Shown here: piece by piece, positions 1 through 64,000 of the stretch
How the letters are laid out: every line of letters begins with the position of its first letter
Numbering within the stretch: the stretch's first letter is position 1
NCBI RefSeq assembly: GCF_003851885.1
Contig: NZ_BHZE01000009.1
Location: forward strand, 1-64,000
Length of the DNA stretch: 64,000 bases
Direction of reading: 5' to 3'
Source: Thermaurantimonas aggregans
GTDB lineage: Bacteria > Bacteroidota > Bacteroidia > Flavobacteriales > Schleiferiaceae
Position numbers and translations under genes: made by a program
The notes under the pieces: generated by a model
The model's input: only the letters and a program-made list of their open reading frames with translations
What the model was told of the DNA's origin: nothing
Databases searched by the model: none

Positions 1-120
1 AAATTTTTGCCTCTAAATAAAATTAACACCCAAAATGACGAAAATGGATTTTATAAATCATTGTATAACAAATATTTATAATTACAACTAAGCAAAAAAT
101 AAAAAATCTGCGGAAGTCAG

Positions 121-157
121 GAAAAAATAAAAAACCTGGCGATCAATGCCAGGTTTT
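121..157 (-). terminator. Rho-independent terminator of glmS
   Basis: Read on the minus strand just after the glmS stop, a perfect 10-bp stem (131-140 with 148-157, AAAACCTGGC and its complement) with a 7-nt loop is followed by a T-rich tail. This is a textbook intrinsic terminator. The remaining bases 1-120 are AT-rich and show no gene. Confidence 0.85.
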
Positions 158-186
158 AAATCCACTTTAATTCAATCAAATCCGAA

Positions 187-2031
187 TTATTCCACTGTAA
201 CAGACTTAGCCAGATTTCTCGGTTGATCTACATTACAACCCCTTAGCAAGGCGATGTGGTAAGACAGTAGTTGCAATGGAATTGTATTGATTATGGGAGA
301 GAAGATGTTTTCAGTTTCAGGTACTTCAATGATGTGATCGGCTATAGATGCGATATCTTCATCATCGTGATTTACAATGGCCAAGATTTTTCCTTTTCGA
401 GCCTTTACTTCTTGAACGTTTGAGAAAATCTTATCGTATTGATCGCTCTTAGGCGCAATCACAATTACAGGCATGTTTTCATCGATCAATGCGATGGGTC
501 CATGCTTCATTTCTGCAGCCGGATAACCTTCAGCATGGATGTAGGAGATTTCTTTGAGTTTAAGAGCTCCCTCGAGCGCCACAGGGAAATTGTAACCCCG
601 ACCCAAATAAAGAGCGTTGTTTGAATCTTTATAAATCTCGGCCAAATATCTGGTAATCGGGTCACACTTAAGCGTTTCCTCTACTTTTTCAGGTATAGAG
701 TTTAGCTCTATCAATAAACGCATGTAACGCGATTCACTTAAGGTTCCTTTCATGTAGCCGAGCTTCAAAGCCATGAGGGCAAGTACGGTTATCTGCGCTG
801 TAAATGCTTTGGTAGATGCTACTCCAATCTCTGGGCCTGCATGTGTGTAGGCACCTGCGTGAGTTTCGCGGGCGATTGATGAACCAACGACATTACAAAT
901 TCCAAAAATCGTTGCCCCCATTGATTTGGCCAGCTTTACTGCTGCCAAGGTGTCGGCTGTTTCACCACTTTGGCTTATAGCAATTACCACATCTTTTTCA
1001 TTAATAAGCGGATTGCGGTATCTGAATTCAGAGGCGTATTCTACTTCAACGGGTATTCGAACCAAATCTTCGATCATGTACTCGCCAACAAGGCCTGCAT
1101 GCCACGAAGTGCCACAGCCGACGATGATGATACGGTTGGCGTTAAGAAACTTTTCTTTATACTCGTCAATACCGCGCATGTTAATAAGGCCTTGCTCAGG
1201 CAAGAGACGGCCTCTAAGAGTATCTCGAATAGAGCGCGGCTGCTCATAGATTTCTTTTAGCATGAAGTGTTCAAAACCACCTTTCTCGATCTGCTCGATA
1301 TCCATTTGAAGTTGTTGGATATATGGGTTGATCGGAAGGTTTGTTGAAATTTCTTTGATTACCAGAGGTGCACCTTTTTTAATTAAAGCCATTTCTCCAT
1401 CTTGTAAATACACCACCTTTTTGGTGTACTCTAAAAATGGGGTTGCATCGCTGGCAATGAAGTATTCGTCAGGTGCAAGCCCTATTACCAGAGGGCTTCC
1501 CATTTTTGCTACCACAATTTCATTTGGATTTCGCTTGTCGAAGACACAAATTGCATAGGCACCGATCACTTGATTTAAGGCTTGGCGTACAGCCATCTCC
1601 AGGGAGCAATCTTCAGCTTGTTGAATGTCTTCGATGAGATTTACGAGTACTTCTGTATCGGTTTCGCTGTAAAATTTGAATCCCCTGCTTAGCAAGGCTT
1701 CTTTAATGGAATGAAAATTTTCGATAATACCGTTGTGGATCAGAAATAAATTGCCCGATTGAGAAGTATGAGGGTGTGAATTCGTATCGCTCGGTTCACC
1801 ATGTGTAGCCCAACGAGTGTGAGCAATGCCCATTTTGCCATCGTGGGGGGCAACGTCCGATATGCTTTCGAGATCCGATACTTTTCCTTTTTTCTTGTAG
1901 TAATGAATTTCTTTACCGTTGTGAATGGCAATACCGGCAGAGTCATATCCTCGATATTCCAATCTTTTGAGACCTTTTATCAGGATGGGATAAGCGTCTC
2001 GATAACCTAAGTAACCGACTATTCCACACAT
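187..2031 (-). CDS. glmS: glutamine--fructose-6-phosphate aminotransferase (isomerizing)
   Basis: Makes glucosamine-6-phosphate from fructose-6-phosphate and glutamine, the first step towards UDP-GlcNAc for peptidoglycan and LPS; cytosolic. The 614 residues match the usual family length. The protein begins MCGIVGYLG, so Cys2 becomes the N-terminal nucleophile of the class II glutaminase domain (about 1-230). Two SIS sugar-isomerase domains follow (about 290-420 and 460-600), with the SQSGETADT phosphate-binding motif and the C-terminal end NLAKSVTVE typical of GlmS. It is last in a minus-strand operon behind the DUF4270 lipoprotein gene (6-nt gap) and the starch-synthase-like gene, and ends at a strong terminator. 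Confidence 0.98.
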   Translation of the reverse strand: MCGIVGYLGYRDAYPILIKGLKRLEYRGYDSAGIAIHNGKEIHYYKKKGKVSDLESISDVAPHDGKMGIAHTRWATHGEPSDTNSHPHTSQSGNLFLIHNGIIENFHSIKEALLSRGFKFYSETDTEVLVNLIEDIQQAEDCSLEMAVRQALNQVIGAYAICVFDKRNPNEIVVAKMGSPLVIGLAPDEYFIASDATPFLEYTKKVVYLQDGEMALIKKGAPLVIKEISTNLPINPYIQQLQMDIEQIEKGGFEHFMLKEIYEQPRSIRDTLRGRLLPEQGLINMRGIDEYKEKFLNANRIIIVGCGTSWHAGLVGEYMIEDLVRIPVEVEYASEFRYRNPLINEKDVVIAISQSGETADTLAAVKLAKSMGATIFGICNVVGSSIARETHAGAYTHAGPEIGVASTKAFTAQITVLALMALKLGYMKGTLSESRYMRLLIELNSIPEKVEETLKCDPITRYLAEIYKDSNNALYLGRGYNFPVALEGALKLKEISYIHAEGYPAAEMKHGPIALIDENMPVIVIAPKSDQYDKIFSNVQEVKARKGKILAIVNHDDEDIASIADHIIEVPETENIFSPIINTIPLQLLSYHIALLRGCNVDQPRNLAKSVTVE

Positions 2032-2037
2032 AGGTCT

Positions 2038-3354
2038 TCAGAATTTTGTGTAATACACTTTAATAATAGGTTTGAGGTCAGGGTTAGCATTGCCCACAAT
2101 CGCAGTTCGATTTGCTGTCGAAATGCCGTTTTGAGCTTTAATCGCGATTTTCAATGTTGAGGTGCTTTTTAAAATGGATTCAGACACTTGTCGTGTCAAA
2201 GTAATGGTGTAAGAAGCATATCGGAAGCGCCCTCTTGTTAAAACTCCTGAAAATTCAGGTGAAGTAAACGATTCGTCTTTGATCACCGTTTGTTTTCCTG
2301 TGCTATCAATGACTAAGGCTGAAACTCGAGGGGGCGATATGTGGTTGCCCTCTATACCCGGTTTAATAGGAAGAACAATTTCAAATTTATTGAGGACTAC
2401 ACCTGGCTGCCTCAGCAGTGAGAAATCGGTAAATTTCACAACGGTATATGGACCGTTCATTGCAGCTATGTAGGTGGTGGCTTCACCGTTTATTGTGTCC
2501 TGATTGAGTCTTATTTGACTACCTGAGTAATCGTTGCTAAATACATTAACGACTGCATTGATGGGCACAGGTGAATTGTCGCCTTGTAATCTAAAAGTTC
2601 TGAAAATGGTGTTGGTATCACTGTCTCTGAAGTACAATCGGATAGCCGTAGCTATTTGAAAGGGGTTGAAATACAATATAGAATTGCCGCTTAGCGCTTC
2701 CACATATATGCCTTTAAAGTAATTCATAAAGGCATCTTGGTTGGCAAAGTCAGAAGCATTCGTACGGGAATGGTCGATAATTGCAGTTTTGAAGAAGTCT
2801 TTGTCAAGCTTTATGATCAAGAGAGGGCTGATGGTGTCATTACCTCTCGGTACACGTGTATTCGGACGAGGCACTATGGTAGCTTCTCCTAAAAGCTGCC
2901 CTTTAGTAAACATGTGATTTGAATAATAGGTGGAGTCTAAGTAAAGGCGATCTTCCAGTTTGTACACTTTAATGTGCATAGGAACACTTGTATCGCCATA
3001 GTGGCCTAAATATCGAAGCGTAAGCTCGACAGAGTCTAATACAGCATTGGCAGGGAAAGTAGGGTTAATCTGTTCCAGTAAAAAATTTGTGGCAAATGCA
3101 CTTTTTGATTCTCCAAACTCTGAACTGTACAAGCGCCCAAGTAGCAATCTGCCAGTTAGGGAAGTTGGAATGGAATCGTCAAAACCGGTGTATGTTACAA
3201 ACGGAATGGAGTCAGTAAACAGAAAATCAGCCTTTTGATCTTGAATCTGATCTAATCCCAGAGAGCCAAGATCTTTTTCACAGCTGAAAAATAAAAAAGG
3301 ACACATGATGATGAGTGTCCTTTGCAGCAATTGTGCTTTGCGAATGTTTTTCAT
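2038..3354 (-). CDS. DUF4270 family lipoprotein
   Basis: Bacteroidota-specific lipoprotein of unknown function (438 aa). The N-terminus is a lipoprotein signal with lipobox LFFSC (Cys25), so export and lipid anchoring are expected. The rest is beta-rich, as in DUF4270, and ends in IIKVYYTKF. The ATG at 3354 shares one base with the upstream stop (TGATG), which suggests translational coupling with the starch-synthase-like gene; a TTG just upstream is a possible but less likely start. The position between that gene and glmS hints at an envelope or polysaccharide role, which is inference only. Confidence 0.85.
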   Translation of the reverse strand: MKNIRKAQLLQRTLIIMCPFLFFSCEKDLGSLGLDQIQDQKADFLFTDSIPFVTYTGFDDSIPTSLTGRLLLGRLYSSEFGESKSAFATNFLLEQINPTFPANAVLDSVELTLRYLGHYGDTSVPMHIKVYKLEDRLYLDSTYYSNHMFTKGQLLGEATIVPRPNTRVPRGNDTISPLLIIKLDKDFFKTAIIDHSRTNASDFANQDAFMNYFKGIYVEALSGNSILYFNPFQIATAIRLYFRDSDTNTIFRTFRLQGDNSPVPINAVVNVFSNDYSGSQIRLNQDTINGEATTYIAAMNGPYTVVKFTDFSLLRQPGVVLNKFEIVLPIKPGIEGNHISPPRVSALVIDSTGKQTVIKDESFTSPEFSGVLTRGRFRYASYTITLTRQVSESILKSTSTLKIAIKAQNGISTANRTAIVGNANPDLKPIIKVYYTKF

Positions 3355-4181
3355 CAACTTTCTACACTTTCTAATTTGTGTATTTGATCGTAATGTTCTT
3401 TAAAAAAAGACTCAAGGTCGGTTATATTATATAATTCGTACACATTAGCTTCTGGATTGATGCGGTCTTTAAGCTCTAATCCAGGAGGAGGTGGATTGAG
3501 ATAGGTATAAGTATCACAATAAGGCGCTGCCATGGCATAGAACTTTTCTACGTCGATCGGTTTATCTGCCGGAAAATCGATCGAAAGACCGTCGAAAGCT
3601 AAGATTTCAGCAAGTTGATTCGGCGTTTTTAGCACTTGCTGGTAGGGGAAAGTATATCGAGTGTAAACGATTTTGCTTTCTGCAAACAGAGGTTCGTTGT
3701 TGTAATACTTTTTGATGTACATAGGTATGAGTGCTGGCAGCCAGCCTGATATATGAATGATGTCAGGCGACCAGGCAAGTTTTTTTACTGTTTCAATTAC
3801 TCCTTTGCAAAAGAAAACAAAGCGCTCGTCGTTGTCGTCAAAAGGTTGACCTTCATCGTTGAAAAAAGTGTATTTTCTTTTGAAAAATTCGTCATTGTCA
3901 ATAAAGTACACTTGCATGCGCGCATGTGGCACACTTGCCACCTTGATGATAAGGGGCATGTCCATATCATTTACCACGATGTTGATTCCACTGAGTCGAA
4001 TGACTTCGTGTAGTTGGTGCTTTCTCTCATTAATGACCCCAAAACGCGGCATAAAAATCCGCACTTCATTACCGGCATCTATCATTTTTTTTGGGAGGCT
4101 GAGCGAAAGCTTAGAGAGTGGGTTTTCGGGTAAAAAAGGGGTGATCTCTTGTGAAATGTACAAGATGCGCTTTTTACTCAT
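3354..4181 (-). CDS. Truncated, degenerate glycogen/starch synthase-like protein (GT5 N-terminal half)
   Basis: A 275-residue protein resembling only the N-terminal Rossmann half of glycogen/starch synthase (GT5). It opens MSKKRILYISQEITPFLPE, like GT5 enzymes, but the K-x-GGL loop expected next is absent (it reads PENPLSKL). The usual HDW-type motif is replaced by DIIHISGW, and the whole C-terminal GT-B half is missing; full enzymes have about 480 residues. Catalytic glycogen synthesis is therefore unlikely. I chose the start at 4181 because the longer reading frame would run into divergent panC and its extra residues look non-coding. First gene of the operon with the DUF4270 gene and glmS. 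Confidence 0.8.
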   Translation of the reverse strand: MSKKRILYISQEITPFLPENPLSKLSLSLPKKMIDAGNEVRIFMPRFGVINERKHQLHEVIRLSGINIVVNDMDMPLIIKVASVPHARMQVYFIDNDEFFKRKYTFFNDEGQPFDDNDERFVFFCKGVIETVKKLAWSPDIIHISGWLPALIPMYIKKYYNNEPLFAESKIVYTRYTFPYQQVLKTPNQLAEILAFDGLSIDFPADKPIDVEKFYAMAAPYCDTYTYLNPPPPGLELKDRINPEANVYELYNITDLESFFKEHYDQIHKLESVES

Positions 4182-4232
4182 ACAAAGTACATTGGAAGTT
4201 TGAAAGAAAAGTACAGTATAACATAGATTGTG

Positions 4233-4240
4233 CAAAGGTA
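4233..4240 (-). promoter_or_regulatory. Candidate -7 box (TACCTTTG) for the starch-synthase-like operon
   Basis: TACCTTTG on the minus strand fits the Bacteroidota -7 consensus TAnnTTTG and lies about 50 nt before the chosen ATG at 4181. No clean TTTG -33 box is seen at the expected spacing, so this rests on one element. Confidence 0.4.
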
Positions 4241-4272
4241 CGAAGTATAGGTTACATAAAAAAACGAACGCG

Positions 4273-4280
4273 TAGATTTG
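4273..4280 (+). promoter_or_regulatory. Candidate -7 box (TAGATTTG) for panC-panD
   Basis: TAGATTTG matches TAnnTTTG 23 nt before the panC ATG, within the short divergent gap shared with the minus-strand operon. The -33 element is not clear. Confidence 0.35.
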
Positions 4281-4303
4281 TTCCGCATTTTCAATTTGTT
4301 TGA

Positions 4304-5167
4304 ATGATCTTAGCAAATACCTCAAAGCAGCTTAATGAGGCACTGAGCTCAGGAAGAAAACAGGGATTAAAAATTGGATTTGTACCCACGATGGGGGCAC
4401 TTCATCAGGGGCACGTTTCATTGATTGATAAGGCAAGACAGTCAACTGATGTGGTAGTTGTAAGTGTTTTCGTAAATCCAACGCAGTTTAACAATCCAGA
4501 GGACTTACAAAAGTATCCCCGCACGGTAGATGCTGATATTTCACTTTGCAAAACTTCAGGATGTGATGTGATGTTTTTGCCTGATGTATCAGAAATTTAT
4601 CCCGAGGGTTTACAGCTAACGAAAGTCGATCTTCCACTCGGAAATCTCGGCAAGGTGATGGAAGCGGCATACCGTCCGGGGCATTTCGAGGGGGTAATAT
4701 CAGTAGTATATAGATTGTTTTCAATCGTTCGGCCGGATGTGGCTTTTTTTGGTGAAAAAGACTATCAGCAACTTTTGATTGTCACTGAACTGGCAAAAAA
4801 ATATTTTCCCAATATTGTTATTCATCCAGTTGAAACTGTTCGACTTACAGATGGGCTCGCTTTAAGCTCCAGAAATCTGCGACTGGATGAACAGTCTCGC
4901 GCTCAAGCATCTCATATTTATCAAGGCTTCTTAAAGGTTAGAGATTTTCTCAATGACAATCTTTCATGGAATCAGGAAAATTGTTTTAAAATTTTTGAAA
5001 ATCACTTAAATAGGCATGCTCCTATTTTAAAAATTGAATACTTTTTGATAGCAGATCAGCGCAATCTCTTTCCTGCATCACCCACCACACCAAAAGAAGA
5101 ACTTAGAGCATTTGCCGCTGTTTATGCTAATAACATTCGATTAATTGACAATATGAAATTGTTTTAG
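4304..5167 (+). CDS. panC: pantoate--beta-alanine ligase (pantothenate synthetase)
   Basis: Joins pantoate and beta-alanine, using ATP, to make pantothenate for coenzyme A. The 287 residues fit the family. Visible motifs are the nucleotide-binding [10 protein letters not shown] near residue 28, [10 protein letters not shown], the FGEKDYQQL active-site block, and LSSRN of the adenylate-binding loop. Followed after 11 nt by panD, which supplies beta-alanine, so the two form an operon for consecutive reactions. Confidence 0.97.
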
Positions 5168-5178
5168 AACTTTGCGCC

Positions 5179-5529
5179 ATGCAAATACAAGTAGTTAAAT
5201 CAAAGATACATAGGGTACGTGTTACAGGTGCTGACCTCAATTACATCGGCAGCATCACTATTGACGAGGAACTTATGAAGGCTGCCAACATTATTGAGGG
5301 GGAAAAAGTATCTATCGTAAATATCAATAACGGAGAGCGTTTAGAAACGTATGTAATTAAGGGCGTGCCCGGCAGTGGTGAGGTTACATTAAATGGGCCT
5401 GCTGCTCGCAAAGTTCAGAAAGACGATATTATTATCATCATTTCTTACGGAATCATGGATTTTGAAGAGGCAAAGAAATTTAAGCCTATTATAATCTTCC
5501 CTGACGAGACCACCAACAGACTCCGATAA
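5179..5529 (+). CDS. panD: aspartate 1-decarboxylase (pyruvoyl-dependent)
   Basis: Decarboxylates aspartate to beta-alanine for pantothenate synthesis. 116 residues, normal for the proenzyme. The self-cleavage site YIGS-ITID is present with Gly24-Ser25, where Ser25 becomes the pyruvoyl group. [10 protein letters not shown] and the ...[11 protein letters not shown] region also match PanD. Sits directly behind panC and 18 nt before the flippase-like gene. Confidence 0.96.
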
Positions 5530-5547
5530 CTAAGTTTTTTAATCATT

Positions 5548-6561
5548 GTGAGCCGAATTCTATCCGTTTTTAAACAGATTTTAAGGGTCCTTTTTTTTGT
5601 TTCTATTGGTGGATTTCTTTTGTATTTAGCATTAAAGAATATAGATCTTTCAAAGCTTTGGTATGATCTGCTGAGTGCCCGATATGAATACGTCATTATC
5701 AGCATGATTTTGGGCTATCTCGCCTTTATATCGCGAGGTATTCGCTGGAATTATTTACTCGAACCGATGGGATACCGAGTGCCCGTTTGGAAGTCAATTC
5801 ATTCCATTTCGATCGGTTACTTAGCTAATGCAGCCATGCCTCGTGCCGGTGAAGTAATCCGTTGCACAGCTTTGCATCAGGCGACAAAAGTTCCAATCAA
5901 TCGCCTTGTGGGCACAGTAGTGGCAGAGCGAGTGGTCGATATGTTAATGCTTATATTGAGTTTGTTACTGTCTTTGATATTTAATGTTGGAAAAATAGTT
6001 GCTTTCTACAACCAGACTTTTAAGACAGATGCTTCACCAAAGGATGCTTCGCTTAGTCCCAAATGGTTTGTGTTTGGAAGTATCCTTTTACTTGGCATAA
6101 TAGTTTTTGCCTTCAAAAATAAACTCAAAGCTCTACCTATGATGAGTAAAATCAGAGAGCTGTGGGCTGGGTTCAGAGAAGGTATTTTTTCTGTAATGAA
6201 TACCCCGAAACGTATTCCATTTATATTACATACTTTGTTTATCTGGTTTTGCTACTATTTAATGGTTCATATTGTGGTATTTGCATTACCAGCTACTGCG
6301 CATTTATCACTTTCAGATTCGCTGTTTATTATGATAGTTGCTGGCCTTGGCATGCTGGTTCCTGCTCCTGCAGGTATTGGATCTTATCATTATGCAGTAG
6401 TTACAGGCATGGGTATTCTGGGCATAGCTGCCGATACAGGAATGGCGTTTGCCACCTTGGTACACACAGGTCAATTTATTATGACCCTTGTTGCTGGTTT
6501 TGTCAGTTTGATTGGCATGTACGTGTGGAAGAGCAAGAAATCTGTAGTTGCTGATTTTTAA
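5548..6561 (+). CDS. Flippase-like / lysylphosphatidylglycerol synthase-type integral membrane protein
   Basis: A 337-residue polytopic membrane protein of the UPF0104/LPG_synthase_TM family. It carries about eight hydrophobic segments and the conserved features RGIRW (about 64-68), PRAGEVIRC (about 101) and VPAPAGIGSYHYAVV near the C-terminus. Relatives include the membrane half of MprF and glycan-lipid flippase-like proteins; the substrate here is unknown. It starts at GTG (5548); an in-frame ATG is not available nearby. Distal gene of the panC-panD operon, without an evident metabolic link. Confidence 0.82.
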   Translation: MSRILSVFKQILRVLFFVSIGGFLLYLALKNIDLSKLWYDLLSARYEYVIISMILGYLAFISRGIRWNYLLEPMGYRVPVWKSIHSISIGYLANAAMPRAGEVIRCTALHQATKVPINRLVGTVVAERVVDMLMLILSLLLSLIFNVGKIVAFYNQTFKTDASPKDASLSPKWFVFGSILLLGIIVFAFKNKLKALPMMSKIRELWAGFREGIFSVMNTPKRIPFILHTLFIWFCYYLMVHIVVFALPATAHLSLSDSLFIMIVAGLGMLVPAPAGIGSYHYAVVTGMGILGIAADTGMAFATLVHTGQFIMTLVAGFVSLIGMYVWKSKKSVVADF

Positions 6562-6571
6562 AACCTGTAGC

Positions 6572-7252
6572 TCAAGGATTCGAAAGACTTACCGGAAGAA
6601 TTTTACCCTTAAAGAATTTATGCCCGTTTAAGAGAAACCATGTGACGAATTCAGCCATTTCAGCTGCAGATATGGGTGCCTTATAGCCTGGAAATGCTTC
6701 GCTGAGCATCTCTGTTTGTACAGCTCCAAAGGCAAGACCATTAAAGGTGTAACCAGTATCTTGAAATTCAGCTTGGAGACATTCAGTCAGAATAGTAACT
6801 GCTCCTTTGCTCGATGAATAAGCAGAAAGTCCGGGAAATTTCTGGCTACCATGTAGTCCTCCAATACTGCTTACGTTTACGATGTGTGCCTTGGGAGATA
6901 AATATTTTAGTGCTGTTTGTACGATTTGTACTATTGAAAACACATTGATTTGAAACACATCTGAAAAGTCCTGTTTATTCAGTAATGCGAACGGTTTATT
7001 GATTAAAAATCCTGCATTATTGAAGATTACATCTATTGAGCTGAGTTGAGAAAAAGCATCCTCGAGCTTAGTAATATCAGGATTTTTTAGATCGAAAGGA
7101 ATATGTGTAAAATTTCCTGTAATAATATAAATTTCATCTATTTCAGGCGTTTTTCTCGATAAATTAAGTACACGATGTCCTTTTTTGAGCAAGAGGTGAA
7201 TGGTTTTTAATCCAATTCCTCTTGATCCGCCTGTTACTACGATTGTTTTCAT
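6572..7252 (-). CDS. SDR family NAD(P)-dependent oxidoreductase
   Basis: Short-chain dehydrogenase/reductase of 226 residues. The Rossmann motif TGGSRGIG is at residues 7-14, NNAG in the middle, an SSIGG serine block, and the catalytic YSSSKGA. The substrate is not predictable. The start is MKTIVVTGG at 7252; the longer reading frame adds residues that run into the terminator hairpin of the preceding gene. Stands alone between the flippase-like gene (convergent) and the BNR protein gene. Confidence 0.88.
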   Translation of the reverse strand: MKTIVVTGGSRGIGLKTIHLLLKKGHRVLNLSRKTPEIDEIYIITGNFTHIPFDLKNPDITKLEDAFSQLSSIDVIFNNAGFLINKPFALLNKQDFSDVFQINVFSIVQIVQTALKYLSPKAHIVNVSSIGGLHGSQKFPGLSAYSSSKGAVTILTECLQAEFQDTGYTFNGLAFGAVQTEMLSEAFPGYKAPISAAEMAEFVTWFLLNGHKFFKGKILPVSLSNP

Positions 7253-7261
7253 ATCACTCAA

Positions 7262-7297
7262 TAAATAAAAAAGCCGCACCAAAAGTAGGTGCGGCTT
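7262..7297 (-). terminator. Rho-independent terminator after the BNR/type IX cargo gene
   Basis: Minus-strand hairpin with a perfect 10-bp stem (7271-7280 with 7288-7297, AAGCCGCACC and its complement), a 7-nt loop and a TTTTTTATTTAT tail. It lies between the stop at 7319 and the SDR start at 7252. Confidence 0.88.
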
Positions 7298-7318
7298 AAA
7301 AGTTTTTTGTTTATGCGG

Positions 7319-10300
7319 TTATTTTACAATTACGAGTTTGGAGCTGCCATTTAGTTGGGTATTTATATAAAGCTCCACGATGTATGTACCTGCTTTAAGA
7401 TCAAATACATCGATTTTGAGTGACTTGACTTCAGGATTTACTTGATCGAAGCGCATTCTCTTCACTGTTTTACCAGTCAAGTCTCTAGCCACAATTTCCA
7501 CAGTTGATGGCTGTTGTAGAGTCAAGTCAACACTTGTATAGCCATTTGCAGGGTTTGGATAGAGCGATAGAGATTGTTTTTGATTTTTTAGTGGTTCTTC
7601 GTTTGGCTCTTTTACGCTGATAGTTGCAAGGTTATCTGTGCGCATTATACCACGGCCATGTGTACCTGCATAAATGCGGCCAGAGAGCCAATTTCCTGTT
7701 TTCTTGTCAATGCCTACTTGCTGCTGACGGAGCATAAATACGGGCACATTGCCCATTCCGTCATTTTCACGTGTCCAAACGACGTTTGTGGCAGTGATAT
7801 CTGCAGTAGAATACACACCGTATTCAGTACCAACGATTACCTGATTTGGGTTTTGGAAGTTTATTACACTGGCATACACTGGAAATTTAGGCATGTTTCC
7901 ACCTTTAGCAGTGAATGTAGGCGATGCAGATAGTGCATTGTTGGAGTAGAAAATGTAATCCTGGTTTCCGTAGTTTCCGAGTGTAACTACCACTCTATTG
8001 GGGTTGTTAGGGTTGATCGAAATAGAGGTGATATATCTACCCGGGAAGGTGCGAATAGTACTTTGCTGAAGTGCGCGGTTTGTATTGGCGAAATCTGCAG
8101 TCACACTGTCACGAGCATTTTTGAGGTTTGTGAATCGAATTAGTTGACCGTTGTTAGTACCTACATATAGCACATCTCCATCATTAGATACTGCTAATGC
8201 TGAAACTTGAGTGCCAGCTCCAAAGTGTGCAAGACGCACCCAACGAGGAGTTTTTGTGAAGTCAAGAGCCTCGCGGGTCATAAACAATCCACCCACTAAG
8301 TTGGCTTGTGAATTTAAACCTACAAAGAACATAGATTGTACAGGGTCCTGAATTTTTATCGAATCCAGTGGTTCGAGATTTTGTGTTAAAGTGTAGGTGA
8401 ACTTCTGTTGCAATGTTTTGGATTCTACTTCAAGCTTTGAACCACTGTTGTAGCGCACATTACACATGGCAACTATTTCTGGTGTTACACCCTGTTTAAA
8501 GCGTACAGTAAACTCTCCGGTTTGTGCATTGAAGTTTCCACTTTCGATTAATGGGCTTGAGAGCACACCTTGTGCGTTCGATTTAATTGTGTCGAAGGCA
8601 ACTATGATTTTAAAGGTATTAGCTACAAAGATTGATGTTGCTTGAGGTCTTGGAAGCACTCCAGAGAAATCTCTTTTGTTTTGACCAAAACCAAGAGAAA
8701 GAACAGAAGGATTAGCCACAAACCAAACAGAATCCCAGCTAAAGGGGTCATTTCTGTTTTCCCAAAGCATAAAAGGTGTAACAAATGGAGCGAAGGCCGG
8801 GCTCAGAGTTGAACTTTGGTTATTGGGGTCCATCTTGGGGAAATCGTAGAACTCAAAGAAGGTGAGCCCACCTGTATTCGAACGACCTAAGATACCATAT
8901 TGCATGGCTTTAAACTGCACATTCTTGTCGAGCTGTGAAATTTCTGTATAACCCCCATCTCCATCGCGATTTGAGCCGCGGAATTCGATGCTGGTAGTTC
9001 TATAGCCTGACTTAGGTGTATTTCCTTCTAAGTTCACGTAAATAGTACCATTGTCTTGGGTACCACCCATTACTTCACCGTCAAAAGAGTAAGAAACTGA
9101 GTAAAATTGGGTTGTAATATAACCGATATTTACCTCTGTCCAGGTAAAGCCATCGTCTGTTGAGCGGAAGACGCCACCGTCATTGGTGGCGTAAACGATT
9201 GTACCGTTAAGGCGATTGCCCACCAGCCTGTGTTGATCTACGTGTACGTAATAAGGGTTATTTGGTGATTTAAATGAAGAAGAGATTTGAGACCATCCAC
9301 CGGTGAGAGACCACTCCCATAGATGTAATCCACCGACGAAAATTTTATCTCTGTTAACGGGTGAGACGGAAAGCATCATAGCAAACTGACCCTGATCGAT
9401 GGGATTAAAAGTCGTAGAGCGCTGGCCAATAACTGTCCAGGTTTGGCCCTTGTTTGTACTCCGATATGCCCTTTGAAAGTTGCGCTGGACATCACAAGTG
9501 ATCACGTAAACATAGTTGGGATCTTGTGGTGATACAGCCACAATTGATCTTTCGCCATTATCTACGGGAAGATCATTCGGGCCAGCTTGATTGGAGGGCT
9601 TTGAAATCTCCGTCCAGTTGTTTATTCCATCGGGTGAATAGAAGGTACGCATACCGATGCTAGCCCATACTCCTCCATCTTTGTCTTGTGAGAGGTCAGT
9701 ACAACGAATTGTACCTGTAGGTCCTGATATGGGGTTTGTCCAAGTTTGGCCTCCATCGGTTGAATATCTCAAACCTCTATTTGTTCCTACCAAAATTCCA
9801 TCGGGATATCCTTTGAGCGGAACCATAGCACCTACTGCTACCCAGTCTGCTCCAGTGCTATTAGGTGTAGGTACAGTGGATGGTAGCTGAGTAAAAGTAA
9901 GTCCGCGATCGGTTGATTTAAAAATCCCCTGTCCAAGAATACCACCAGCCCCTGTACCAAAGGGTGAGTAATACATGCTCTCGCCGGTGCCGTAGTAAAT
10001 GTTTCCGTTTTCAGTCTGACAAATGGATACAACGGCCAGATTTTCTTGCATGATGTTGACAGGAGTCCAACTTACACCTGCATTGGTTGAACGATAGAGA
10101 CCTCCACTTACTCCTCCGGCAAACATTAGGCTTGCATTGTCTTTATCTTGTAAGAATGCCCTTGTACGACCACCTATGTTATCAGGTCCCATTTCTACCC
10201 AAGTTAGGCCAAGAGATGTTGTCCTCTGCATGAATTTTTGATGCTCGAGCATGGCTTGAATTTCATCAGCTGGATTTACCTCACCGGTAATCTGATTTGC

Positions 10301-10492
10301 ACGGATCTGATGTAGCCATTGGGCAGCACCCAAGGCATTGTCAACACCTGTAGTCTTTACTCTTGGCTGATACTTGATGGTCGAATTGGCATCATGTAAC
10401 ACATTGATCATCAATATTCCACCCATCATCAATGCTCCACCGAGAGCACCGAGCCACATTTTCCTATTCATATCCCTGTAGTTTTTTTCCAT
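7319..10492 (-). CDS. Secreted BNR/sortilin-type repeat protein with type IX sorting domain
   Basis: A large exported protein (1057 aa). The N-terminus has a hydrophobic signal-like stretch (WLGALGGALMMGGILMI). The body holds repeated VPS10/BNR beta-propeller signatures such as GGLYRSTNAGVSWTPV, KSTDRGLTFTQL and YSTDGGQTWTN. The last 80 or so residues form a type A type IX secretion domain (SLYPNPANGY ... LKAGTYIVEL ... SKLVIVK), so it should cross the outer membrane through the system served by PorU/PorV encoded at 21-26 kb. I use the ATG at 10492; the frame extends 21 nt to a TTG inside a palindrome. No enzymatic function can be assigned. Confidence 0.88.
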   Translation of the reverse strand: MEKNYRDMNRKMWLGALGGALMMGGILMINVLHDANSTIKYQPRVKTTGVDNALGAAQWLHQIRANQITGEVNPADEIQAMLEHQKFMQRTTSLGLTWVEMGPDNIGGRTRAFLQDKDNASLMFAGGVSGGLYRSTNAGVSWTPVNIMQENLAVVSICQTENGNIYYGTGESMYYSPFGTGAGGILGQGIFKSTDRGLTFTQLPSTVPTPNSTGADWVAVGAMVPLKGYPDGILVGTNRGLRYSTDGGQTWTNPISGPTGTIRCTDLSQDKDGGVWASIGMRTFYSPDGINNWTEISKPSNQAGPNDLPVDNGERSIVAVSPQDPNYVYVITCDVQRNFQRAYRSTNKGQTWTVIGQRSTTFNPIDQGQFAMMLSVSPVNRDKIFVGGLHLWEWSLTGGWSQISSSFKSPNNPYYVHVDQHRLVGNRLNGTIVYATNDGGVFRSTDDGFTWTEVNIGYITTQFYSVSYSFDGEVMGGTQDNGTIYVNLEGNTPKSGYRTTSIEFRGSNRDGDGGYTEISQLDKNVQFKAMQYGILGRSNTGGLTFFEFYDFPKMDPNNQSSTLSPAFAPFVTPFMLWENRNDPFSWDSVWFVANPSVLSLGFGQNKRDFSGVLPRPQATSIFVANTFKIIVAFDTIKSNAQGVLSSPLIESGNFNAQTGEFTVRFKQGVTPEIVAMCNVRYNSGSKLEVESKTLQQKFTYTLTQNLEPLDSIKIQDPVQSMFFVGLNSQANLVGGLFMTREALDFTKTPRWVRLAHFGAGTQVSALAVSNDGDVLYVGTNNGQLIRFTNLKNARDSVTADFANTNRALQQSTIRTFPGRYITSISINPNNPNRVVVTLGNYGNQDYIFYSNNALSASPTFTAKGGNMPKFPVYASVINFQNPNQVIVGTEYGVYSTADITATNVVWTRENDGMGNVPVFMLRQQQVGIDKKTGNWLSGRIYAGTHGRGIMRTDNLATISVKEPNEEPLKNQKQSLSLYPNPANGYTSVDLTLQQPSTVEIVARDLTGKTVKRMRFDQVNPEVKSLKIDVFDLKAGTYIVELYINTQLNGSSKLVIVK

Positions 10493-10493
10493 G

Positions 10494-10513
10494 TTGAAAA
10501 ATCGATTTTTCAA
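10494..10513. repeat. Perfect 20-bp palindrome ahead of the BNR protein gene
   Basis: TTGAAAAATC followed immediately by its exact reverse complement, ending one base before the ATG of the BNR protein gene. In mRNA it could form a hairpin next to the start; in DNA it is a perfect dyad. AT-rich, so chance is not excluded. Confidence 0.5.
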
Positions 10514-10542
10514 AAATATTAAAATTTTTCGTTTTAAAAGTT

Positions 10543-11445
10543 TTAGACCAAATGTTTTTCAGCGTGATATGATGAGCGTACCAGCGGACCACTCTCCACG
10601 TATATGAAGCCCATTTTCAGACCCTCTTCTTTGAGGTATTCGAATTCCTCTGGGGGCACAAATCGAGCTACTGGAAGGTGCTTTTTAGTAGGCTGTAAGT
10701 ATTGGCCAAGGGTTATTACGTCTACATTGGCTGACTTTAAATCGCGCATAGTTTCCAACACCTCTTCAATAGTTTCACCTAACCCAAGCATGATGCCCGA
10801 TTTTGTTCTTCTCTGGCCTTGCTCTTTGATGTATCTCAAGACTTCAAGGCTTCTGTCGTACTGGGCTTGGATGCGCACTTTTCGAGTAAGTCTGCGCACG
10901 GTCTCCATGTTATGGCTAATAATTTCTGGGGCAGCTTCGATTACGCGGTCGATGTTGCGCCTTTCTCCTTTGAAATCGGGTATTAAGGTTTCCATGGTAG
11001 TGCCTGGGCTTATTCGCCTGATGGCCCTGATGGTTTCAGCCCAAATAATGCTTCCTCCATCGGGTAGGTCGTCGCGGTCTACTGATGTAATAACGGCGTG
11101 CTTTACTTTCATTAGCTTTACTGACCGGGCCACTCGTTCAGGCTCATCCCAATCCACCGAATCGGGTCTGCCGGTGGCTACTGCACAGAAACCACATGAT
11201 CTCGTACATACATTTCCGAGAATCATAAATGTAGCAGTGCCGGCACCCCAGCACTCTCCCATGTTCGGACAGTTTCCGCTCTCACAAATGGTGTGAAGTT
11301 TATAATTATCAACCAGTTTGCGAACTTTTTTGTACTGGTCGCCTGTCGGAAGCTTTACGCGTAACCATTTTGGTTTGTGAATCTTTTCATTACTTGCCTT
11401 CGGCTCAATAGTTACTGTTGATTCACTCACCTCGATCAATTCCAT
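10543..11445 (-). CDS. lipA: lipoyl synthase
   Basis: Radical-SAM enzyme inserting two sulfurs into octanoyl groups on lipoyl domains of pyruvate and 2-oxoglutarate dehydrogenases. 300 residues. The auxiliary cluster cysteines are C54, C59 and C65 ([12 protein letters not shown]), the SAM cluster cysteines are C80, C84 and C87 (CTRSCGFC), and the C-terminal RSSYHAE holds the conserved serine. Its start overlaps the end of the upstream outer-membrane protein gene by 10 nt, so it is the distal gene of an operon with two envelope proteins. Confidence 0.97.
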
Positions 11446-12185
11446 CTTTTGCCGAAATTAATGTTAATAAATAACTGAAAAAAGACTGAGGGGTTTACAT
11501 AGTCATACAAAATTGGTATCTGACGCCTGAAAGCATCAGCTATCAATCCGATTTCAATAGATTTAATGACGTCATCAGTGCCGAAGTAATCGAATATAAA
11601 GGATGATTTAAGGTAAACTCCCGGTTCGATTGCTGTTTCGCCAAGGCCTTGAAAAAAACTTGCTTGTCCTAAAATATTTTGTTGAGGTTCGGCAGGGTTG
11701 TACCGCCTAATTAAAATTTTATCCGGCCCAAAAGTAGTTTCAGGATTTTCGACCTCGATGTACACCGGCTTCAGAAAACCAATCGATACACCACCAGCTA
11801 TCAGCCACGATACGATTATTCCATTTTGATCGTAGCGGTCGTAAAGGATTTTTTCGCGAAAGTAGCCTGTTCTCAGTACGTAGAAACTGTTGATTTTATT
11901 CATTACGAAGCCCCTAGAATTACCAGGTAAAATGCCATAGGATTTTACTTCTTTTTCGTGTCGAAGATTAACTAAATCGGCTTCCAAACCATATTTTTTG
12001 AAATTCGTAGGGTAATAACTTCTCCTGAAACTTATTCCATATCCTCGTGTGTGTAATTGGAGGCCAACAGTGAAATCGTTGTCGTACACCAATCTTTTAT
12101 AGTCAGCACTGTTGCTTTGCTGAGCTACAGATGCAATACTTGTCCATGCAAGTAAAATGACTGATGTACATCGGAGAAATTTCAC
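11436..12185 (-). CDS. Predicted outer-membrane beta-barrel protein (unknown function)
   Basis: A 249-residue protein with a clear signal peptide ([23 protein letters not shown]) and alternating aromatic/polar strands typical of a small outer-membrane barrel ([30 protein letters not shown]). I do not recognise the family. It starts at GTG (12185), overlapping the stop of the small lipoprotein gene as GTGA, and its own end overlaps lipA by 10 nt. The three genes look translationally coupled. Confidence 0.75.
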
Positions 12186-12307
12186 ACGTTGGCTTCAGAT
12201 TTAATGGTGATTTGTGAATAGGCCGGACATTTTTCTTTCGATCTGCAAGAGGACAGGAGCAGTAGTATTGCTGAAACGAAGATCAAAGTGGCTAAGTGGC
12301 GCTTCAT
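12182..12307 (-). CDS. Small lipoprotein, 41 residues
   Basis: A short gene starting at ATG 12307. The product begins MKRHLATLIFVSAILLLLSS and then Cys21, a full lipoprotein signal with lipobox LSSC, leaving a mature peptide of about 21 residues (CRSKEKCPAYSQITIKSEAN...). Support comes from the signal sequence, a four-base GTGA overlap with the next gene, and a consensus promoter (TTTG-N20-TATGTTTG) ending 35 nt upstream. Function unknown; it may act with the neighbouring outer-membrane protein. Confidence 0.7.
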   Translation of the reverse strand: MKRHLATLIFVSAILLLLSSCRSKEKCPAYSQITIKSEANV

Positions 12308-12341
12308 GTGGTTCGACTTTTTGCTTACTTAAATCAACCTA

Positions 12342-12373
12342 CAAACATAGTACTTTTGTTTTCATTCATCAAA
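12342..12373 (-). promoter_or_regulatory. Consensus Bacteroidota promoter for the lipoprotein-OMP-lipA operon
   Basis: On the minus strand TTTG (12373-12370), exactly 20 nt, then TATGTTTG (12349-12342). Both boxes and the spacing match the Bacteroidota consensus TTTG-N19-21-TAnnTTTG. It is the best-formed promoter in the window. Confidence 0.65.
12351..12358 (+). promoter_or_regulatory. Candidate -7 box (TACTTTTG) for ung
   Basis: TACTTTTG fits TAnnTTTG and lies 21 nt before the GTG start of ung. It is back to back with the minus-strand -7 box, one base apart. No -33 box at the usual distance. Confidence 0.4.
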
Positions 12374-12379
12374 CTGAAA

Positions 12380-13060
12380 GTGAAAAACCCATCTTTACAG
12401 ATCTTACAAGAGTTGTATCCTGACTATTTCACCGACGAGGTAATACAAGCTGAATATTTTCAGAAGCTTGCGGAATTTGTGGCCGAAGAACGTAAGAAAT
12501 ACATTATTTATCCTGAAAAGAAAAACGTATTCAATGCACTTAAAGTGCCGCCTTCAGAGGTAAAGGTTGTAATTCTGGGACAAGACCCTTATCACGCGCC
12601 CGGTCAAGCGAATGGCTATTGTTTTTCAGTGCCCAAAGGCATTCCACTTCCTCCCTCACTGATTAATATTTTTAAAGAATTAAAAGATGATTTGGGAATT
12701 GATCGGGGAAATAATGGTGATTTGACTGGCTGGGCTCAGCAAGGGGTAATGTTGCTCAATGCCGTATTGACAGTGCGTCAAGGTCAACCTGGCAGCCATG
12801 CCAATAGGGGTTGGGAAATCTTCACCGATCATGTGATCAAGACAGTGCAGCGCAGTACAAAGAATGTGATTTTTGTGCTTTGGGGCGCTTATGCCAAGAA
12901 GAAACAAGCTTTGATTGACCCGTCGCGTCATTTTGTAATCACTGGCGCACATCCGTCGCCACTGAGTGCTTATCAAGGATTTTTCGGTGGAAAATACTTT
13001 TCTAGAATCAATGCGTTACTAATAGAAAAAGGAAAAATTCCCATTGATTGGAGCCGTTGA
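12380..13060 (+). CDS. ung: uracil-DNA glycosylase (family 1)
   Basis: Removes uracil from DNA in base-excision repair. The active-site motif GQDPYH is at residues 67-72 from the chosen start (catalytic Asp69), with LLNAVLTVRQGQPGSH, FVLWG and the DNA-intercalating HPSPLSAYQGFFG loop further on. I chose GTG at 12380, which gives 226 residues, normal for the family. The frame runs upstream to 12296, but those extra residues overlap the divergent lipoprotein gene and its promoter. Confidence 0.95.
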   Translation: MKNPSLQILQELYPDYFTDEVIQAEYFQKLAEFVAEERKKYIIYPEKKNVFNALKVPPSEVKVVILGQDPYHAPGQANGYCFSVPKGIPLPPSLINIFKELKDDLGIDRGNNGDLTGWAQQGVMLLNAVLTVRQGQPGSHANRGWEIFTDHVIKTVQRSTKNVIFVLWGAYAKKKQALIDPSRHFVITGAHPSPLSAYQGFFGGKYFSRINALLIEKGKIPIDWSR

Positions 13061-13071
13061 TTGGAGCTTTT

Positions 13072-14649
13072 ATGCTGTTTCGAATTTTGCTTGCTGATTC
13101 ATGTTGCTTTGTTTCGGCTCAAGATTCTATATCTTACAGAGTGCTTGATGCGTTGAGCGACTCTGTATTTTCCAGTCGAGGTGTATTTTTCTCTAAAATT
13201 GACTCACTTTTTTTGCTTTACAACCATCCTTTTTACACATTCAAAGAAGTAAAAAGAGATTCTTGTGTTGTTTTCTACTTGAATTCTGGTATTGGCTTAA
13301 CTGATTCTGTAATAGTGACTGAAAGTGGGTTGTTTATGCCCAATGAGAAGATTTCAATTACACAACTTAAAAATAAGTCCCGAGAAGTTGTACAAAAATG
13401 TACCAACAATGGGTATCCATTTGCTCGGGTAGTTCCGAGAGTTTTGTACTACAACACCAACATCCCGGTAATAAAAGTCGAAGTTGATTCAGGTCCACTT
13501 ATAAAAATTGATAGTCTTATTATTAAATCTGAGAAATCGATCAACATTACTGTCATAAAAAGGATTTCTGGATTGCGTATTCCGATGGCTTATAGTCAAA
13601 AAAAAATAGATGAGGCACTAGAGCGAATTTCCGCATCAGGGTTTTTAGAGTTTAGCGCCCCTTCATCGGTTCTTTTTACCGAGGAAGGAAGTATTCTGTA
13701 TTTGTATGCTAAACAAAAACAATCTGTTTTTGGCGATCTAATTATTGGTTTGAATTCTGACAATCAACAACGAACTGTTATAACAGGCGAAGCTCAGTTA
13801 TCCCTCAGTAATTTATTTGGAAGTGCTGAAAAAATTTCTATTCAATGGCGAGCGCCGGCTACTTTTCAACAGTTTCTCCACCTCCGTGGGGATTTTCCCT
13901 TTTTATTTCATACGCCCATCGGTCTTAGTTTTGACTTTCAGGTATTTCGACAAGATTCAACGTTTGCCCGTTTTAGCTCACGCATTGGAGCCGCCTATTA
14001 TTTTTCATCGACAGTGAGTGCCGGTCTTGGTTGGATGCGTGAAAGATCTTCATCTGTAAACTTGGTTGAAGTTGGTTTCATGCCCTTTTCGTCTACCTAT
14101 CAGCTTGTTCACGTGCAATACAATGGTAAGAGGGGCAAAGGCTCAAGTAAAAAAGGGCTTCGAAATGTACTTGAAGTTGGGATTGGCACGATTAGAAAAA
14201 GTGAAACTCTGGAGAACCGCCTTAGATTGCTGTGGGAGGCAGATGCAGATTTGCCAATTTCAAAAAATCACAAAATTTTTGGATCATTTTTTTTAAAAAG
14301 CATTAACGGCCCGGGGATTTTGCTCAACGAATCTTACCGTACGGGAGGTTTCGGCAGCATTCGCGGTTTTAACGAATGGTCGTTTTTCGTCACTTCTGCC
14401 GCATTAGGTGTTTTGGAATACAGGATTTATTTGGACTACAATTCCTACATTAAAATGTTTTACGATGCGGGTTGGCAATCGATTACCGGCGGAAGCAAAG
14501 GGTATTATCAAGGTTTTGGTGCAGGGTTGGCACTACCGGTGTCGGTAGGCATGTTTCATGTTGATGTAGCTGTTGGAAAATTTCCCAATATGCCCATGGA
14601 TTTTCGAAATACTCGTCTTCACATAGGTTTTAGGTCTGGGTTAGATTAG
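13072..14649 (+). CDS. BamA/TamA-like outer-membrane protein (POTRA plus barrel)
   Basis: A 525-residue protein with a short signal-like N-terminus ending VSAQ, a region resembling POTRA domains (about 70-220), and a C-terminal beta barrel of the surface-antigen/Omp85 type, including the strand ESYRTGGFGSIRGFNEW with the conserved RGF barrel-lock motif. It is shorter than BamA (about 800 aa), with fewer POTRA repeats, so it is more likely a TamA/ShlB-like relative than the essential assembly factor. Starts 11 nt after ung; the end overlaps convergent trmH by 4 nt. Confidence 0.72.
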   Translation: MLFRILLADSCCFVSAQDSISYRVLDALSDSVFSSRGVFFSKIDSLFLLYNHPFYTFKEVKRDSCVVFYLNSGIGLTDSVIVTESGLFMPNEKISITQLKNKSREVVQKCTNNGYPFARVVPRVLYYNTNIPVIKVEVDSGPLIKIDSLIIKSEKSINITVIKRISGLRIPMAYSQKKIDEALERISASGFLEFSAPSSVLFTEEGSILYLYAKQKQSVFGDLIIGLNSDNQQRTVITGEAQLSLSNLFGSAEKISIQWRAPATFQQFLHLRGDFPFLFHTPIGLSFDFQVFRQDSTFARFSSRIGAAYYFSSTVSAGLGWMRERSSSVNLVEVGFMPFSSTYQLVHVQYNGKRGKGSSKKGLRNVLEVGIGTIRKSETLENRLRLLWEADADLPISKNHKIFGSFFLKSINGPGILLNESYRTGGFGSIRGFNEWSFFVTSAALGVLEYRIYLDYNSYIKMFYDAGWQSITGGSKGYYQGFGAGLALPVSVGMFHVDVAVGKFPNMPMDFRNTRLHIGFRSGLD

Positions 14650-15335
14650 GAATTTTTAGCTTTTTCTTCAAACCATCGCTTTATCATTTTTTGAGCATTA
14701 GGCACTGTTTTTAAGGCCCATTCAAAAAGTTGTTCCTTTTCTTGTTCTGGGGTGAGTTGCCAAGGGATGTTTTCTTCTATGAGGCGTTTTCTGAGCCGGT
14801 ACATCAGTATCCCTGCAGTCACTGACACATTGAGGCTTTCTGTAAAACCTACCATTGGAATCATCACAAATCCATCGGCCTGTTGAATGATTTCTGGGTG
14901 AAGTCCATGCCGCTCAGAGCCAAGAGCTATGCAAAGAGGTGTAGATAAGTCAAGGTCTTCTAAGGTATTTCCGCTGGCATGAGGGCTGGCAGCGATAATT
15001 CGGTAGCCTTTTGATTTAATGATTTTTAGAGCGCTTTCATATTTCCCATTTTCGGCGTGTAGAGCCTTTGGGCGAACCCATTTCTGTGCGCCCATAGCGA
15101 TCTCCTCGTTTACCTTGTAACGATATTTGTCTTCCAAAACGTAAATCTCGCTAAATCCGAAGCAATCAGCTGAGCGAATAATGGCACTGGCATTTTGCTC
15201 GTGATAGAGGTTATCTGCCAGCCAAGAGATTCGGCGAGTACGTTCTTTTACAAGTTTTGAAAATAGTTGTTTTTTGTGATCGGTGAGTAAATCGTACAAA
15301 CGGTCAAAGAATTCTATTCCTTCGATCTCTTGCAT
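14646..15335 (-). CDS. trmH: tRNA/rRNA ribose 2'-O-methyltransferase, TrmH type (SpoU family)
   Basis: SPOUT-fold methyltransferase of 229 residues, the same length as E. coli TrmH, which methylates G18 of tRNA. The three SpoU motifs are present: NASAIIRSADCFG, IALGSERHGL and ESLNVSVTAGI. A short C-terminal extension (LTPEQEKEQLFEWALK) resembles TrmH more than RlmB. An rRNA substrate cannot be excluded. Its promoter faces the TPR-like gene. Confidence 0.85.
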   Translation of the reverse strand: MQEIEGIEFFDRLYDLLTDHKKQLFSKLVKERTRRISWLADNLYHEQNASAIIRSADCFGFSEIYVLEDKYRYKVNEEIAMGAQKWVRPKALHAENGKYESALKIIKSKGYRIIAASPHASGNTLEDLDLSTPLCIALGSERHGLHPEIIQQADGFVMIPMVGFTESLNVSVTAGILMYRLRKRLIEENIPWQLTPEQEKEQLFEWALKTVPNAQKMIKRWFEEKAKNS

Positions 15336-15389
15336 CTAAGCGTTAGTATTAGCAATGTGTTAGAAAAATCTTTCGTCTATTTTAGCGCG

Positions 15390-15397
15390 CAAATTTA
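15390..15397 (-). promoter_or_regulatory. Candidate -7 box (TAAATTTG) for trmH
   Basis: TAAATTTG on the minus strand matches TAnnTTTG about 55 nt before the trmH ATG, inside the 74-bp divergent gap. No recognisable -33 box. Confidence 0.3.
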
Positions 15398-15409
15398 GAA
15401 GCTCTGTTT

Positions 15410-15928
15410 ATGTGGAATAAAATTGTACGAATTGCCTTAACTGTAGGGTTATTTCTTGCAAGTATCTGGCAGTTCGTTTTGGTAAATATTGGCAATGGAA
15501 TTTTTTTATTGTTGCTGAGCGGAATTGTGCTGTTGTCATACTTCAGAAACGAAAATATGATAATGGCGCTCTGGTACCTGCGCACTCAAAAATTTGACAA
15601 AGTAAAAAAGTGGCTGTCGAGAATTAAGAATCCAGAAAAATCGCTAATTAAGTCGCAGGCTGCATATTACTATTTGCTCCAAGGGCTTGTAAGTGGACAG
15701 GAACAAAATCTGAATGAGGCTGAGAAAAACATCAAGCGCGCAATGGCTTTGGGCTTAAGAATGAAGACCGATGAAGCTATGGCGTGCCTCCAGATGGCAG
15801 GTATTGCCTTAGCACGTCGCCGTAAGACTGAAGCAACTATGTGGCTCAATAAAGCCAAACAACTTGATGAAAAGAAATTACTGGCTGACCAGATAAAACA
15901 AGTGAAGACTCTGCTGAATAAATTTTAA
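15410..15928 (+). CDS. Small membrane protein with TPR-like C-terminal region
   Basis: 172 residues. The first 45 hold two hydrophobic segments (IALTVGLFLASIWQFVLV and ILLLLSGIVLLSYF), probably a membrane hairpin. The rest is helical with TPR-like pairs (ALWYLRTQKFDKVKKWLSRI, NEAEKNIKRAMALGL, ARRRKTEATMWLNKAKQLD). No defined family or function. Its end overlaps the convergent DedA-like gene by 4 nt. Confidence 0.7.
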   Translation: MWNKIVRIALTVGLFLASIWQFVLVNIGNGIFLLLLSGIVLLSYFRNENMIMALWYLRTQKFDKVKKWLSRIKNPEKSLIKSQAAYYYLLQGLVSGQEQNLNEAEKNIKRAMALGLRMKTDEAMACLQMAGIALARRRKTEATMWLNKAKQLDEKKLLADQIKQVKTLLNKF

Positions 15929-16584
15929 CAAGGTCCGGAGTTTTTTACTACCAGATACAAAAACCAGGCGTATCCGTAAAATCGAAGATAGCGTGTAGTT
16001 GCCAGAAGTAAATAACTTTTAAAGGGATAGCGCACTGCACCGGTCACTACACTCGTAGGTGAAAATGGCAGGGGAGCTAAAGCTGAAACTACAATGAGCA
16101 CTCCTCCAAATTTTTTGAGAAGCCGAAATTGTTGTTGAAACTTTTCGTCGATCCAATACTTAACTACCGGAATGTTGTAAAGGAGCCTTCCATAGCTATA
16201 GCTAATCACTCCACCTATGTAACTCAGTGAGGCGAGGATAAAGACAATTCTGTAAGGATGCTCAAAACTTTTAGCCCATACGATGAATACGTCAGGCGAT
16301 AATATTCCGGTAAAGCTTTCTGATAAAAACAGAATACCCATGATAAGCCATGCAGGGTATTGATTGAGATGGGTGCATACAAAGTGATTGAAATCAAAAA
16401 CATAATGCGTAAGCACCCAAAAGATGCCCATGAAAATGGCAATAGTGATGATCAGTTTCCAAATGTTTTGGCTAAGAAAAGTGTAAAAGCCCTTTTTTTT
16501 ATTTACATAATGGAATAACTCAAGGTATTTTGAGAGATTTCGTTTTCTTCTCTTCAAGGAATTTGTTGAATGGCCTTTTGTCAC
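15925..16584 (-). CDS. DedA/VTT-like membrane protein
   Basis: 219 residues with a basic N-terminus and about five membrane segments. GILSPDVFIVWAKS, SYIGGVISYSYGRLLY and the C-terminal APLPFSPTSVVTGAVRYPFKS region resemble the VTT/DedA fold, whose members flip lipid carriers or maintain membrane homeostasis. The match is moderate. It begins at GTG, overlapping the upstream stop as GTGA, so it is the distal gene of the oxidase accessory operon; a role in respiration is not implied by the family. Confidence 0.7.
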   Translation of the reverse strand: MTKGHSTNSLKRRKRNLSKYLELFHYVNKKKGFYTFLSQNIWKLIITIAIFMGIFWVLTHYVFDFNHFVCTHLNQYPAWLIMGILFLSESFTGILSPDVFIVWAKSFEHPYRIVFILASLSYIGGVISYSYGRLLYNIPVVKYWIDEKFQQQFRLLKKFGGVLIVVSALAPLPFSPTSVVTGAVRYPFKSYLLLATTRYLRFYGYAWFLYLVVKNSGPC

Positions 16585-16832
16585 TGTCCTTGTGCTGATT
16601 TCCTCGACGACTTATAGTGGCGGTACATGGCGTATGCTATGACAGATACAAGCAAATATGGAATTGACATCAAAAACAGTATGCCAAAATTCAAGTTTTT
16701 AGCCGCCACATTTCCGCTTGACGACTCTGCCACAGCTTTACACATAGCACATTGAGCATGCGTATCAGCCATGTTCAGAAGTATGCTTGTAGAAAGAAAT
16801 ACAAGAAACAAAAAAATCTTTCTCTTCATCAT
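16581..16832 (-). CDS. Small CxxC membrane protein of the cytochrome-oxidase cluster
   Basis: 83 residues. A signal-like segment (MMKRKIFLFLVFLSTSILL) is followed by AQCAMCKA with Cys28 and Cys31, then a second membrane segment (GILFLMSIPYLLVSVIAYAMY) and a basic tail. The CxxC would face the periplasm. I recall similar proteins beside Bacteroidota oxidase genes but know no function; metal or haem handling is a guess. The start is ATG 16832, overlapping the DUF420 stop as ATGA; the longer frame upstream is not needed. Confidence 0.75.
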   Translation of the reverse strand: MMKRKIFLFLVFLSTSILLNMADTHAQCAMCKAVAESSSGNVAAKNLNFGILFLMSIPYLLVSVIAYAMYRHYKSSRKSAQGQ

Positions 16833-17380
16833 GCCGGATAATATGGCGACATAAAAACATAAACTAAGACTCCTGTAATAGCCACGTACAGCCAAATGGG
16901 GTAGGTGTATTTCACCAGTGCTTTGTGTTTAGCGATCTCCATCGTACTGCCTCTGTAAATAGAAAGCATAGCCAAAGGTAGTACAGGCACAGATAGGGTA
17001 ATGTGACTAATCAAGATGAAAAAATAAAGCGTTCTCATCCAACCTTCACCGCCGTAAGGTGTTGGTGGGTTTGACAGTTTTGAAATCACATATGACACTA
17101 AGAAGAGTGCAGAAAGTACAAATGCACCCATCATCACAGCTCTGTGTAGCTGAATGTTTTTTTTCGAAATGAAAATGCCACCAAGAATCAGCAGCACAGC
17201 GGTAGTACCGTTTAGGATAGCATGAAATGCCGGCAGCTTCTTAGCTTGAGGAAAGGAGTGTTGCAGGCTAAAGAACTCCGGATAAATCATCAGCAACGCT
17301 ACGGCAATCGGTATTAAAATAGAAAGAGCTGTAATTAAAGGAATGATAATGCGGTCGTTTTTTTGAAGTGTAAGTGGCAT
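16829..17380 (-). CDS. DUF420 membrane protein (oxidase-assembly related)
   Basis: 183 residues with five membrane segments and the DUF420 features FHAILNGTTAVLLILGG, LHRAVM, the central TPYGGEGWMRTLYFFILISHI and the KHKALVKYTYPIWLYV region with conserved histidines. DUF420 proteins such as YozB/CtaM-type proteins of Firmicutes are linked to haem-copper oxidase maturation, and the context here (SCO1, subunits III and IV, cyoE) agrees. One base separates it from SCO1. Confidence 0.85.
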   Translation of the reverse strand: MPLTLQKNDRIIIPLITALSILIPIAVALLMIYPEFFSLQHSFPQAKKLPAFHAILNGTTAVLLILGGIFISKKNIQLHRAVMMGAFVLSALFLVSYVISKLSNPPTPYGGEGWMRTLYFFILISHITLSVPVLPLAMLSIYRGSTMEIAKHKALVKYTYPIWLYVAITGVLVYVFMSPYYPA

Positions 17381-17381
17381 A

Positions 17382-18140
17382 TTACTTCGATTTTTTTTGT
17401 TTTTTACGCTTGAGTGACTCCAATTTTTCGTATTCGGCTATGAGTACCGATATGTCTTCCTGAATCTCTTTCAGTGCCATTTGATCTAAACTGCTGTAAG
17501 CACCGATGATGTTTCCTTGGTCATCGCGTCTAGAACGCAGGCGACCCTCCCAATCGACGAGTACAATCAGCTCTGAGTGTAAAAATCCGCCTGGTGCTGT
17601 TTCGTCTTCCATGGCGTTTAGAAAAACAGCCTTAGCCAAGTCGTAGATGCTGTCTTTATCGCCCGTTACAAATTTCCATACTGTTCTACCATTTACGTCC
17701 GCAGCACCTATTTGTCGAGCATAAGCTTCGAGTACCTCTACTGTGTCGTGAAGGGGATCGACGGTAAATGACAATATTTGAAAATTGTCAAAACCTTTAA
17801 AACGGTCGTAAATGCGCTCTTTGATGTGGAAGTTCATCGGCCCGCAAATGCTTGGGCAAGTGGTAAAAAAGAAGTTAATGGCTGTAATTTTACCTTTCAG
17901 AGAGTCTGAAGTGATTATTTCTCCTTTATGGGTTATACCTCTAAAATAAGGCACTGTGTAGCGAATGGTGTCATAAATTGTATTTCCCTTGTCATCAGTT
18001 TTAGTAACCACTTCTGATGGGCCGAAGTAGTCCAGCGTTTGAAAAAAGACTTCGCGAGCTGAATACACAAAAACAAGATAAAGTAAAACGGGCACTATCA
18101 GTATCGATACCAATAATGCCCGCTTGTAAATTCTTTTCAT
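17382..18140 (-). CDS. SCO1/SenC family copper-delivery protein
   Basis: Thioredoxin-fold protein that delivers copper to or reduces the CuA site of cytochrome c oxidase subunit II. 252 residues with an N-terminal membrane anchor (about 8-28). The copper ligands are CPSIC (Cys95, Cys99) and the distal His in GGFLHSEL. The C-terminal tail is highly basic (KRKKQKKSK). Placed between the subunit IV and DUF420 genes of the oxidase cluster. Confidence 0.93.
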   Translation of the reverse strand: MKRIYKRALLVSILIVPVLLYLVFVYSAREVFFQTLDYFGPSEVVTKTDDKGNTIYDTIRYTVPYFRGITHKGEIITSDSLKGKITAINFFFTTCPSICGPMNFHIKERIYDRFKGFDNFQILSFTVDPLHDTVEVLEAYARQIGAADVNGRTVWKFVTGDKDSIYDLAKAVFLNAMEDETAPGGFLHSELIVLVDWEGRLRSRRDDQGNIIGAYSSLDQMALKEIQEDISVLIAEYEKLESLKRKKQKKSK

Positions 18141-18192
18141 CAGCTTCTAACCTTTTGCACTAAAAAAAGAACAGACCCTTACACAAAATGGT

Positions 18193-18522
18193 TTAAAAAC
18201 CTATTTTGTACATGTAAGAACCTTCAGTAAGTACTATAAAGGTAATGTATGGAATTAAAATGAAGGTAGGCAACGCTAAAGTCCAAACCAGATTTTTCTT
18301 TTCATACTTCACATGCATGAAGTAGGCTACTATGTAGTATGCCTTAAGGAGAGTAAGAATGATGAAGATGTGGTTGAGCAAGCGTGTGCCCATCACTTCT
18401 ACCATCAGTGGCTCAGGATGAATGATACCTAATGCTACTTCAACTGCAGTGACGATGAGAAGTATGAAAAACACAGTCCAAATTGTACGGACCATTTTTT
18501 TGCTGTCGTGTTCGTGTGCCAT
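18193..18522 (-). CDS. cytochrome c oxidase subunit IV (small membrane subunit)
   Basis: 109 residues with three hydrophobic segments (WTVFFILLIVTAVEVALGI, FIILTLLKAYYIVAYFMHV, LALPTFILIPYITFIVL). AYYIVAYFMHVKYE is characteristic of the prokaryotic subunit IV (COX4_pro) family. An accessory subunit stabilising the oxidase. Sixteen bases after the subunit III gene. Confidence 0.88.
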   Translation of the reverse strand: MAHEHDSKKMVRTIWTVFFILLIVTAVEVALGIIHPEPLMVEVMGTRLLNHIFIILTLLKAYYIVAYFMHVKYEKKNLVWTLALPTFILIPYITFIVLTEGSYMYKIGF

Positions 18523-18538
18523 CTCTACTCAAATTTTA

Positions 18539-19459
18539 TTACACAAGATAAAAGAATGTGAAAACAAATACCCAAACAAGGTCAACGAAGTGCCAGTACA
18601 GTCCAACTTTTTCCACCATTTCATAGTGACCTCTGCGCTCGTAAGTGCCTAGGAGTACATTGGCAAAAATCACAATGTTTAAAACTACACCTGAGAAAAC
18701 GTGGAAGCCGTGGAAGCCTGTAATGAAGAAGAAGAAGTTAGCAAATAAGGTGTGCCCGTATTCATTTTGCTTCATGTTGGCTCCTTGTACCACTTCAGCT
18801 TTTTTGATCATAGATTCAGATTCAGAGCGCGAGTAGATTTTACCCACTTTTCCTGGATCCATCAGGCGGGCTTCTTTATTAGCCATAAAGCCTGCACGCA
18901 CTTGTTCAGCTGTAAATTTTTCATGGTGCTCACCGTGGGCATTGTGTTCTTTACCATGCACAACTTCAGCCAGCGAAATTCTGTGGCCTTTTTCGTCGGC
19001 TATGTAGTAAACCGTATTTTCTACCTTTACAGAGCCGTGCTCACCCATGATGAAGTGATACCACTCCCATGCTTGGGAACCCAAGAAAATAAAACCACCA
19101 ACTATGGTCAAAAATAACCAAAGAGCTACCTTATCCTTCTTCTTTTGATGGCCGGCATTTACAGCTAATACCATCGTCACTGAGCTCATGATGAGGATGA
19201 AGGTCATAAGAGCAACATATAGCAATGGATGGTCGCCCTCTAAATATGGAAAATGTGTGAAAACACTTTCTGGAACGGGCCATGTATCAGAATATCGGAA
19301 TCTAATTAAACCATAAGCCGTAAGAAATCCTGTAAAAGTCAGCGCATCAGAAATGAGGAAGAACCACATCATCAGCTTGCCATAGCTGGCAGCAAATGGC
19401 TCATTTCCACCGCCCCAAACATTTTCGTTGTTCTCTGAAGTCACACTATGCGTAGCCAT
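18539..19459 (-). CDS. cytochrome c oxidase subunit III (with charged insertion)
   Basis: 306 residues. Membrane segments match the haem-copper oxidase subunit III fold (MMWFFLISDALTFTGFL, LFLTIVGGFIFLGSQAWEW, ANFFFFITGFHGFHVFSGV, WHFVDLVWVFVFTFFYLV). Between QAWEWYHFI and the FHGFHV helix lies a roughly 95-residue hydrophilic, His/Glu/Lys-rich stretch (about 140-236) that ordinary subunit III lacks. The gene follows a second, shorter subunit III gene. Confidence 0.9.
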   Translation of the reverse strand: MATHSVTSENNENVWGGGNEPFAASYGKLMMWFFLISDALTFTGFLTAYGLIRFRYSDTWPVPESVFTHFPYLEGDHPLLYVALMTFILIMSSVTMVLAVNAGHQKKKDKVALWLFLTIVGGFIFLGSQAWEWYHFIMGEHGSVKVENTVYYIADEKGHRISLAEVVHGKEHNAHGEHHEKFTAEQVRAGFMANKEARLMDPGKVGKIYSRSESESMIKKAEVVQGANMKQNEYGHTLFANFFFFITGFHGFHVFSGVVLNIVIFANVLLGTYERRGHYEMVEKVGLYWHFVDLVWVFVFTFFYLV

Positions 19460-19493
19460 GTAGGTAAACTGTTTAAAAATTTTGGCTGCAATT

Positions 19494-20114
19494 TTAGCGA
19501 TAAAAAGTTAAAAAGGTGTACAAAAAAATCCACACAAAGCCCAAAAAGTGCCAAAAGATAGAGGCTAAGGTGTAACCCAAATGGTCATCTTCAGTGTAGC
19601 TGTGGCGGGCAGCCTTTACCGAAGCCACCGAAAGCGCTATCAAACCTCCGAATATGTGCAGTAAATGCAAAAAGGAAATGGCATATATCCAGCTGCCAGA
19701 CGTAAAGGAACCGGGCCCTGTAAAATAGATGTTGCGGCTGATTAGGTTTTGATATGCTGCTATTTGAAAATAGCAGAATAGCGCTCCGAGCACCAATGCA
19801 GTCACCATATACCAGCCAGCTCTTTCGATGTTTTTTTTGGCTTGTGATTGTCCAATAAATAATACAATCGAGGAAAGTACAATTATTATAGTGCTGTAAA
19901 TAAATTGATTTGGCAGCTTAAACTCTACCCACTGACCCTTCTCTAGCAGAAATCCTCGGCTCACGATGTAGCCACTCACCAAACCAGCAAAAGCCATAAA
20001 GATGCTGCCCATAGATACCCAAAGGAGGGGTTTGGCTGCGCGTTTGCGCTGCTGCTTGAGCAAAAGCTTATCGTCTTGCATCCTCTGTGTGCCAAAATCG
20101 TTATATTGTTTCAT
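19494..20114 (-). CDS. cytochrome c oxidase subunit III (short paralogue)
   Basis: 206 residues with five predicted membrane helices and the subunit III signatures LLWVSMGSIFMAFAGLVSGYI, ISFLHLLHIFGGLIALSV and IFWHFLGFVWIFLYTFLTFYR. Together with the longer paralogue downstream it probably gives a split or two-component subunit III, as in other Bacteroidota. Its ATG overlaps the cyoE stop as ATGA. Confidence 0.88.
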   Translation of the reverse strand: MKQYNDFGTQRMQDDKLLLKQQRKRAAKPLLWVSMGSIFMAFAGLVSGYIVSRGFLLEKGQWVEFKLPNQFIYSTIIIVLSSIVLFIGQSQAKKNIERAGWYMVTALVLGALFCYFQIAAYQNLISRNIYFTGPGSFTSGSWIYAISFLHLLHIFGGLIALSVASVKAARHSYTEDDHLGYTLASIFWHFLGFVWIFLYTFLTFYR

Positions 20115-21007
20115 TGCAATAGGTATTTATCCATTACATAAATCACTTGCATTAATGTGAGGTAGATAATGCTTGTTCGCATCACCTTGCGAGCATTGTA
20201 CTTCGTGGGCTTTTTGTGCAGCTCAAAAGCAGACCGAACGAAATAAAAGCCAATTACAAGTATCCCAACTGTGGAATAAACAGATAAATGGAGTTTACCA
20301 GTAAAATGAAAGACGGGTAAAACGCTTGCAATCACAACTGCGATCGAATACATGAGTATTTGAAAAGAACTCCTTGCATCCGGATTGCCGCTTGGCAAGA
20401 GGATGTAATTCACTTTCAGATAGTCGTCGTGCAAAATCCAGGCAATCGCCCAGAAATGAGCAAACTGCCATAAAAATTGAATGGCAAACAAGGTTCCAGG
20501 TTCAATTCCAAATCGTCCGGTGGCAGCTACCCATCCAAGCATAAAAGGCATTGCTCCTGGTATGGCACCTACAAAAACTGCAAAAGGTGTTACACCCTTT
20601 AAAGGAGTGTAGGCGAAAACATATAGCAACAATGAAGCTACTCCAAAAGCAGCTGTCAATGAATTGACTTTAAATAGATAAAAAACTCCTGCCAGTGATA
20701 ATAAAATGGCAGCCAAGTAAGCTTCAGCCAATGTGAGTCGGCCTGCTGGCAGTGGCCGATGGCTGGTGCGCGCCATTCGGGCATCGATGTCTTTTTCTAT
20801 GATTTGATTAAAAGCATTGGCAGCCATTGTTATCAGCAAACCGCCAAGTACTAAGCTTAAAAAGGTTTTCCACTCGAAAGCTGAAGTTGCTACCAGATAT
20901 CCTGCACCAGCTGAAAATACTACGCTGAACGACAGGCGTACTTTACCTAAAAGCAGCAAGTCTTTCCACTTCGATAGCGTGAGGTAACTCTGTAAAAGTG
21001 CCGACAT
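20111..21007 (-). CDS. cyoE: protoheme IX farnesyltransferase (haem O synthase)
   Basis: Adds a farnesyl group to haem B to make haem O, the precursor of haem A of cytochrome oxidase. 298 residues of the UbiA superfamily with about eight to nine membrane helices. The prenyl-diphosphate site NAFNQIIEKDIDARM and TSHRPLPAGRL are clear, and YTPLKG is conserved. First gene of the minus-strand oxidase accessory operon; subunits I and II are not upstream of it. Confidence 0.95.
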   Translation of the reverse strand: MSALLQSYLTLSKWKDLLLLGKVRLSFSVVFSAGAGYLVATSAFEWKTFLSLVLGGLLITMAANAFNQIIEKDIDARMARTSHRPLPAGRLTLAEAYLAAILLSLAGVFYLFKVNSLTAAFGVASLLLYVFAYTPLKGVTPFAVFVGAIPGAMPFMLGWVAATGRFGIEPGTLFAIQFLWQFAHFWAIAWILHDDYLKVNYILLPSGNPDARSSFQILMYSIAVVIASVLPVFHFTGKLHLSVYSTVGILVIGFYFVRSAFELHKKPTKYNARKVMRTSIIYLTLMQVIYVMDKYLLQ

Positions 21008-21031
21008 TAACTATACTCAGAAAAAAGTGCA

Positions 21032-21039
21032 CAAAAGTA
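21032..21039 (-). promoter_or_regulatory. Candidate -7 box (TACTTTTG) for the oxidase accessory operon
   Basis: TACTTTTG on the minus strand, 24 nt before the cyoE ATG, fits TAnnTTTG. A -33 box is not evident. Confidence 0.38.
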
Positions 21040-21147
21040 AGACGTTTTAAGCTGGATGTTGTTTGCTTGAAACTCAGATTTTTGGAGATTTTTGGAATCG
21101 TTTAAGACCTTAATTTTTACCTAACCATTTTGCATTTGTTCGTTCAG

Positions 21148-21155
21148 TACCTTTG
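21148..21155 (+). promoter_or_regulatory. Candidate -7 box (TACCTTTG) for porU
   Basis: TACCTTTG, a perfect TAnnTTTG, lies 31 nt before the first porU ATG in the 179-bp gap shared with the divergent cyoE operon. The nearest TTTG is only 15 nt upstream, too close for a standard -33 box. Confidence 0.4.
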
Positions 21156-21186
21156 TTTGTAATCGATTTATACTTTTTGTCTTTGA

Positions 21187-24100
21187 ATGTACGTTGAAGA
21201 TTTGATGAATACTGTGAGAGGCCGTCGTTGGATCAAAACTTTACTCTTTGCATTTACTGGCTTAGCGGCTTACAGCCAAACCAGATTTACAAAAGACATA
21301 AACATCGAATGGATTTTTAAACAAGAGCGATTTGGCAGTGAGATAACCGTTTCGTTCCCTTTTACTGCCGAAAAAAACGTTTTTTACAATGAGCAAAGAT
21401 TGCCGTATTACAAACTTTCTCTTCAAAATTCTTCAGCTGATGTGGATACTGTAATACTTACCCGCGATGTGTGGGTCGAATGGAAAGAGCCTCTCATCGC
21501 TGAAAACGTTCTAAATGTCGAAAGATCGCGCACGACTTCCATACTGATTCAAAAGAATGGCACATCTGAGCTCGTGGTAACAATACCACTATTTAAACTT
21601 TCAAATGGAAAAGTCTTCCTGCTCAAATCTGGCCACATAGAGCTTACTACCACATCCATGGCAGCAAGTGCGCAGCGCAAACGAACTGCTCAGTTTGCCA
21701 ATACATCTGTTCTAAGTTCAGGAAGATGGCTAAAGGTGTCGGTTGATAAAGATGGTATTTACAAGATTACTCCACAATTTCTTTCGTCGAATGGAGTGAC
21801 TGGTGAAATACGCATCAATGAAATAGCAGTCTATGGCAATGCCGAAGGACTATTGCCCGAGACTGCCGGTGCTCGCAAAACAGATGACTTACTTGAAAAT
21901 GCAGTACTGGCCGTAGATGCGAACAATGACGGTATTTTTAACGGAAACGATTACATACTCTTTTATGCTAAAGCAGCTCATCGATGGGATTACAATGCAT
22001 CTACAGGAACTTTTCAGCACGTGTATCACTGGTATGCAGATCGCGGAGTTTATTTCATTCGGATCGATAAACCTAATGCACTGCGAATCACTACGCAACC
22101 GGAAGCTACCGGCACCCAAACACACCTTTGTACGTCGTTTGACGATTATGCTTTTATCGAAGAAAATAAGTATAATCTGCTGCGCACGGGTCGTCAATGG
22201 TTTGGCGATGTATTTGACTTCCGGCTGTCGTATCTGTACTCCTTCAATTTTCCGAACCCTGTGCCAAGTGAGCCATATACGCTTACCGTAAGGGCAATAG
22301 CGCGCTCCACCATTCCGGGCACTTTTATGGAAGCGCGCAGCGGAACCACCCCAGTAGTACAGCTCAACTTTCCGGCGGTGGCACAAGGCGACTTTTCGGA
22401 TAGATACACTGTGGTAACACAATCTGGCAACCTGAATCCGGGCAATGGCGCTATATCTGTCAATTTGGTATTCAACAACTCTGCAAATCCTGGAGCAACA
22501 GCCTGGCTTGATTGGATACGCATAACAGGTCGCCGGCAGCTTATTATGTCAGGTAATCAGTTACTATTTAGAGATCTAAGAACAGTTGGATCGGGATATG
22601 TGACGCGCTTTCAGATTCAGAATGCTACACCTGGTCTTATGGTTTGGGATGTAACACATCCAACCAATTACCATGCTTTAACGGGTAGTATTACTGGGAA
22701 TGTTTGGCAATCGCTGCAACACACCGATACGCTAAGAGAATTTGTGGCATTTTCAGGTTCCAACTTTCCTTTACCCACCTTCATCAGTCAAGTACCTAAT
22801 CAGAACTTACATGCTGAACAAACGGCTGATTACATTATCATTACACATCCTTCCTTTTTACCGGCCTCAAATAAATTAGCTGAATACCGAGCTCAAAAGA
22901 ACGGATATCGAACCCTTGTGGTCACCACCGAGCAGATTTACAACGAATACAGTTCCGGCATTCAGGATATAGCAGCTATACGCGACTTTTTAAGACATCA
23001 GTACCTTAAAGCTCCAGCGGGTCAGGGGCTGAAATACGTAGCTCTAATGGGCACGGCTTCTTACGATTATCGCGATGTGCTTACAGGTAATACCAACTTT
23101 GTTCCCACTTATCAGTCCATCCCTTCCTTTAATCTTTACACTTCTTTTGTAACAGACGATTTCTTTGCACAGCTCGATGCTGGTGAAGGAGGCAATCTGA
23201 TGGCTGGTGATTTAGACATAGCCATTGGCAGATTCACTGTACGTACTCCTGCTGAAGCAATGGCGGTGGTGAACAAAGTGATTCACTACGAAACTGCTCA
23301 AAGCGCAAAAGGCAGTTGGCGCAGCAATTTGCTGTGGGTCACTGACGATGTGGATGCCGCCTGGGAGCGCTCTTTTATGGAAGCTTCAGAACAAATATCT
23401 GGCGACGTAAAGGCGCGTTATCCGTTCTTTAATCATCAAAAGGTGTATGCCGATGCTTATGTGCAAGTTTCAACCAGTGGTACTCAGCTTTATCCTGAGG
23501 CACGTGAAGACATCTTCAGAAGTGTGCAGCGCGGCAATCTTATTACCAATTACATAGGCCACGGAGGCGAAGTTGGCTGGGGCTATGAACAATACCTGCG
23601 CATCGAAGACATCGAGGCGTGGAATAACTTAGACAACATGCCTCTTTTTGTCACAATTACCTGCGAGTTTACCCGTTTCGACGAAGTATGGCGAGTATCA
23701 GCCGGTGAAAAAGTGTTGACTAATCCAAAAGGTGCAGGCATAGCACTTATTTCTACTACTCGGGCTGTTGGAGCTTTTACAGGTATGCAGCTGAATGAGT
23801 TAATTTTCGATACCATTTTCACGAAAGACGCCAGTGGTTACTTGCCTTTGGGAATCGTTACGAAATACGCCAAAAATGGTACTGGCAGCAGCGACCGCTT
23901 GAGGTTTTCTTACATTGGCGATCCGGCTTTGCGTCTGCCTATACCCATCAACAATTCTACAATTACTCAAATAAATTCCATTTCAACATCGCAATTTAGC
24001 GATACACTCAGAGCTTTAGATCGCGTAAAAATTCAAGCAAAGGTCACGGGACCCGATAATCAGGTAATTTCTGATTTTACAGGTGAATCTGAAATCCGCG

Positions 24101-25032
24101 TATTTGACAAGCCTGTGAAACGAGTGACATTACTCAACGACGGTGCAGGACTCCCCTTTGAATTTGAAACCCAAACTGCATTGATCTACAGCGGAAGGGC
24201 TTCTGTAACAAACGGCCTCTACACTGCCGAATTTATCATACCAAAAGATATCAATCTCAGTTTTGGCAAAGGCCGATTTAGCTTATATGCCTTTAATCAA
24301 GAAGTGGAAGCTATCGGATATAACGATCAGGTAACCGTTGGAGGGCTGAATGAAAATGCTCCTGAAGATCGAGTTGGGCCACAAATTTCAATTTTTTTAA
24401 ACGATGAAAACTTTGTGATGGGTGGAATTACGGGGCCCAACCCTCTACTGATCGTCAAATTAGCTGATTCCTCCGGAATTAATGCACTGGGCAACAGTAT
24501 AGGCCGCGATATCGTCGCCATTCTCAATGGTCGTGAAGATCAGCCCATTGTTTTAAATGAATATTACAAAGCCGACTTGAATACTTTTAAAAGTGGAGTC
24601 GTACGCTACCCGCTCTTTAATCTCAAAGAAGGAAATTACACCTTAGCTGTACGTGCATGGGATACGTACAATAACCCAAATACTGCTTATTCTGAATTCA
24701 TTGTAACATCGAGCTCAGAATTTGTAATTCGCCATTTACTCAATTACCCCAATCCATTTACCACAAGTACAAAATTTCAATTTGAACACAACCGACCAAA
24801 TCACCCTCTGGAAGTAACAATTCAGATTTTCACTGTTTCGGGTCGCTTGGTTAAAACGATTCATCAATTTGTTCAATCGCCTGGTTCAAGGGTTACAGAC
24901 ATTCATTGGGATGGTTTGGATGATTTTGGTAACAAAATCGGAAAAGGTGTCTATATTTACCGCCTGAAGGTGCGCTCAGCACTCGATGATTCAAAAGCTG
25001 AACAATATGAAAAATTAGTTCTTTTACGTTAG
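21187..25032 (+). CDS. porU: Type IX secretion system sortase PorU
   Basis: C25-family (gingipain-like) peptidase that cleaves the C-terminal signal of type IX cargo and attaches it at the cell surface. 1281 residues. The N-terminal signal ends AAYSQ. The peptidase core contains NYIGHGGEVGWG (His792) and ITCEFTRFDE (Cys826), the expected catalytic pair. The C-terminus has YPNPFTTSTKFQFEHN and a FlgD-like WDGLDDFGNKIGKGVYIY segment, as in other PorU proteins. A start at the second Met (21205, MNTVRGRRW) would give a more typical signal peptide. porV follows after 26 nt. Confidence 0.95.
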   Translation: MYVEDLMNTVRGRRWIKTLLFAFTGLAAYSQTRFTKDINIEWIFKQERFGSEITVSFPFTAEKNVFYNEQRLPYYKLSLQNSSADVDTVILTRDVWVEWKEPLIAENVLNVERSRTTSILIQKNGTSELVVTIPLFKLSNGKVFLLKSGHIELTTTSMAASAQRKRTAQFANTSVLSSGRWLKVSVDKDGIYKITPQFLSSNGVTGEIRINEIAVYGNAEGLLPETAGARKTDDLLENAVLAVDANNDGIFNGNDYILFYAKAAHRWDYNASTGTFQHVYHWYADRGVYFIRIDKPNALRITTQPEATGTQTHLCTSFDDYAFIEENKYNLLRTGRQWFGDVFDFRLSYLYSFNFPNPVPSEPYTLTVRAIARSTIPGTFMEARSGTTPVVQLNFPAVAQGDFSDRYTVVTQSGNLNPGNGAISVNLVFNNSANPGATAWLDWIRITGRRQLIMSGNQLLFRDLRTVGSGYVTRFQIQNATPGLMVWDVTHPTNYHALTGSITGNVWQSLQHTDTLREFVAFSGSNFPLPTFISQVPNQNLHAEQTADYIIITHPSFLPASNKLAEYRAQKNGYRTLVVTTEQIYNEYSSGIQDIAAIRDFLRHQYLKAPAGQGLKYVALMGTASYDYRDVLTGNTNFVPTYQSIPSFNLYTSFVTDDFFAQLDAGEGGNLMAGDLDIAIGRFTVRTPAEAMAVVNKVIHYETAQSAKGSWRSNLLWVTDDVDAAWERSFMEASEQISGDVKARYPFFNHQKVYADAYVQVSTSGTQLYPEAREDIFRSVQRGNLITNYIGHGGEVGWGYEQYLRIEDIEAWNNLDNMPLFVTITCEFTRFDEVWRVSAGEKVLTNPKGAGIALISTTRAVGAFTGMQLNELIFDTIFTKDASGYLPLGIVTKYAKNGTGSSDRLRFSYIGDPALRLPIPINNSTITQINSISTSQFSDTLRALDRVKIQAKVTGPDNQVISDFTGESEIRVFDKPVKRVTLLNDGAGLPFEFETQTALIYSGRASVTNGLYTAEFIIPKDINLSFGKGRFSLYAFNQEVEAIGYNDQVTVGGLNENAPEDRVGPQISIFLNDENFVMGGITGPNPLLIVKLADSSGINALGNSIGRDIVAILNGREDQPIVLNEYYKADLNTFKSGVVRYPLFNLKEGNYTLAVRAWDTYNNPNTAYSEFIVTSSSEFVIRHLLNYPNPFTTSTKFQFEHNRPNHPLEVTIQIFTVSGRLVKTIHQFVQSPGSRVTDIHWDGLDDFGNKIGKGVYIYRLKVRSALDDSKAEQYEKLVLLR

Positions 25033-25058
25033 TATCAAATGCAAGTTAATTTTTTAAA

Positions 25059-26231
25059 ATGAAACGACTTATTTTTACTGTAGTATGTTCGTTATCAATA
25101 AGTATAGTGTTTGGTCAATGGCAGCGTACGAAATTTGATCGAAATGTTGTAACCTCAAGTGTGCCATTCCTAACCATAACTCCCGATTCACGTAGTGGAT
25201 CTATGGGCGATGTAGGTGTATCTACCACAGTAGATGCATTTTCCATGTTTTGGAATCCTGCGAAACTCGCCTTCCTTGACGATGACGACCAGATTCTGAG
25301 CATCTCTTACAATCCCTATTTGAGCCGATTGGTCCCTGATATTAACCTGACCTATGTAACGTACAATCAAAAAATTAGCAGCAATCAGGCCTTTGGGATC
25401 GGATTTAGATATTTCACCCTCGGCGAAATACAATTTACTGACGAAAACAATCAAAACCTCTTTTTAGCTGAGCCTAATGAATTTGCTATTGACGCTGGCT
25501 ATTCTCTTAAATTTAGTGAAAACCTTTCTGGAGCAATCGCCCTGAGATACATCTACTCAAACCTTACTCAAGGTCAACAATTAGCCGGCGGTATTCAAAC
25601 GCAGCCTGGGCAGGCATTTGCGGCTGATGTAGCTGTGTACTACATGGGCAATGAGTTTGCAATGGAAGGGGGTCAGACAGGTCGATTCACGGCCGGAGCA
25701 AACATCTCGAACGTGGGCAATAAGATACGCTACACTGAGACCGGCAGAGCAGATTTTATACCTACCAATCTGCGCCTTGGTGGGGGCTTTATTTGGGGCT
25801 TAGACCAATACAACCAGTTGAGATTTCACCTTGAACTAAATAAACTGATGGTACCCACACCTCCCATTCGCGATAGTCTCGATCCTACAATCATCACTGC
25901 AGGCAAGGATGATGATGTAAATGTAATCCGCGGCATTTTCCAATCCTTTAACGATGCTCCGGGTGGCTTTTCAGAAGAACTCAGGGAGTATATCATTAAT
26001 ACCGGAGTAGAATTTTTATATGACAATACGTTTGCTTTAAGAGGTGGCTATCAATTTGAACACGAATCAAAAGGAGGCCGCAAATATTTTACTGTAGGGT
26101 TTGGTTTGAGGTATTCCTCATTAACATTTGATTTTTCGTATCTTATACCTCAATCAGCCATCGTAAGAAGTCCGCTTGAAAACACATTGAGGTTTTCGCT
26201 TGGTTTTAATTTTAATTCGAATAAGAAGTAA
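25059..26231 (+). CDS. porV: Type IX secretion system outer-membrane protein PorV
   Basis: Outer-membrane beta-barrel shuttle (LptO) that carries cargo from the translocon to PorU. 390 residues with a signal peptide ending VFGQ, the conserved TPDSRSGSMGDVGVSTTVDA near the mature N-terminus, FSMFWNPAKLAFL, and repeated barrel strands to the C-terminal phenylalanine-rich end. Directly downstream of porU, as in many Bacteroidota; one operon is likely. Confidence 0.95.
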   Translation: MKRLIFTVVCSLSISIVFGQWQRTKFDRNVVTSSVPFLTITPDSRSGSMGDVGVSTTVDAFSMFWNPAKLAFLDDDDQILSISYNPYLSRLVPDINLTYVTYNQKISSNQAFGIGFRYFTLGEIQFTDENNQNLFLAEPNEFAIDAGYSLKFSENLSGAIALRYIYSNLTQGQQLAGGIQTQPGQAFAADVAVYYMGNEFAMEGGQTGRFTAGANISNVGNKIRYTETGRADFIPTNLRLGGGFIWGLDQYNQLRFHLELNKLMVPTPPIRDSLDPTIITAGKDDDVNVIRGIFQSFNDAPGGFSEELREYIINTGVEFLYDNTFALRGGYQFEHESKGGRKYFTVGFGLRYSSLTFDFSYLIPQSAIVRSPLENTLRFSLGFNFNSNKK

Positions 26232-26255
26232 GCTGAATTGTAATAGCTCACTCAT

Positions 26256-26290
26256 TAAAAACTCGACGACCTCTGTAGTTTTTAAGGTAA
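26256..26290 (+). terminator. Weak possible terminator after porV
   Basis: A 9-bp AT-rich inverted repeat (TTAAAAACT, 26256-26264, with AGTTTTTAA, 26277-26285) about 25 nt after the porV stop. The right arm is T-rich but there is no separate U-run, so it is only suggestive. Confidence 0.25.
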
Positions 26291-26448
26291 TTATATAACC
26301 CATTACATGAGGCTGTCATCAATTTTTTTTTAAAAAACAAAATAATTTTTGTACTAAACCTTCAGGTAGCCAAGGAAACTAATTTCAGAAAACATGCTTA
26401 AACAACTTGTTTGAGTTGATTAGAGCTTTCACTCTTTCTTTGCCGATG

Positions 26449-26456
26449 TAAATTTG
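26449..26456 (+). promoter_or_regulatory. Candidate -7 box (TAAATTTG) for the GlmU-like gene
   Basis: TAAATTTG fits TAnnTTTG, 14 nt before the ATG, with TTTC 18 nt upstream as a near-match -33 box. The 239-bp gap after porV holds no gene that I can see. Confidence 0.4.
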
Positions 26457-26470
26457 AACGTTAATGTGCC

Positions 26471-27640
26471 ATGAACATTATTTTATTCGATGGTAATGCC
26501 TACGAGCATTTGAAGCCTTTTACTTTTACTCGACCAGTAGGCGAAATACGCGTTGGAATACTGACCATAGCTGAGAAATACACAAAGCGCAACTGTAGCG
26601 TATCTTATCATACACAGGATTATCTCTCTGTAAAATATCCTTTGAAAATCAATGAGGTGAATATAGTAGTAAATGCCTCTGTATGCCCCACGGATGCATT
26701 TGTAGATGCTCTTTCTGGTTTAAAGCCTGGGCAGGGTATAACCTTTCACGGCAGTGTAATTGCCGCCTGCCTCACAGCTGACCAGGTGAAAACCGATTTA
26801 GAATCAGTTGTAAATGAGACTACAGAATTCAAAGACCCTCTGACAAAAATTGAGCGCCTATGGCACATTTTTCAGCACAATGGCGTTGAACTGGAAAACG
26901 ATTATGAACTTATAACTAAAGGTCGAACCTCAAAGACATTAAGCAACACTAACAAAATTATTGGCGACCGAATTTTTGTGGAAGATGGTGTATGGGCGGA
27001 ATGCGCTGTGATTAACACTACTACTGGGCCAATCTATTTAGGCAAAGACGCAACTGTAATGGAGGGCGTACTCGTACGCGGTGCTCTGGCCGTGGGCGAG
27101 CACTCACAACTGAACATGGGCGCCAAGATTTATGGACCTACAACTTTGGGCCCATACTGTAAAGTGGGAGGAGAAGTCAATAATTCGGTGCTTTTTGGAT
27201 ATTCGAATAAGGGGCACGAGGGCTTTTTAGGAAATAGCGTGTTAGGCGAATGGTGTAACATAGGCGCTGATACCAACAACAGCAATTTGAAAAACAACTA
27301 CGATGAAGTAAAGCTGTGGAATTATGCGGTTGGTAGTTTTGAGCGCACGGGCCTTCAGTTTTGCGGCCTATTTATGGGTGACCATTCTAAATGCGGCATC
27401 AATACAATGTTTAATACCGGCACTGTGGTAGGGGTGAGTGCCAACATTTTTGGTTCCGGATTTCCGCGAAATTTTATTCCTTCCTTTTCGTGGGGTGGGG
27501 CACAGGGTATGACCAATTATAAACTGGAAAAAGCTCTTGAAACAGCTTCGAGGGTAATGGCTCGACGCAAAAAAGAACTCGACGCAGTAGAGACCGACAT
27601 TTTGACACGTGTTTACGAGCTCACCAAGGAATACAGGTAA
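26471..27640 (+). CDS. GlmU-like sugar nucleotidyltransferase/acetyltransferase (Bacteroidota type)
   Basis: 389 residues. The N-terminal half is a divergent nucleotidyltransferase domain (MNIILFDGNAYEHLKPFTFTRPVGEIRVG), and the C-terminal half is a left-handed beta-helix (IYGPTTLGPYCKVGGEVNNSV, GHEGFLGNSVLGEWCNIGADTNNSN, GDHSKCGINTMFNTGTVVG). This is the alternative GlmU family thought to act on glucosamine-1-phosphate and UDP-GlcNAc in Bacteroidota. The assignment of both activities is by family only. Lies just upstream of lon, separated by 56 nt. Confidence 0.85.
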   Translation: MNIILFDGNAYEHLKPFTFTRPVGEIRVGILTIAEKYTKRNCSVSYHTQDYLSVKYPLKINEVNIVVNASVCPTDAFVDALSGLKPGQGITFHGSVIAACLTADQVKTDLESVVNETTEFKDPLTKIERLWHIFQHNGVELENDYELITKGRTSKTLSNTNKIIGDRIFVEDGVWAECAVINTTTGPIYLGKDATVMEGVLVRGALAVGEHSQLNMGAKIYGPTTLGPYCKVGGEVNNSVLFGYSNKGHEGFLGNSVLGEWCNIGADTNNSNLKNNYDEVKLWNYAVGSFERTGLQFCGLFMGDHSKCGINTMFNTGTVVGVSANIFGSGFPRNFIPSFSWGGAQGMTNYKLEKALETASRVMARRKKELDAVETDILTRVYELTKEYR

Positions 27641-27696
27641 TTTGGCGTATTTCTTGCCCTCTTTTTACCCCTTAAAACGCACTGAAGCTGACAGGC

Positions 27697-30180
27697 ATGT
27701 TTGTAGAAGATTTTAGATTTGATAATCCCTTGAACCTTAACTCGTTCGGGGGAGATGAGGCAGAATTTATCCCTCTTATGACCCCTGAAGACGAGCAGGA
27801 GTTATCAGCAGAGCAGGTGCCTGAAGACCTGCCAATTTTACCGCTTCGAAATACGGTATTATTTCCCGGCGTAGTCATTCCAATCACAGCCGGCAGAGAT
27901 AAATCAATACGCCTGATAAACGATGCCTACAATGGCTCTAAAACCATTGGCGTAATTGCCCAAAAAGATAGCCACATCGAAGACCCAAAACCCAATGATC
28001 TGTACAAAGTGGGTACAGTGGCTCGCATCATCCGGATGTTTAAAATGCCGGATGGAAACATTACCATCATCATCCAAGGCAAAAAGCGCTTTGAGGTAAG
28101 CGAATGGCTTGAAACCGAGCCTTATCTGAAAGCTCGAGTAATTGCCAAAGAAGAAGTACTTCCCAAGAAGACGACGCAACGCTTTAGAGCCCTGATCGAC
28201 AGCATAAAGGAAACGGCTATTAAAATCATTCAAGAGTCGCCTAACCTGCCTTCTGAGGCGGCTTTTGCCGTAAAAAACATTGAAAGCGAAACGTTTTTAG
28301 TCAACTTCATCTCTTCAAACCTCAACATAGATGCGGCTCAAAAGCAAGACATTTTGGAAGAAGTAGATCTCTCAAAACGAGCCAATATCGTATTAAAGCA
28401 TCTGATCAACGAGCAGCAGATGCTCGAGATGAAGAATCAGATACAAAACAAAGTAAAAACCGAATTCGACCAGCAGCAGCGCGAGTACTTCCTCTACCAA
28501 CAGATGAAGACCATACAAGAAGAGCTCGGCGGTGTAACTGCTGAAAAAGAAATAGAGGAATTTAAAGCCCGCGCTCAGAAAAAAAAATGGAGTGAGGAAG
28601 TAGCTAAACACTTTGAGAAAGAGCTCACTAAGCTACAGCGCGCCAATCCGCAAATGCCGGAGTACAGCGTTCAGCGCAACTACATCGAGCTGATGCTCGA
28701 CTTGCCCTGGGGTGAAGTGTCGAAAGACAACTTCGACTTAAAGAGAGCGAGAAAAATCTTGGATCGCGACCATTATGGTCTAAATAAGGTAAAAGACCGG
28801 ATCATCGAATACTTAGCTGTGCTCAAGCTCAAAGGCGACTTGAAAGCGCCTATTCTCTGCTTTTATGGGCCTCCGGGTGTAGGTAAAACATCCCTTGGTC
28901 GAAGCATAGCTGAGGCTCTTGGCCGCAAGTACAGCCGTATTTCGTTAGGTGGATTGCGCGATGAGGCTGAAATCAGAGGCCATCGAAAAACATATATCGG
29001 TGCCATGCCAGGTCGAATTATTCAAAACTTGAAAAAGGCCGGGTATGACAATCCTGTCTTTGTGCTCGATGAGATCGATAAGCTCTCTTTTGGTATGCAG
29101 GGCGACCCCTCATCAGCGATGCTCGAGGTACTTGACCCCGAACAGAACAAAGAATTCTACGACAATTACCTCGAGCTGGGCTATGACTTGTCGAAAGTAC
29201 TCTTTATTGCTACAGCTAATGATCTTTCGACCATACAACCCGCCCTGCGCGACCGCATGGAGATTATCGAGCTGAATGGATATACCCTCGAAGAAAAATA
29301 CGAGATAGCCCATCGCCATCTCATTCCTAAACAACTTAAAGAACACGGACTCGAAAAAAACGACTTGAAACTTTCTCGGCAGGTAATCGAAAAGATCATT
29401 GATTCGTACACCCGAGAATCTGGAGTACGCAATTTGGAAAAAACCATCGCCAAGATTGTGCGCAATGTGGCGCGCAAAAAAGCTGATCAACAGCCATACG
29501 ATGTGCGCATGAGTTGGGAAACCGTTCAAGAAATTCTTGGCCCTACGCGCTATGACCGCGATATGGCCGAAGACAACAGCGTGGCCGGTGTGGTTACCGG
29601 ACTGGCGTGGACACCAGTGGGTGGTGACATCCTCTTTATCGAATCGACCATTTATCCCGGTTCAGGTAAATTAACAGTTACCGGAAATTTGGGCGAGGTA
29701 ATGAAAGAATCCGCGACCATCGCTCTGGCGTGGATTAAGGCTAATGCCCGAAAGTATGGTATCGATCATCGAATCTTTTCAAAATACGACATTCACATCC
29801 ACGTGCCTGAGGGAGCTACACCAAAAGATGGCCCATCAGCCGGTGTGACGATGCTTACTGCGCTTACATCGCTCCTCACCCAGCGCAAGGTGCGAAAGAA
29901 GCTAGCGATGACAGGCGAAATAACTTTGAGAGGTAAAGTGCTACCGGTGGGCGGAATTAAAGAGAAAATCCTTGCTGCCAAACGCTCAGGAATCACTGAC
30001 ATCATTCTTTGCAAAGACAATCAGAAGGACATCAACGAAATCGAAGAAGAATACATCCAAGGCCTTACATTTCACTATGTGAGTACCATGTCAGAAGTGC
30101 TCTCGATTGCACTGACAGATGAGTACGTAGATGAGCCTATTGACTTCTCTGAAGTACTGGAATCAGAAGTAAAGGTTTAA
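27697..30180 (+). CDS. lon: endopeptidase La (ATP-dependent Lon protease)
   Basis: Cytosolic ATP-dependent protease degrading damaged and regulatory proteins. 827 residues: substrate-binding N domain (about 45-240), coiled-coil linker, AAA+ module with Walker A GPPGVGKT (391-398) and Walker [10 protein letters not shown], and the C-terminal protease domain with the Ser714-Lys757 dyad (PKDGPSAG and GGIKEK). Length and layout are normal. A strong terminator follows the stop. Confidence 0.98.
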
Positions 30181-30190
30181 GCCGTAGGAG

Positions 30191-30232
30191 CGGCAGCTCA
30201 GGAAGCTCTAAGCTACTGAGCTGCCGTTTTTT
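30191..30232 (+). terminator. Rho-independent terminator of lon, overlapping the 3' end of metG
   Basis: An 11-bp stem (CGGCAGCTCAG at 30191-30201 and its complement at 30216-30226) followed by TTTTTT. The right arm also encodes the last codons of convergent metG, whose stop lies in the loop. Confidence 0.85.
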
Positions 30233-32250
30233 ACCGGTTTAGATGGCACCATCGTTACCAAACTGCCGTCGCTGTTTTCGGCAAACAGAATCATACCATG
30301 GCTTTCTACCCCGCGGATTTTTCGGGGAGCTAAGTTGGCTAAGAGCAATATTTGTTTACCAATCAAATCTTCTGGATTGTAGTGCTGAGCTACACCCGAA
30401 ACTACAGTGCGTCGATCGATGCCAGTATCAAGGGTGAGTTGCAGTAATTTGTCGGCTTTTGGCACGCGCTCAGCGGCTATCACAGTGGCTATGCGAAGAT
30501 CTAACTTCTGAAAGTCATCGAAGGTGATGGTATCTTTCATGGGTGCGGCTGTAGAATTTTTGAATGGAGTTTGCTGGGCTGATTGCTGGCGAATGGCAGC
30601 GAGTTTTTGAATTTGTGGTTCGAGTTCAGCATCTTCCATTTTTCGGAAGAGCAGTTCAGGCTTGGGCAGTTGTTCGCCGGCTTGCCAATAGATGTTGTCT
30701 TTAATATTTGTAATTTTTTTCTTTCCCAGCATGTAAAGGAGTTTCTCAGCCGATTTGGGCATAAATGGCATCATGAGCTTAGCCAAATGGCCAAGAAGAA
30801 AGAGCCCGTTGTTGAGAATTTTTAGGGTTTCTTCAGGCTGAGATTTGTACAATTTCCAGGGTTCGGCATCGGTTAGGTATTTATTGCCTGCGCGGGCCAG
30901 GTCCATCCAGGCCTGAAGGGCATTTCTGAACTTGTAGTGGCGAATAGCTTCGTCGATGGCGGTATAGGCTTCTTCTATAGCTTTTTCGAGCATCGGAGCA
31001 TCTGAACAACCGATGACATCGCAGGGCAGTTTGCCGTCGTAGTACTTCTGAATAAGGGTTAATATTCGGTTTGCCAAGTTACCGGGTATGGCTACCAGTT
31101 CGTTGTTGATACGCGCTTGGTAGTCGCGCCATGTGAATTCAGAATCGGAGGTTTCAGGGGCGATGGAGGTGAGCACATAGCGCAGTTCGCTTTCGCGATC
31201 GGGCATTTCAGCTAGGTACTCATGTAACCAGATGGCCCAGTTGCGCGAGGTGGAAATTTTGTCGCCTTCGAGATTGAGAAACTCATTGGCCGGTACGTTT
31301 GCGGGTAAAACGTATCCGCCGTGGGCCATGAGCATTGCTGGAAAGATAATGCAATGAAATACGATGTTGTCTTTGCCGATGAAGTGTATTAGTGCTGTTT
31401 CATCACTTTGCCAGTAGGATTGCCAGGTTTCGGGCAAGAGTTCTTTAGTGGCTGAAATATAGCCTATTGGTGCATCAAACCACACGTAGAGCACTTTTCC
31501 TTTAGCTCCTTCTAAAGGTACCGGTACCCCCCATTCGAGATCGCGGGTCATGGCTCTGGGAGCAAGGCCCTGCTGAAGCCACGATTTCACCTGGCCGTAC
31601 ACATTGGGTTTGAGTACGTCTTTGAGTGATTCGGTATATGCCTCGATGGCTGACTGAAACTTGTCGAGCGGTAGATACCAGTTTTTTGTTTTGCGCAATA
31701 CGGGCTCAGCACCTGATAAGGCTGAGCGCGGTTGGATCAGGTCCGTGGGATTTAGCGATGAGCCACAGCTTTCGCATTGGTCGCCATAGGCATTGGCAAA
31801 ACCACACTTAGGACAGGTGCCTATGATGTAGCGATCGGCTAGAAACTGACCTGCTTGCTCATCGTAGTACTGCTCTGTTTCTTCTTCAATGAAAACCCCC
31901 TTATCGTAAAGCGTTTTAAAAAATTGGGAGGCCGTGGTGTGGTGAAGTGGTGAAGAGGTACGTGAATAGATATCGAAGGAGATCCCAAAGTCGGCGAAGG
32001 CTTTTTTCATGAGCGCGTGATACTTATCGACCACTTCTTGTGGCGTGATGCCTTCTTTACGCGCTTTTATGGTGATGGGAACTCCGTGTTCGTCAGAGCC
32101 GCAGATGAATTTTACATCTTCACCAGCAAGTTTTAGGTAGCGCACGTAAATATCGGCCGGCAAGTAACACCCTGCCAAATGGCCGATATGGACCGGGCCA
32201 TTGGCGTAGGGCAATGCTGCAGTTACGAGGTAACGTTTTGGTTGTTTCAA
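30208..32250 (-). CDS. metG: methionine--tRNA ligase
   Basis: Charges tRNA-Met. 680 residues. Class I features: HIGH as HIGHLAG (about 22-28), the zinc-binding CPKCGFANAYGDQCESCG knuckle, and the KMSKS-equivalent KISTSRNW. The C-terminal 110 residues form an EMAP-II-like tRNA-binding domain (DFQKLDLRIATVIAAERVPKADKLLQL). The start must be TTG at 32250: the frame has a stop a few codons upstream and no earlier ATG, and the next Met would remove the HIGH motif. Confidence 0.97.
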   Translation of the reverse strand: MKQPKRYLVTAALPYANGPVHIGHLAGCYLPADIYVRYLKLAGEDVKFICGSDEHGVPITIKARKEGITPQEVVDKYHALMKKAFADFGISFDIYSRTSSPLHHTTASQFFKTLYDKGVFIEEETEQYYDEQAGQFLADRYIIGTCPKCGFANAYGDQCESCGSSLNPTDLIQPRSALSGAEPVLRKTKNWYLPLDKFQSAIEAYTESLKDVLKPNVYGQVKSWLQQGLAPRAMTRDLEWGVPVPLEGAKGKVLYVWFDAPIGYISATKELLPETWQSYWQSDETALIHFIGKDNIVFHCIIFPAMLMAHGGYVLPANVPANEFLNLEGDKISTSRNWAIWLHEYLAEMPDRESELRYVLTSIAPETSDSEFTWRDYQARINNELVAIPGNLANRILTLIQKYYDGKLPCDVIGCSDAPMLEKAIEEAYTAIDEAIRHYKFRNALQAWMDLARAGNKYLTDAEPWKLYKSQPEETLKILNNGLFLLGHLAKLMMPFMPKSAEKLLYMLGKKKITNIKDNIYWQAGEQLPKPELLFRKMEDAELEPQIQKLAAIRQQSAQQTPFKNSTAAPMKDTITFDDFQKLDLRIATVIAAERVPKADKLLQLTLDTGIDRRTVVSGVAQHYNPEDLIGKQILLLANLAPRKIRGVESHGMILFAENSDGSLVTMVPSKPVKNGSSVA

Positions 32251-32276
32251 GGTGTGAAATCGCTTTTATGAAATGG

Positions 32277-32284
32277 CAAAGGTA
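32277..32284 (-). promoter_or_regulatory. Candidate -7 box (TACCTTTG) for metG
   Basis: TACCTTTG on the minus strand, 26 nt before the TTG start of metG. It supports that start by giving a leader of about 20 nt. No -33 box at the usual spacing. Confidence 0.42.
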
Positions 32285-32520
32285 GATTGTTGGAAGGGCT
32301 TGTTGATTTGAAGCAATTAATAAAGTTGATGCCAGGCGTTGATGTGCTGAAGGGTAGAGTGTTTTTTGCCTTTTAAAGATGAGAGGTTTTTGTCAGAGTA
32401 AAATATAAGAGGATGCAGGGCTGTAAGCATTTGTGCTTATCGTAGGTCAATTGTTTTTGGGTGAGTTGGCTGAAAAATGGTTGCTACATTGGCTATGATG
32501 GGATGTGGTGTCAGTAGTGC
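32285..32520. other. Intergenic spacer between metG and repeat copy A
   Basis: I see no gene. The only structure is a small hairpin near 32424-32440 (TAAGCA, loop TTTG, TGCTTA). Short open frames on the minus strand here run into the repeat and look non-coding. Confidence 0.5.
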
Positions 32521-32666
32521 GCGTGAGGGATACGGCGGGCGCGCGAAAGCGCGGTGCGAAGGCAGGGCGCAGCCCTGACGAAGCACGGAAGCGAAGCGTA
32601 CCCCAGAGTAGCCCGACCCAGGCAAAGGCACTTTTGGTGCCTAGCCTGGGGCACGCCCAAATAAAA
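32521..32666 (+). repeat. Structured GC-rich intergenic repeat, copy A (146 bp)
   Basis: Begins GCGTGAGGGATA and ends GGGGCACGCCC plus AAATAAAA. The ends can pair (GCGTG with CACGC). Inside are a 5-bp hairpin with a GAAA tetraloop (32540-32553), a 6-bp hairpin CAGGGC-GCA-GCCCTG (32563-32577), a shared block around AGCGAAGCGTACCCC, the shared CCCGACCC, and a two-part hairpin (32617-32650). Much more GC-rich than its surroundings. It lies 102 bp before the response-regulator gene, in the same orientation. Copies B and C share both ends. Function unknown. Confidence 0.85.
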
Positions 32667-32709
32667 CAATAAAACATTACTTGACTGGGGTATATTACTT
32701 TTACGGGCC

Positions 32710-32731
32710 GAGGATTACCAGAGGATTACCA
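32710..32731 (+). promoter_or_regulatory. Tandem 11-bp direct repeat upstream of the response regulator
   Basis: GAGGATTACCA occurs twice with no spacer, ending 36 nt before the ATG of the OmpR-type regulator. Two half-sites one helical turn apart are what OmpR/PhoB-family proteins bind, so this may be an autoregulatory operator. Inference. Confidence 0.45.
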
Positions 32732-32767
32732 AGGGTTGGAATTTGAAAATATTCGCAGGGGCAGACA

Positions 32768-33460
32768 ATGAATCGAAAACCGCTGATACTGATCGTAGAG
32801 GATGATGAGCGCCTGATGCAAGTACTGGCTAAGCACCTGAGGGAGAACGACTTTGAGGTGGCAATGGCATACGACGGGCAGTCGGCTGTACGCTTGTTTC
32901 AGCAATCGAATTTTGACTTGGTGATTACAGATGTGATGCTGCCGCGTTTGAGTGGTATTGAAGTGAGCAGGGCTATTCGACAGATGAGTTCGACAGTACC
33001 CATTCTGATGCTGACAGCATTGGGCACTACGGATGACAAATTAGAGGGTTTCGACGCTGGAGCTGATGACTATCTGGTCAAGCCGTTTGAGATTCGCGAA
33101 CTTGTGGCTCGCATTAATGCACTTATAAAGCGTAGCAGAGCACATGTAGGGGTAAGTGAAGTGCTTAAGTATGCTGACCTTGAGATGAATGTACGCACTA
33201 AAAAGGTAACGCGAGCCAATAAGCCTTTGCAACTCACACCCAAGGAGTTTAATCTGCTGGAATATATGCTTCGCAACCCAGAGCGCGTACTCTCACGCAG
33301 TGAAATCGCTGAGAAGGTGTGGAATACGCGATTTGATACGGGAACGAATTTTATAGATGTGTATATAGCATATCTGCGGAAAAAGGTGGACAGGGATTTT
33401 GACCTAAAGTTGATTCACACACGTCCGGGCGTAGGCTTCATTCTTGCGACGAAGCCTTAA
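32768..33460 (+). CDS. OmpR/PhoB-family response regulator (orphan)
   Basis: 230 residues. The receiver domain (about 5-118) has the acidic pair EDD (11-13), phosphoacceptor Asp55 (LVITDVMLP), the conserved Thr in MLTALG and Lys in DDYLVKPF. A winged-helix DNA-binding domain follows (about 130-228; LTPKEFNLLEYMLRNPERVLSR, FIDVYIAYLRKKVD). No histidine kinase gene is adjacent, so its partner is elsewhere. A tandem 11-mer upstream may be its operator. Confidence 0.93.
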   Translation: MNRKPLILIVEDDERLMQVLAKHLRENDFEVAMAYDGQSAVRLFQQSNFDLVITDVMLPRLSGIEVSRAIRQMSSTVPILMLTALGTTDDKLEGFDAGADDYLVKPFEIRELVARINALIKRSRAHVGVSEVLKYADLEMNVRTKKVTRANKPLQLTPKEFNLLEYMLRNPERVLSRSEIAEKVWNTRFDTGTNFIDVYIAYLRKKVDRDFDLKLIHTRPGVGFILATKP

Positions 33461-33469
33461 ACAGATCTG

Positions 33470-34246
33470 CTAAAAAATCTGCCACCAGCGCTTTTTAGGT
33501 TTGGAGATGACTTCGCCGGCATCGTCAAAGTCGTCTGGATTGAAGGTCTTTTTTTGGCGCTGCTGGAGAATGCCTTCGGCAAAGGCTTTTTGGAGGATGT
33601 TTTCGATGAATTTGTCTTCCGGATCGTTGATGGGGTCGTATTGCTTTTTCAGGCTGATTTCGTAGAAGTTAGCCGTTACATTGTACATAAATGCACGCAG
33701 GCCGCCACGGTATTTGGTGATGAGTTCGTAGGCAGTCAGGCCTGTTTCGCGGTAGATGAGTTTGCAAAGGATTTGGCCTTCAGAGCGGGTGAGTCTTTTG
33801 AGTTCTTCTTCAAATTCACTTTCTAAGTAGTCTTGAAAGTCTTTGATGAAGCGCTTTTTGTCGCGATTGCGCTTCAGGAGGGAGAGTCTGAATTCGAGAG
33901 AGTCGAGCTTATCGCCGGCGATTACGGCGTAGGGATAAACTTTATACACCTTGCGTCTCAAGATGTAGTAGCGCCGGCGTGCCTCTTCGCTGTCGAAGGC
34001 CGGTGTACTGATGAAGAGCACTTCGTCGAGTATCCACACCGGTACGGTATCGCCATCGATGATCAAGGCGTGCTGGCGCTTGTCTTTGTTTTGGTAAATG
34101 TAGTTGAGTATGCTGTCTTGCGTCTGTTTATGGTCGTTCTGCCCGCTGGCAGTAAAGGACGTGAATAGGGCGAGCAGCAAGATTTTAATAGACCTGACGG
34201 CGAATTTTCCAGAGAGAGATGTCACTATGTTGGGAGGGTTGGCCAT
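33470..34246 (-). CDS. DUF4294 family exported protein
   Basis: 258 residues with a hydrophobic signal-like segment (IKILLLALFTSFTASGQ) and the DUF4294 core (EEARRRYYILRRKVYKVYPYAVIAGDKLDSLE ...), rich in charged helices. Bacteroidota-specific, function unknown; probably periplasmic or anchored. The start at ATG 34246 overlaps the end of accC by 62 nt; a GTG at 34225 would still overlap by 41 nt. The C-terminal tail KKRWWQIF is strongly basic/aromatic. Confidence 0.78.
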   Translation of the reverse strand: MANPPNIVTSLSGKFAVRSIKILLLALFTSFTASGQNDHKQTQDSILNYIYQNKDKRQHALIIDGDTVPVWILDEVLFISTPAFDSEEARRRYYILRRKVYKVYPYAVIAGDKLDSLEFRLSLLKRNRDKKRFIKDFQDYLESEFEEELKRLTRSEGQILCKLIYRETGLTAYELITKYRGGLRAFMYNVTANFYEISLKKQYDPINDPEDKFIENILQKAFAEGILQQRQKKTFNPDDFDDAGEVISKPKKRWWQIF

Positions 34247-35684
34247 TAGGGTATAAAAGGTCGCGTGGTCTTTTTTCTTGCATGAGAGCAGCGGCAGCGA
34301 GGGCAGCAGCTTCCACTTCATCAGCTGATGGACTTGGCAAATATTCGGGTTTAAAGTGCTGTTTTACGAAGTTGGTATCGAAATCGCCACTCACAAAGGC
34401 GGGGTGCTGCATGACGAATTCTACGAATGGCAGGGTAGTGTGCACACCGCCAATTTCGTAGTCGCGGCAGGCGCGAATCATGCGCTGGATGGCTTCTTCG
34501 CGGTTATGGCCATAGGTGATGAGCTTGGCAATCATTGGGTCGTAGTAGATGGGTATGTCCATGCCTTGGCGATAGCCGTCATCTACGCGCACACCCGGTC
34601 CGGTAGGGCGGTTGTAAACGACCAGTTTTCCAATATCTGGCGAGAAGTTTTCCCATGGATTTTCGGCATAAACGCGAGCTTCGATAGCGTGGCCGTGTAT
34701 GGCTAGGTCGTTTTGAGTATATCCTAGAAGTTCACCGCGGGCTATGCGTATTTGTTCGCGTACCAGGTCGAGCCCTGTGATTAGCTCAGTAACGGGGTGC
34801 TCTACCTGTAGACGGGTGTTCATCTCAAGGAAGTAGAAATTCATGTTGGCATCCACGAGAAATTCTACTGTGCCAGCACCCACATATCCACAGGCGCGAG
34901 CTACGTTTACAGCGGCTTCGCCCATGGCTCGGCGCATTTCGGGTGTCACGATAGCGCTGGGAGCTTCTTCAATCACTTTTTGGTGCCGGCGCTGAATGCT
35001 GCATTCGCGTTCAAAGAGGTAAACGATGTTGCCGTGTTTATCCGCCAATATTTGAATCTCAATATGGCGGGGCTTTTCCACAAATTTTTCGATGAAGACA
35101 GCACCGTTGCCAAAGGCTGAGGTAGCTTCGTTGATGGCCATTTGCATTTGCTCTTCGAGCAGATGGATATCTTCTACCAGGCGCATGCCCTTGCCACCTC
35201 CGCCGGCCGAAGCCTTGATAATGACTGGAAGGCCAATAGACTTGGCTACTTCTATCGCTTTGGTAAAATCGCTTACTGCACCCTCAGTACCTGGCACCAG
35301 AGGCACGTTGAATTTCTTCACGGCATTTTTAGCAGAGAGTTTATCGCCCATGATTTCCATAGCATCGGCTGACGGACCTATGAAAGTAAGCCCGCTAGCC
35401 TCTACCAGACGAGCAAAAGCTGCGTTTTCACTTAAAAATCCATAACCCGGGTGGATGGCATCAGCCCCTGTAGCAAGAGCAGCATCTACAATCGCTTGTC
35501 CGCGAAGGTAGCTCTGTGCCGAAGGTGCTGAACCGATGCACGCTGCCTCGTCGGCATAGTGTACGTGAGGGCTGTCGGCATCGGCCTCACTGTATACGGC
35601 CACTGTACTTATGCCCATATCTCGAGCGGTTTTCATGATGCGGAGAGCGATTTCCCCGCGGTTAGCTACGAGTATTTTTTTCAT
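34185..35684 (-). CDS. accC: acetyl-CoA (acyl-CoA) carboxylase, biotin carboxylase subunit
   Basis: Carboxylates biotin on its carrier protein using ATP and bicarbonate. 499 residues: N-terminal MKKILVANRGEIALRI, ATP-grasp glycine loop KASAGGGGKGM, the HIEIQILAD block, FLEMNTRLQVEHPVTE, and a C-terminal domain. About 50 residues longer than E. coli AccC, as in acyl-CoA carboxylase alpha subunits without a fused carrier. No accB or carboxyltransferase gene is adjacent, so whether it serves acetyl- or propionyl-CoA is open. Ten nt after the prohibitin-like gene. Confidence 0.93.
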   Translation of the reverse strand: MKKILVANRGEIALRIMKTARDMGISTVAVYSEADADSPHVHYADEAACIGSAPSAQSYLRGQAIVDAALATGADAIHPGYGFLSENAAFARLVEASGLTFIGPSADAMEIMGDKLSAKNAVKKFNVPLVPGTEGAVSDFTKAIEVAKSIGLPVIIKASAGGGGKGMRLVEDIHLLEEQMQMAINEATSAFGNGAVFIEKFVEKPRHIEIQILADKHGNIVYLFERECSIQRRHQKVIEEAPSAIVTPEMRRAMGEAAVNVARACGYVGAGTVEFLVDANMNFYFLEMNTRLQVEHPVTELITGLDLVREQIRIARGELLGYTQNDLAIHGHAIEARVYAENPWENFSPDIGKLVVYNRPTGPGVRVDDGYRQGMDIPIYYDPMIAKLITYGHNREEAIQRMIRACRDYEIGGVHTTLPFVEFVMQHPAFVSGDFDTNFVKQHFKPEYLPSPSADEVEAAALAAAALMQEKRPRDLLYPNGQPSQHSDISLWKIRRQVY

Positions 35685-35693
35685 GAGTGAAAT

Positions 35694-36515
35694 TTATTGT
35701 TTATTATCGCCCAGTATGATAGGCAGTCCGTTTTTTGAATTACCGATGATTACAACTTTAGAATTCGGACTTTCAGCCAATTTAAGTGTGGCCTCTATAC
35801 CTTTCTCTTGAAGGATTTTGTCAGTCAGAGAGCGGTTGATGATTTCATAAGCTTCGGCTTTGCCTCGGGCTTCGATGCGCAGGCGTTCTGCTTCTTTTTG
35901 AGCGGCTTCGAGTCTAAATTCGTATTCGAGGGCTACTTGTTCTTGTTTGAGTTTTTTTTCAATGGCTTCTTGAAGTGAAGGGGGTAGGGTCACATCGCGT
36001 ATCAATACATCGTCGAGCAGTATGTGCTTGTCGGCAATAGATTTGCGCGTGCGATTCATGATTTCATCTTCAATTACCTCGCGTTTTGTTGAATAAAGTT
36101 CTTCGGGAAGGTATTTGCCAATCACCTCGCGGGTGGCGGATCGAATGGCAGGATTGACAATTTTTTCGTGGTAATTGGGACCTACTTCGTCGTGTAGCAA
36201 GGGCAGCCTGTCTTCTACAGGCTTATACCAATACGAAACATCTACCTTGATGGTCAGGCCGTTTTTTGAGAGAACTTCCATCATGGTATTGTTTTCCTGA
36301 ATTTTAACATCGTATTTGAAGATTTTATTCCATGGTGCAATGAAGTGAAAGCCCTGATTGAAGATTTTATTCTTATCGATACCACCACCGAATGTCCGGA
36401 AGATGACCCCTTTTTGACCAAAATCAATCGTTGTAGTCATCGACCCCCATAAAATAACGATTAGTATGACCACCAAAAAACCGCCAACCAATAAAAAAGG
36501 CAAACTACGATTCAT
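35694..36515 (-). CDS. Prohibitin-like SPFH/Band 7 membrane protein
   Basis: 273 residues with one N-terminal membrane segment (PFLLVGGFLVVILIVILWGS), an SPFH/Band 7 domain (about 25-190; GQKGVIFRTFGGG, NKIFNQGFHFIAPW, YSTKREVIEDEI) and a charged coiled-coil region (KLKQEQVALEYEFRLEAAQKE). Such proteins form membrane rings and chaperone or restrain membrane proteases. Part of the fabG-VWA-accC operon. Confidence 0.9.
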   Translation of the reverse strand: MNRSLPFLLVGGFLVVILIVILWGSMTTTIDFGQKGVIFRTFGGGIDKNKIFNQGFHFIAPWNKIFKYDVKIQENNTMMEVLSKNGLTIKVDVSYWYKPVEDRLPLLHDEVGPNYHEKIVNPAIRSATREVIGKYLPEELYSTKREVIEDEIMNRTRKSIADKHILLDDVLIRDVTLPPSLQEAIEKKLKQEQVALEYEFRLEAAQKEAERLRIEARGKAEAYEIINRSLTDKILQEKGIEATLKLAESPNSKVVIIGNSKNGLPIILGDNKQ

Positions 36516-36534
36516 GGGAATTTAATTTTTGGCA

Positions 36535-38577
36535 TTAATAACTGCCCAAATATCGTCTAAGGAACCATTCGGCTGTAAGCAAGATAAGTATTATTGCAAA
36601 GAACGGCCACCATTCAATCAGTCGTATTTTTTGTGTCTTTTCTTTAATGAGAGGTAAAAAGCCTTGGGCTAAAAGATCTTTTTCTAGTTCGTCTAAGTGA
36701 GAGACCAAATAAAATTTGCCTTCGGTGTTTTGAGCAATTTTTCTCAATTTATCGTGATTGGCTACCAGGTCAGAAATTTCCAAGTCATTTTCTTCTACGA
36801 TCAGAATGCCGCTTTCTGTTTGTTTCACCCCTGCCAATTCGGCTTCTGCTTTCCACCGATAGGTGCCTGGAGCGAAGTTTTGTGCCGAGGCAGTGTACAC
36901 CGTGCCTTCCCTCGCAAAAGAATATTCGAATTTCCGACCGGCAGTGTCGGTAAAGGTTATGGACACTTTGGCATTGGATACGGGTAAATTCGATTGGTCG
37001 TACACGTAGGCTTTCACCAAAAGTTTGTCTTCGGGTTGAATTTTATCGGGTATGGCAATTTCCAGGGGTTTTTTCTTTTCGGAGTGAATCAACCAACGAG
37101 AAATTTTTAAGAAAAACTGGTCAAAACTGTTAGAATCACCCTCCATTTGCAACTTGTTTTTCCACTTCCAAAGTCCTTCGCCGTGGAATAACGCGATTTT
37201 CCGATCTGTCTCAAGCAGCGAAATCAAAGGCTTATTGGTGGGTATTCCGTTGATTTTTTGAAAACTCAAGACATCTTCTGCCTTCACATTCGATATGCTG
37301 TAAAAAACATCTAATGGCGGGAGAGAATAAATAGACAAAAAATTGACTGAAGAAATTTTGTAAAAGTTTTCGTTAGCGACGGGGTAGGCTTTGTCTTCTC
37401 TGCTGAATCGAGTTACGTCTCTTCCGATTAGCTCAGATAGCCCGCTAGGATCCGTTCCAAATCCACTGATGAGCAATATTGGAAGAGCTTTGTTTTTTTG
37501 TAAAAAGGCAAACGTGAGTGGATGTACAGGGCTGTGAACGACGACAAAATCAAAATTCGAGTTCAAGAATCGAAGACTGTCGGGTTTTTTGCTTACAAGT
37601 TCGTTTTGTGTGTTTTTTGAAAAATATTCTCGCAGCACACCTACATCCGGGTGTTTCACCTCGTCTATGATCAGCACTTTGCTGCGTTCGTCTATTACTT
37701 CTACGTAAAATACGTACGTATTATTTCGCGTGTTTTTTTCTTTCGAAACAGCATCGATGGTAACAGAATACCGATGAATACCGGGTTTGTTGGATTTGAT
37801 AAAGGTTTTATACGATTTAGATTCTGATGCTGATGTGGCTCTGAAAGTAGCGATTTCTCCACGAGAACCCTCACCATCAAGGCGGATTTTTAATGGTATA
37901 TTTTCCAAATACAGGGCTTTGGCTATGATCTCAATTTCAAATTCAGTATTTGGCAAGACCTTTTTAGGATACACTACTGAGTAAATAGAGGCATCGGGAA
38001 ACTGAGTGGTATCGCCCACGGCAACTACATGAACGGGCACTTTTAATTCATGAGCAAAATATTCGGGTGAATAGCCACTATTAAAAATGCCGTCAGATAC
38101 CAGGACTACTGCAGCTATTTCATTTTCAAGGCGCGTGTTTTGCAAATGCTTAATCCACGCGTACCCGTCGGTAGAGGGTTCATTGAAGTTAAAATCTGGA
38201 TTTTCAGATACTTTTGAACCAAAAGAAATTACATCTACTTCGAGATTCCCTTTTACTCTGTCAGCGATCGTTCTGAGGTATGTGGGCAATTTCCTAACCT
38301 CCACAGAGTCTTTCGACATCACCATGCTCCGGGAGTGATCAATGGCCCATATCAGTTTTCTAGGTTTTTCTTCCAGCTTTCTGATATATAGTTCGGGCTT
38401 AAGCAGCAGAAAGAGTAGAAGGGCTAAGGATACAATCCTCAAAACTCTCAGTATTGCTGCGCCCTTCTTCCCAAAGATGGATTGCTGGCTCTTGTATACC
38501 CATACCACTAGCCAGGCAACTGCTAAAACAGCCATTACCCACCAGAGCAACGAAAATTCTGTGGTAAACTCGAGCAT
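36535..38577 (-). CDS. Membrane-anchored VWA-domain protein (unknown function)
   Basis: 680 residues. Two N-terminal membrane segments (LLWWVMAVLAVAWLVVWVY, ILRVLRIVSLALLLFLLL) precede a von Willebrand A-like region with a MIDAS-type DHSRS (about residue 80) and VVLVSDG. A long beta-rich middle and a C-terminal membrane segment (WWPFFAIILILLTAEWFL) follow. The layout resembles large Bacteroidota membrane proteins related to BatA/glutamine-amidotransferase-like families, but no precise family is certain. The start is ATG 38577; the TTG two codons upstream is less likely. Confidence 0.78.
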   Translation of the reverse strand: MLEFTTEFSLLWWVMAVLAVAWLVVWVYKSQQSIFGKKGAAILRVLRIVSLALLLFLLLKPELYIRKLEEKPRKLIWAIDHSRSMVMSKDSVEVRKLPTYLRTIADRVKGNLEVDVISFGSKVSENPDFNFNEPSTDGYAWIKHLQNTRLENEIAAVVLVSDGIFNSGYSPEYFAHELKVPVHVVAVGDTTQFPDASIYSVVYPKKVLPNTEFEIEIIAKALYLENIPLKIRLDGEGSRGEIATFRATSASESKSYKTFIKSNKPGIHRYSVTIDAVSKEKNTRNNTYVFYVEVIDERSKVLIIDEVKHPDVGVLREYFSKNTQNELVSKKPDSLRFLNSNFDFVVVHSPVHPLTFAFLQKNKALPILLISGFGTDPSGLSELIGRDVTRFSREDKAYPVANENFYKISSVNFLSIYSLPPLDVFYSISNVKAEDVLSFQKINGIPTNKPLISLLETDRKIALFHGEGLWKWKNKLQMEGDSNSFDQFFLKISRWLIHSEKKKPLEIAIPDKIQPEDKLLVKAYVYDQSNLPVSNAKVSITFTDTAGRKFEYSFAREGTVYTASAQNFAPGTYRWKAEAELAGVKQTESGILIVEENDLEISDLVANHDKLRKIAQNTEGKFYLVSHLDELEKDLLAQGFLPLIKEKTQKIRLIEWWPFFAIILILLTAEWFLRRYLGSY

Positions 38578-38600
38578 CCGCAAAGACCGTATTTAGCTGA

Positions 38601-39347
38601 TCAGGTCAACATACCGCCACATACATTGAGCGTTTGCCCGGTGATGTATGTTGATAAGTCACTGGCTAAAAAAAGACAAGCATTAGCCACATCTTCAGGT
38701 GTACCACCACGCTTCAGAGGGATGCTGTCGCGCCAGCCTTGTACTGTTTTTTCGTCGAGCACAGCGGTCATTTCAGTTTCGATAAATCCGGGTGTGATGG
38801 CATTACAGCGAATGTTGCGAGAGCCGAGTTCGAGCGCTACAGATTTTGTAAATCCTATGACACCGGCTTTAGAGGCTGCGTAATTGGCCTGGCCTGCGTT
38901 GCCCTTTATACCCACTACGCTGCTGATGTTGATTATTGACCCACTGCGCGCTTTCATCATGGGTTTAATCACTGATTTGGTCAGATTAAAAACAGAGTTG
39001 AGATTCACTTTAATCACTTGATTAAAGTCCTCTTCGCTCATGCGGAGCAGCAGGTTGTCTTTTGTGATACCGGCATTGTTTACCAAAATGTCTACTTTGC
39101 TAAACTCAGCCAGCACATCGTTTACGAGCTTCTCAGCCTGCGCAAAGTCTGATGCATCGCTTCGATACCCTTTTACTTTTACGCCATATTGACTGAGTTC
39201 AGCCTCCAGAGCCTGGCCTTTTTCCACTGACGATAGATATGTAAAAGCTACTTGACAACCGTTTTTTACAAACACCTCAGCGATTCCGCGCCCGATGCCC
39301 TTGGATGCACCAGTGATGATAGCTACTTTATTTTCAAGAAGTTTCAT
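38601..39347 (-). CDS. fabG: 3-oxoacyl-[acyl-carrier-protein] reductase
   Basis: NADPH-dependent ketoreductase of fatty-acid elongation. 248 residues, typical for FabG. Rossmann motif TGASKGIGRGIA (13-24), NNAG, Ser in NISSVVG, catalytic YAASKAG, and the FabG-like end STYITGQTLNVCGGM. Leads the minus-strand operon to the VWA, prohibitin-like, accC and DUF4294 genes; the pairing with accC fits fatty-acid synthesis. Confidence 0.93.
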   Translation of the reverse strand: MKLLENKVAIITGASKGIGRGIAEVFVKNGCQVAFTYLSSVEKGQALEAELSQYGVKVKGYRSDASDFAQAEKLVNDVLAEFSKVDILVNNAGITKDNLLLRMSEEDFNQVIKVNLNSVFNLTKSVIKPMMKARSGSIINISSVVGIKGNAGQANYAASKAGVIGFTKSVALELGSRNIRCNAITPGFIETEMTAVLDEKTVQGWRDSIPLKRGGTPEDVANACLFLASDLSTYITGQTLNVCGGMLT

Positions 39348-39380
39348 AACGACTTTTAAATTACTTGATGATTAACGGGC

Positions 39381-39388
39381 CAAATATA
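39381..39388 (-). promoter_or_regulatory. Candidate -7 box (TATATTTG) for the fabG operon
   Basis: TATATTTG on the minus strand fits TAnnTTTG, 33 nt before the fabG ATG. A TTTG lies 25 nt upstream, a little beyond normal spacing. The rest of the 210-bp gap to murB shows no gene. Confidence 0.4.
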
Positions 39389-39557
39389 GGTGCAATGAAA
39401 CAGCTCTGTAGCGCAAAAGATGGGCTGCCCCTACTTACAAAGTCAAAAGTGGGAAAGCTCAAAGATTTATTATTTGTATAGCCAAACCTTTTAAATGTAT
39501 GATACAGTGTTGGTTTTGACTGAAAATAAGTATTTTAAAAAAGAATCTTTCGTTTAT

Positions 39558-40592
39558 TTATTCCACTACGTTCACTTCTGGCTGTAGTACGATACCAAAT
39601 TTTTCCCGTACATCGTCCATCACCCGGCAGGCATGCGCCCAAAGCTCTGCACCTGTGGCATCTCCGTAGTTTACGAGCACCAAAGCCTGGCGCTCGTGCA
39701 TGCCTACATTGCCTATTCTCTTGCCTTTCCAACTAGCTTTTTCAATTAGCCAACCGGCCGGGATTTTAACACCCTCTTTGGCCGAATAGGTCGGCATATC
39801 CGGATAACGTTGCTTTAACTCTGATGCAATATCGACAGCCACCACCGGATTTTTAAAAAAACTACCACAATTGCCCAGCACGGCCGGGTCTGGTAGTTTG
39901 CTGCTGCGTATGGCGATCACTGCACGGCTAATGTCGTGTATTGTAGGACTGATAACACCAGCTTTTTGCAATTCGTCGGCGATAGTGCCATAATGGGTGC
40001 GCAGTTGATGCTTTCTGCGCGTTAGGCGCATGGCAATGGAGGTAATGGCAAAACGACCTTTTAAATTGCGTTTAAAAACCGAATCTCTATAGCCAAAGCC
40101 ACACGCATTTGTCGACAAAACCCTTTTTTCACCTGTCATCAAGTCAATGCCCTCCACATGACTGAGCACTTCACAGATTTCTACTCCATAGGCTCCAATG
40201 TTTTGTACCGGCGCTGTGCCTGCATTTCCGGGTATGAGGCTTAGATTTTCGATACCGCCAAGGTTTTGTTCTAATGCATACAGCACTGTTTGATGCCAGT
40301 TTTCGCCGGCAGCCGCGGTGAGCAGGGCATAGTCTTCGTCTATGTAGCGCACATCTCGTCCCTTTAGGTCGAGGTGTACTACTACGCCGTCAAAAAAATC
40401 ATTGACAAATAGCAGATTGCTGCCTCCGCCAAGGAGCAAAAATTTATTACCCGCAGAAAAAACTCCTTGTGCCACCAAAGTCTCCAGCTGAGCCTCAGAT
40501 GTTATGTGGTAATACGCTCTACAGCGCACATCCAGCCCAAAGGTGTTCAGTCCACGAAGTGAAAAATTGGGTACCGGCTTAGCTTCTTCCAT
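39558..40592 (-). CDS. murB: UDP-N-acetylenolpyruvoylglucosamine reductase
   Basis: FAD enzyme reducing UDP-GlcNAc-enolpyruvate to UDP-MurNAc in peptidoglycan synthesis. 344 residues, type I (E. coli-like). Motifs: LNTFGLDVRC, FAD-binding LLLGGGSNLLF, NAGTAPVQNIGAYGVE, CGFGYRDSVFK and the catalytic-serine block NCGSFFKNP; the end EKFGIVLQPEVNVV also fits. The ATG shares one base with the aminotransferase stop (TGATG), so the two genes are translationally coupled. Confidence 0.95.
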   Translation of the reverse strand: MEEAKPVPNFSLRGLNTFGLDVRCRAYYHITSEAQLETLVAQGVFSAGNKFLLLGGGSNLLFVNDFFDGVVVHLDLKGRDVRYIDEDYALLTAAAGENWHQTVLYALEQNLGGIENLSLIPGNAGTAPVQNIGAYGVEICEVLSHVEGIDLMTGEKRVLSTNACGFGYRDSVFKRNLKGRFAITSIAMRLTRRKHQLRTHYGTIADELQKAGVISPTIHDISRAVIAIRSSKLPDPAVLGNCGSFFKNPVVAVDIASELKQRYPDMPTYSAKEGVKIPAGWLIEKASWKGKRIGNVGMHERQALVLVNYGDATGAELWAHACRVMDDVREKFGIVLQPEVNVVE

Positions 40593-41788
40593 CACACCCT
40601 TCCCGGATAAATGCTCAATGCTTTGCGCAGAATTTCAACTGAATGGCGCAAGTCTTCAGCCTTCAGCACATAGGCCAAACGCACTTCGTTTTCACCTTTG
40701 TGAGGGGTAGCATAGAAACCATTGGCCGGAGCGACCATCACGGTGTAGCCTTCGTGTGAAAACTCAGCCAGCAACCAGCGCGCGAAGTCTTCGGCGTTTC
40801 GCACGGGCAAGCGAGCTACGCAGTAGAAGGCACCCTTAGGTTTCGGACAATACACCCCTTCAATGCTGTTCAGCCCATCTACCAGTATGTTGCGCCTTTC
40901 GGTGTATTCGGCAATTACCTGGTCGAAGTAGCTCTGCGGGGTATCCAAGGCAGCCTCTGCAGCTACCTGCCCCAGAGTAGGTGGGCTCAAGCGCGCCTGA
41001 GCAAATTTCAGAGCGGTAGCCATCAGTTTTTTATTCCGGCTTATGAGGGCACCGATGCGCACTCCACACATCGAATACCGCTTCGATACCGAATCGATTA
41101 CAATGGCGTGTTCATCCATGCCTTCCAAATTCAGAATCGACATAGGCTTTGCACCATCGTAAGCAAATTCGCGGTACACCTCATCAGCTATCAGAAAGAG
41201 GTCGTGCTTCAAGCACAGGTCGCGCAACTTGTGCAGTTCTTCGCGGCTGTAGAGGTATCCGGTGGGGTTGCCCGGATTGCATATAATAATCGCCCGCGTG
41301 CGTGGCGTGATCCAGCTCTCAAACTCTTCAATATCAGGCAATGCAAATCCCGTCTCAATGCTGCTGAACACCGGCACTACTTTCACACCGGCCGATATGG
41401 CAAATCCGTTGTAATTCGCATAGAAAGGCTCCGGCACAATCACTTCATCACCCAAATCGCAGATCGAGTTCAGCGCAAAGGTGATTGCTTCCGATCCGCC
41501 TGTAGTAATCATCAAATCGGTATATTCTATCCCAATTCCGCGCACGGCATAGTAGTCGGCCAGTTTACGGCGATACGACTCATTGCCAGCCGAGTGGCTG
41601 TACTCGATCACCTGGTGGTCAAAGTTTCGGATGGCCTGCAGCGCGATCTCAGGAGTGTGGATGTCGGGCTGCCCAATGTTCAGGTGGTACACCTTCACCC
41701 CTTTTCGTTTTGCAGCCTCAGCAAAAGGCACCAGCTTTCTGATCGGCGACTCGGGCATCTGCATCCCTTTTTTTGAAATCGAAGGCAT
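40592..41788 (-). CDS. PLP-dependent aminotransferase (aspartate aminotransferase family, class I)
   Basis: 398 residues. Fold type I PLP enzyme with NIGQPDIHTPE, GGSEAITFAL, the cofactor-binding NPGNPTGY, the DEVYREFAYDG aspartate block, and the Schiff-base lysine in SVSKRYSMCGVRIG. Likely an aspartate/aromatic-type aminotransferase; the exact substrate is uncertain. I start at MPSISKKG (41788): the open frame extends to 41914, but the extension is encoded by repeat copy B and reads as arginine/serine-rich non-coding sequence. Coupled to murB. Confidence 0.9.
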   Translation of the reverse strand: MPSISKKGMQMPESPIRKLVPFAEAAKRKGVKVYHLNIGQPDIHTPEIALQAIRNFDHQVIEYSHSAGNESYRRKLADYYAVRGIGIEYTDLMITTGGSEAITFALNSICDLGDEVIVPEPFYANYNGFAISAGVKVVPVFSSIETGFALPDIEEFESWITPRTRAIIICNPGNPTGYLYSREELHKLRDLCLKHDLFLIADEVYREFAYDGAKPMSILNLEGMDEHAIVIDSVSKRYSMCGVRIGALISRNKKLMATALKFAQARLSPPTLGQVAAEAALDTPQSYFDQVIAEYTERRNILVDGLNSIEGVYCPKPKGAFYCVARLPVRNAEDFARWLLAEFSHEGYTVMVAPANGFYATPHKGENEVRLAYVLKAEDLRHSVEILRKALSIYPGRV

Positions 41789-41820
41789 TCTATGTGTTTT
41801 TTCAGTTATTTTTTCTTTTT

Positions 41821-42079
41821 TATTTTTTTGGGCGTGCCCCTCACTTCCCTCGCTTTGCTCAGTCGTTCGGGTCGGGCTATCCGCTCTTATTCGCCTTGCA
41901 GACGGGCACGGCACATAGCTCTTACCCTACTCTAAGCCTTGTTTTTTTATCTGGGCTTATCTCCTTAGTAAACCCTGGTGGCAACTGGGCTGCGTTGTCT
42001 GCCCATGGGGCCAGCCAGCCTCGCCCAGGGTGCCGATTGCCCGTCTGCTGCGGCTCATATCCGCTTCTATCCCTCACGC
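41821..42079 (-). repeat. Structured GC-rich intergenic repeat, copy B (259 bp)
   Basis: On the minus strand it begins GCGTGAGGGATAG (42079) and ends CCCGACCCGAACGAC ... GGGGCACGCCC (41830) plus an A-rich run. Its last 50 or so bases closely match copy C. A first hairpin (GCGG/CCGC, 42050-42064) lies near the start. The middle is larger than in A and C and can fold through a 16-bp long-range stem (41898-41914 with 42030-42048, one three-base bulge). It lies directly upstream of the aminotransferase gene, in the same direction. Function unknown. Confidence 0.82.
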
Positions 42080-42188
42080 GAGGCTCGCTGCGCTCGCTTT
42101 TTTTGGAGCTCAAGGTTCATCAGCCATTACCTGCTGTCGATGCCACATACATCACCAAACCATATATTCGCAATGGCCGGATTGTTCC
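42080..42188. other. Spacer between repeat copy B and the DUF1573 terminator
   Basis: A short GC hairpin (GCGAG...CTCGC) follows the repeat, then about 90 bp without recognisable features. Overlapping open frames on the plus strand run through the repeat and are not credible genes. Confidence 0.45.
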
Positions 42189-42219
42189 AAAAACAAAAAG
42201 CCCGCCTCGATGGGCGGGC
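42189..42219 (-). terminator. Rho-independent terminator of the DUF1573 gene
   Basis: On the minus strand a 7-bp GC stem (GCCCGCC at 42200-42206 with GGCGGGC at 42213-42219), a 6-nt loop, then TTTTTGTTTTT, 22 nt after the stop codon. Confidence 0.82.
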
Positions 42220-42241
42220 GAAAATACGATGTAAAAGACGT

Positions 42242-42685
42242 TTAGCGGTTCATTACCGGACTGGTTTCCTGATTGATCGGGGCCGATTGAGCTTGAGGAG
42301 CTTGTACATCGCCCTTTACTGTAAACGACACAGTGCCATCAGGACCGTTGTTGATAGCGTTTGAGTAGATTTTTACAGTCTTACTGAAAGGACCAATTCT
42401 CGAAGTGTCGTAGTTAATTCTCAGTACAGCCTTCTTCTTAGGCATAATAGGCTCCTTTGGCCACTCAGGTACGGTACAGCCACAGCTGCCTACCGCATTC
42501 TGGATGATGAGCGGTTCGTTACCGGTGTTCACGATTACAAATTCGCGTACTCGCTCGCTGTTTTGCTGAATTTTTCCGTAGTCGAGTTCCGGCTTTTCAA
42601 AGGTGATTACAGGGCCATTCTGCTTCTGCCCGAAGGCTAATCCTGCGAAGAGCACCAATGCAAGGGTAGAGAGGATTTTCTTCAT
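42242..42685 (-). CDS. DUF1573 family secreted protein
   Basis: 147 residues with a signal peptide ending AGLAFGQ and one immunoglobulin-like (ASH/DUF1573) domain: ITFEKPELDYGKIQQNSERVREFVIVNTG, the conserved SCGCTVPEWPKEPI, and VKIYSNA. Very common and often multi-copy in Bacteroidota; extracytoplasmic, no known activity. Single gene with its own promoter candidate and terminator. Confidence 0.9.
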   Translation of the reverse strand: MKKILSTLALVLFAGLAFGQKQNGPVITFEKPELDYGKIQQNSERVREFVIVNTGNEPLIIQNAVGSCGCTVPEWPKEPIMPKKKAVLRINYDTSRIGPFSKTVKIYSNAINNGPDGTVSFTVKGDVQAPQAQSAPINQETSPVMNR

Positions 42686-42712
42686 GATCTCTTGTTTATT
42701 GTGATTTATCTA

Positions 42713-42720
42713 CAAAATTA
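42713..42720 (-). promoter_or_regulatory. Candidate -7 box (TAATTTTG) for the DUF1573 gene
   Basis: TAATTTTG on the minus strand, 27 nt before the ATG, fits TAnnTTTG; no -33 box seen. Confidence 0.35.
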
Positions 42721-42766
42721 CAAATACAATGCCGATTAATACGTGATGGGGTTAATAGGAAAATCG

Positions 42767-44881
42767 TCAAATTTCCTTTTTACCCATGCAATACAGGGTG
42801 AATGCCAGCCGATCAGTAGCTTCTTGTAGTACCATGCGTGTAGGCTTGCCGGCTCCGTGTCCTGCATTAGTCTCAATGCGGATCAGGGTAGGGTTTGGCC
42901 CATCGTTTACCGCCTGAAGCATAGCGGCAAACTTGAAGGAGTGTGCAGGTACTACGCGGTCGTCGTGATCAGCGGTAGTGATGAGCGTTGCAGGGTAGTT
43001 CATGCCTTTGCGCAGATTGTGATAGGGTGAGTAGCCTTTTAGATACTCAAACATCTCCTTGCTGTCGTCAGCAGTGCCGTAATCGTAGGCCCAGCCAGCA
43101 CCTGCGGTAAACTTATGGTAGCGCAGCATGTCGAGTACACCCACTGCTGGCAGTGCCACTTTGAAGAGCTCAGGGCGTTGTGTCATAGTAGCGCCTACGA
43201 GCAATCCTCCGTTGGAGCCACCAGATATGGCCAAAAAGTCTGGCGAGGTGTATTTGTTTTCGATCAGCCATTCAGCCGCAGCAATGAAGTCATCAAACAC
43301 ATTCTGTTTATTGAACTGACGGCCTGCGTCGTGCCACTTTTTGCCGTATTCACCTCCACCGCGCAAGTTGGGTACGGCATACACGCCACCCATTTCCATC
43401 CACACAAGGTTTGTCACACTGAAAGATGGCGTAAGGCTTATGTTGAATCCGCCATAGCCATACAGAATGGTCGGATTTTTACTATTGAGCTTTAGGCCTT
43501 TTTTGTGGGTGATGATCATCGGTATGCGCGTACCGTCTTTAGAGGTGTAGAAAATCTGCTTTGACTCGTAGTCTTCAGGATTAAATTTCACATCCGGTTT
43601 GCGGTAGAGCTCTGATGCTCCTGTTTTCGGGTTCAAGCGGTAAATAGTCGGCGGATACACATAGTTAGTAAAAGTGTAATAGATTAAAGTGTCTTCCCAT
43701 TTAGCTGAAAAGCCCGAAGCTGTACCCAAAGCTGGTAGATCAATGCTCCTGATCTTATTTCCTTTTAAGTCATACTGCTCGATGAGCGAGGTAGCATCCT
43801 TAAGGTAAGAGGCAAAGATGTACCCTGCGCCGGTCGATACGTTCAAAGGCATATCGCTTTCCGGTATTACGTCCACCCAATTATCAGGCGTGGGATTTTT
43901 AATGGAAACCTTCACCAGCCGGCGGTTGGGGGCGTTTAAGTTAGTAAGAATGTATAGCGTGTCGTTTTCGAAATGTACGGGCGAGTGGGAATTGTCAAAG
44001 TTGTTGACTATCGCTACAAGGGGCGATTTGGGGTTTCTAAGGTCTTTGTAGTATAATTCGTTGCCTGTTGTGGTGTTTGCCGCAGTGATTACCAGCAGGC
44101 TGTTGTCTTCGGTCACGTAGCCACCCACATATCTGCGCTTAATGTCAGCGCCAAACACGGGAACATCTGTCGATTGTGGTGTGCCGAGCTTGTGGTAATA
44201 GAGCTTATGCTGGTCAGTTTTGGCTGAGAGTTGGCTGCCTTCTTTTGGCTTATCGTAGCTTGAGTAGAAGAAGCCTTCGTTTTTGTACCAGCTTAGGCCA
44301 GAGAATTTCACGTCGCGCAGCGTGTCTTCGATGATTTCTTTGGTTTCCGTATTGATCACAATAACCTTACGCCAGTCTGAGCCACCTTCAGATATCTGAT
44401 ACACGGCCAACTTACCGTCGTCGGTAAAAGAGATACCGGCCAGCGATGTAGTGCCATCGGGCGAAAAGGTATTTGGGTCGAGAAATACTTCGGTATTTCC
44501 AGACTTATCGGTGCGGTAGAGTACAGATTGGTTCTGAAGGCCATCGTTTTTATAGAAATAGGTGTAATCGCCTTCGGTAAAGGGTGCGCTCACCTTTTCA
44601 TAGTTCCATAGTTCTTCGAGTCTTTGGAAGATTTTATCTCTGAAGGGGATTCTGTTCAGAAACTCTTGGGTTACTTCGTTTTGAGCTTTCACCCATTGTG
44701 CTGTTTTTTCGCTGAGGTCGTCCTCCAGCCAGCGATAAGGGTCAGATACCTTCACACCGAAATACTCATCTACTACATCTACCGTTTCAGTGACTGGGTA
44801 CGTAACCTTTAGGTTGTTTTTTTGCTCACATCCCAAGATGGCGACGCCTACCATTGCGATAAAAAAGTAGCATTTTCCCAT
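42767..44881 (-). CDS. prolyl oligopeptidase family serine peptidase (S9A), lipoprotein
   Basis: 704 residues. Cleaves after proline in short peptides. A lipoprotein signal (VAILGC, Cys18) places it in the periplasm or outer membrane. A seven-bladed propeller (about 75-440) precedes the alpha/beta hydrolase domain with Ser556 (SGGSNGG), Asp641 (DHDDRVVP) and His675 (NAGHGAG) as the triad; [16 protein letters not shown] is the family signature. All catalytic residues are present. Starts 62 nt after the efflux outer-membrane gene. Confidence 0.95.
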
Positions 44882-44943
44882 ACTTTCGATGATTTTTCAG
44901 CAAATATTACAAGAATATTGGGGTGATTTTCACAAACTTAGTG

Positions 44944-46425
44944 TTAAAACCACCCACCGCCCAATGCACGGTAGAGTTTAAGACGTGCTACTTTTCGTTG
45001 TAAAGTAGCTTCTACAAAGTCGAGCTGCGTGCGAAGTACCTCCCGGCGCACTGTGAGCAGATCGAGATAAGAGGCATATCCATTAAGAAAAAGTTGCGTT
45101 GCTACGGTTTCAGCTACTTTTAGGGTGCGTGCTTCGCTTTCTTTAAGTCGTGAGATTTTCAGATACTCATCGAATGCCACGAGGTGTGTATTGATTTCAT
45201 TCAAAGCATTGACTATTGTTTTGTTGTATTCGAGTTGTGCTTCTTCATAGCGTGCTTTCTGGAAGCGCAAACCGGCTTTTAACTGGTTCTGCTGAAAGAT
45301 AGGTGCCACCATATGCCCCATGACACCAAAGGCAAGCGAAGCTGGATCGAAAAACAGACTGGATTTAAAGGCATTGAGGCCTACGTAGGGGTTGACCATG
45401 AGCTGTGGGAAGAAGGCATAGCGAGCGGCCATGACATCGGCACCTGCTGACTTCATCAACAATTCGGCACGCCGAATGTCGGGCCTGGAAAAGAGCAGGT
45501 TTGCAGGGGTTGTGAGTACCACTGCACTATCCATCGATTGCATGAAGAAGTCAGGTGAGCGATCCACAGGCTGGTTTGCCTGCATTTTAAGGGCATTGAT
45601 GGCATTTTCGACTGCGTTGATTTCGATCAGCACTCCTCGAAGGAGGGCTTCTGTATTAAGTACCTGGGCTTCAAATTGCTTAACGGCTAATTCTGAGGTT
45701 CGGCCGGTTTCTTTTAGGATGAGGGTTTTTTCGAGGCCTTCGCGCTGCAGCTGGAGCTCTTTTTCGATGATTTCGCGTTCGTCGTCGAGTGCCTGCAGGG
45801 TGAAGTAGAGCTCGGCCATTGTAGTGACGACCATCGTAGTGGCGAGCTTATAGGCTTCTTCAGAGGCGAGGTATTCTAGCCTACGGCCCTTGCGCTGTTG
45901 ACGCAGGCGTCCCCATACGTCGATTTCCCATGAGCTTTCGAGAGCGAGGTAGTATTCGGGTGTAAAGTTTTCATCCACCCGCTGCTTGTCGTCGATGCGG
46001 TCTGAGAGGTTGGTGTCGAAATTACCTACACCCGTCATTGTGTAGCGGCCGAAGCGGTCGCCCCCTGTTCGACCGCGCACTTGTAAAGAGGGCAAGAGTG
46101 CACCACCGGCGGCAGTGTAGGCAGCTTTAACTTGTCGGATGCGTGCGCTGGCCTGCAACAAGTCGGCATTTACGCGCAGGGCATCTTCGATGTGGCGGAT
46201 CAGGGCAGGATCGAGAAAAAAGTCCTTCCAACTTACCCTGCCGGTGTGTCGTAGGGTGTCTATTGGATAGTTGGTTGAAAACTGATGGGGCAGTTCAGGT
46301 GTCTTGTGCTTGATAAGAGTTTCTGGGGTGCCACAAGAAGTAAGCAGCACCATTCCAGCAAAGAGCAGCCAAAGCACAGCGTTACCTGTGGTGGCACGAG
46401 AGCGGCTTACCCTCGCGTGAGGCAT
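44944..46425 (-). CDS. RND efflux outer-membrane lipoprotein (TolC/NodT family)
   Basis: 493 residues from the chosen start. Two outer-membrane efflux (OEP) repeats with long helices (YIEDALRVNADLL-type start, IVNALNEINTHLVAFDEYL) form the outer channel of a tripartite pump with the adjacent RND and adaptor proteins. A lipoprotein signal ends VLLTSC (Cys31). The ATG at 46425 lies inside repeat copy C and the first six residues (MPHARV) are repeat-encoded. The frame stays open to 46668 through the whole repeat, but that extension is implausible and overlaps the RND gene. Confidence 0.9.
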   Translation of the reverse strand: MPHARVSRSRATTGNAVLWLLFAGMVLLTSCGTPETLIKHKTPELPHQFSTNYPIDTLRHTGRVSWKDFFLDPALIRHIEDALRVNADLLQASARIRQVKAAYTAAGGALLPSLQVRGRTGGDRFGRYTMTGVGNFDTNLSDRIDDKQRVDENFTPEYYLALESSWEIDVWGRLRQQRKGRRLEYLASEEAYKLATTMVVTTMAELYFTLQALDDEREIIEKELQLQREGLEKTLILKETGRTSELAVKQFEAQVLNTEALLRGVLIEINAVENAINALKMQANQPVDRSPDFFMQSMDSAVVLTTPANLLFSRPDIRRAELLMKSAGADVMAARYAFFPQLMVNPYVGLNAFKSSLFFDPASLAFGVMGHMVAPIFQQNQLKAGLRFQKARYEEAQLEYNKTIVNALNEINTHLVAFDEYLKISRLKESEARTLKVAETVATQLFLNGYASYLDLLTVRREVLRTQLDFVEATLQRKVARLKLYRALGGGWF

Positions 46426-46562
46426 GCGGAAGGTGCGCGTAAGCGCAGTGCGAAGGCTGTAGTGAAGCGAAAGCCTGAGCACGGGAGCGAAGCGTACCCT
46501 GAAGCACGCCGACCCGAACGACGGAGCGCAGCGACGGAAGTGAGGGGCACGCCCAAATAAAA
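46415..46562 (+). repeat. Structured GC-rich intergenic repeat, copy C (148 bp)
   Basis: Begins GCGTGAGGCATGC and ends GGGGCACGCCC plus AAATAAAA, the same plan and nearly the same length as copy A. A 5-bp hairpin with a GTAA tetraloop (46434-46447) lies at the same offset as in A. A second hairpin (AGGCT/AGCCT, 46454-46476), the shared AGCGAAGCGTACCC, and CGACCCGAACGAC matching copy B follow. It fills the gap between the RND gene and the outer-membrane gene, antisense to both. Confidence 0.85.
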
Positions 46563-46600
46563 AGAGTATAATTCGGGAAAGTTTTTCTGACATCATCCTG

Positions 46601-49600
46601 CTATGGATTGTTGGATTTTTTTGTATTGGTGAAGAGTACAAACAGACCCGGGATGAGCAATACGCCAATGATGGTGCCTGTGATCATACCACCGGCGGCT
46701 GTGGTGCCTATGGTGCGGTTGCCAATGGCGCCTGCGCCTGTGGCCAATGCAAGTGGAATAAGGCCGGCTACGAAGGCAAATGAGGTCATTAAGATCGGAC
46801 GCAGACGTGCGACGGCCCCTTCGATAGCTGCTTGAAGGGGCTGCTTGCCACTTTTTACGGCTTGATTGGCAAATTCGACGATGAGTATGGCGTTTTTACC
46901 AAGCAGACCGATGAGCATTACGATGGATACCTGGGCGTAGATGTTGTTTTCAAGGCCGGCCATCTTGAGGAACATAAACGATCCGAAAATACCGGCAGGC
47001 AGTGAGAGTAGTACGGGCAGTGGCAAAAGGAAACTCTCATACTGTGCTGACAGCAGCAGATACACGAAGACTACAACGAGCATGTAGATGAAGAGAGTTT
47101 GATTGCCGGCCAGAATCTCTTCGCGTGTAATGCCTGCCCATTCGATAGCGTAACCTTTGGGCAATACACGCTTGGCTTCTTCCTGTATGGCGCGGATGGC
47201 GTCGCCTGAAGAATATCCTTTGGCGGCCTCACCGTTAAACATGGCAGCGGTGTACATGTTGTAGCGGGTGAGCTGCTCAGGGCCGAACACCTTTTGTGCT
47301 TTAATGAAGGTGTTGAGCTGTACCATTTCACCGCGTTCGTTTTTTACATAGTGGCGAAGAACGTCCTCAGGTGTAGTGATGTACTCGGGTGAGGCTTGGA
47401 GCATGACTTTGTAGGTCATGCCGAAGCGAATAAAGTTGGAGGTGTAGTAGGATCCGACCAATGTTTGGAGGGTACTCATGGCATTGTCGATGGTTACGCC
47501 GTTTTTAGCGGCTAATTCCTGATCTACTACCAGGAGGTATTGTGGGAAGGTGGGGTCGAAGCCGGTGAAAATGGAGCCGATTTCGGGGCGTTGTTTTAAG
47601 GCGAAGAGGAAAGAATCGACAACGGCTTTGATGGTCATGAGGTTTTCTTCGCCGGCTTTTTCTACCAGACGGAACTCAAATCCAGCAGCATTTCCGAAGC
47701 CTGGTACGGAGGGCGGTGGTAAAAACTCGATGCGTGCATCGGTGATCTTGTCTACGTCTTTTTCGAGATCAGCGATGAGTTGAAAGATGTTTTTTTCGCG
47801 TTTATCCCAAGGCACGAGGTTGATGGTGCCCATGCCAAAGGAAGCTGCATTCGACTCGGTGATCACAGAGTACCCTGCCAGGGTGGAGAAGTTTTCGATT
47901 TCGGGGTATTTTTTGACGATTTCTGAAAGCTCTTCAAGCACAGCCTGGGTTCGGTCGATGGTAGCACCGGGAGGGGTAGTGACGTTTACGTAAATCATGC
48001 CCTGATCTTCAGTGGGGATGAAACCTGTGGGAAGAATAGAATTAAACCCCCAGGTGGCCACAAAGGAGGCTGCCAATACACCGAGCGTTATAGCTCTGCG
48101 ACCGGCTATAACTCGTAGAAGCAATCTGTAACGTTGAGCTAGGCGATTGTAATAGTGGTTAAAGAGGAAAAAGAAGCGACCTAAAGGACCTTTAGGCATT
48201 GAGTGGCCAGTGTGATCGTGTGGCTTGAGCAGTAAGGCACAAAGGGCCGGCGTAAGGGTTACGGCATTGATGCCCGATAGGATGATCGAAATGGCCAGCG
48301 TAACGGAAAACTGCCGATAGAAGATACCGACGGGCCCTGACAAGAATGCAACCGGTACAAATACGGCCGTCATTACAATGGTGATGGAGATAAGCGCACC
48401 GCGTATATCGCGCATGGCTTCAAAAGTGGCCTGGCGAGCGTCGAGCTTTTTTATCTCCATGTACGAATGCACAGCCTCTACCACCACAATAGCATTGTCC
48501 ACCACAATACCAATTGCAAGTACCAGAGCAAAGAGGGTTAGCAAGTTGATCGAAAAGCCCAGAATGGACATAAAAGCAAACGTTCCTACGAGCGATACCG
48601 GAACCGCTAAGGCAGGAATCAGAGTAGAGCGGAAGTCTTGCAAAAAGATGAAAACGACCAGAGATACCAGTATGAACGCTTCGATGAGCGTCTTGATAAC
48701 TTCGGCTATAGATGCATCCAGGAAACGGCTAACGTCGTAGGCAACGTTGTATTGCATACCTTCAGGGAAAGTCTCAGCGCTGAGCTCTTCCATACGCTTT
48801 TTTACGTCGGTGATTACCTGGCGGGCATTTGAGCCGGGGCGCTGCTTTATCATAATAGTGGCTGATGGCCTACCGTCGGTTCTTGAGATAAGGCCATAAT
48901 CGAACGCACCAAATTGAATATCGGCTAAGTCTTTGAGTCTTAGGATAGAGCCATCGGGCATGGCGCGAATAACGAGGTTTTCAAATTGCTCTGGCTGATT
49001 AAACTTTCCTGTGTATTTGAGAACGTACTCTTGCTGTTGCGGAAGTTTACCAAGCGATTGGCCGGTTTTACCCGGTGCTGCTTCAATATTTTGCGCGCGA
49101 ATGATGGAGATTAGTTCGTCGGTAGAAATTTTGTAGTTGGCCAGCTTTTCTGGTTTTAGCCAGATGCGCATGGAGTAGTTTCGGTTGCCGAGAATTTCGC
49201 AAAAACCTACACCGTCAATACGCTTTAGCTCGCGGATGAGGTTGATGCCGGCGAAGTTGTATACAAATTCCTCATCCATTGTACTGTCGGTACTGAATAC
49301 ATTGAGAAACATCAGGATAGTATTCACCTCTTTTTCAGAGGTTACCCCGGCTTTTACCACTTCTTCGGGCAACTCGTCGAGCACTGTAGTCACGCGGTTT
49401 TGCACGTTTACGGCAGCCACATCGGGGTCGGTTCCTACCTTAAAGAATACCTGAATTAGAGTAGTACCATTGTTAGCTGTTACCGTGTTCATATAGGTCA
49501 TACCGGGTACACCGTTTACTGCCCGTTCTATAGGGTTGGCTACGGCTTTGGCGCATACTTCTGCATTAGCACCGGTGTACTTGGCGGTGATTACCACCGA

Positions 49601-49723
49601 TGGAGGTACGATGTCGGGGAACTGCGTTATTGGCAGCGTGAAGATAGCCAGAACGCCGAGTAGAACAATGAAAATATTTATGACCGCAGAGAGAATGGGT
49701 CGCTTAATGAATATGTCCAACAT
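46601..49723 (-). CDS. RND efflux transporter, HAE1 family (AcrB-like)
   Basis: Proton-driven inner-membrane pump of hydrophobic or amphiphilic drugs. 1040 residues, normal for AcrB-type proteins, with 12 membrane helices and two large periplasmic loops. Starts MLDIFIKRPILSAVINIFIVLLG. In helix 4, the proton-relay pair is Asp409-Asn410 (GIVVDNAIVVVEAV) where AcrB has Asp-Asp; the relay lysine in IGLLGKNAILIVEFA is kept. Between the adaptor gene (15-nt gap) and the outer-membrane gene. Confidence 0.96.
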   Translation of the reverse strand: MLDIFIKRPILSAVINIFIVLLGVLAIFTLPITQFPDIVPPSVVITAKYTGANAEVCAKAVANPIERAVNGVPGMTYMNTVTANNGTTLIQVFFKVGTDPDVAAVNVQNRVTTVLDELPEEVVKAGVTSEKEVNTILMFLNVFSTDSTMDEEFVYNFAGINLIRELKRIDGVGFCEILGNRNYSMRIWLKPEKLANYKISTDELISIIRAQNIEAAPGKTGQSLGKLPQQQEYVLKYTGKFNQPEQFENLVIRAMPDGSILRLKDLADIQFGAFDYGLISRTDGRPSATIMIKQRPGSNARQVITDVKKRMEELSAETFPEGMQYNVAYDVSRFLDASIAEVIKTLIEAFILVSLVVFIFLQDFRSTLIPALAVPVSLVGTFAFMSILGFSINLLTLFALVLAIGIVVDNAIVVVEAVHSYMEIKKLDARQATFEAMRDIRGALISITIVMTAVFVPVAFLSGPVGIFYRQFSVTLAISIILSGINAVTLTPALCALLLKPHDHTGHSMPKGPLGRFFFLFNHYYNRLAQRYRLLLRVIAGRRAITLGVLAASFVATWGFNSILPTGFIPTEDQGMIYVNVTTPPGATIDRTQAVLEELSEIVKKYPEIENFSTLAGYSVITESNAASFGMGTINLVPWDKREKNIFQLIADLEKDVDKITDARIEFLPPPSVPGFGNAAGFEFRLVEKAGEENLMTIKAVVDSFLFALKQRPEIGSIFTGFDPTFPQYLLVVDQELAAKNGVTIDNAMSTLQTLVGSYYTSNFIRFGMTYKVMLQASPEYITTPEDVLRHYVKNERGEMVQLNTFIKAQKVFGPEQLTRYNMYTAAMFNGEAAKGYSSGDAIRAIQEEAKRVLPKGYAIEWAGITREEILAGNQTLFIYMLVVVFVYLLLSAQYESFLLPLPVLLSLPAGIFGSFMFLKMAGLENNIYAQVSIVMLIGLLGKNAILIVEFANQAVKSGKQPLQAAIEGAVARLRPILMTSFAFVAGLIPLALATGAGAIGNRTIGTTAAGGMITGTIIGVLLIPGLFVLFTNTKKSNNP

Positions 49724-49738
49724 GGTGTCTGGTATGAA

Positions 49739-50821
49739 TTATTTGTAAGTAACCAGTGTGTTGTTTTTGATCTTTTGGATACCTTCGATCACAATGATGT
49801 CGCCGGCTTGTAATCCGCTCTGTATCCAGTATACATTAGTGAGCCTCTTTTTTGGCACGATGGGAATCATTTTAGCCCTGTTGTTAGAGTCCACTTTAAA
49901 GACGTAGTATTTGTCTTGTAGCTCGATCACTGCCTTATGAGGCACAAAAATTCCATCTTTTACGTTTCGGTTGAAAATGATTCTACCCGATGAACCGTGT
50001 TTAAGTATTTTTTTCTTGTTCGGAAATTTCGCGCGTATTGAGATGTTGCCGGTTGATGATTCAAATTCGCTTTCCATTGTTTCGATCACGCCTTTTTCAG
50101 GATAGATAGAACCATCGACGAGCTGCAGTCCCACTTCCTGACCGATAAAATTATTATCGTTGAATTCTTTCTTGAGCTCGAGGTATTCGCGCTCAGATAG
50201 GTTAAAGTAGGCATATACATTGTCGAGCTCACTAATGGTTGTGAGCAGCGTACCCTCATCTACAAGACTACCGCGACGCTGCAAGATGCGGTCGATCGAT
50301 CCAGAAAAAGGTGCTCTAACTAAAGTGTAGCTTAGGTGAACCATTGCCATATTTTCTTCAGCCTCAGCCTCTTCTACATTGGCGCGAGCTGCATTTAAGC
50401 GACTTTGAGCCAACTCGAGTTCACCTGGCGATACGATGTTGTTTTCTGCTAGTTTTTTGGTGCGCTCCAGTTCTACCAAAGCATTCTTTTCGGCAGCTAT
50501 CGCGTTTTTTACCTTGGCTTTTGCCTTACTGAGGTTTAGGCGATACTCCTCGTCATTGATTTTAAAAAGCACTTGCCCTTTGGTTACTGATTTCCCCTCA
50601 TCTACATAGAGATCTTCTAGATAACCCTTCAGTCGGCTTCGAATTTCTACATTTTGAAGTGCTCTGATTTCTGCAATAAAATCTTCTTTAAGAACAGTAT
50701 CAATTGATTCTAAAGCTAAAACTTCGACAAATTCGGGATTTTCTACATTTTTTTCCTTGTTGCCACACGCTGCAACTAGCAAATAAGAAACTGAAATACA
50801 ACTAATAAGGAATCTTTTCAA
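49739..50821 (-). CDS. RND efflux periplasmic adaptor subunit (membrane fusion protein), lipoprotein
   Basis: 360 residues. Lipoprotein signal with VAACG, then the lipoyl/barrel-sandwich halves (IRSRLKGYLEDLYVDEGKSVTKGQVLFKI and VRAPFSGSIDRILQRRGSLVDEGTLLTTI) around an alpha-helical hairpin (KAKAKVKNAIAAEKNALVELERTKKLAE), and a beta-barrel C-terminus. Links the RND pump to the outer-membrane channel. The start codon must be TTG (50821): an in-frame TAA lies five codons upstream and no ATG precedes the signal peptide. First gene of the efflux operon. Confidence 0.94.
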   Translation of the reverse strand: MKRFLISCISVSYLLVAACGNKEKNVENPEFVEVLALESIDTVLKEDFIAEIRALQNVEIRSRLKGYLEDLYVDEGKSVTKGQVLFKINDEEYRLNLSKAKAKVKNAIAAEKNALVELERTKKLAENNIVSPGELELAQSRLNAARANVEEAEAEENMAMVHLSYTLVRAPFSGSIDRILQRRGSLVDEGTLLTTISELDNVYAYFNLSEREYLELKKEFNDNNFIGQEVGLQLVDGSIYPEKGVIETMESEFESSTGNISIRAKFPNKKKILKHGSSGRIIFNRNVKDGIFVPHKAVIELQDKYYVFKVDSNNRAKMIPIVPKKRLTNVYWIQSGLQAGDIIVIEGIQKIKNNTLVTYK

Positions 50822-50838
50822 CTCTGGAATTTTTTACA

Positions 50839-50846
50839 CAAAAATA
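50839..50846 (-). promoter_or_regulatory. Candidate -7 box (TATTTTTG) for the efflux operon
   Basis: TATTTTTG on the minus strand fits TAnnTTTG, 17 nt before the TTG start. No local repressor gene or obvious operator is seen. Confidence 0.38.
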
Positions 50847-50896
50847 TTTTTTTAGCTTGTTTTTGAAATTCTTATGGAATGGTTAATTCTATTTGA

Positions 50897-50904
50897 TACT
50901 TTTG
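50897..50904 (+). promoter_or_regulatory. Candidate -7 box (TACTTTTG) for the PAS sensor-receiver pair
   Basis: TACTTTTG fits TAnnTTTG, 18 nt before the GTG start at 50923, in the 101-bp divergent gap with the efflux operon. No -33 box. Confidence 0.38.
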
Positions 50905-50922
50905 GTGAATAGGTTCTAAAAA

Positions 50923-53238
50923 GTGAAAAAAATATTTTTAATTTCTTTAACCTATCTGATTTTTAGTTCGCTGTGGATATTTTTAACAGACAGTATTGAT
51001 CATAATTTTTTTGGTTTTAAAGATTACACTAGATTTCAGACTTACAAAGGCATTTTGTTTGTCGTCTTTTCTTCGTTGGTAGTTTTTTTGACGACTTACA
51101 CCTTCTACATACGAGAGATCTTACAATATGAAAAAGTAAAAATACTATCTACAATTCAAGAAATCATTTTAAACAACTCTCAGTCTTTTTCATGGATTTG
51201 CAACTTGAAAACGGGTGAAGTCATTCTATATGGCTATACACCTTTTCTCTCAAAAAACAATTTTACATTAGATATAACTGAAATAAAAAGATTCTATCAG
51301 CTTTATACTGATTTTACTTTTGTACAAGATGTTATAGAAGATTTAAAAAGAAATAAGATTGAAACTTTTGAACATGAGTATAAAATTCATTTAGATAATG
51401 ATATAAAATATTACAAAATATATTTTTTAAAGTATATTGGATCAAACAAAAATTCTTACATCATTGCCCACTCTAATAACATTACTGAATATCGAAAATC
51501 CCTTGAAGAAATAGAACATCAACAAAAGCTTCTGGATTCGGTAATTAAAAGTTTACCTGATATATTAATACTTATTGATAACAAAACGTATGTTGTAAAG
51601 TTTTTTTACTACAAAGATGAATCAGATATTTTGGTTCAAAAAGAGTATTTGCTAGGTAAGGATATTAGGCATTTTGTTCCTCCATTTATTTCTGAAGAAT
51701 TAGAGAAGAAAATACAAGATGCTGAATACAAAAAGATTCCCTTTGTATATGCCCTGCCCATGCACAATAGAATAGAGCATTATGAAGCGAGATTTGTAGA
51801 TTATGACAGTGATAATACGATGATAATTGTTCGTAATATCACCGAGCAATACGAAACCAACAGAGAGAAAGAAATTTACTTACAGCAGCTACAGAATGCA
51901 GAGAGTATTTTAAATTTTGCCTTTTGGTCCTACGATACTGAAGACAAAAAAAAGTACGTCTCTTCGAGAATTTCTACACTATTTGGCATCACTATCAATT
52001 CCATTGAAGATGCTAAAATGCTCTTTGAGTATATAGTTCCTGAAGATTTGCCTTTTGCCTATGAAAATTATAAAAACATTTTGGAAGGTAACGAATTAAA
52101 AGACGGAACTATACGTTTCAAGTTGCCAGATGGTAATGTAAAACATATTTTGCAAAAAGTAATGAATATCCGGAAAGGGAAATTTATTAAATATCAAGGT
52201 GTTTTAGTGGATATCACAAATGAAATATTAACTGCAATAAACCTAAAGCAAAAGTCCTTTTATCTAAATCTTTTATCCGAATTCACAAATGATATACTTG
52301 TATTGTATGACTTTTCAAACGAAAAAATTGAATATATTAACTCTACTGCTTTTAAATATATTATAAAAGAAGATTTTAATGATGTAAAATCTAACTTTTT
52401 TCAAGGATATTTTTATGATAAGGATTTAATTGAAATCAAAGAAAAAATCAAGATTCTGTTTAATAAAAATGATTATAAGGCAAGTGACAGTATTTGTTTA
52501 GAAACACAATTTATAAAAGAAAAACGAGTACCTATTTGGGTTGAAGTTTCTATTTACAAAATTGCAGACGAAGACTCTGATAAAATTTTATTATTAATAA
52601 AGGATATTCACGAAAAGAAAAAATATCTTGAAGAATTGGAAAACGCAAACTTACAATTTAGATATGCAGCTAAAGCCACCACCGATGCCATATGGGATTG
52701 GAATTTAGAGACAGGTACTTTTATATGGACAGAAAATTTCGAGATTTTTTTTGGACACAACATAAAAAATCTACCCAAAGATCTAAGTGGGTGGAAAGAA
52801 TTTTGTCATCCTGATGATATAGACCGCGTTTTTAAAAGTATAAGATACGCAATCGATCACGGTCATGAGTTTTGGCAAGAAGAATACCGTTTGCGAGATT
52901 CATCTGGCATTTACAAAGATGTTTTAAACAAGGCTGTGCTTATCTATCATGATAACAAGGCAGTGAGAATCATTGGGGCAATTCACGATATAACCAAAGA
53001 AAAGGATGCTCTGAGAAAACTCACCATGCAAAACTTAAAACTTCGGGAAATTGCTTGGACACAATCTCATGTAGTACGTGCTCCACTTGCGAGGTTGATG
53101 GGTTTAATAGAAATGTATGATTTATTGCGCGAATCTGAATACGATGATGTTTCTTTGCGCAAATTAATTTACAACTCAGCTAAAGAGTTAGATGATACCA
53201 TCCACCACATAATCAAAAAAACAGAGAATCTCGACTGA
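50923..53238 (+). CDS. PAS-domain sensor with histidine-kinase dimerisation helix but no ATPase domain
   Basis: 771 residues. Two N-terminal membrane segments (ISLTYLIFSSLWIFL and GILFVVFSSLVVFLTTYTFYI) precede about four to five PAS modules; the last (about 585-700) has the classic DWNLETGTFIWTENF ... FCHPDDIDRVF ... GAIHDIT pattern. The C-terminus has a histidine-kinase-like phosphoacceptor helix (WTQSHVVRAPLARLMGL, His716), but the protein ends 55 residues later with no HATPase domain (no N, G1 or G2 boxes). It starts at GTG after an in-frame stop. The stop overlaps the next gene's ATG by one base. AT-rich. Confidence 0.88.
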   Translation: MKKIFLISLTYLIFSSLWIFLTDSIDHNFFGFKDYTRFQTYKGILFVVFSSLVVFLTTYTFYIREILQYEKVKILSTIQEIILNNSQSFSWICNLKTGEVILYGYTPFLSKNNFTLDITEIKRFYQLYTDFTFVQDVIEDLKRNKIETFEHEYKIHLDNDIKYYKIYFLKYIGSNKNSYIIAHSNNITEYRKSLEEIEHQQKLLDSVIKSLPDILILIDNKTYVVKFFYYKDESDILVQKEYLLGKDIRHFVPPFISEELEKKIQDAEYKKIPFVYALPMHNRIEHYEARFVDYDSDNTMIIVRNITEQYETNREKEIYLQQLQNAESILNFAFWSYDTEDKKKYVSSRISTLFGITINSIEDAKMLFEYIVPEDLPFAYENYKNILEGNELKDGTIRFKLPDGNVKHILQKVMNIRKGKFIKYQGVLVDITNEILTAINLKQKSFYLNLLSEFTNDILVLYDFSNEKIEYINSTAFKYIIKEDFNDVKSNFFQGYFYDKDLIEIKEKIKILFNKNDYKASDSICLETQFIKEKRVPIWVEVSIYKIADEDSDKILLLIKDIHEKKKYLEELENANLQFRYAAKATTDAIWDWNLETGTFIWTENFEIFFGHNIKNLPKDLSGWKEFCHPDDIDRVFKSIRYAIDHGHEFWQEEYRLRDSSGIYKDVLNKAVLIYHDNKAVRIIGAIHDITKEKDALRKLTMQNLKLREIAWTQSHVVRAPLARLMGLIEMYDLLRESEYDDVSLRKLIYNSAKELDDTIHHIIKKTENLD

Positions 53239-53639
53239 TGAGTAAAATTGTTGTACTAAATGTTGACGACGATGATGTGACTTTGATGTTGCACAAAATG
53301 CTGGTGAAGGCTCTTGGTTTTTGTGATGAGGTAGAAAATTTTATTAGTGGTGAAAGCGCTTTAGAGTATTTACAAAGTGCTTCTTTTTCAGCTGAAAGTA
53401 ACTACATCATTCTGCTAGATATCAATATGCCTGGTATGAGTGGATGGGATTTTTTAGATAAAATAGATCATATTGATGGACTTAAAGCGTATGTGGCATT
53501 GGTTACATCTTCTATCGACAGTCGCGATCAAGAGAAGGCTAAAAACTATAAAAAGGTGATCGATTTTTTTATTAAACCTCTACATAAAAATCATTTGTCA
53601 AGTTTTTTTCAAAAGGTCAAGCTGCTGCTTGAGCAGTAA
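53238..53639 (+). CDS. Single-domain response regulator (receiver)
   Basis: 133 residues, one receiver domain without output module. Acidic cluster DDDD (10-13), phosphoacceptor Asp61 (IILLDINMPG), VTSS and the conserved Lys in FFIKPL. Coupled to the PAS sensor gene by a TGATG overlap, so it is the likely partner of the His716 helix. Its last 42 nt overlap the end of hemD on the other strand. Confidence 0.92.
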   Translation: MSKIVVLNVDDDDVTLMLHKMLVKALGFCDEVENFISGESALEYLQSASFSAESNYIILLDINMPGMSGWDFLDKIDHIDGLKAYVALVTSSIDSRDQEKAKNYKKVIDFFIKPLHKNHLSSFFQKVKLLLEQ

Positions 53640-54281
53640 TAACATTTCTTTTTTATCAGGTTTTGTTGCAGTAATGTAATTTTTAAAACCCAATTCTTCA
53701 CATTTTTTGGAAGTAGTATTTCCTATACAAATGATAGTAACTTTGTTTTTATCGACTATGGTTGTGTAAATAGATTGAAGTCCTGATGGACTAAAGGCCA
53801 GTATAAATTCAGGCTGTTCTATTTTTTCTATTTTTTTGGGTATTTTTTTATACGTGATCAACTCTTTAAATTTTACATGGCTGTTCTCTTGAAAATACTT
53901 TGAAATATGCTCTAATCTATCACTGGCACATATGTGTACAAAAGTTTTTGATGTATTGAAATTTTGAATTTTTTGTATCAGCTCTTCTGATGTATAGCCT
54001 GTAAAAAGAACTGAATAACCTCTTTCTTCAGCTAATTTTTTTGTTTTACCACCTATACAAATACAATTTATTGTATCAAAAAATTTCAAATTATCCTCTA
54101 CCGAAAATACAGCATTTTGACTGGTAAAAATATAAATTTCCTCCTTGGGATTAAATGGATAATCTACTTTTAAAAACGCTATTTCGAATGGATAAATTGT
54201 CTCAAAAATAACATCGGAATAGGAAGAAAATATATTCAAATCATCATCATTAAGTTCTTTCAAAGAGATAACTCTTATCAT
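53598..54281 (-). CDS. hemD: uroporphyrinogen-III synthase
   Basis: Closes hydroxymethylbilane into uroporphyrinogen III in haem synthesis. 227 residues with the two-lobed HemD pattern: IFTSQNAVFSV near 55, CIGGKTKKLAEERGY, FSPSGLQSI and CIGNTTSKKCEELGF (second lobe). Sequence conservation is low in this family but the motifs agree. Not with other hem genes here. Followed by the TonB receptor gene three nt upstream on the same strand. Confidence 0.85.
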   Translation of the reverse strand: MIRVISLKELNDDDLNIFSSYSDVIFETIYPFEIAFLKVDYPFNPKEEIYIFTSQNAVFSVEDNLKFFDTINCICIGGKTKKLAEERGYSVLFTGYTSEELIQKIQNFNTSKTFVHICASDRLEHISKYFQENSHVKFKELITYKKIPKKIEKIEQPEFILAFSPSGLQSIYTTIVDKNKVTIICIGNTTSKKCEELGFKNYITATKPDKKEMLLLLKQQLDLLKKT

Positions 54282-54283
54282 AA

Positions 54284-56260
54284 TTAAAAATTATGTGACC
54301 AACCCACTCTAATCCATCGTCCTGGTAATACTATTCCGCCTCTATCCATATGTATTTGATCAAACATGTTTGATATTTCGAGATAAAGGGTATTTTTGTG
54401 TAAGGTGTAAGTAGCTTTGATATTTACTAAAATAGTTTCAGGGTATGTATTAATTGAATTGTTCGAATCTCTGTAAGTTCCCTTCCGATTTAAATAAATT
54501 ATTTGATGAGAAAAATCGAGATTTTTTATCAGCCGATAAGATGTTGATAGCGCAACTTTATATTTTAGAATGTCTAAAGCATAAAGGGAAGAAAAATTTT
54601 GATTAATGCGCGTAAAATCTGTGTAGGATGCATTCACCTGAATCCAGCTAATTCTCAGCGGATTTTTATTAAAAAGTTTTTTGAAAAAACCCTCCATTCC
54701 GTAAAATAATACTTGAGTGATATTAGCTGCAAATACCTGATTAGAGTCCGGATATCGAATCCAATCAATCAACTGTTTTGAATCTCTTATAAAAAATGAA
54801 ATGCTACTGCTCGAAGATGGTGTAAATCTTCGCATTCCAACCTCGTAATTAAAGGAGATTTCTGGCTTAAGATTTATACTGCCTATGGCTCCACCAACGT
54901 TGTAGAACAAATCTGTATATGTTGGCATTCTAAAAGCCTTATTGAATCCAATCCAGAATGATTGTTTTTGATTTTTCTTCCATAAAATATCCAAACCGTA
55001 CAGTGTATTAGAACCAAAAAAGCTATTTATATTTTTCCAAATTCCATAATTAACAGACACTTTTTTAGTAATGGGAAGATAGTGATCAATACTAAAGGAA
55101 TTATTTATTCTGTTGTGATAACGTGTTAGCAATACATTTTCTTCAAAAGGCATTTTAATTGATTCCATTAGATTAAAGCCTAATCTGTTACTCCAAATCC
55201 ATTCGGTACGGAATTCGTATCCTAAATTTAAATTTCCGAAAAATCCCATATCTAGTGTGCTATGCCAATCAATAGTGCTAGTGCGAGTGAGGTGGAAATT
55301 GTGTCCACGATAGTATACACCGTTTAAAAATTTTGCTGTATCCCCATTCTCTTTAATAAAATAATTTTCAGGTGAGTAACTATAAAAATTTCTACCCTCT
55401 CTAAATAGTTCGAAACGGTCGTGATGCTCTCTGTAATAAATATTCAATTTATGCGTCCATAAATCGCCATAATACGTGTAAGAAATAGCTGTTAATAAAT
55501 GCTTTATAGTTTCATGCTGTTCTGGATACAAAAAGGAATAAAAATTTTGAGCTCCAAATCTGCTTGTATTGACTCCTATAATGAATGAAAATGAATTATT
55601 TTCGTTTGATTTATTTGCCTTTAAATTAAGCGAAAATCTTTCAGCATCTGTATTGAAAATATATCCATTATGTTTTAAAAAATTAACGGAATTATAAAAT
55701 TTCCAAGTATTTTTTATTGTTCTATTTAATTGAAAAATACCTTCAAATAATCCATTTTGACCTGCAATAAGATCAACTTGATTTTGTTTTTCTTTCTGTG
55801 TTTTAGTTACTATATTAATGGCACCAGAAAAAGCGCCTTGGCCAAACATCCTAGAGGCCCCTCCAGGCAGTATTTCAATGCGCTCTATGTCTTCAGGCTG
55901 TATAGGTACATTCATGGCATGATGTCCTGTTTGGGGATCTAATAATTTAATCCCGTCAATCATTATCAGCGTTTGATCAAAAGTTCCTCCTCTGATTCCA
56001 ACATCTGTTTGTATTCCAAAAGGGCCTCGGCTTCGTACATCTATTCCTGGTACAAGGTATAGGATGTCAGCGATCGAACGGGCTGTTGATGTTTTGATCT
56101 CCTCAGAGGATATAACATATATATTTTTTGGAGCCTCCTTTAGTGTTAAAGTCTGTCGGCTTGCATTCACTTCTACTTCTTTAAGAATGATGGAAGTATC
56201 TTTTTGAGAGAAAGCACTTATATATGCAACAGTCATAAATAAAATACTAATTTTTTTCAT
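54284..56260 (-). CDS. TonB-dependent outer-membrane receptor
   Basis: 658 residues. Signal peptide ending ISAFSQ, an N-terminal TonB-box-like stretch, a plug domain (about 40-150; KEAPKNIYVISSEEI, VPGIDVRSRGPFGIQTDVGIRGGTFDQTLIMIDGIK split by motif, ILPGGASRMFGQGAFSGAINIVTK) and a 22-strand barrel to the end RWIRVGWSHNF. Substrate unknown (vitamin or siderophore). I start at ATG 56260, which overlaps the phosphopantetheinyl transferase stop as ATGA; the longer frame is not needed. Confidence 0.93.
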   Translation of the reverse strand: MKKISILFMTVAYISAFSQKDTSIILKEVEVNASRQTLTLKEAPKNIYVISSEEIKTSTARSIADILYLVPGIDVRSRGPFGIQTDVGIRGGTFDQTLIMIDGIKLLDPQTGHHAMNVPIQPEDIERIEILPGGASRMFGQGAFSGAINIVTKTQKEKQNQVDLIAGQNGLFEGIFQLNRTIKNTWKFYNSVNFLKHNGYIFNTDAERFSLNLKANKSNENNSFSFIIGVNTSRFGAQNFYSFLYPEQHETIKHLLTAISYTYYGDLWTHKLNIYYREHHDRFELFREGRNFYSYSPENYFIKENGDTAKFLNGVYYRGHNFHLTRTSTIDWHSTLDMGFFGNLNLGYEFRTEWIWSNRLGFNLMESIKMPFEENVLLTRYHNRINNSFSIDHYLPITKKVSVNYGIWKNINSFFGSNTLYGLDILWKKNQKQSFWIGFNKAFRMPTYTDLFYNVGGAIGSINLKPEISFNYEVGMRRFTPSSSSSISFFIRDSKQLIDWIRYPDSNQVFAANITQVLFYGMEGFFKKLFNKNPLRISWIQVNASYTDFTRINQNFSSLYALDILKYKVALSTSYRLIKNLDFSHQIIYLNRKGTYRDSNNSINTYPETILVNIKATYTLHKNTLYLEISNMFDQIHMDRGGIVLPGRWIRVGWSHNF

Positions 56261-56868
56261 ATCTCTACAGCTACTATACATATAAAATCTTTCTTCTCAA
56301 TATTGGTTAAATGAAACGATTGCAAATATTTTAAATAATCGATAGTTCCTTCTCCGTGTTCTGTATCAAACCAGCGTATTTTAATATTCGTTTTAAATTC
56401 TAATCCTTGCATATGTCCAGCTTTGTAAACGGCCTCTTTAGCACACCAAAGTTTAATTTTGTCTGTATTTGTTTTAATATTTAAAAGTTCTTCGGAGTTA
56501 GCAAATCTTTTTAAGATGTTGTCTTTAATACTTCTGTCATGTCGCTCAATATCAATGCCTACTTTTTTTGTTTTGTGATAAACTGCAGCTGCATATCCGT
56601 TTGTGTGGGCGATGCTTAAAAATCCATATTCAGTTCTAGGCGGCTTGTTTTCGAAGCATTCAAATTCAACTTTATGCTCAGTAACTTCCCGCGCACAGGC
56701 CCTACCAGCTAAAAATTCAAGTTTTTTTTCACCGTGAGTAAACGATTGTAACCTCTTGTGATCTTGTGCATTAAGAGGATATTTTTCAAGATAAAAACTT
56801 TCATCAGGAAGTATTCGACAAATTTTTGCATTAAGTTGATTTGTAACAAGAGAAAAGACGAATTGCAT
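56257..56868 (-). CDS. 4'-phosphopantetheinyl transferase superfamily protein
   Basis: Transfers phosphopantetheine from CoA to a carrier-protein serine. 203 residues with the superfamily motifs: FLAGRACAREV, LSIAHTNGYAA, the metal-binding GIDIE (about 102-106), and WCAKEAVYKAGH. Larger than AcpS, similar in size to Sfp/HetI-type enzymes, though the carrier is unknown (no PKS/NRPS in the window). Translationally coupled to the TonB receptor gene. Confidence 0.9.
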   Translation of the reverse strand: MQFVFSLVTNQLNAKICRILPDESFYLEKYPLNAQDHKRLQSFTHGEKKLEFLAGRACAREVTEHKVEFECFENKPPRTEYGFLSIAHTNGYAAAVYHKTKKVGIDIERHDRSIKDNILKRFANSEELLNIKTNTDKIKLWCAKEAVYKAGHMQGLEFKTNIKIRWFDTEHGEGTIDYLKYLQSFHLTNIEKKDFICIVAVEI

Positions 56869-56891
56869 GAATCACTTAAAATTAATATGTT

Positions 56892-56899
56892 CAAAGGTA
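56892..56899 (-). promoter_or_regulatory. Candidate -7 box (TACCTTTG) for the PPTase-TonB-hemD operon
   Basis: TACCTTTG on the minus strand, 23 nt before the ATG at 56868; a CAA (TTG on the minus strand) lies 16 nt further, slightly short for a -33 box. Confidence 0.42.
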
Positions 56900-56918
56900 G
56901 GCTTGGTCGATAGTTCAA

Positions 56919-56926
56919 TATTTTTG
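56919..56926 (+). promoter_or_regulatory. Candidate -7 box (TATTTTTG) for the lamin-tail protein gene
   Basis: TATTTTTG fits TAnnTTTG, 10 nt before the ATG at 56937, in the short divergent gap. No -33 box at the usual spacing. Confidence 0.36.
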
Positions 56927-56936
56927 CCTAAGCGAT

Positions 56937-59522
56937 ATGAAGCCGCATATTCTCATCTTTTTTTTGTGCATAATATCGAATGCCGTTCATTCTCAACCAG
57001 TTTGGCAAGATAATTTCTCGGACGGCAATTTTACAGTAAATCCTCCGTGGCAGGGATTGACCTCTCACTTTAGAGTGCAAAATGAAGAATTACAGCTTTA
57101 TGATACCACGTTAAGTGGAACTTCTTGGTTATCTACAGGCAGCACGGCAGCGTTTAATGGATTTTGGCAGTTTAAAGTTCGGCTAGAGTTTAACCCTTCT
57201 ACTCAAAATTTTGCTCAAGTGTTCATTGTATCGAATCTGGCTGATGTATCTGGAGCAGTCAATGGGTACTTTGTGCGCATTGGAGGTACTACGAATAGAA
57301 GAATTAGTCTTGTTCGCCGTAGTGGCACAACTAATACGACTTTGATAGAATCGGTTGACAATGTTGTAAATACAAATGTGGTAAACGCCCGGATACGGGT
57401 TGAAAACAACAATGGGGTATGGACGCTGATGTTTGATACTTCCGCTTCAGTTAATCCTAGTTATGTCGTTGCTGGTACTGCCTTTGATACGACTTTTAGA
57501 CGTTCGTCTTTTTTCGGGGTGCTATGTCGTTTCACTTCTACGCGCTTCGATAAAATGTTTTTCGACGACTTTGTAATACAAGCCGAAGAATTTAAAGATA
57601 CAGTGCCACCGGTAGTCACTTCAGTTGTGGCTTCTTCACCTACCCAGGTGGTAGTGCGGTTTAGTGAACCTGTATCAAATATTGCACTTCTTACCGGCAA
57701 TTACTTCATTTCTGATGGCATAGGTGCTCCCATCACTGCCCAATTTTTACCGGGAAGCACTACAGAAGTTCTCTTATCACTTAGTGCCCCTTTACAAATT
57801 AATAAGTTGTATTCCATAAGAATAGAAGAAGTTACAGATTTGGCTGGAAATGAAATTAGCACGACGGTACTGCCGCTGGCTTACACTGTGGTAAAAGCTT
57901 TTGATGTGGTAATAAATGAAATACTTGCAGATCCAACACCAGTAGTAGGACTTCCTGATGCGGAATATATTGAACTGTACAACCGATTAAATGTACCAGT
58001 GTCTCTTGATGGCTGGCGATTAATGGTAAACAATACTTCAATTGCTTTAAACGGTGTAATACCTGCAGATTCCTTTGCTGTAATTACTCGTTCTCAGGCA
58101 GTTGCTCTATTTCCTGCAAACATTACTACAATTGGAGTTAATATGTCGAGTACCCAGCTAACGAATTCGGGAGCTCGACTTCGACTGTTTAATTCAAACA
58201 ATGAACTCATCCATTCGGTCACATATTCTGATCAGTGGTATGCATCATCTGCAAAAAGAGAGGGAGGGTGGTCATTAGAGCAAGTGGATCCTACTAATTT
58301 TTGTGGTCAAGAGCGAAATTGGCGTGAGTCCGTACATCCATCTGGGGGAACCCCAGGACGAAGAAATTCAGTTAATGCTCCTAATCCCGATACCCTTCCA
58401 CTACGCATTACAAATTTTTCAATACCAACACCTACTCAAATTAGGTTGATTTTCAATAAATCCCTACACCCTTCCCCTGCTGTATTTCCCGATTTTTCTA
58501 TAAAACCCGATCCTGGAATTTTAGCGGTTAACTACGACTCAGTACTTGAGAATGCTTTGGTAATTGATTTAATCGACCCGCTTATTGAAGGTCTATTATA
58601 TGAAATGGAGGCAACAGTTAGACCGATTGATTGTCAATTGGCGCAGGCATTATCCGAAGTTTATTATTTTGGATTACCACTTGCACCTAGGCCAGGTGAT
58701 GTGATTTTAAACGAATTGCTCTTCAATCAGCCTACTAATGGGGCCAAGTTTATTGAGATAGTTAATACATCAACTAAAGTTTTAGACCTATCAAAAATCA
58801 AATTATCCAATGTAGAGGGAGGTCAATTTCAAAATATACAAGATATTACAGCAGACCCTATTTTGCTCCTTCCGGGTGCATATTTAGTGATTACAAATTC
58901 GATATCTGGAGTTCAAACTTTTTACAACACTGAATGTAATACGTGTTTTATTCAATCATCACTACCTACAATGAATATTGGGTCGGGCAATGTTGCTCTA
59001 CTAAATGCTGATTTAGAAGTATTCGATTATTTCGAATACGAAGAAAAGATGCATTCGCCGATGATTCGAAATCCGAAGGGAGTCTCTTTGGAAAGAATTT
59101 CATTTTCATCTCCTCAAAATGACAGCAGGTACTGGAAGTCAGCCGCACAACAAGTAGGATTTGCCACGCCTGGCTACAAGAATTCGCAGCAAGCAGTTGA
59201 AAGTAGTACAAATCAAGAATTAGAAGTTGTTCCAAAAACGTTTTCACCAAACAATGATGGATTCAACGATTTTGTACAGATCCATTATCAGTTAGATGAC
59301 AACAACTATGTAGGCACTTTACAGATTTCAGATTTGAACGGAAACCTAATAAAAACAGTAGCAGCTTCCGAATTGCTATCTGACAGCGGATATTTCGTTT
59401 GGGACGGCACGGATGAAAAGGGTAGAAAGGTTTCATTAGGCATTTATGTTGTAATCTTTGACCTATTTCATCCCGAAAGGGGTAGAAAAATTTTAAAATC
59501 ATCTGTTGGACTTACATATTAA
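56937..59522 (+). CDS. Secreted lamin-tail-domain protein with C-terminal gliding/FlgD-like domain
   Basis: 861 residues. Signal peptide ending AVHSQ; an N-terminal concanavalin-like region (about 25-215); a SbsA-type Ig-like domain (VVRFSEPVSNIALLTGNYFISD); a first lamin-tail domain (VINEILADPTPVVGLPDAEYIELYN); a second one (VILNELLFNQPTNGAKFIEI); and a C-terminal domain FSPNNDGFNDFV ... YFVWDGTDEKGRKVSLGIYVVIF, of the CHU_C/FlgD-like type often used by the type IX system. Surface or extracellular location is likely; function unknown. The arginase-family gene follows after 6 nt. Confidence 0.85.
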   Translation: MKPHILIFFLCIISNAVHSQPVWQDNFSDGNFTVNPPWQGLTSHFRVQNEELQLYDTTLSGTSWLSTGSTAAFNGFWQFKVRLEFNPSTQNFAQVFIVSNLADVSGAVNGYFVRIGGTTNRRISLVRRSGTTNTTLIESVDNVVNTNVVNARIRVENNNGVWTLMFDTSASVNPSYVVAGTAFDTTFRRSSFFGVLCRFTSTRFDKMFFDDFVIQAEEFKDTVPPVVTSVVASSPTQVVVRFSEPVSNIALLTGNYFISDGIGAPITAQFLPGSTTEVLLSLSAPLQINKLYSIRIEEVTDLAGNEISTTVLPLAYTVVKAFDVVINEILADPTPVVGLPDAEYIELYNRLNVPVSLDGWRLMVNNTSIALNGVIPADSFAVITRSQAVALFPANITTIGVNMSSTQLTNSGARLRLFNSNNELIHSVTYSDQWYASSAKREGGWSLEQVDPTNFCGQERNWRESVHPSGGTPGRRNSVNAPNPDTLPLRITNFSIPTPTQIRLIFNKSLHPSPAVFPDFSIKPDPGILAVNYDSVLENALVIDLIDPLIEGLLYEMEATVRPIDCQLAQALSEVYYFGLPLAPRPGDVILNELLFNQPTNGAKFIEIVNTSTKVLDLSKIKLSNVEGGQFQNIQDITADPILLLPGAYLVITNSISGVQTFYNTECNTCFIQSSLPTMNIGSGNVALLNADLEVFDYFEYEEKMHSPMIRNPKGVSLERISFSSPQNDSRYWKSAAQQVGFATPGYKNSQQAVESSTNQELEVVPKTFSPNNDGFNDFVQIHYQLDDNNYVGTLQISDLNGNLIKTVAASELLSDSGYFVWDGTDEKGRKVSLGIYVVIFDLFHPERGRKILKSSVGLTY

Positions 59523-59528
59523 ATTAAG

Positions 59529-60530
59529 ATGATAGATTTCGATCCAAACGGACCTGCTCTTCACGACGGCATTTTCGGGCTTCCTTTTAACGAGCAAAAT
59601 GCTGAGCTCATCATTTTACCGGTTCCCTGGCAAGTGACCGTAAGCTATGGCGAAGGCACAGCTGATGCCCCCGCTGCCATTAAAGAGGCATCAAAACAGG
59701 TTGATTTGTATCACCCATTGAATCCGGGAGCATGGAGAAAAGGAATTTATATGCCTGAGCCTTCGAGAGAACTCTATGAGAAAAGCTCCTTTTGGCGTGA
59801 GAAAGTGGCAGACTACCTCGATAATATAGCCACCGAAAAACCTGAAGATTCCTTTTTTAAGGCAGTCGATTCAGCTTGTGAAGAGTTGAATAAGTGGGTT
59901 CACGATCAAGCAACAAAATTTTTAAAAAAAGAAAAAAAACTCATCCTTCTCGGCGGTGATCATAGCACACCATTAGGATATATTCAGGCATTAACTGAGA
60001 AACATGAATCCTTTGGTGTACTTCAGATAGACGCCCATATGGATTTTCGAAAGGCTTATGAAGGATTTACGTATTCACATGCGTCGATCAGCTATAATTT
60101 TATGCAGCTTTCTGGAGTTTCCAAAGTCGTTCAGGTTGGGATTCGCGACTATTGCGATGAAGAATTAGAATTTGCTAAAAGTCTTGGCAATAAGGCAGAA
60201 ATATTCTTTAGTTACGACATTCAAAAGAGAAAATACAGAGGTGAGAGTTGGGATGCGATTTGTCAATCGATAGTTGAAAGTTTGCCAGAAAAGATATATA
60301 TTTCATTTGACATCGATGGTCTAGATCCTAAACTATGTCCAAATACGGGTACTCCGGTACCGGGAGGATTGGAATTTGAGGAAGTTCAATATCTTTTGGA
60401 AAAAATAAAAAATTCTGGAAAAAATATCATTGGTGCTGATCTGAATGAAGTTGGCGTGTATGCCACAAGCGATTGGAATCAGAACGTAGGAGCTCGTGTA
60501 CTCTACATGCTCTGTAACATTATTCTGTAA
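59529..60530 (+). CDS. Arginase/agmatinase/formimidoylglutamase family ureohydrolase
   Basis: 333 residues. Binuclear manganese hydrolase fold with all metal motifs: LLGGDHS (His), LQIDAHMD (two Asp and His) and SFDIDGLDP (two Asp). SYGEGTADAPAAI at the N-terminus is typical of agmatinase-like members. The substrate (agmatine, arginine or formimidoylglutamate) cannot be fixed from sequence. It is placed behind the lamin-tail gene, probably co-transcribed without functional link. Confidence 0.88.
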   Translation: MIDFDPNGPALHDGIFGLPFNEQNAELIILPVPWQVTVSYGEGTADAPAAIKEASKQVDLYHPLNPGAWRKGIYMPEPSRELYEKSSFWREKVADYLDNIATEKPEDSFFKAVDSACEELNKWVHDQATKFLKKEKKLILLGGDHSTPLGYIQALTEKHESFGVLQIDAHMDFRKAYEGFTYSHASISYNFMQLSGVSKVVQVGIRDYCDEELEFAKSLGNKAEIFFSYDIQKRKYRGESWDAICQSIVESLPEKIYISFDIDGLDPKLCPNTGTPVPGGLEFEEVQYLLEKIKNSGKNIIGADLNEVGVYATSDWNQNVGARVLYMLCNIIL

Positions 60531-60707
60531 AATGTTATTTTTTTAAAAAAAATGTGGCTACTTTTAGATAATTTTTTAAGTAATTCATTAAATTATTCAA
60601 TTTGGTGATTTTTGTAAAGAGTTGGAAAACAATATGATAAGATTATTAAACTGAGATTTAATGATTTAAAAATTTTCCTTTTATACAATATTTAATGAAA
60701 GTATCTA

Positions 60708-60715
60708 TAAATTTG
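60708..60715 (+). promoter_or_regulatory. Candidate -7 box (TAAATTTG) for the OmpA-type gene
   Basis: TAAATTTG fits TAnnTTTG, 19 nt before the ATG at 60735. The 204-bp gap is AT-rich with long A and T runs, as often ahead of highly expressed outer-membrane genes; no gene is seen there. Confidence 0.42.
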
Positions 60716-60734
60716 CCAAGTAAATAAAATCAAT

Positions 60735-62138
60735 ATGAGAAAAGTTTCACTCCTTGGCTTCGCTCTACTTTCTTTACATGTTTTTGGTCAGACAAATTAT
60801 TTGGATGAGTACAGAACATGGTCAATCGGAGGTGGAATAGGTCACACATACATGTTGGGTGATTTAAAAAGTTTTCAACAAGGTCGTGATCAGTATACCA
60901 GAGCTAATGCTAGAGGCGGATTTACTGTTGCTGGTTACGGTCATATTACGAAATTCATTAATCCATTTTTCGGATTACAAGCAGCATTAACTGCTGGTAG
61001 AGTTACTGGTACCCCAGGAACCCAGTCAGGTAATATTCCAGGACGCCATTTCATCGGCTCGATCATTGTACCTGAAATAAATGCTTCAATAAATTTTATT
61101 AATGCTTTTCGTATTGGAGAGGTACGACCGACAAAACACTCTTTTATTGGGTCTGTTGGATATGGTTTTGCAATTTATGATTATGAAGTTTACATAAATA
61201 ATACCCCTACACCTAACTACACTGCAGGGTTTAATTGGAGACAAGCCGTAGCGGTTCCCGTGGGATTTAATTATAAATATAGACTATCGAATACCTGGGA
61301 TTTTGATGCTGGAATAAAGGGATTTTTCTTTAATTCAGACCTGATTGATGGTACTGTTTATGGATCAACAAATGATCAGGTGATTTTTACTTCAGTTGGA
61401 GCGACATATAATTTTGGAACAAAAGCTGGTAAAAAAGAATCTGTAGTTTATCGCTCACCAGTTTCTGATCTTTATGAATTTACAGCATCAGTGCGCAGAG
61501 ATATGGATAAAATTACAAAGGATGATGATGGCGACGGTGTTCCAAATATGTTTGATAAGGAGCCAAATACTGCAAAAGGTGCTGTAGTAGATGGTGCTGG
61601 TCGTGCGCTTGATGTAGATGGGGATGGTATTCCCGATCATTTGGATGAAGATCCATTTTCACCTAAAGGCGCTAAAGTAGATAGCAAAGGTCGTGAACTT
61701 GATTCTGATGGAGATGGAGTACCCGACTCCCGTGATTTAGAGCCGAATACTCCAAAAGGTTCTCTAGTTGATGTTAGAGGTCGTGCAATTAAATCAGTTG
61801 GAGGAGGTTTAAACGATGCCTTCATTCCGCAAGTGTATTTTGCAGTAAATTCAGCATTAGTAACTTCAGCTAACGCTGAAAGATTAGCTGTGGTAGCCAG
61901 ACTACTTAATGCTAACCCGGATATGAAATTAAAAGTTATTGGTCACACAGATAAAACAGGAGGGGAAGAATACAATAGAAGACTTGGGCAAAGAAGAGCT
62001 GATGCTGTTGTTGACTATCTAGTAAGAAATTTCGGTATCGATAAGTCGCGTTTTACAACCGAATCGGCAGGAAAGTCTCAACCTCTATCACCAAGACTTC
62101 TCAATATCAATAGAAGAGTAGAGTTCATTATTCAGTAA
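60735..62138 (+). CDS. OmpA-family outer-membrane protein with thrombospondin type 3 repeats
   Basis: 467 residues. Signal peptide ending VFGQ, an N-terminal eight-stranded-barrel-like region (about 25-250), three calcium-type repeats of exactly 30 residues (from 263, 293 and 323; DxDGDGxPD), then an OmpA peptidoglycan-binding domain (about 350-467; VIGHTDKTGGEEYNRRLGQRRADAVVDYL). Ties the outer membrane to the cell wall; calcium binding in the linker is expected. Single gene with a strong terminator. Confidence 0.93.
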   Translation: MRKVSLLGFALLSLHVFGQTNYLDEYRTWSIGGGIGHTYMLGDLKSFQQGRDQYTRANARGGFTVAGYGHITKFINPFFGLQAALTAGRVTGTPGTQSGNIPGRHFIGSIIVPEINASINFINAFRIGEVRPTKHSFIGSVGYGFAIYDYEVYINNTPTPNYTAGFNWRQAVAVPVGFNYKYRLSNTWDFDAGIKGFFFNSDLIDGTVYGSTNDQVIFTSVGATYNFGTKAGKKESVVYRSPVSDLYEFTASVRRDMDKITKDDDGDGVPNMFDKEPNTAKGAVVDGAGRALDVDGDGIPDHLDEDPFSPKGAKVDSKGRELDSDGDGVPDSRDLEPNTPKGSLVDVRGRAIKSVGGGLNDAFIPQVYFAVNSALVTSANAERLAVVARLLNANPDMKLKVIGHTDKTGGEEYNRRLGQRRADAVVDYLVRNFGIDKSRFTTESAGKSQPLSPRLLNINRRVEFIIQ

Positions 62139-62150
62139 AAATTGGATAAG

Positions 62151-62179
62151 AAAAGCCGGCCAAAGGCCGGCTTTTTTTT
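62151..62179. terminator. Bidirectional terminator between the OmpA-type gene and hsp20
   Basis: Perfect 8-bp GC stem (AGCCGGCC 62154-62161, GGCCGGCT 62165-62172) with an AAA loop, flanked by T8 on the plus side and by AAAA (T4 on the minus strand) on the other. It serves both convergent genes. Confidence 0.88.
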
Positions 62180-62187
62180 ATACACTC

Positions 62188-62631
62188 TTATTTAATTTCA
62201 ATCATTTTAGATGTAGAAACTTCAGCTTTTACTTTTTTTGGAAGTATGATGTTTAAAATACCATCTTTGTAATCTCCGCTGATCTTTTCTACATCGATTT
62301 CGTCTTCAGGTATTGTGAAAGATCTGCTGAAAGATTGATATACAAACTCTCTGCGAGTGTATTTATCCTTTTCTTCGTGTTCTTCTTTCTTTTCAAAACT
62401 TATTGTCAGAATACCTTTTTCAAGGTTTACTTTAATATCTTCTTTTTTGAGGCCTGGTATTGCCATTTCAACTTTATACTCTGTATCGTTTTCCTTGATG
62501 TTAACAGCAGGATAAGCAGGAGCTTTCGGGAAAGCTACAGGAATTCTGAAGAAATCATCGTTAAAGATTTCATCCAGAATAGAGGGGATCATTCCAAATC
62601 CCATTGCAGGTCTTTTCATCAGTGTGCTCAT
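62188..62631 (-). CDS. Hsp20/alpha-crystallin small heat-shock protein
   Basis: ATP-independent holdase chaperone. 147 residues: N-terminal arm (MSTLMKRPAMGFGMIPSIL), alpha-crystallin domain (about 40-135; YKVEMAIPGLKKEDIKVNLEKGILTISFEK, EFVYQSFSRSFTIP), the conserved GILNIILPK and a C-terminal extension. Promoter not identified: no CIRCE element or clear TAnnTTTG box in the 173-bp gap upstream. Confidence 0.95.
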   Translation of the reverse strand: MSTLMKRPAMGFGMIPSILDEIFNDDFFRIPVAFPKAPAYPAVNIKENDTEYKVEMAIPGLKKEDIKVNLEKGILTISFEKKEEHEEKDKYTRREFVYQSFSRSFTIPEDEIDVEKISGDYKDGILNIILPKKVKAEVSTSKMIEIK

Positions 62632-62804
62632 GGCTTTGAGGTTTTGGTTAGACTACTTCACTCTATCCAATCTCTATACCTGAGCCATTTTTAGGAATTT
62701 TTGCCAGTTTTTTAATAGTTTTTCTAAAAAAAACTGAAAAAATGACTTAATTTGAGTGTAGTTTTTGGGAGTTATTCTGTCAAAAATTCCGATTTTTACG
62801 GCTT

Positions 62805-63746
62805 TTACACTTTCAGTTTATTGGTCAGTTTAGAAAGCATTTCTGAAACCATCTTTTCTAGGGTAAATCTTGGATTCCAGTTCCAGTCTTGTCTTGCTTG
62901 CGTATCATCAATTGACTGAGGCCAACTATCGGCGATGTTTTGTCTGAAGTCTGGTGAATAACGAATTTGAAAATCTGGTATATGTTTCTTTATTAAGGCA
63001 GCTAATTCAGAAGGTGTAAAATCAAAAGCAGAAATATTGTACGATGTTCTGGTCTTGATCGTTTCTGCTTCAGTTGTCATTAGTCGAATGGTTGCCTCAA
63101 TTGCGTCGTCTATATACATCATGGGCAAACGGGTGTCTTCTTTAAGAAAACAGGTGTATGATTTGTTTCGTAAAGCTTCATAAAAGATTTCAACCGCATA
63201 ATCAGTTGTTCCCCCACCTGGTTCAGCTTTCCAGCTTATTAAGCCTGGATATCGGACGGATCGAACATCTACCTTGTGTTTTTGATAATACCATTGGCAT
63301 AATAACTCCCCAGCGTATTTACTAATACCGTAGATTGTAGTTGGCTCAATTATAGTCGATTGAGGCGTATTTATTTTTGGCGTTGTAGGACCAAATATTG
63401 CGATGCTGCTCGGCCAAAAAATTTTTTTAATAAGACCCTCTTTTGCAAATTCTAAAATTGTAAAAAGTGTATCCATATTGAGCTTCCAGGCGAGTAATGG
63501 TTTTTTTTCGCCTGTGGCAGAAAGCATAGCTACAAGATGATAAACAGTGGTAATTTTCTCATGAATGATTACCTCTTTAATGGCTTCTTTATCTAATGCA
63601 TCGAGCTGAAGAAATTTACATTTGGGATTTTCAGGTATTTTAAGGTCTGAAGCAATTACATTTTCAGTTCCAAAGATTTCAATTAATTTTTCAGTCAAGT
63701 CTATTCCAACCTGACCAGCTGCACCTAAGATCAGAATTTTTTCCAT
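62805..63746 (-). CDS. L-threonine 3-dehydrogenase, SDR (epimerase-like) type
   Basis: Oxidises threonine to 2-amino-3-ketobutyrate with NAD. 313 residues. Rossmann motif GAAGQVG (8-14), catalytic YGISKYAGE, and the block RYPGLISWKAEPGGGTTDYAVEIF that characterises the epimerase-like threonine dehydrogenases known from Bacteroidota. A related NAD-dependent epimerase of other specificity is the main alternative. Behind a partial epimerase-like gene with a 53-nt gap. Confidence 0.88.
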   Translation of the reverse strand: MEKILILGAAGQVGIDLTEKLIEIFGTENVIASDLKIPENPKCKFLQLDALDKEAIKEVIIHEKITTVYHLVAMLSATGEKKPLLAWKLNMDTLFTILEFAKEGLIKKIFWPSSIAIFGPTTPKINTPQSTIIEPTTIYGISKYAGELLCQWYYQKHKVDVRSVRYPGLISWKAEPGGGTTDYAVEIFYEALRNKSYTCFLKEDTRLPMMYIDDAIEATIRLMTTEAETIKTRTSYNISAFDFTPSELAALIKKHIPDFQIRYSPDFRQNIADSWPQSIDDTQARQDWNWNPRFTLEKMVSEMLSKLTNKLKV

Positions 63747-63773
63747 TGGCTTGTTGTTTTCCCGCTTGCAAAC

Positions 63774-63799
63774 CTACACATATACGTGCATATGTGTAG
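63774..63799. repeat. Perfect 10-bp inverted repeat between two oxidoreductase genes
   Basis: CTACACATAT, six bases, ATATGTGTAG. It starts right after the stop of the upstream minus-strand gene and fills half of the 53-bp gap to the threonine dehydrogenase start. There is no T-run, so it is not a standard terminator. Confidence 0.6.
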
Positions 63800-64000
63800 T
63801 TAGCTCATTTCCTTTTTCAATAGTTCGGCATAGATTGGTATACTTTGAGCTAACGGAGTGTATTGAAAATGTGTTTTTTTCAAAATTTTAGTGCCATCGT
63901 ACATGGTTCGATTCACAGCACTTTTTGCAGTTTCCTTGGTGATAAGTGGTTTAGCACCAGTGATTTTACTTCTTAAAAATTCCAGACGCCAGAAAATTTC
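63800..64000 (-). CDS. NAD-dependent epimerase/reductase-like protein, C-terminal end (partial)
   Basis: The last 66 residues of a gene cut by the window edge. EIFWRLEFLRSKITGAKPL, ITKETAKSAVNRTMYDGTKI and FQYTPLAQSIPIYAELLKKE resemble the C-termini of dihydroflavonol-reductase-like SDR epimerases of Bacteroidota. The N-terminal Rossmann part is outside the window, so the assignment is tentative. Confidence 0.6.
   Translation of the reverse strand, partial: EIFWRLEFLRSKITGAKPLITKETAKSAVNRTMYDGTKILKKTHFQYTPLAQSIPIYAELLKKEMS

Follow-up and report, generated by a model that had tools for sequence, protein, structure and literature searches.

On the window analysed here (a stretch of 64,000 nucleotides, positions 1 to 64,000 of the forward strand of contig NZ_BHZE01000009.1 of Thermaurantimonas aggregans), a PAS sensor gene ending in a DHp hairpin is followed, with an overlap, by the gene of a lone receiver. 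As in a canonical sensor histidine kinase, the DHp carries a putative phosphoacceptor His, as suggested by the motif of the sensor tail (SHxxRxPL) and by the family profile, but the HATPase_c (CA) domain of such a kinase is absent after it. This raises the question of what a sensor with this ending does, and from where its His might receive a phosphoryl group.

The sensor and its receiver

The features of the two genes are compiled in Table 1. A preliminary description of this DNA had spoken of a PAS sensor with a phosphoacceptor helix and without an ATPase, coupled to a lone receiver, which is confirmed by the open reading frames, Pfam and the family census. The sensor indeed stops 55 residues past His716, and its sequence as written leaves it unable to phosphorylate itself; the overlap of the receiver gene with the sensor stop was also recovered as described.

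Table 1. Features of the sensor-receiver locus (positions refer to the window)
Feature	Position	Strand	Remarks
PAS-DHp sensor gene without HATPase	50923..53238	+	GTG start, 771 aa; ORF calls
N-terminal module (residues 1-64) with two hydrophobic helices, probably in the membrane	50923..51114	+	judged by eye
PAS domain, residues 331-434	51913..52224	+	TIGR00229 sensory_box best stretch
PAS domain, residues 459-564	52297..52614	+	PF13426 best stretch
PAS domain, residues 602-686	52726..52980	+	best stretch for PF08447 (E=1.7e-23 for the whole protein)
HisKA-like DHp helical hairpin at the very end of the protein, with the motif IAWTQSHVVRAPLAR	53044..53235	+	family profile against solved HK DHp domains
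Putative phosphoacceptor His716, codon CAT	53068..53070	+	His of WTQSHVVRAPL
TGATG stop/start overlap	53236..53240	+	TGA 53236-53238, ATG 53238-53240; couples sensor and receiver
Lone receiver	53238..53639	+	ATG start, 133 aa; Response_reg PF00072 E=2.1e-13
hemD, convergent	53598-54281	-	HEM4 E=2.9e-25

In a Pfam scan at E<=1, the sensor matches four PAS-fold families and two noise-level ones, and neither HATPase nor HisKA nor Hpt; NCBIfam likewise yields no HATPase in it. Three PAS stretches are found with the sensory_box model, and residues 7-61 match the DibA model weakly. Concerning the DHp, a search of the organism's own genome gives a weak match of 53065-53208 to HisKA (PF00512; E=0.11, 14.3 bits with a cut-off of 26.9); three relatives (L117, L107 and L152, with 23.6, 20.1 and 18.4 bits) also stay below this cut-off, and an own-genome paralogue (C2:52271) passes it with 29.3 bits. 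A profile of 30 family rows matches the DHp domains of solved histidine kinases (best 7n0e, E=5.5e-8), with the His of profile and kinases aligned in the alignments printed; besides ordinary kinases, RetS (E=0.023) and DivL (E=0.49) are among the matches. The single-sequence AlphaFold2 model of residues 567-771 was poor (mean pLDDT 39). Hpt (PF01627) is found over cut-off once in the own genome, on a contig other than that of the sensor.

The receiver possesses all active-site residues of a single-domain response regulator (acidic D10/D11, phospho-Asp D61, T90, K113). Its gene is overlapped tail-to-tail by hemD over 42 bp, and since hemD lies directly after the receiver on the other strand, no HATPase is hidden there. 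A frameshift near 53236 concealing such a domain, which the preliminary description had named as the finding that would overturn its reading, is not borne out: it is ruled out by the open reading frames, the TGATG junction and the downstream hemD, and none of 88 strong relatives carries a HATPase. Neither a donor kinase nor a donor receiver adjoins the pair in the window, and no CA partner protein is situated beside it.

A recurrent family of DHp-terminal sensors

The ATPase-less sensor is a member of a recurrent bacterial family and not an accident of truncation. The search for similar DHp-only sensors that had been proposed yielded 88 distinct members of at least 50 bits (identical DHp cores counted once, cores below 30 bits dropped), namely 83 DHp-terminal proteins, five DHp-REC fusions and no protein with HATPase; classic kinases reach scores only below 50 bits against the family profile. 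Classes were called with our own HATPase and REC profiles (8 and 10 own-genome sequences, respectively), and with Pfam for some proteins including the window pair. One set of matches includes, among those weaker than 8.8e-11, only the ones with a locus, and in many of the genomes concerned at most 32 candidates were scored; another comprises matches no weaker than 6.7e-7. The DHp-terminal members continue for 51-87 residues after the His (median 61, n=83), and His as well as Arg at +3 are kept in 131 of 131 loci classified, although the profile itself favours loci with His. Among the genomes verified, up to eleven DHp-only proteins exist per genome; a member from Emticicia (WP_015031188.1) carries no annotation beyond 'PAS domain S-box protein'.

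A search with the last PAS and the DHp gave seven loci, among them a full kinase (L037). With the family profile no match at E<=1e-6 was obtained in the genomes of L033, L036, L038 and L039, nor one at E<=1e-9 among 150 genomes from the phylum to which L033 (titled Proteobacteria MAG) belongs, at most 42 candidates per genome being scored in the rows shown and a positive control being absent. A search of viral contigs with the single window tail found no relative of it. In a literature search, largely at abstract level and hence not implying absence from print, no description of the PAS-DHp family was recognised.

Three paralogues in the own genome share the DHp-terminal ending of the window sensor, and in a comparison of ten proteins each of the four has a reciprocal best match in a genome of another genus (G014). 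The last 172 aa of the window sensor are better conserved (55%) than its residues 66-596 (40%), and the other three proteins show 39-53% over nearly their full length. One might suppose that these genes are degraded kinases which recently lost the CA domain and are disappearing, considering that the own paralogue C2:52253 contains two in-frame TAA codons and that in G014 the orthologue of the window sensor gene shifts frame close to where its last PAS begins. However, the same end point in 83 of the 88 strong members, including orthologues in another genus, as well as the better conservation of the tail make this extremely improbable; a truncation or pseudogene is ruled out by the recurrence across the family and by the G014 orthologues. 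The operon C21 of the own genome (HK > REC > REC-PAS-HK) was rejected as a family member, since it is a set of classic kinases (motifs SHEIRTP and SHDLKAP) whose hybrid frame is broken.

Gene order, partner receivers and the residues next to the His

A receiver gene lies directly downstream of 22 of the 106 DHp-terminal genes, compared to 6 of 351 control ORFs from the same loci (Fisher 1.9e-10), the other 84 DHp-terminal genes being without one. These downstream receivers keep the phospho-Asp, the Lys and the Thr/Ser in 22/22 cases each, and the acidic pair in 21/22 (one gap). Sixteen relatives have the order REC-PAS-DHp: directly upstream of them, a lone receiver is found in twelve cases and a HATPase ORF in one, seven have a receiver downstream, and in nine of the twelve loci with an upstream lone receiver a HATPase ORF precedes it. 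The full set HATPase ORF > REC > REC-PAS-DHp > REC occurs at four loci of other genomes (L108, L139, L146, L152). In two of the 16 N-terminal receivers, Asn replaces the phospho-Asp. In Persicobacter JZB09, REC-DHp-REC is united in a single chain of 368 aa.

The 26 partner receivers (those downstream of PAS-DHp or REC-PAS-DHp, or fused to DHp) require three changes on a 68-row tree, compared to 20.9 after shuffling (none of 500 shuffles as low). Their grouping is moderately supported (81/88 for a fork of 26 rows with 25 of the 26 partners and one 'upstream' row), and monophyly of the full set is neither demonstrated nor refuted (p-AU 0.12).

The kinases beside the relatives bear on the idea of a split histidine kinase, in which His716 would receive its phosphoryl group in trans, within a heterodimer with either a complete kinase or a CA protein encoded separately, and would then pass it directly to the receiver. 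Rv0600c/Rv0601c/TcrA of M. tuberculosis constitute a split kinase. Further precedents are CheA3/CheA4 (PMC3591291), described as having the phosphoacceptor domain apart from the ATPase domain, as in the window sensor, and Hik36-Hik43 (PMC7656254). Possible partners in the own genome are 19 frames matched by HisKA as well as HATPase_c, and Glu at H+1, retained in 28 of the 88 strong members, would be suited to a CA domain that acts on the His in trans. Unlike CheA3/CheA4, however, the window pair has no adjacent CA partner, and a HATPase ORF directly follows only one of the 106 DHp-terminal genes (L113). The 28 own HATPase frames (nine without a HisKA match) measure at least 357 aa, so that none of them looks like a small lone CA protein, and all six kinases scanned (five from relay operons, one beside a DHp-REC gene) show HisKA and HATPase_c over cut-off and consequently need no borrowed DHp. 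We regard a split kinase as unlikely. Concerning H+1 in general, D/E/N is rarer in DHp-terminal proteins (34/106) than in HATPase-bearing relatives (20/20; Fisher 3.8e-9, with the residue class chosen post hoc), whereas strictly acidic D/E is equally frequent (32/106 and 5/20), such that H+1 was dropped as a mark of lost kinase chemistry.

At H+4, where HisKA phosphatases need Thr or Asn (PMC3510030), neither residue is found in the 88 strong members (A57 R12 G8 K7 Q2 S1 V1; Ala in the window sensor). This speaks against a sensor-gated phosphatase, i.e., a DHp that would dephosphorylate the co-encoded receiver after loading by another kinase, with the PAS domains as on/off switch, but it is a weak test, as Thr and Asn are also absent from the 20 HATPase-bearing relatives (A14 G4 S2); besides, a pure phosphatase need not retain the His in all members. 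The co-encoded receiver with its intact active site would agree with a phosphatase, for which an adjacent donor kinase is not required, and CheA3 of R. sphaeroides gives a precedent for a free phosphoacceptor protein being the phosphatase of a split kinase (PMC3591291). Such a function is possible, though rather unlikely.

The preliminary description had also considered a decoy. RetS heterodimerises with GacS, and as RetS and DivL are among the structure matches of the DHp profile, the hairpin might, as a decoy or an allosteric scaffold, bind receivers without phosphotransfer or heterodimerise with kinases. This is disfavoured because the His, even allowing for the bias of the profile, is found throughout the classified loci and because the downstream receivers keep their Asp and Lys, neither of which would be expected of a pure decoy; we consider it quite improbable.

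A proposed gated relay and its relation to known systems

Among the alternatives originally offered, a phosphotransfer module supplied by another kinase is best supported, because of the relay operons, the fusions and the grouping of the partner receivers. Most likely, the sensors of the family pass on or gate phosphate from other proteins rather than making their own. For the window pair, an HPt-like phosphotransfer module between receivers, gated by the sensor, is the best explanation, and we judge it about as probable as all else together. The sensor would dimerise via its HisKA-type DHp hairpin, and His716 would take its phosphoryl group from a receiver, itself phosphorylated by a complete histidine kinase from elsewhere in the cell. 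The DHp would then pass the phosphoryl group to Asp61 of the co-encoded receiver, or take it back, whereby the membrane/PAS input would set the transfer competence of the hairpin; a second signal could in this way join a His-Asp-His-Asp relay midway. Against phosphotransfer stand the lack of an adjoining donor in the window, the majority of DHp-terminal genes without a downstream receiver, and H+1, which lends no clean support.

More tentatively, and with less than even confidence, the family may constitute a lineage-wide class of sensors without ATP use that act as mid-relay gates, a group of lone receivers being phosphorylated only if the signals of kinase and PAS-DHp agree. If such gates are real, this layer could, with the numbers per genome given above, outnumber classic HPt proteins. 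If the relay reading is true, proteins annotated as 'PAS domain S-box protein' would be phosphate gates, neither kinases nor broken genes, and the phylum's maps of kinase-receiver wiring would lack one layer. The family provides clean material for tests, with naturally ATPase-free DHp domains, built-in sensors, co-encoded receivers and some complete relay sets.

HisKA proteins without HATPase are known from other sources, with 1556 of 42417 in SMART (PMC3591291). In archaea, REC-PAS/GAF-HisKA proteins without HATPase (AF_1472 class) have the domain order of the REC-PAS-DHp relatives; according to the census that lists them, none has been studied and the partners are unknown (PMC5847659), and a family without HATPase is also mentioned for A. 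fulgidus (PMC1183210). The class differs from the window protein, which has no N-terminal REC, and the passages on it mention neither a relay operon nor a partner receiver.

In Caulobacter, ChpT is described as possessing a histidine-kinase-like DHp hairpin whose His shuttles phosphoryl groups between receivers without ATP autophosphorylation (PMC3433190, PMC9981736). Spo0B of Bacillus, like ChpT a dimeric histidine phosphotransferase, is reported to do likewise. The similarity to both lies in the anatomy and not in a direct sequence comparison, and ChpT is described as keeping a degenerate CA-like domain, whereas the window sensor has nothing after the DHp and PAS domains before it. To our knowledge, ChpT has no sensor domain. 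PhyT of Sphingomonas melonis (SdrG-PhyT-PhyR relay) is regarded as histidine-kinase-derived; it is described as being membrane-anchored, with a putative sensor, and as receiving phosphate from a single-domain receiver (PMC5898713). There are differences here as well: PhyT (PhyP) is reported with HRxxN as its motif and with an ATPase domain in degenerate form, whereas the window sensor has SHxxRxPL and lacks the ATPase domain wholly. The anatomy of the family is nevertheless consistent with a variant of the known ChpT/Spo0B/PhyT-like relays.

The gene pair in the window and its close relatives

The stop codon of the sensor gene overlaps the start of the receiver gene (TGATG). Pfam and NCBIfam place at least three PAS domains in the sensor, and two hydrophobic stretches near its N-terminus were recognised by eye. 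The sensor closes with the C-terminal stretch REIAWTQSHVVRAPLARLMGL..., which contains the putative phosphoacceptor His716. No HATPase (ATP-binding domain) was found in it by Pfam or NCBIfam, which together with the ORF coordinates confirms the preliminary description of a sensor lacking an ATPase and ending 55 residues past His716. That a HATPase might be hidden near the sensor end was not borne out: the convergent hemD gene lies 3' of the receiver gene and occupies the DNA past it, such that no HATPase is concealed downstream. The receiver possesses D10/D11, D61, T90 and K113. A CHU_C type IX secretion domain is also encoded in the window.

Features of the window and paralogues of the sensor in the same genome (contigs C1 and C2)
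Feature	Position	Strand	Description
Sensor ORF	50923-53238	+	771 aa, GTG start
Receiver ORF	53238-53639	+	133 aa
Two-helix N-terminal module	50923-51114		weak match to N-terminus of DibA phosphodiesterase model; convincing Pfam match absent
Receiver gene/hemD overlap	53598-53639		42 bp, tail-to-tail; hemD, uroporphyrinogen-III synthase
RND efflux pump (AcrB-type) and HlyD-type adaptor genes	46601-50821	-	divergent, upstream of sensor; begin ~100 bp from sensor start
Paralogue	C1:22013		E=3e-10; 527 aa; stops just past hairpin
Paralogue	C2:52253		E=8e-9; two in-frame TAA codons; stops just past hairpin
Paralogue	C2:182709		E=1e-4; 448 aa; stops just past hairpin

With the 64-aa tail of the sensor as query, five places in its own genome were matched besides itself, two of them weakly (E=0.1 and E=0.5). 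A genome of another genus of the same family (G014) holds reciprocal best matches for 4/4 of the own DHp-only proteins (DHp, HisKA-like phosphoacceptor hairpin; ten proteins compared), and one of the same genus (G001, 70% complete) holds counterparts of two. The window sensor's closest orthologue (G014:C2:158872-160972, L230) has a frame change close to where its last PAS begins, with DHp and overlapping receiver both open. The own PAS-DHp paralogue with two TAA codons (C2 ~51095-52460; L011:343-1707), whose G014 counterpart is open, is either a pseudogene or an assembly error.

The hairpin family and its missing ATPase

Compared with solved structures, the family profile matched 36 distinct sequences at E<=1 (best E=5.5e-8), nearly all of them histidine kinases or EnvZ chimeras; the unrelated matches (PsbQ', a designed protein, RPB9) all had E>0.5. 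The tail is thus a HisKA-type hairpin; in three profile-structure alignments, SH..R.PL lies opposite the kinase H-box. The four own members score 29.3, 25.1, 16.8 and 14.3 bits against Pfam HisKA (cut-off 26.9), the window sensor lowest, so that standard annotation can miss its hairpin.

Matches were obtained in 26/60 genomes with a 4-row profile (E<=1e-4) and in 39/198 genomes of the phylum with a 30-row profile (E<=1e-8), the own genome and some ordinary kinases being included in both counts. Stretches around the better matches were fetched, and each distinct DHp core was classed according to the continuation of its ORF, using home-made HATPase and receiver (REC) profiles. Among the 131 cores, 106 end after the DHp (DHp-terminal), five continue into a receiver (DHp-REC) and 20 into a HATPase. 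Those of at least 50 bits (n=88) comprise 83 DHp-terminal, five DHp-REC and no HATPase cores, those of 40-50 bits 21 DHp-terminal and 17 HATPase, and those of 30-40 bits two and three, respectively, the score being partly circular as DHp-terminal members supplied most of the profile. No ATPase-bearing example of the IAWxQSHxxRxPL sequence type occurs among the classified cores; in this family, ATPase loss is the rule. The chain continues for 51-87 residues past the His (median 61, n=83). Strong DHp-terminal members were verified in at least 20/198 phylum genomes and in 18/60 relatives (own included in both), with up to 11 in a single genome; the DHp-REC proteins are spread over 3/60 relatives. 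Both plasmid records with members are Bacteroidota, which together with the CHU_C domain encoded in the window makes this the probable lineage; 150 genomes around a Proteobacteria MAG, a set without positive control, gave no match at E<=1e-9.

His and the Arg at +3 are kept in 131/131 cores. According to passages of PMC3510030, the kinase step of HisKA kinases depends on an acidic residue directly past the His, and their phosphatase activity on Thr/Asn at H+4. D/E/N at H+1 is found in 34/106 DHp-terminal vs 20/20 HATPase-bearing cores (Fisher 3.8e-9, kinship being ignored and the class picked after the table was seen), with Asn in 15 of the latter. Counting D and E alone removes the difference (32/106 vs 5/20), and T/N at H+4 is missing from both the strong (0/88) and the HATPase-bearing cores (0/20), so that the motif leaves the mechanism undecided; it argues no more than mildly against a canonical HisKA phosphatase.

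Neighbouring receivers and kinases

A receiver gene lies directly 3' of 22/106 DHp-terminal genes, the window pair included, vs 6/351 long ORFs without two-component domains in the same loci (Fisher 1.9e-10). All 22 receivers keep the phospho-Asp and Lys; at one locus (L191) the downstream gene itself encodes a DHp-terminal protein with N-terminal REC (REC-PAS-DHp). Sixteen such proteins were found, seven with a receiver gene downstream; directly 5' lie a lone receiver (12), a HATPase ORF (one), a PAS-DHp ORF (one) or none of these (two). A HATPase ORF precedes the upstream receiver in 9/12 (L107, L108, L111, L139, L141, L146, L152, L171, L201), a count in which several loci end within the gene set, and the full order HATPase ORF, REC, REC-PAS-DHp, REC is found at four loci (L108, L139, L146, L152). 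HisKA and HATPase_c both exceed the cut-off in 6/6 neighbour kinases scanned, five of which belong to REC-PAS-DHp operons with an upstream receiver and the sixth to a DHp-REC locus (L114).

On plasmid 2 of Persicobacter sp. JZB09 (L237:3509-4615), a 368-aa REC-DHp-REC protein (DHp 43 bits) without ATPase or PAS match would constitute a whole receiver-histidine-receiver relay in a single chain. Lunatimonas salinarum possesses the order REC, REC-PAS-DHp and also a PAS-DHp protein whose C-terminus matches REC weakly (16 bits). Plasmid pEMTOL02 of Emticicia oligotrophica encodes a "PAS domain S-box protein" (445 aa, DHp-terminal), beside which no receiver was found. In an own operon (L229, G000:C21:9000-18000), a 373-aa sensor, judged by eye to be possibly of FIST type, is accompanied by a kinase, a lone receiver and a REC-PAS-HK hybrid. 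The frame of this hybrid breaks close to its HATPase end, ahead of its last receiver.

In a receiver tree of 68 rows and 127 columns, few for the row number and with bootstrap unsettled, 25/26 receivers that follow, or are fused to, ATPase-less DHps share one fork (81/88), which also holds one upstream row; seven receivers of HATPase-bearing relatives lie apart from it. N-terminal RECs form one group (16/17, including that of one HATPase-bearing protein) and upstream RECs a separate one (9/15). The merged partner group requires three changes on the tree vs 20.9 in shuffles (0/500 as low); a p-AU of 0.12 neither establishes nor rejects a strict clade of partner receivers. The window receiver groups with its G014 orthologue (100/95). 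In the tight REC, REC-PAS-DHp, REC sets of L142 (G112:C1:3357416), L149 (G184:C3:155801) and L139 (G158:C6:70676), the N-terminal REC of the middle protein sits in its own receiver group.

A proposed phosphorelay and known phosphotransferases

Most likely, the family works from kinase to receiver, to PAS-gated DHp, to dedicated receiver: a complete kinase would load a receiver with phosphate, the loaded receiver would phosphorylate the DHp, and the latter, gated by PAS input, would hand the phosphate to its dedicated receiver or drain it backwards. All of these parts are adjacent in the four-gene sets. The window locus would co-encode the last two steps only, the donor acting from elsewhere. 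One Hpt exceeds the Pfam cut-off in the own genome; this would be in keeping with a demand for further phosphotransferases but proves nothing.

ChpT (passages of PMC3433190, PMC9981736), Spo0B and PhyT (passages of PMC5898713) are described as phosphotransferases derived from histidine kinases without working ATPase; SMART figures quoted in PMC3591291 give 1556/42417 HisKA proteins without HATPase, and a passage of PMC5847659 notes archaeal REC-PAS/GAF-HisKA proteins without HATPase as unstudied. In view of these precedents, the family of the window sensor constitutes a variant within a known kind of protein rather than a new kind.
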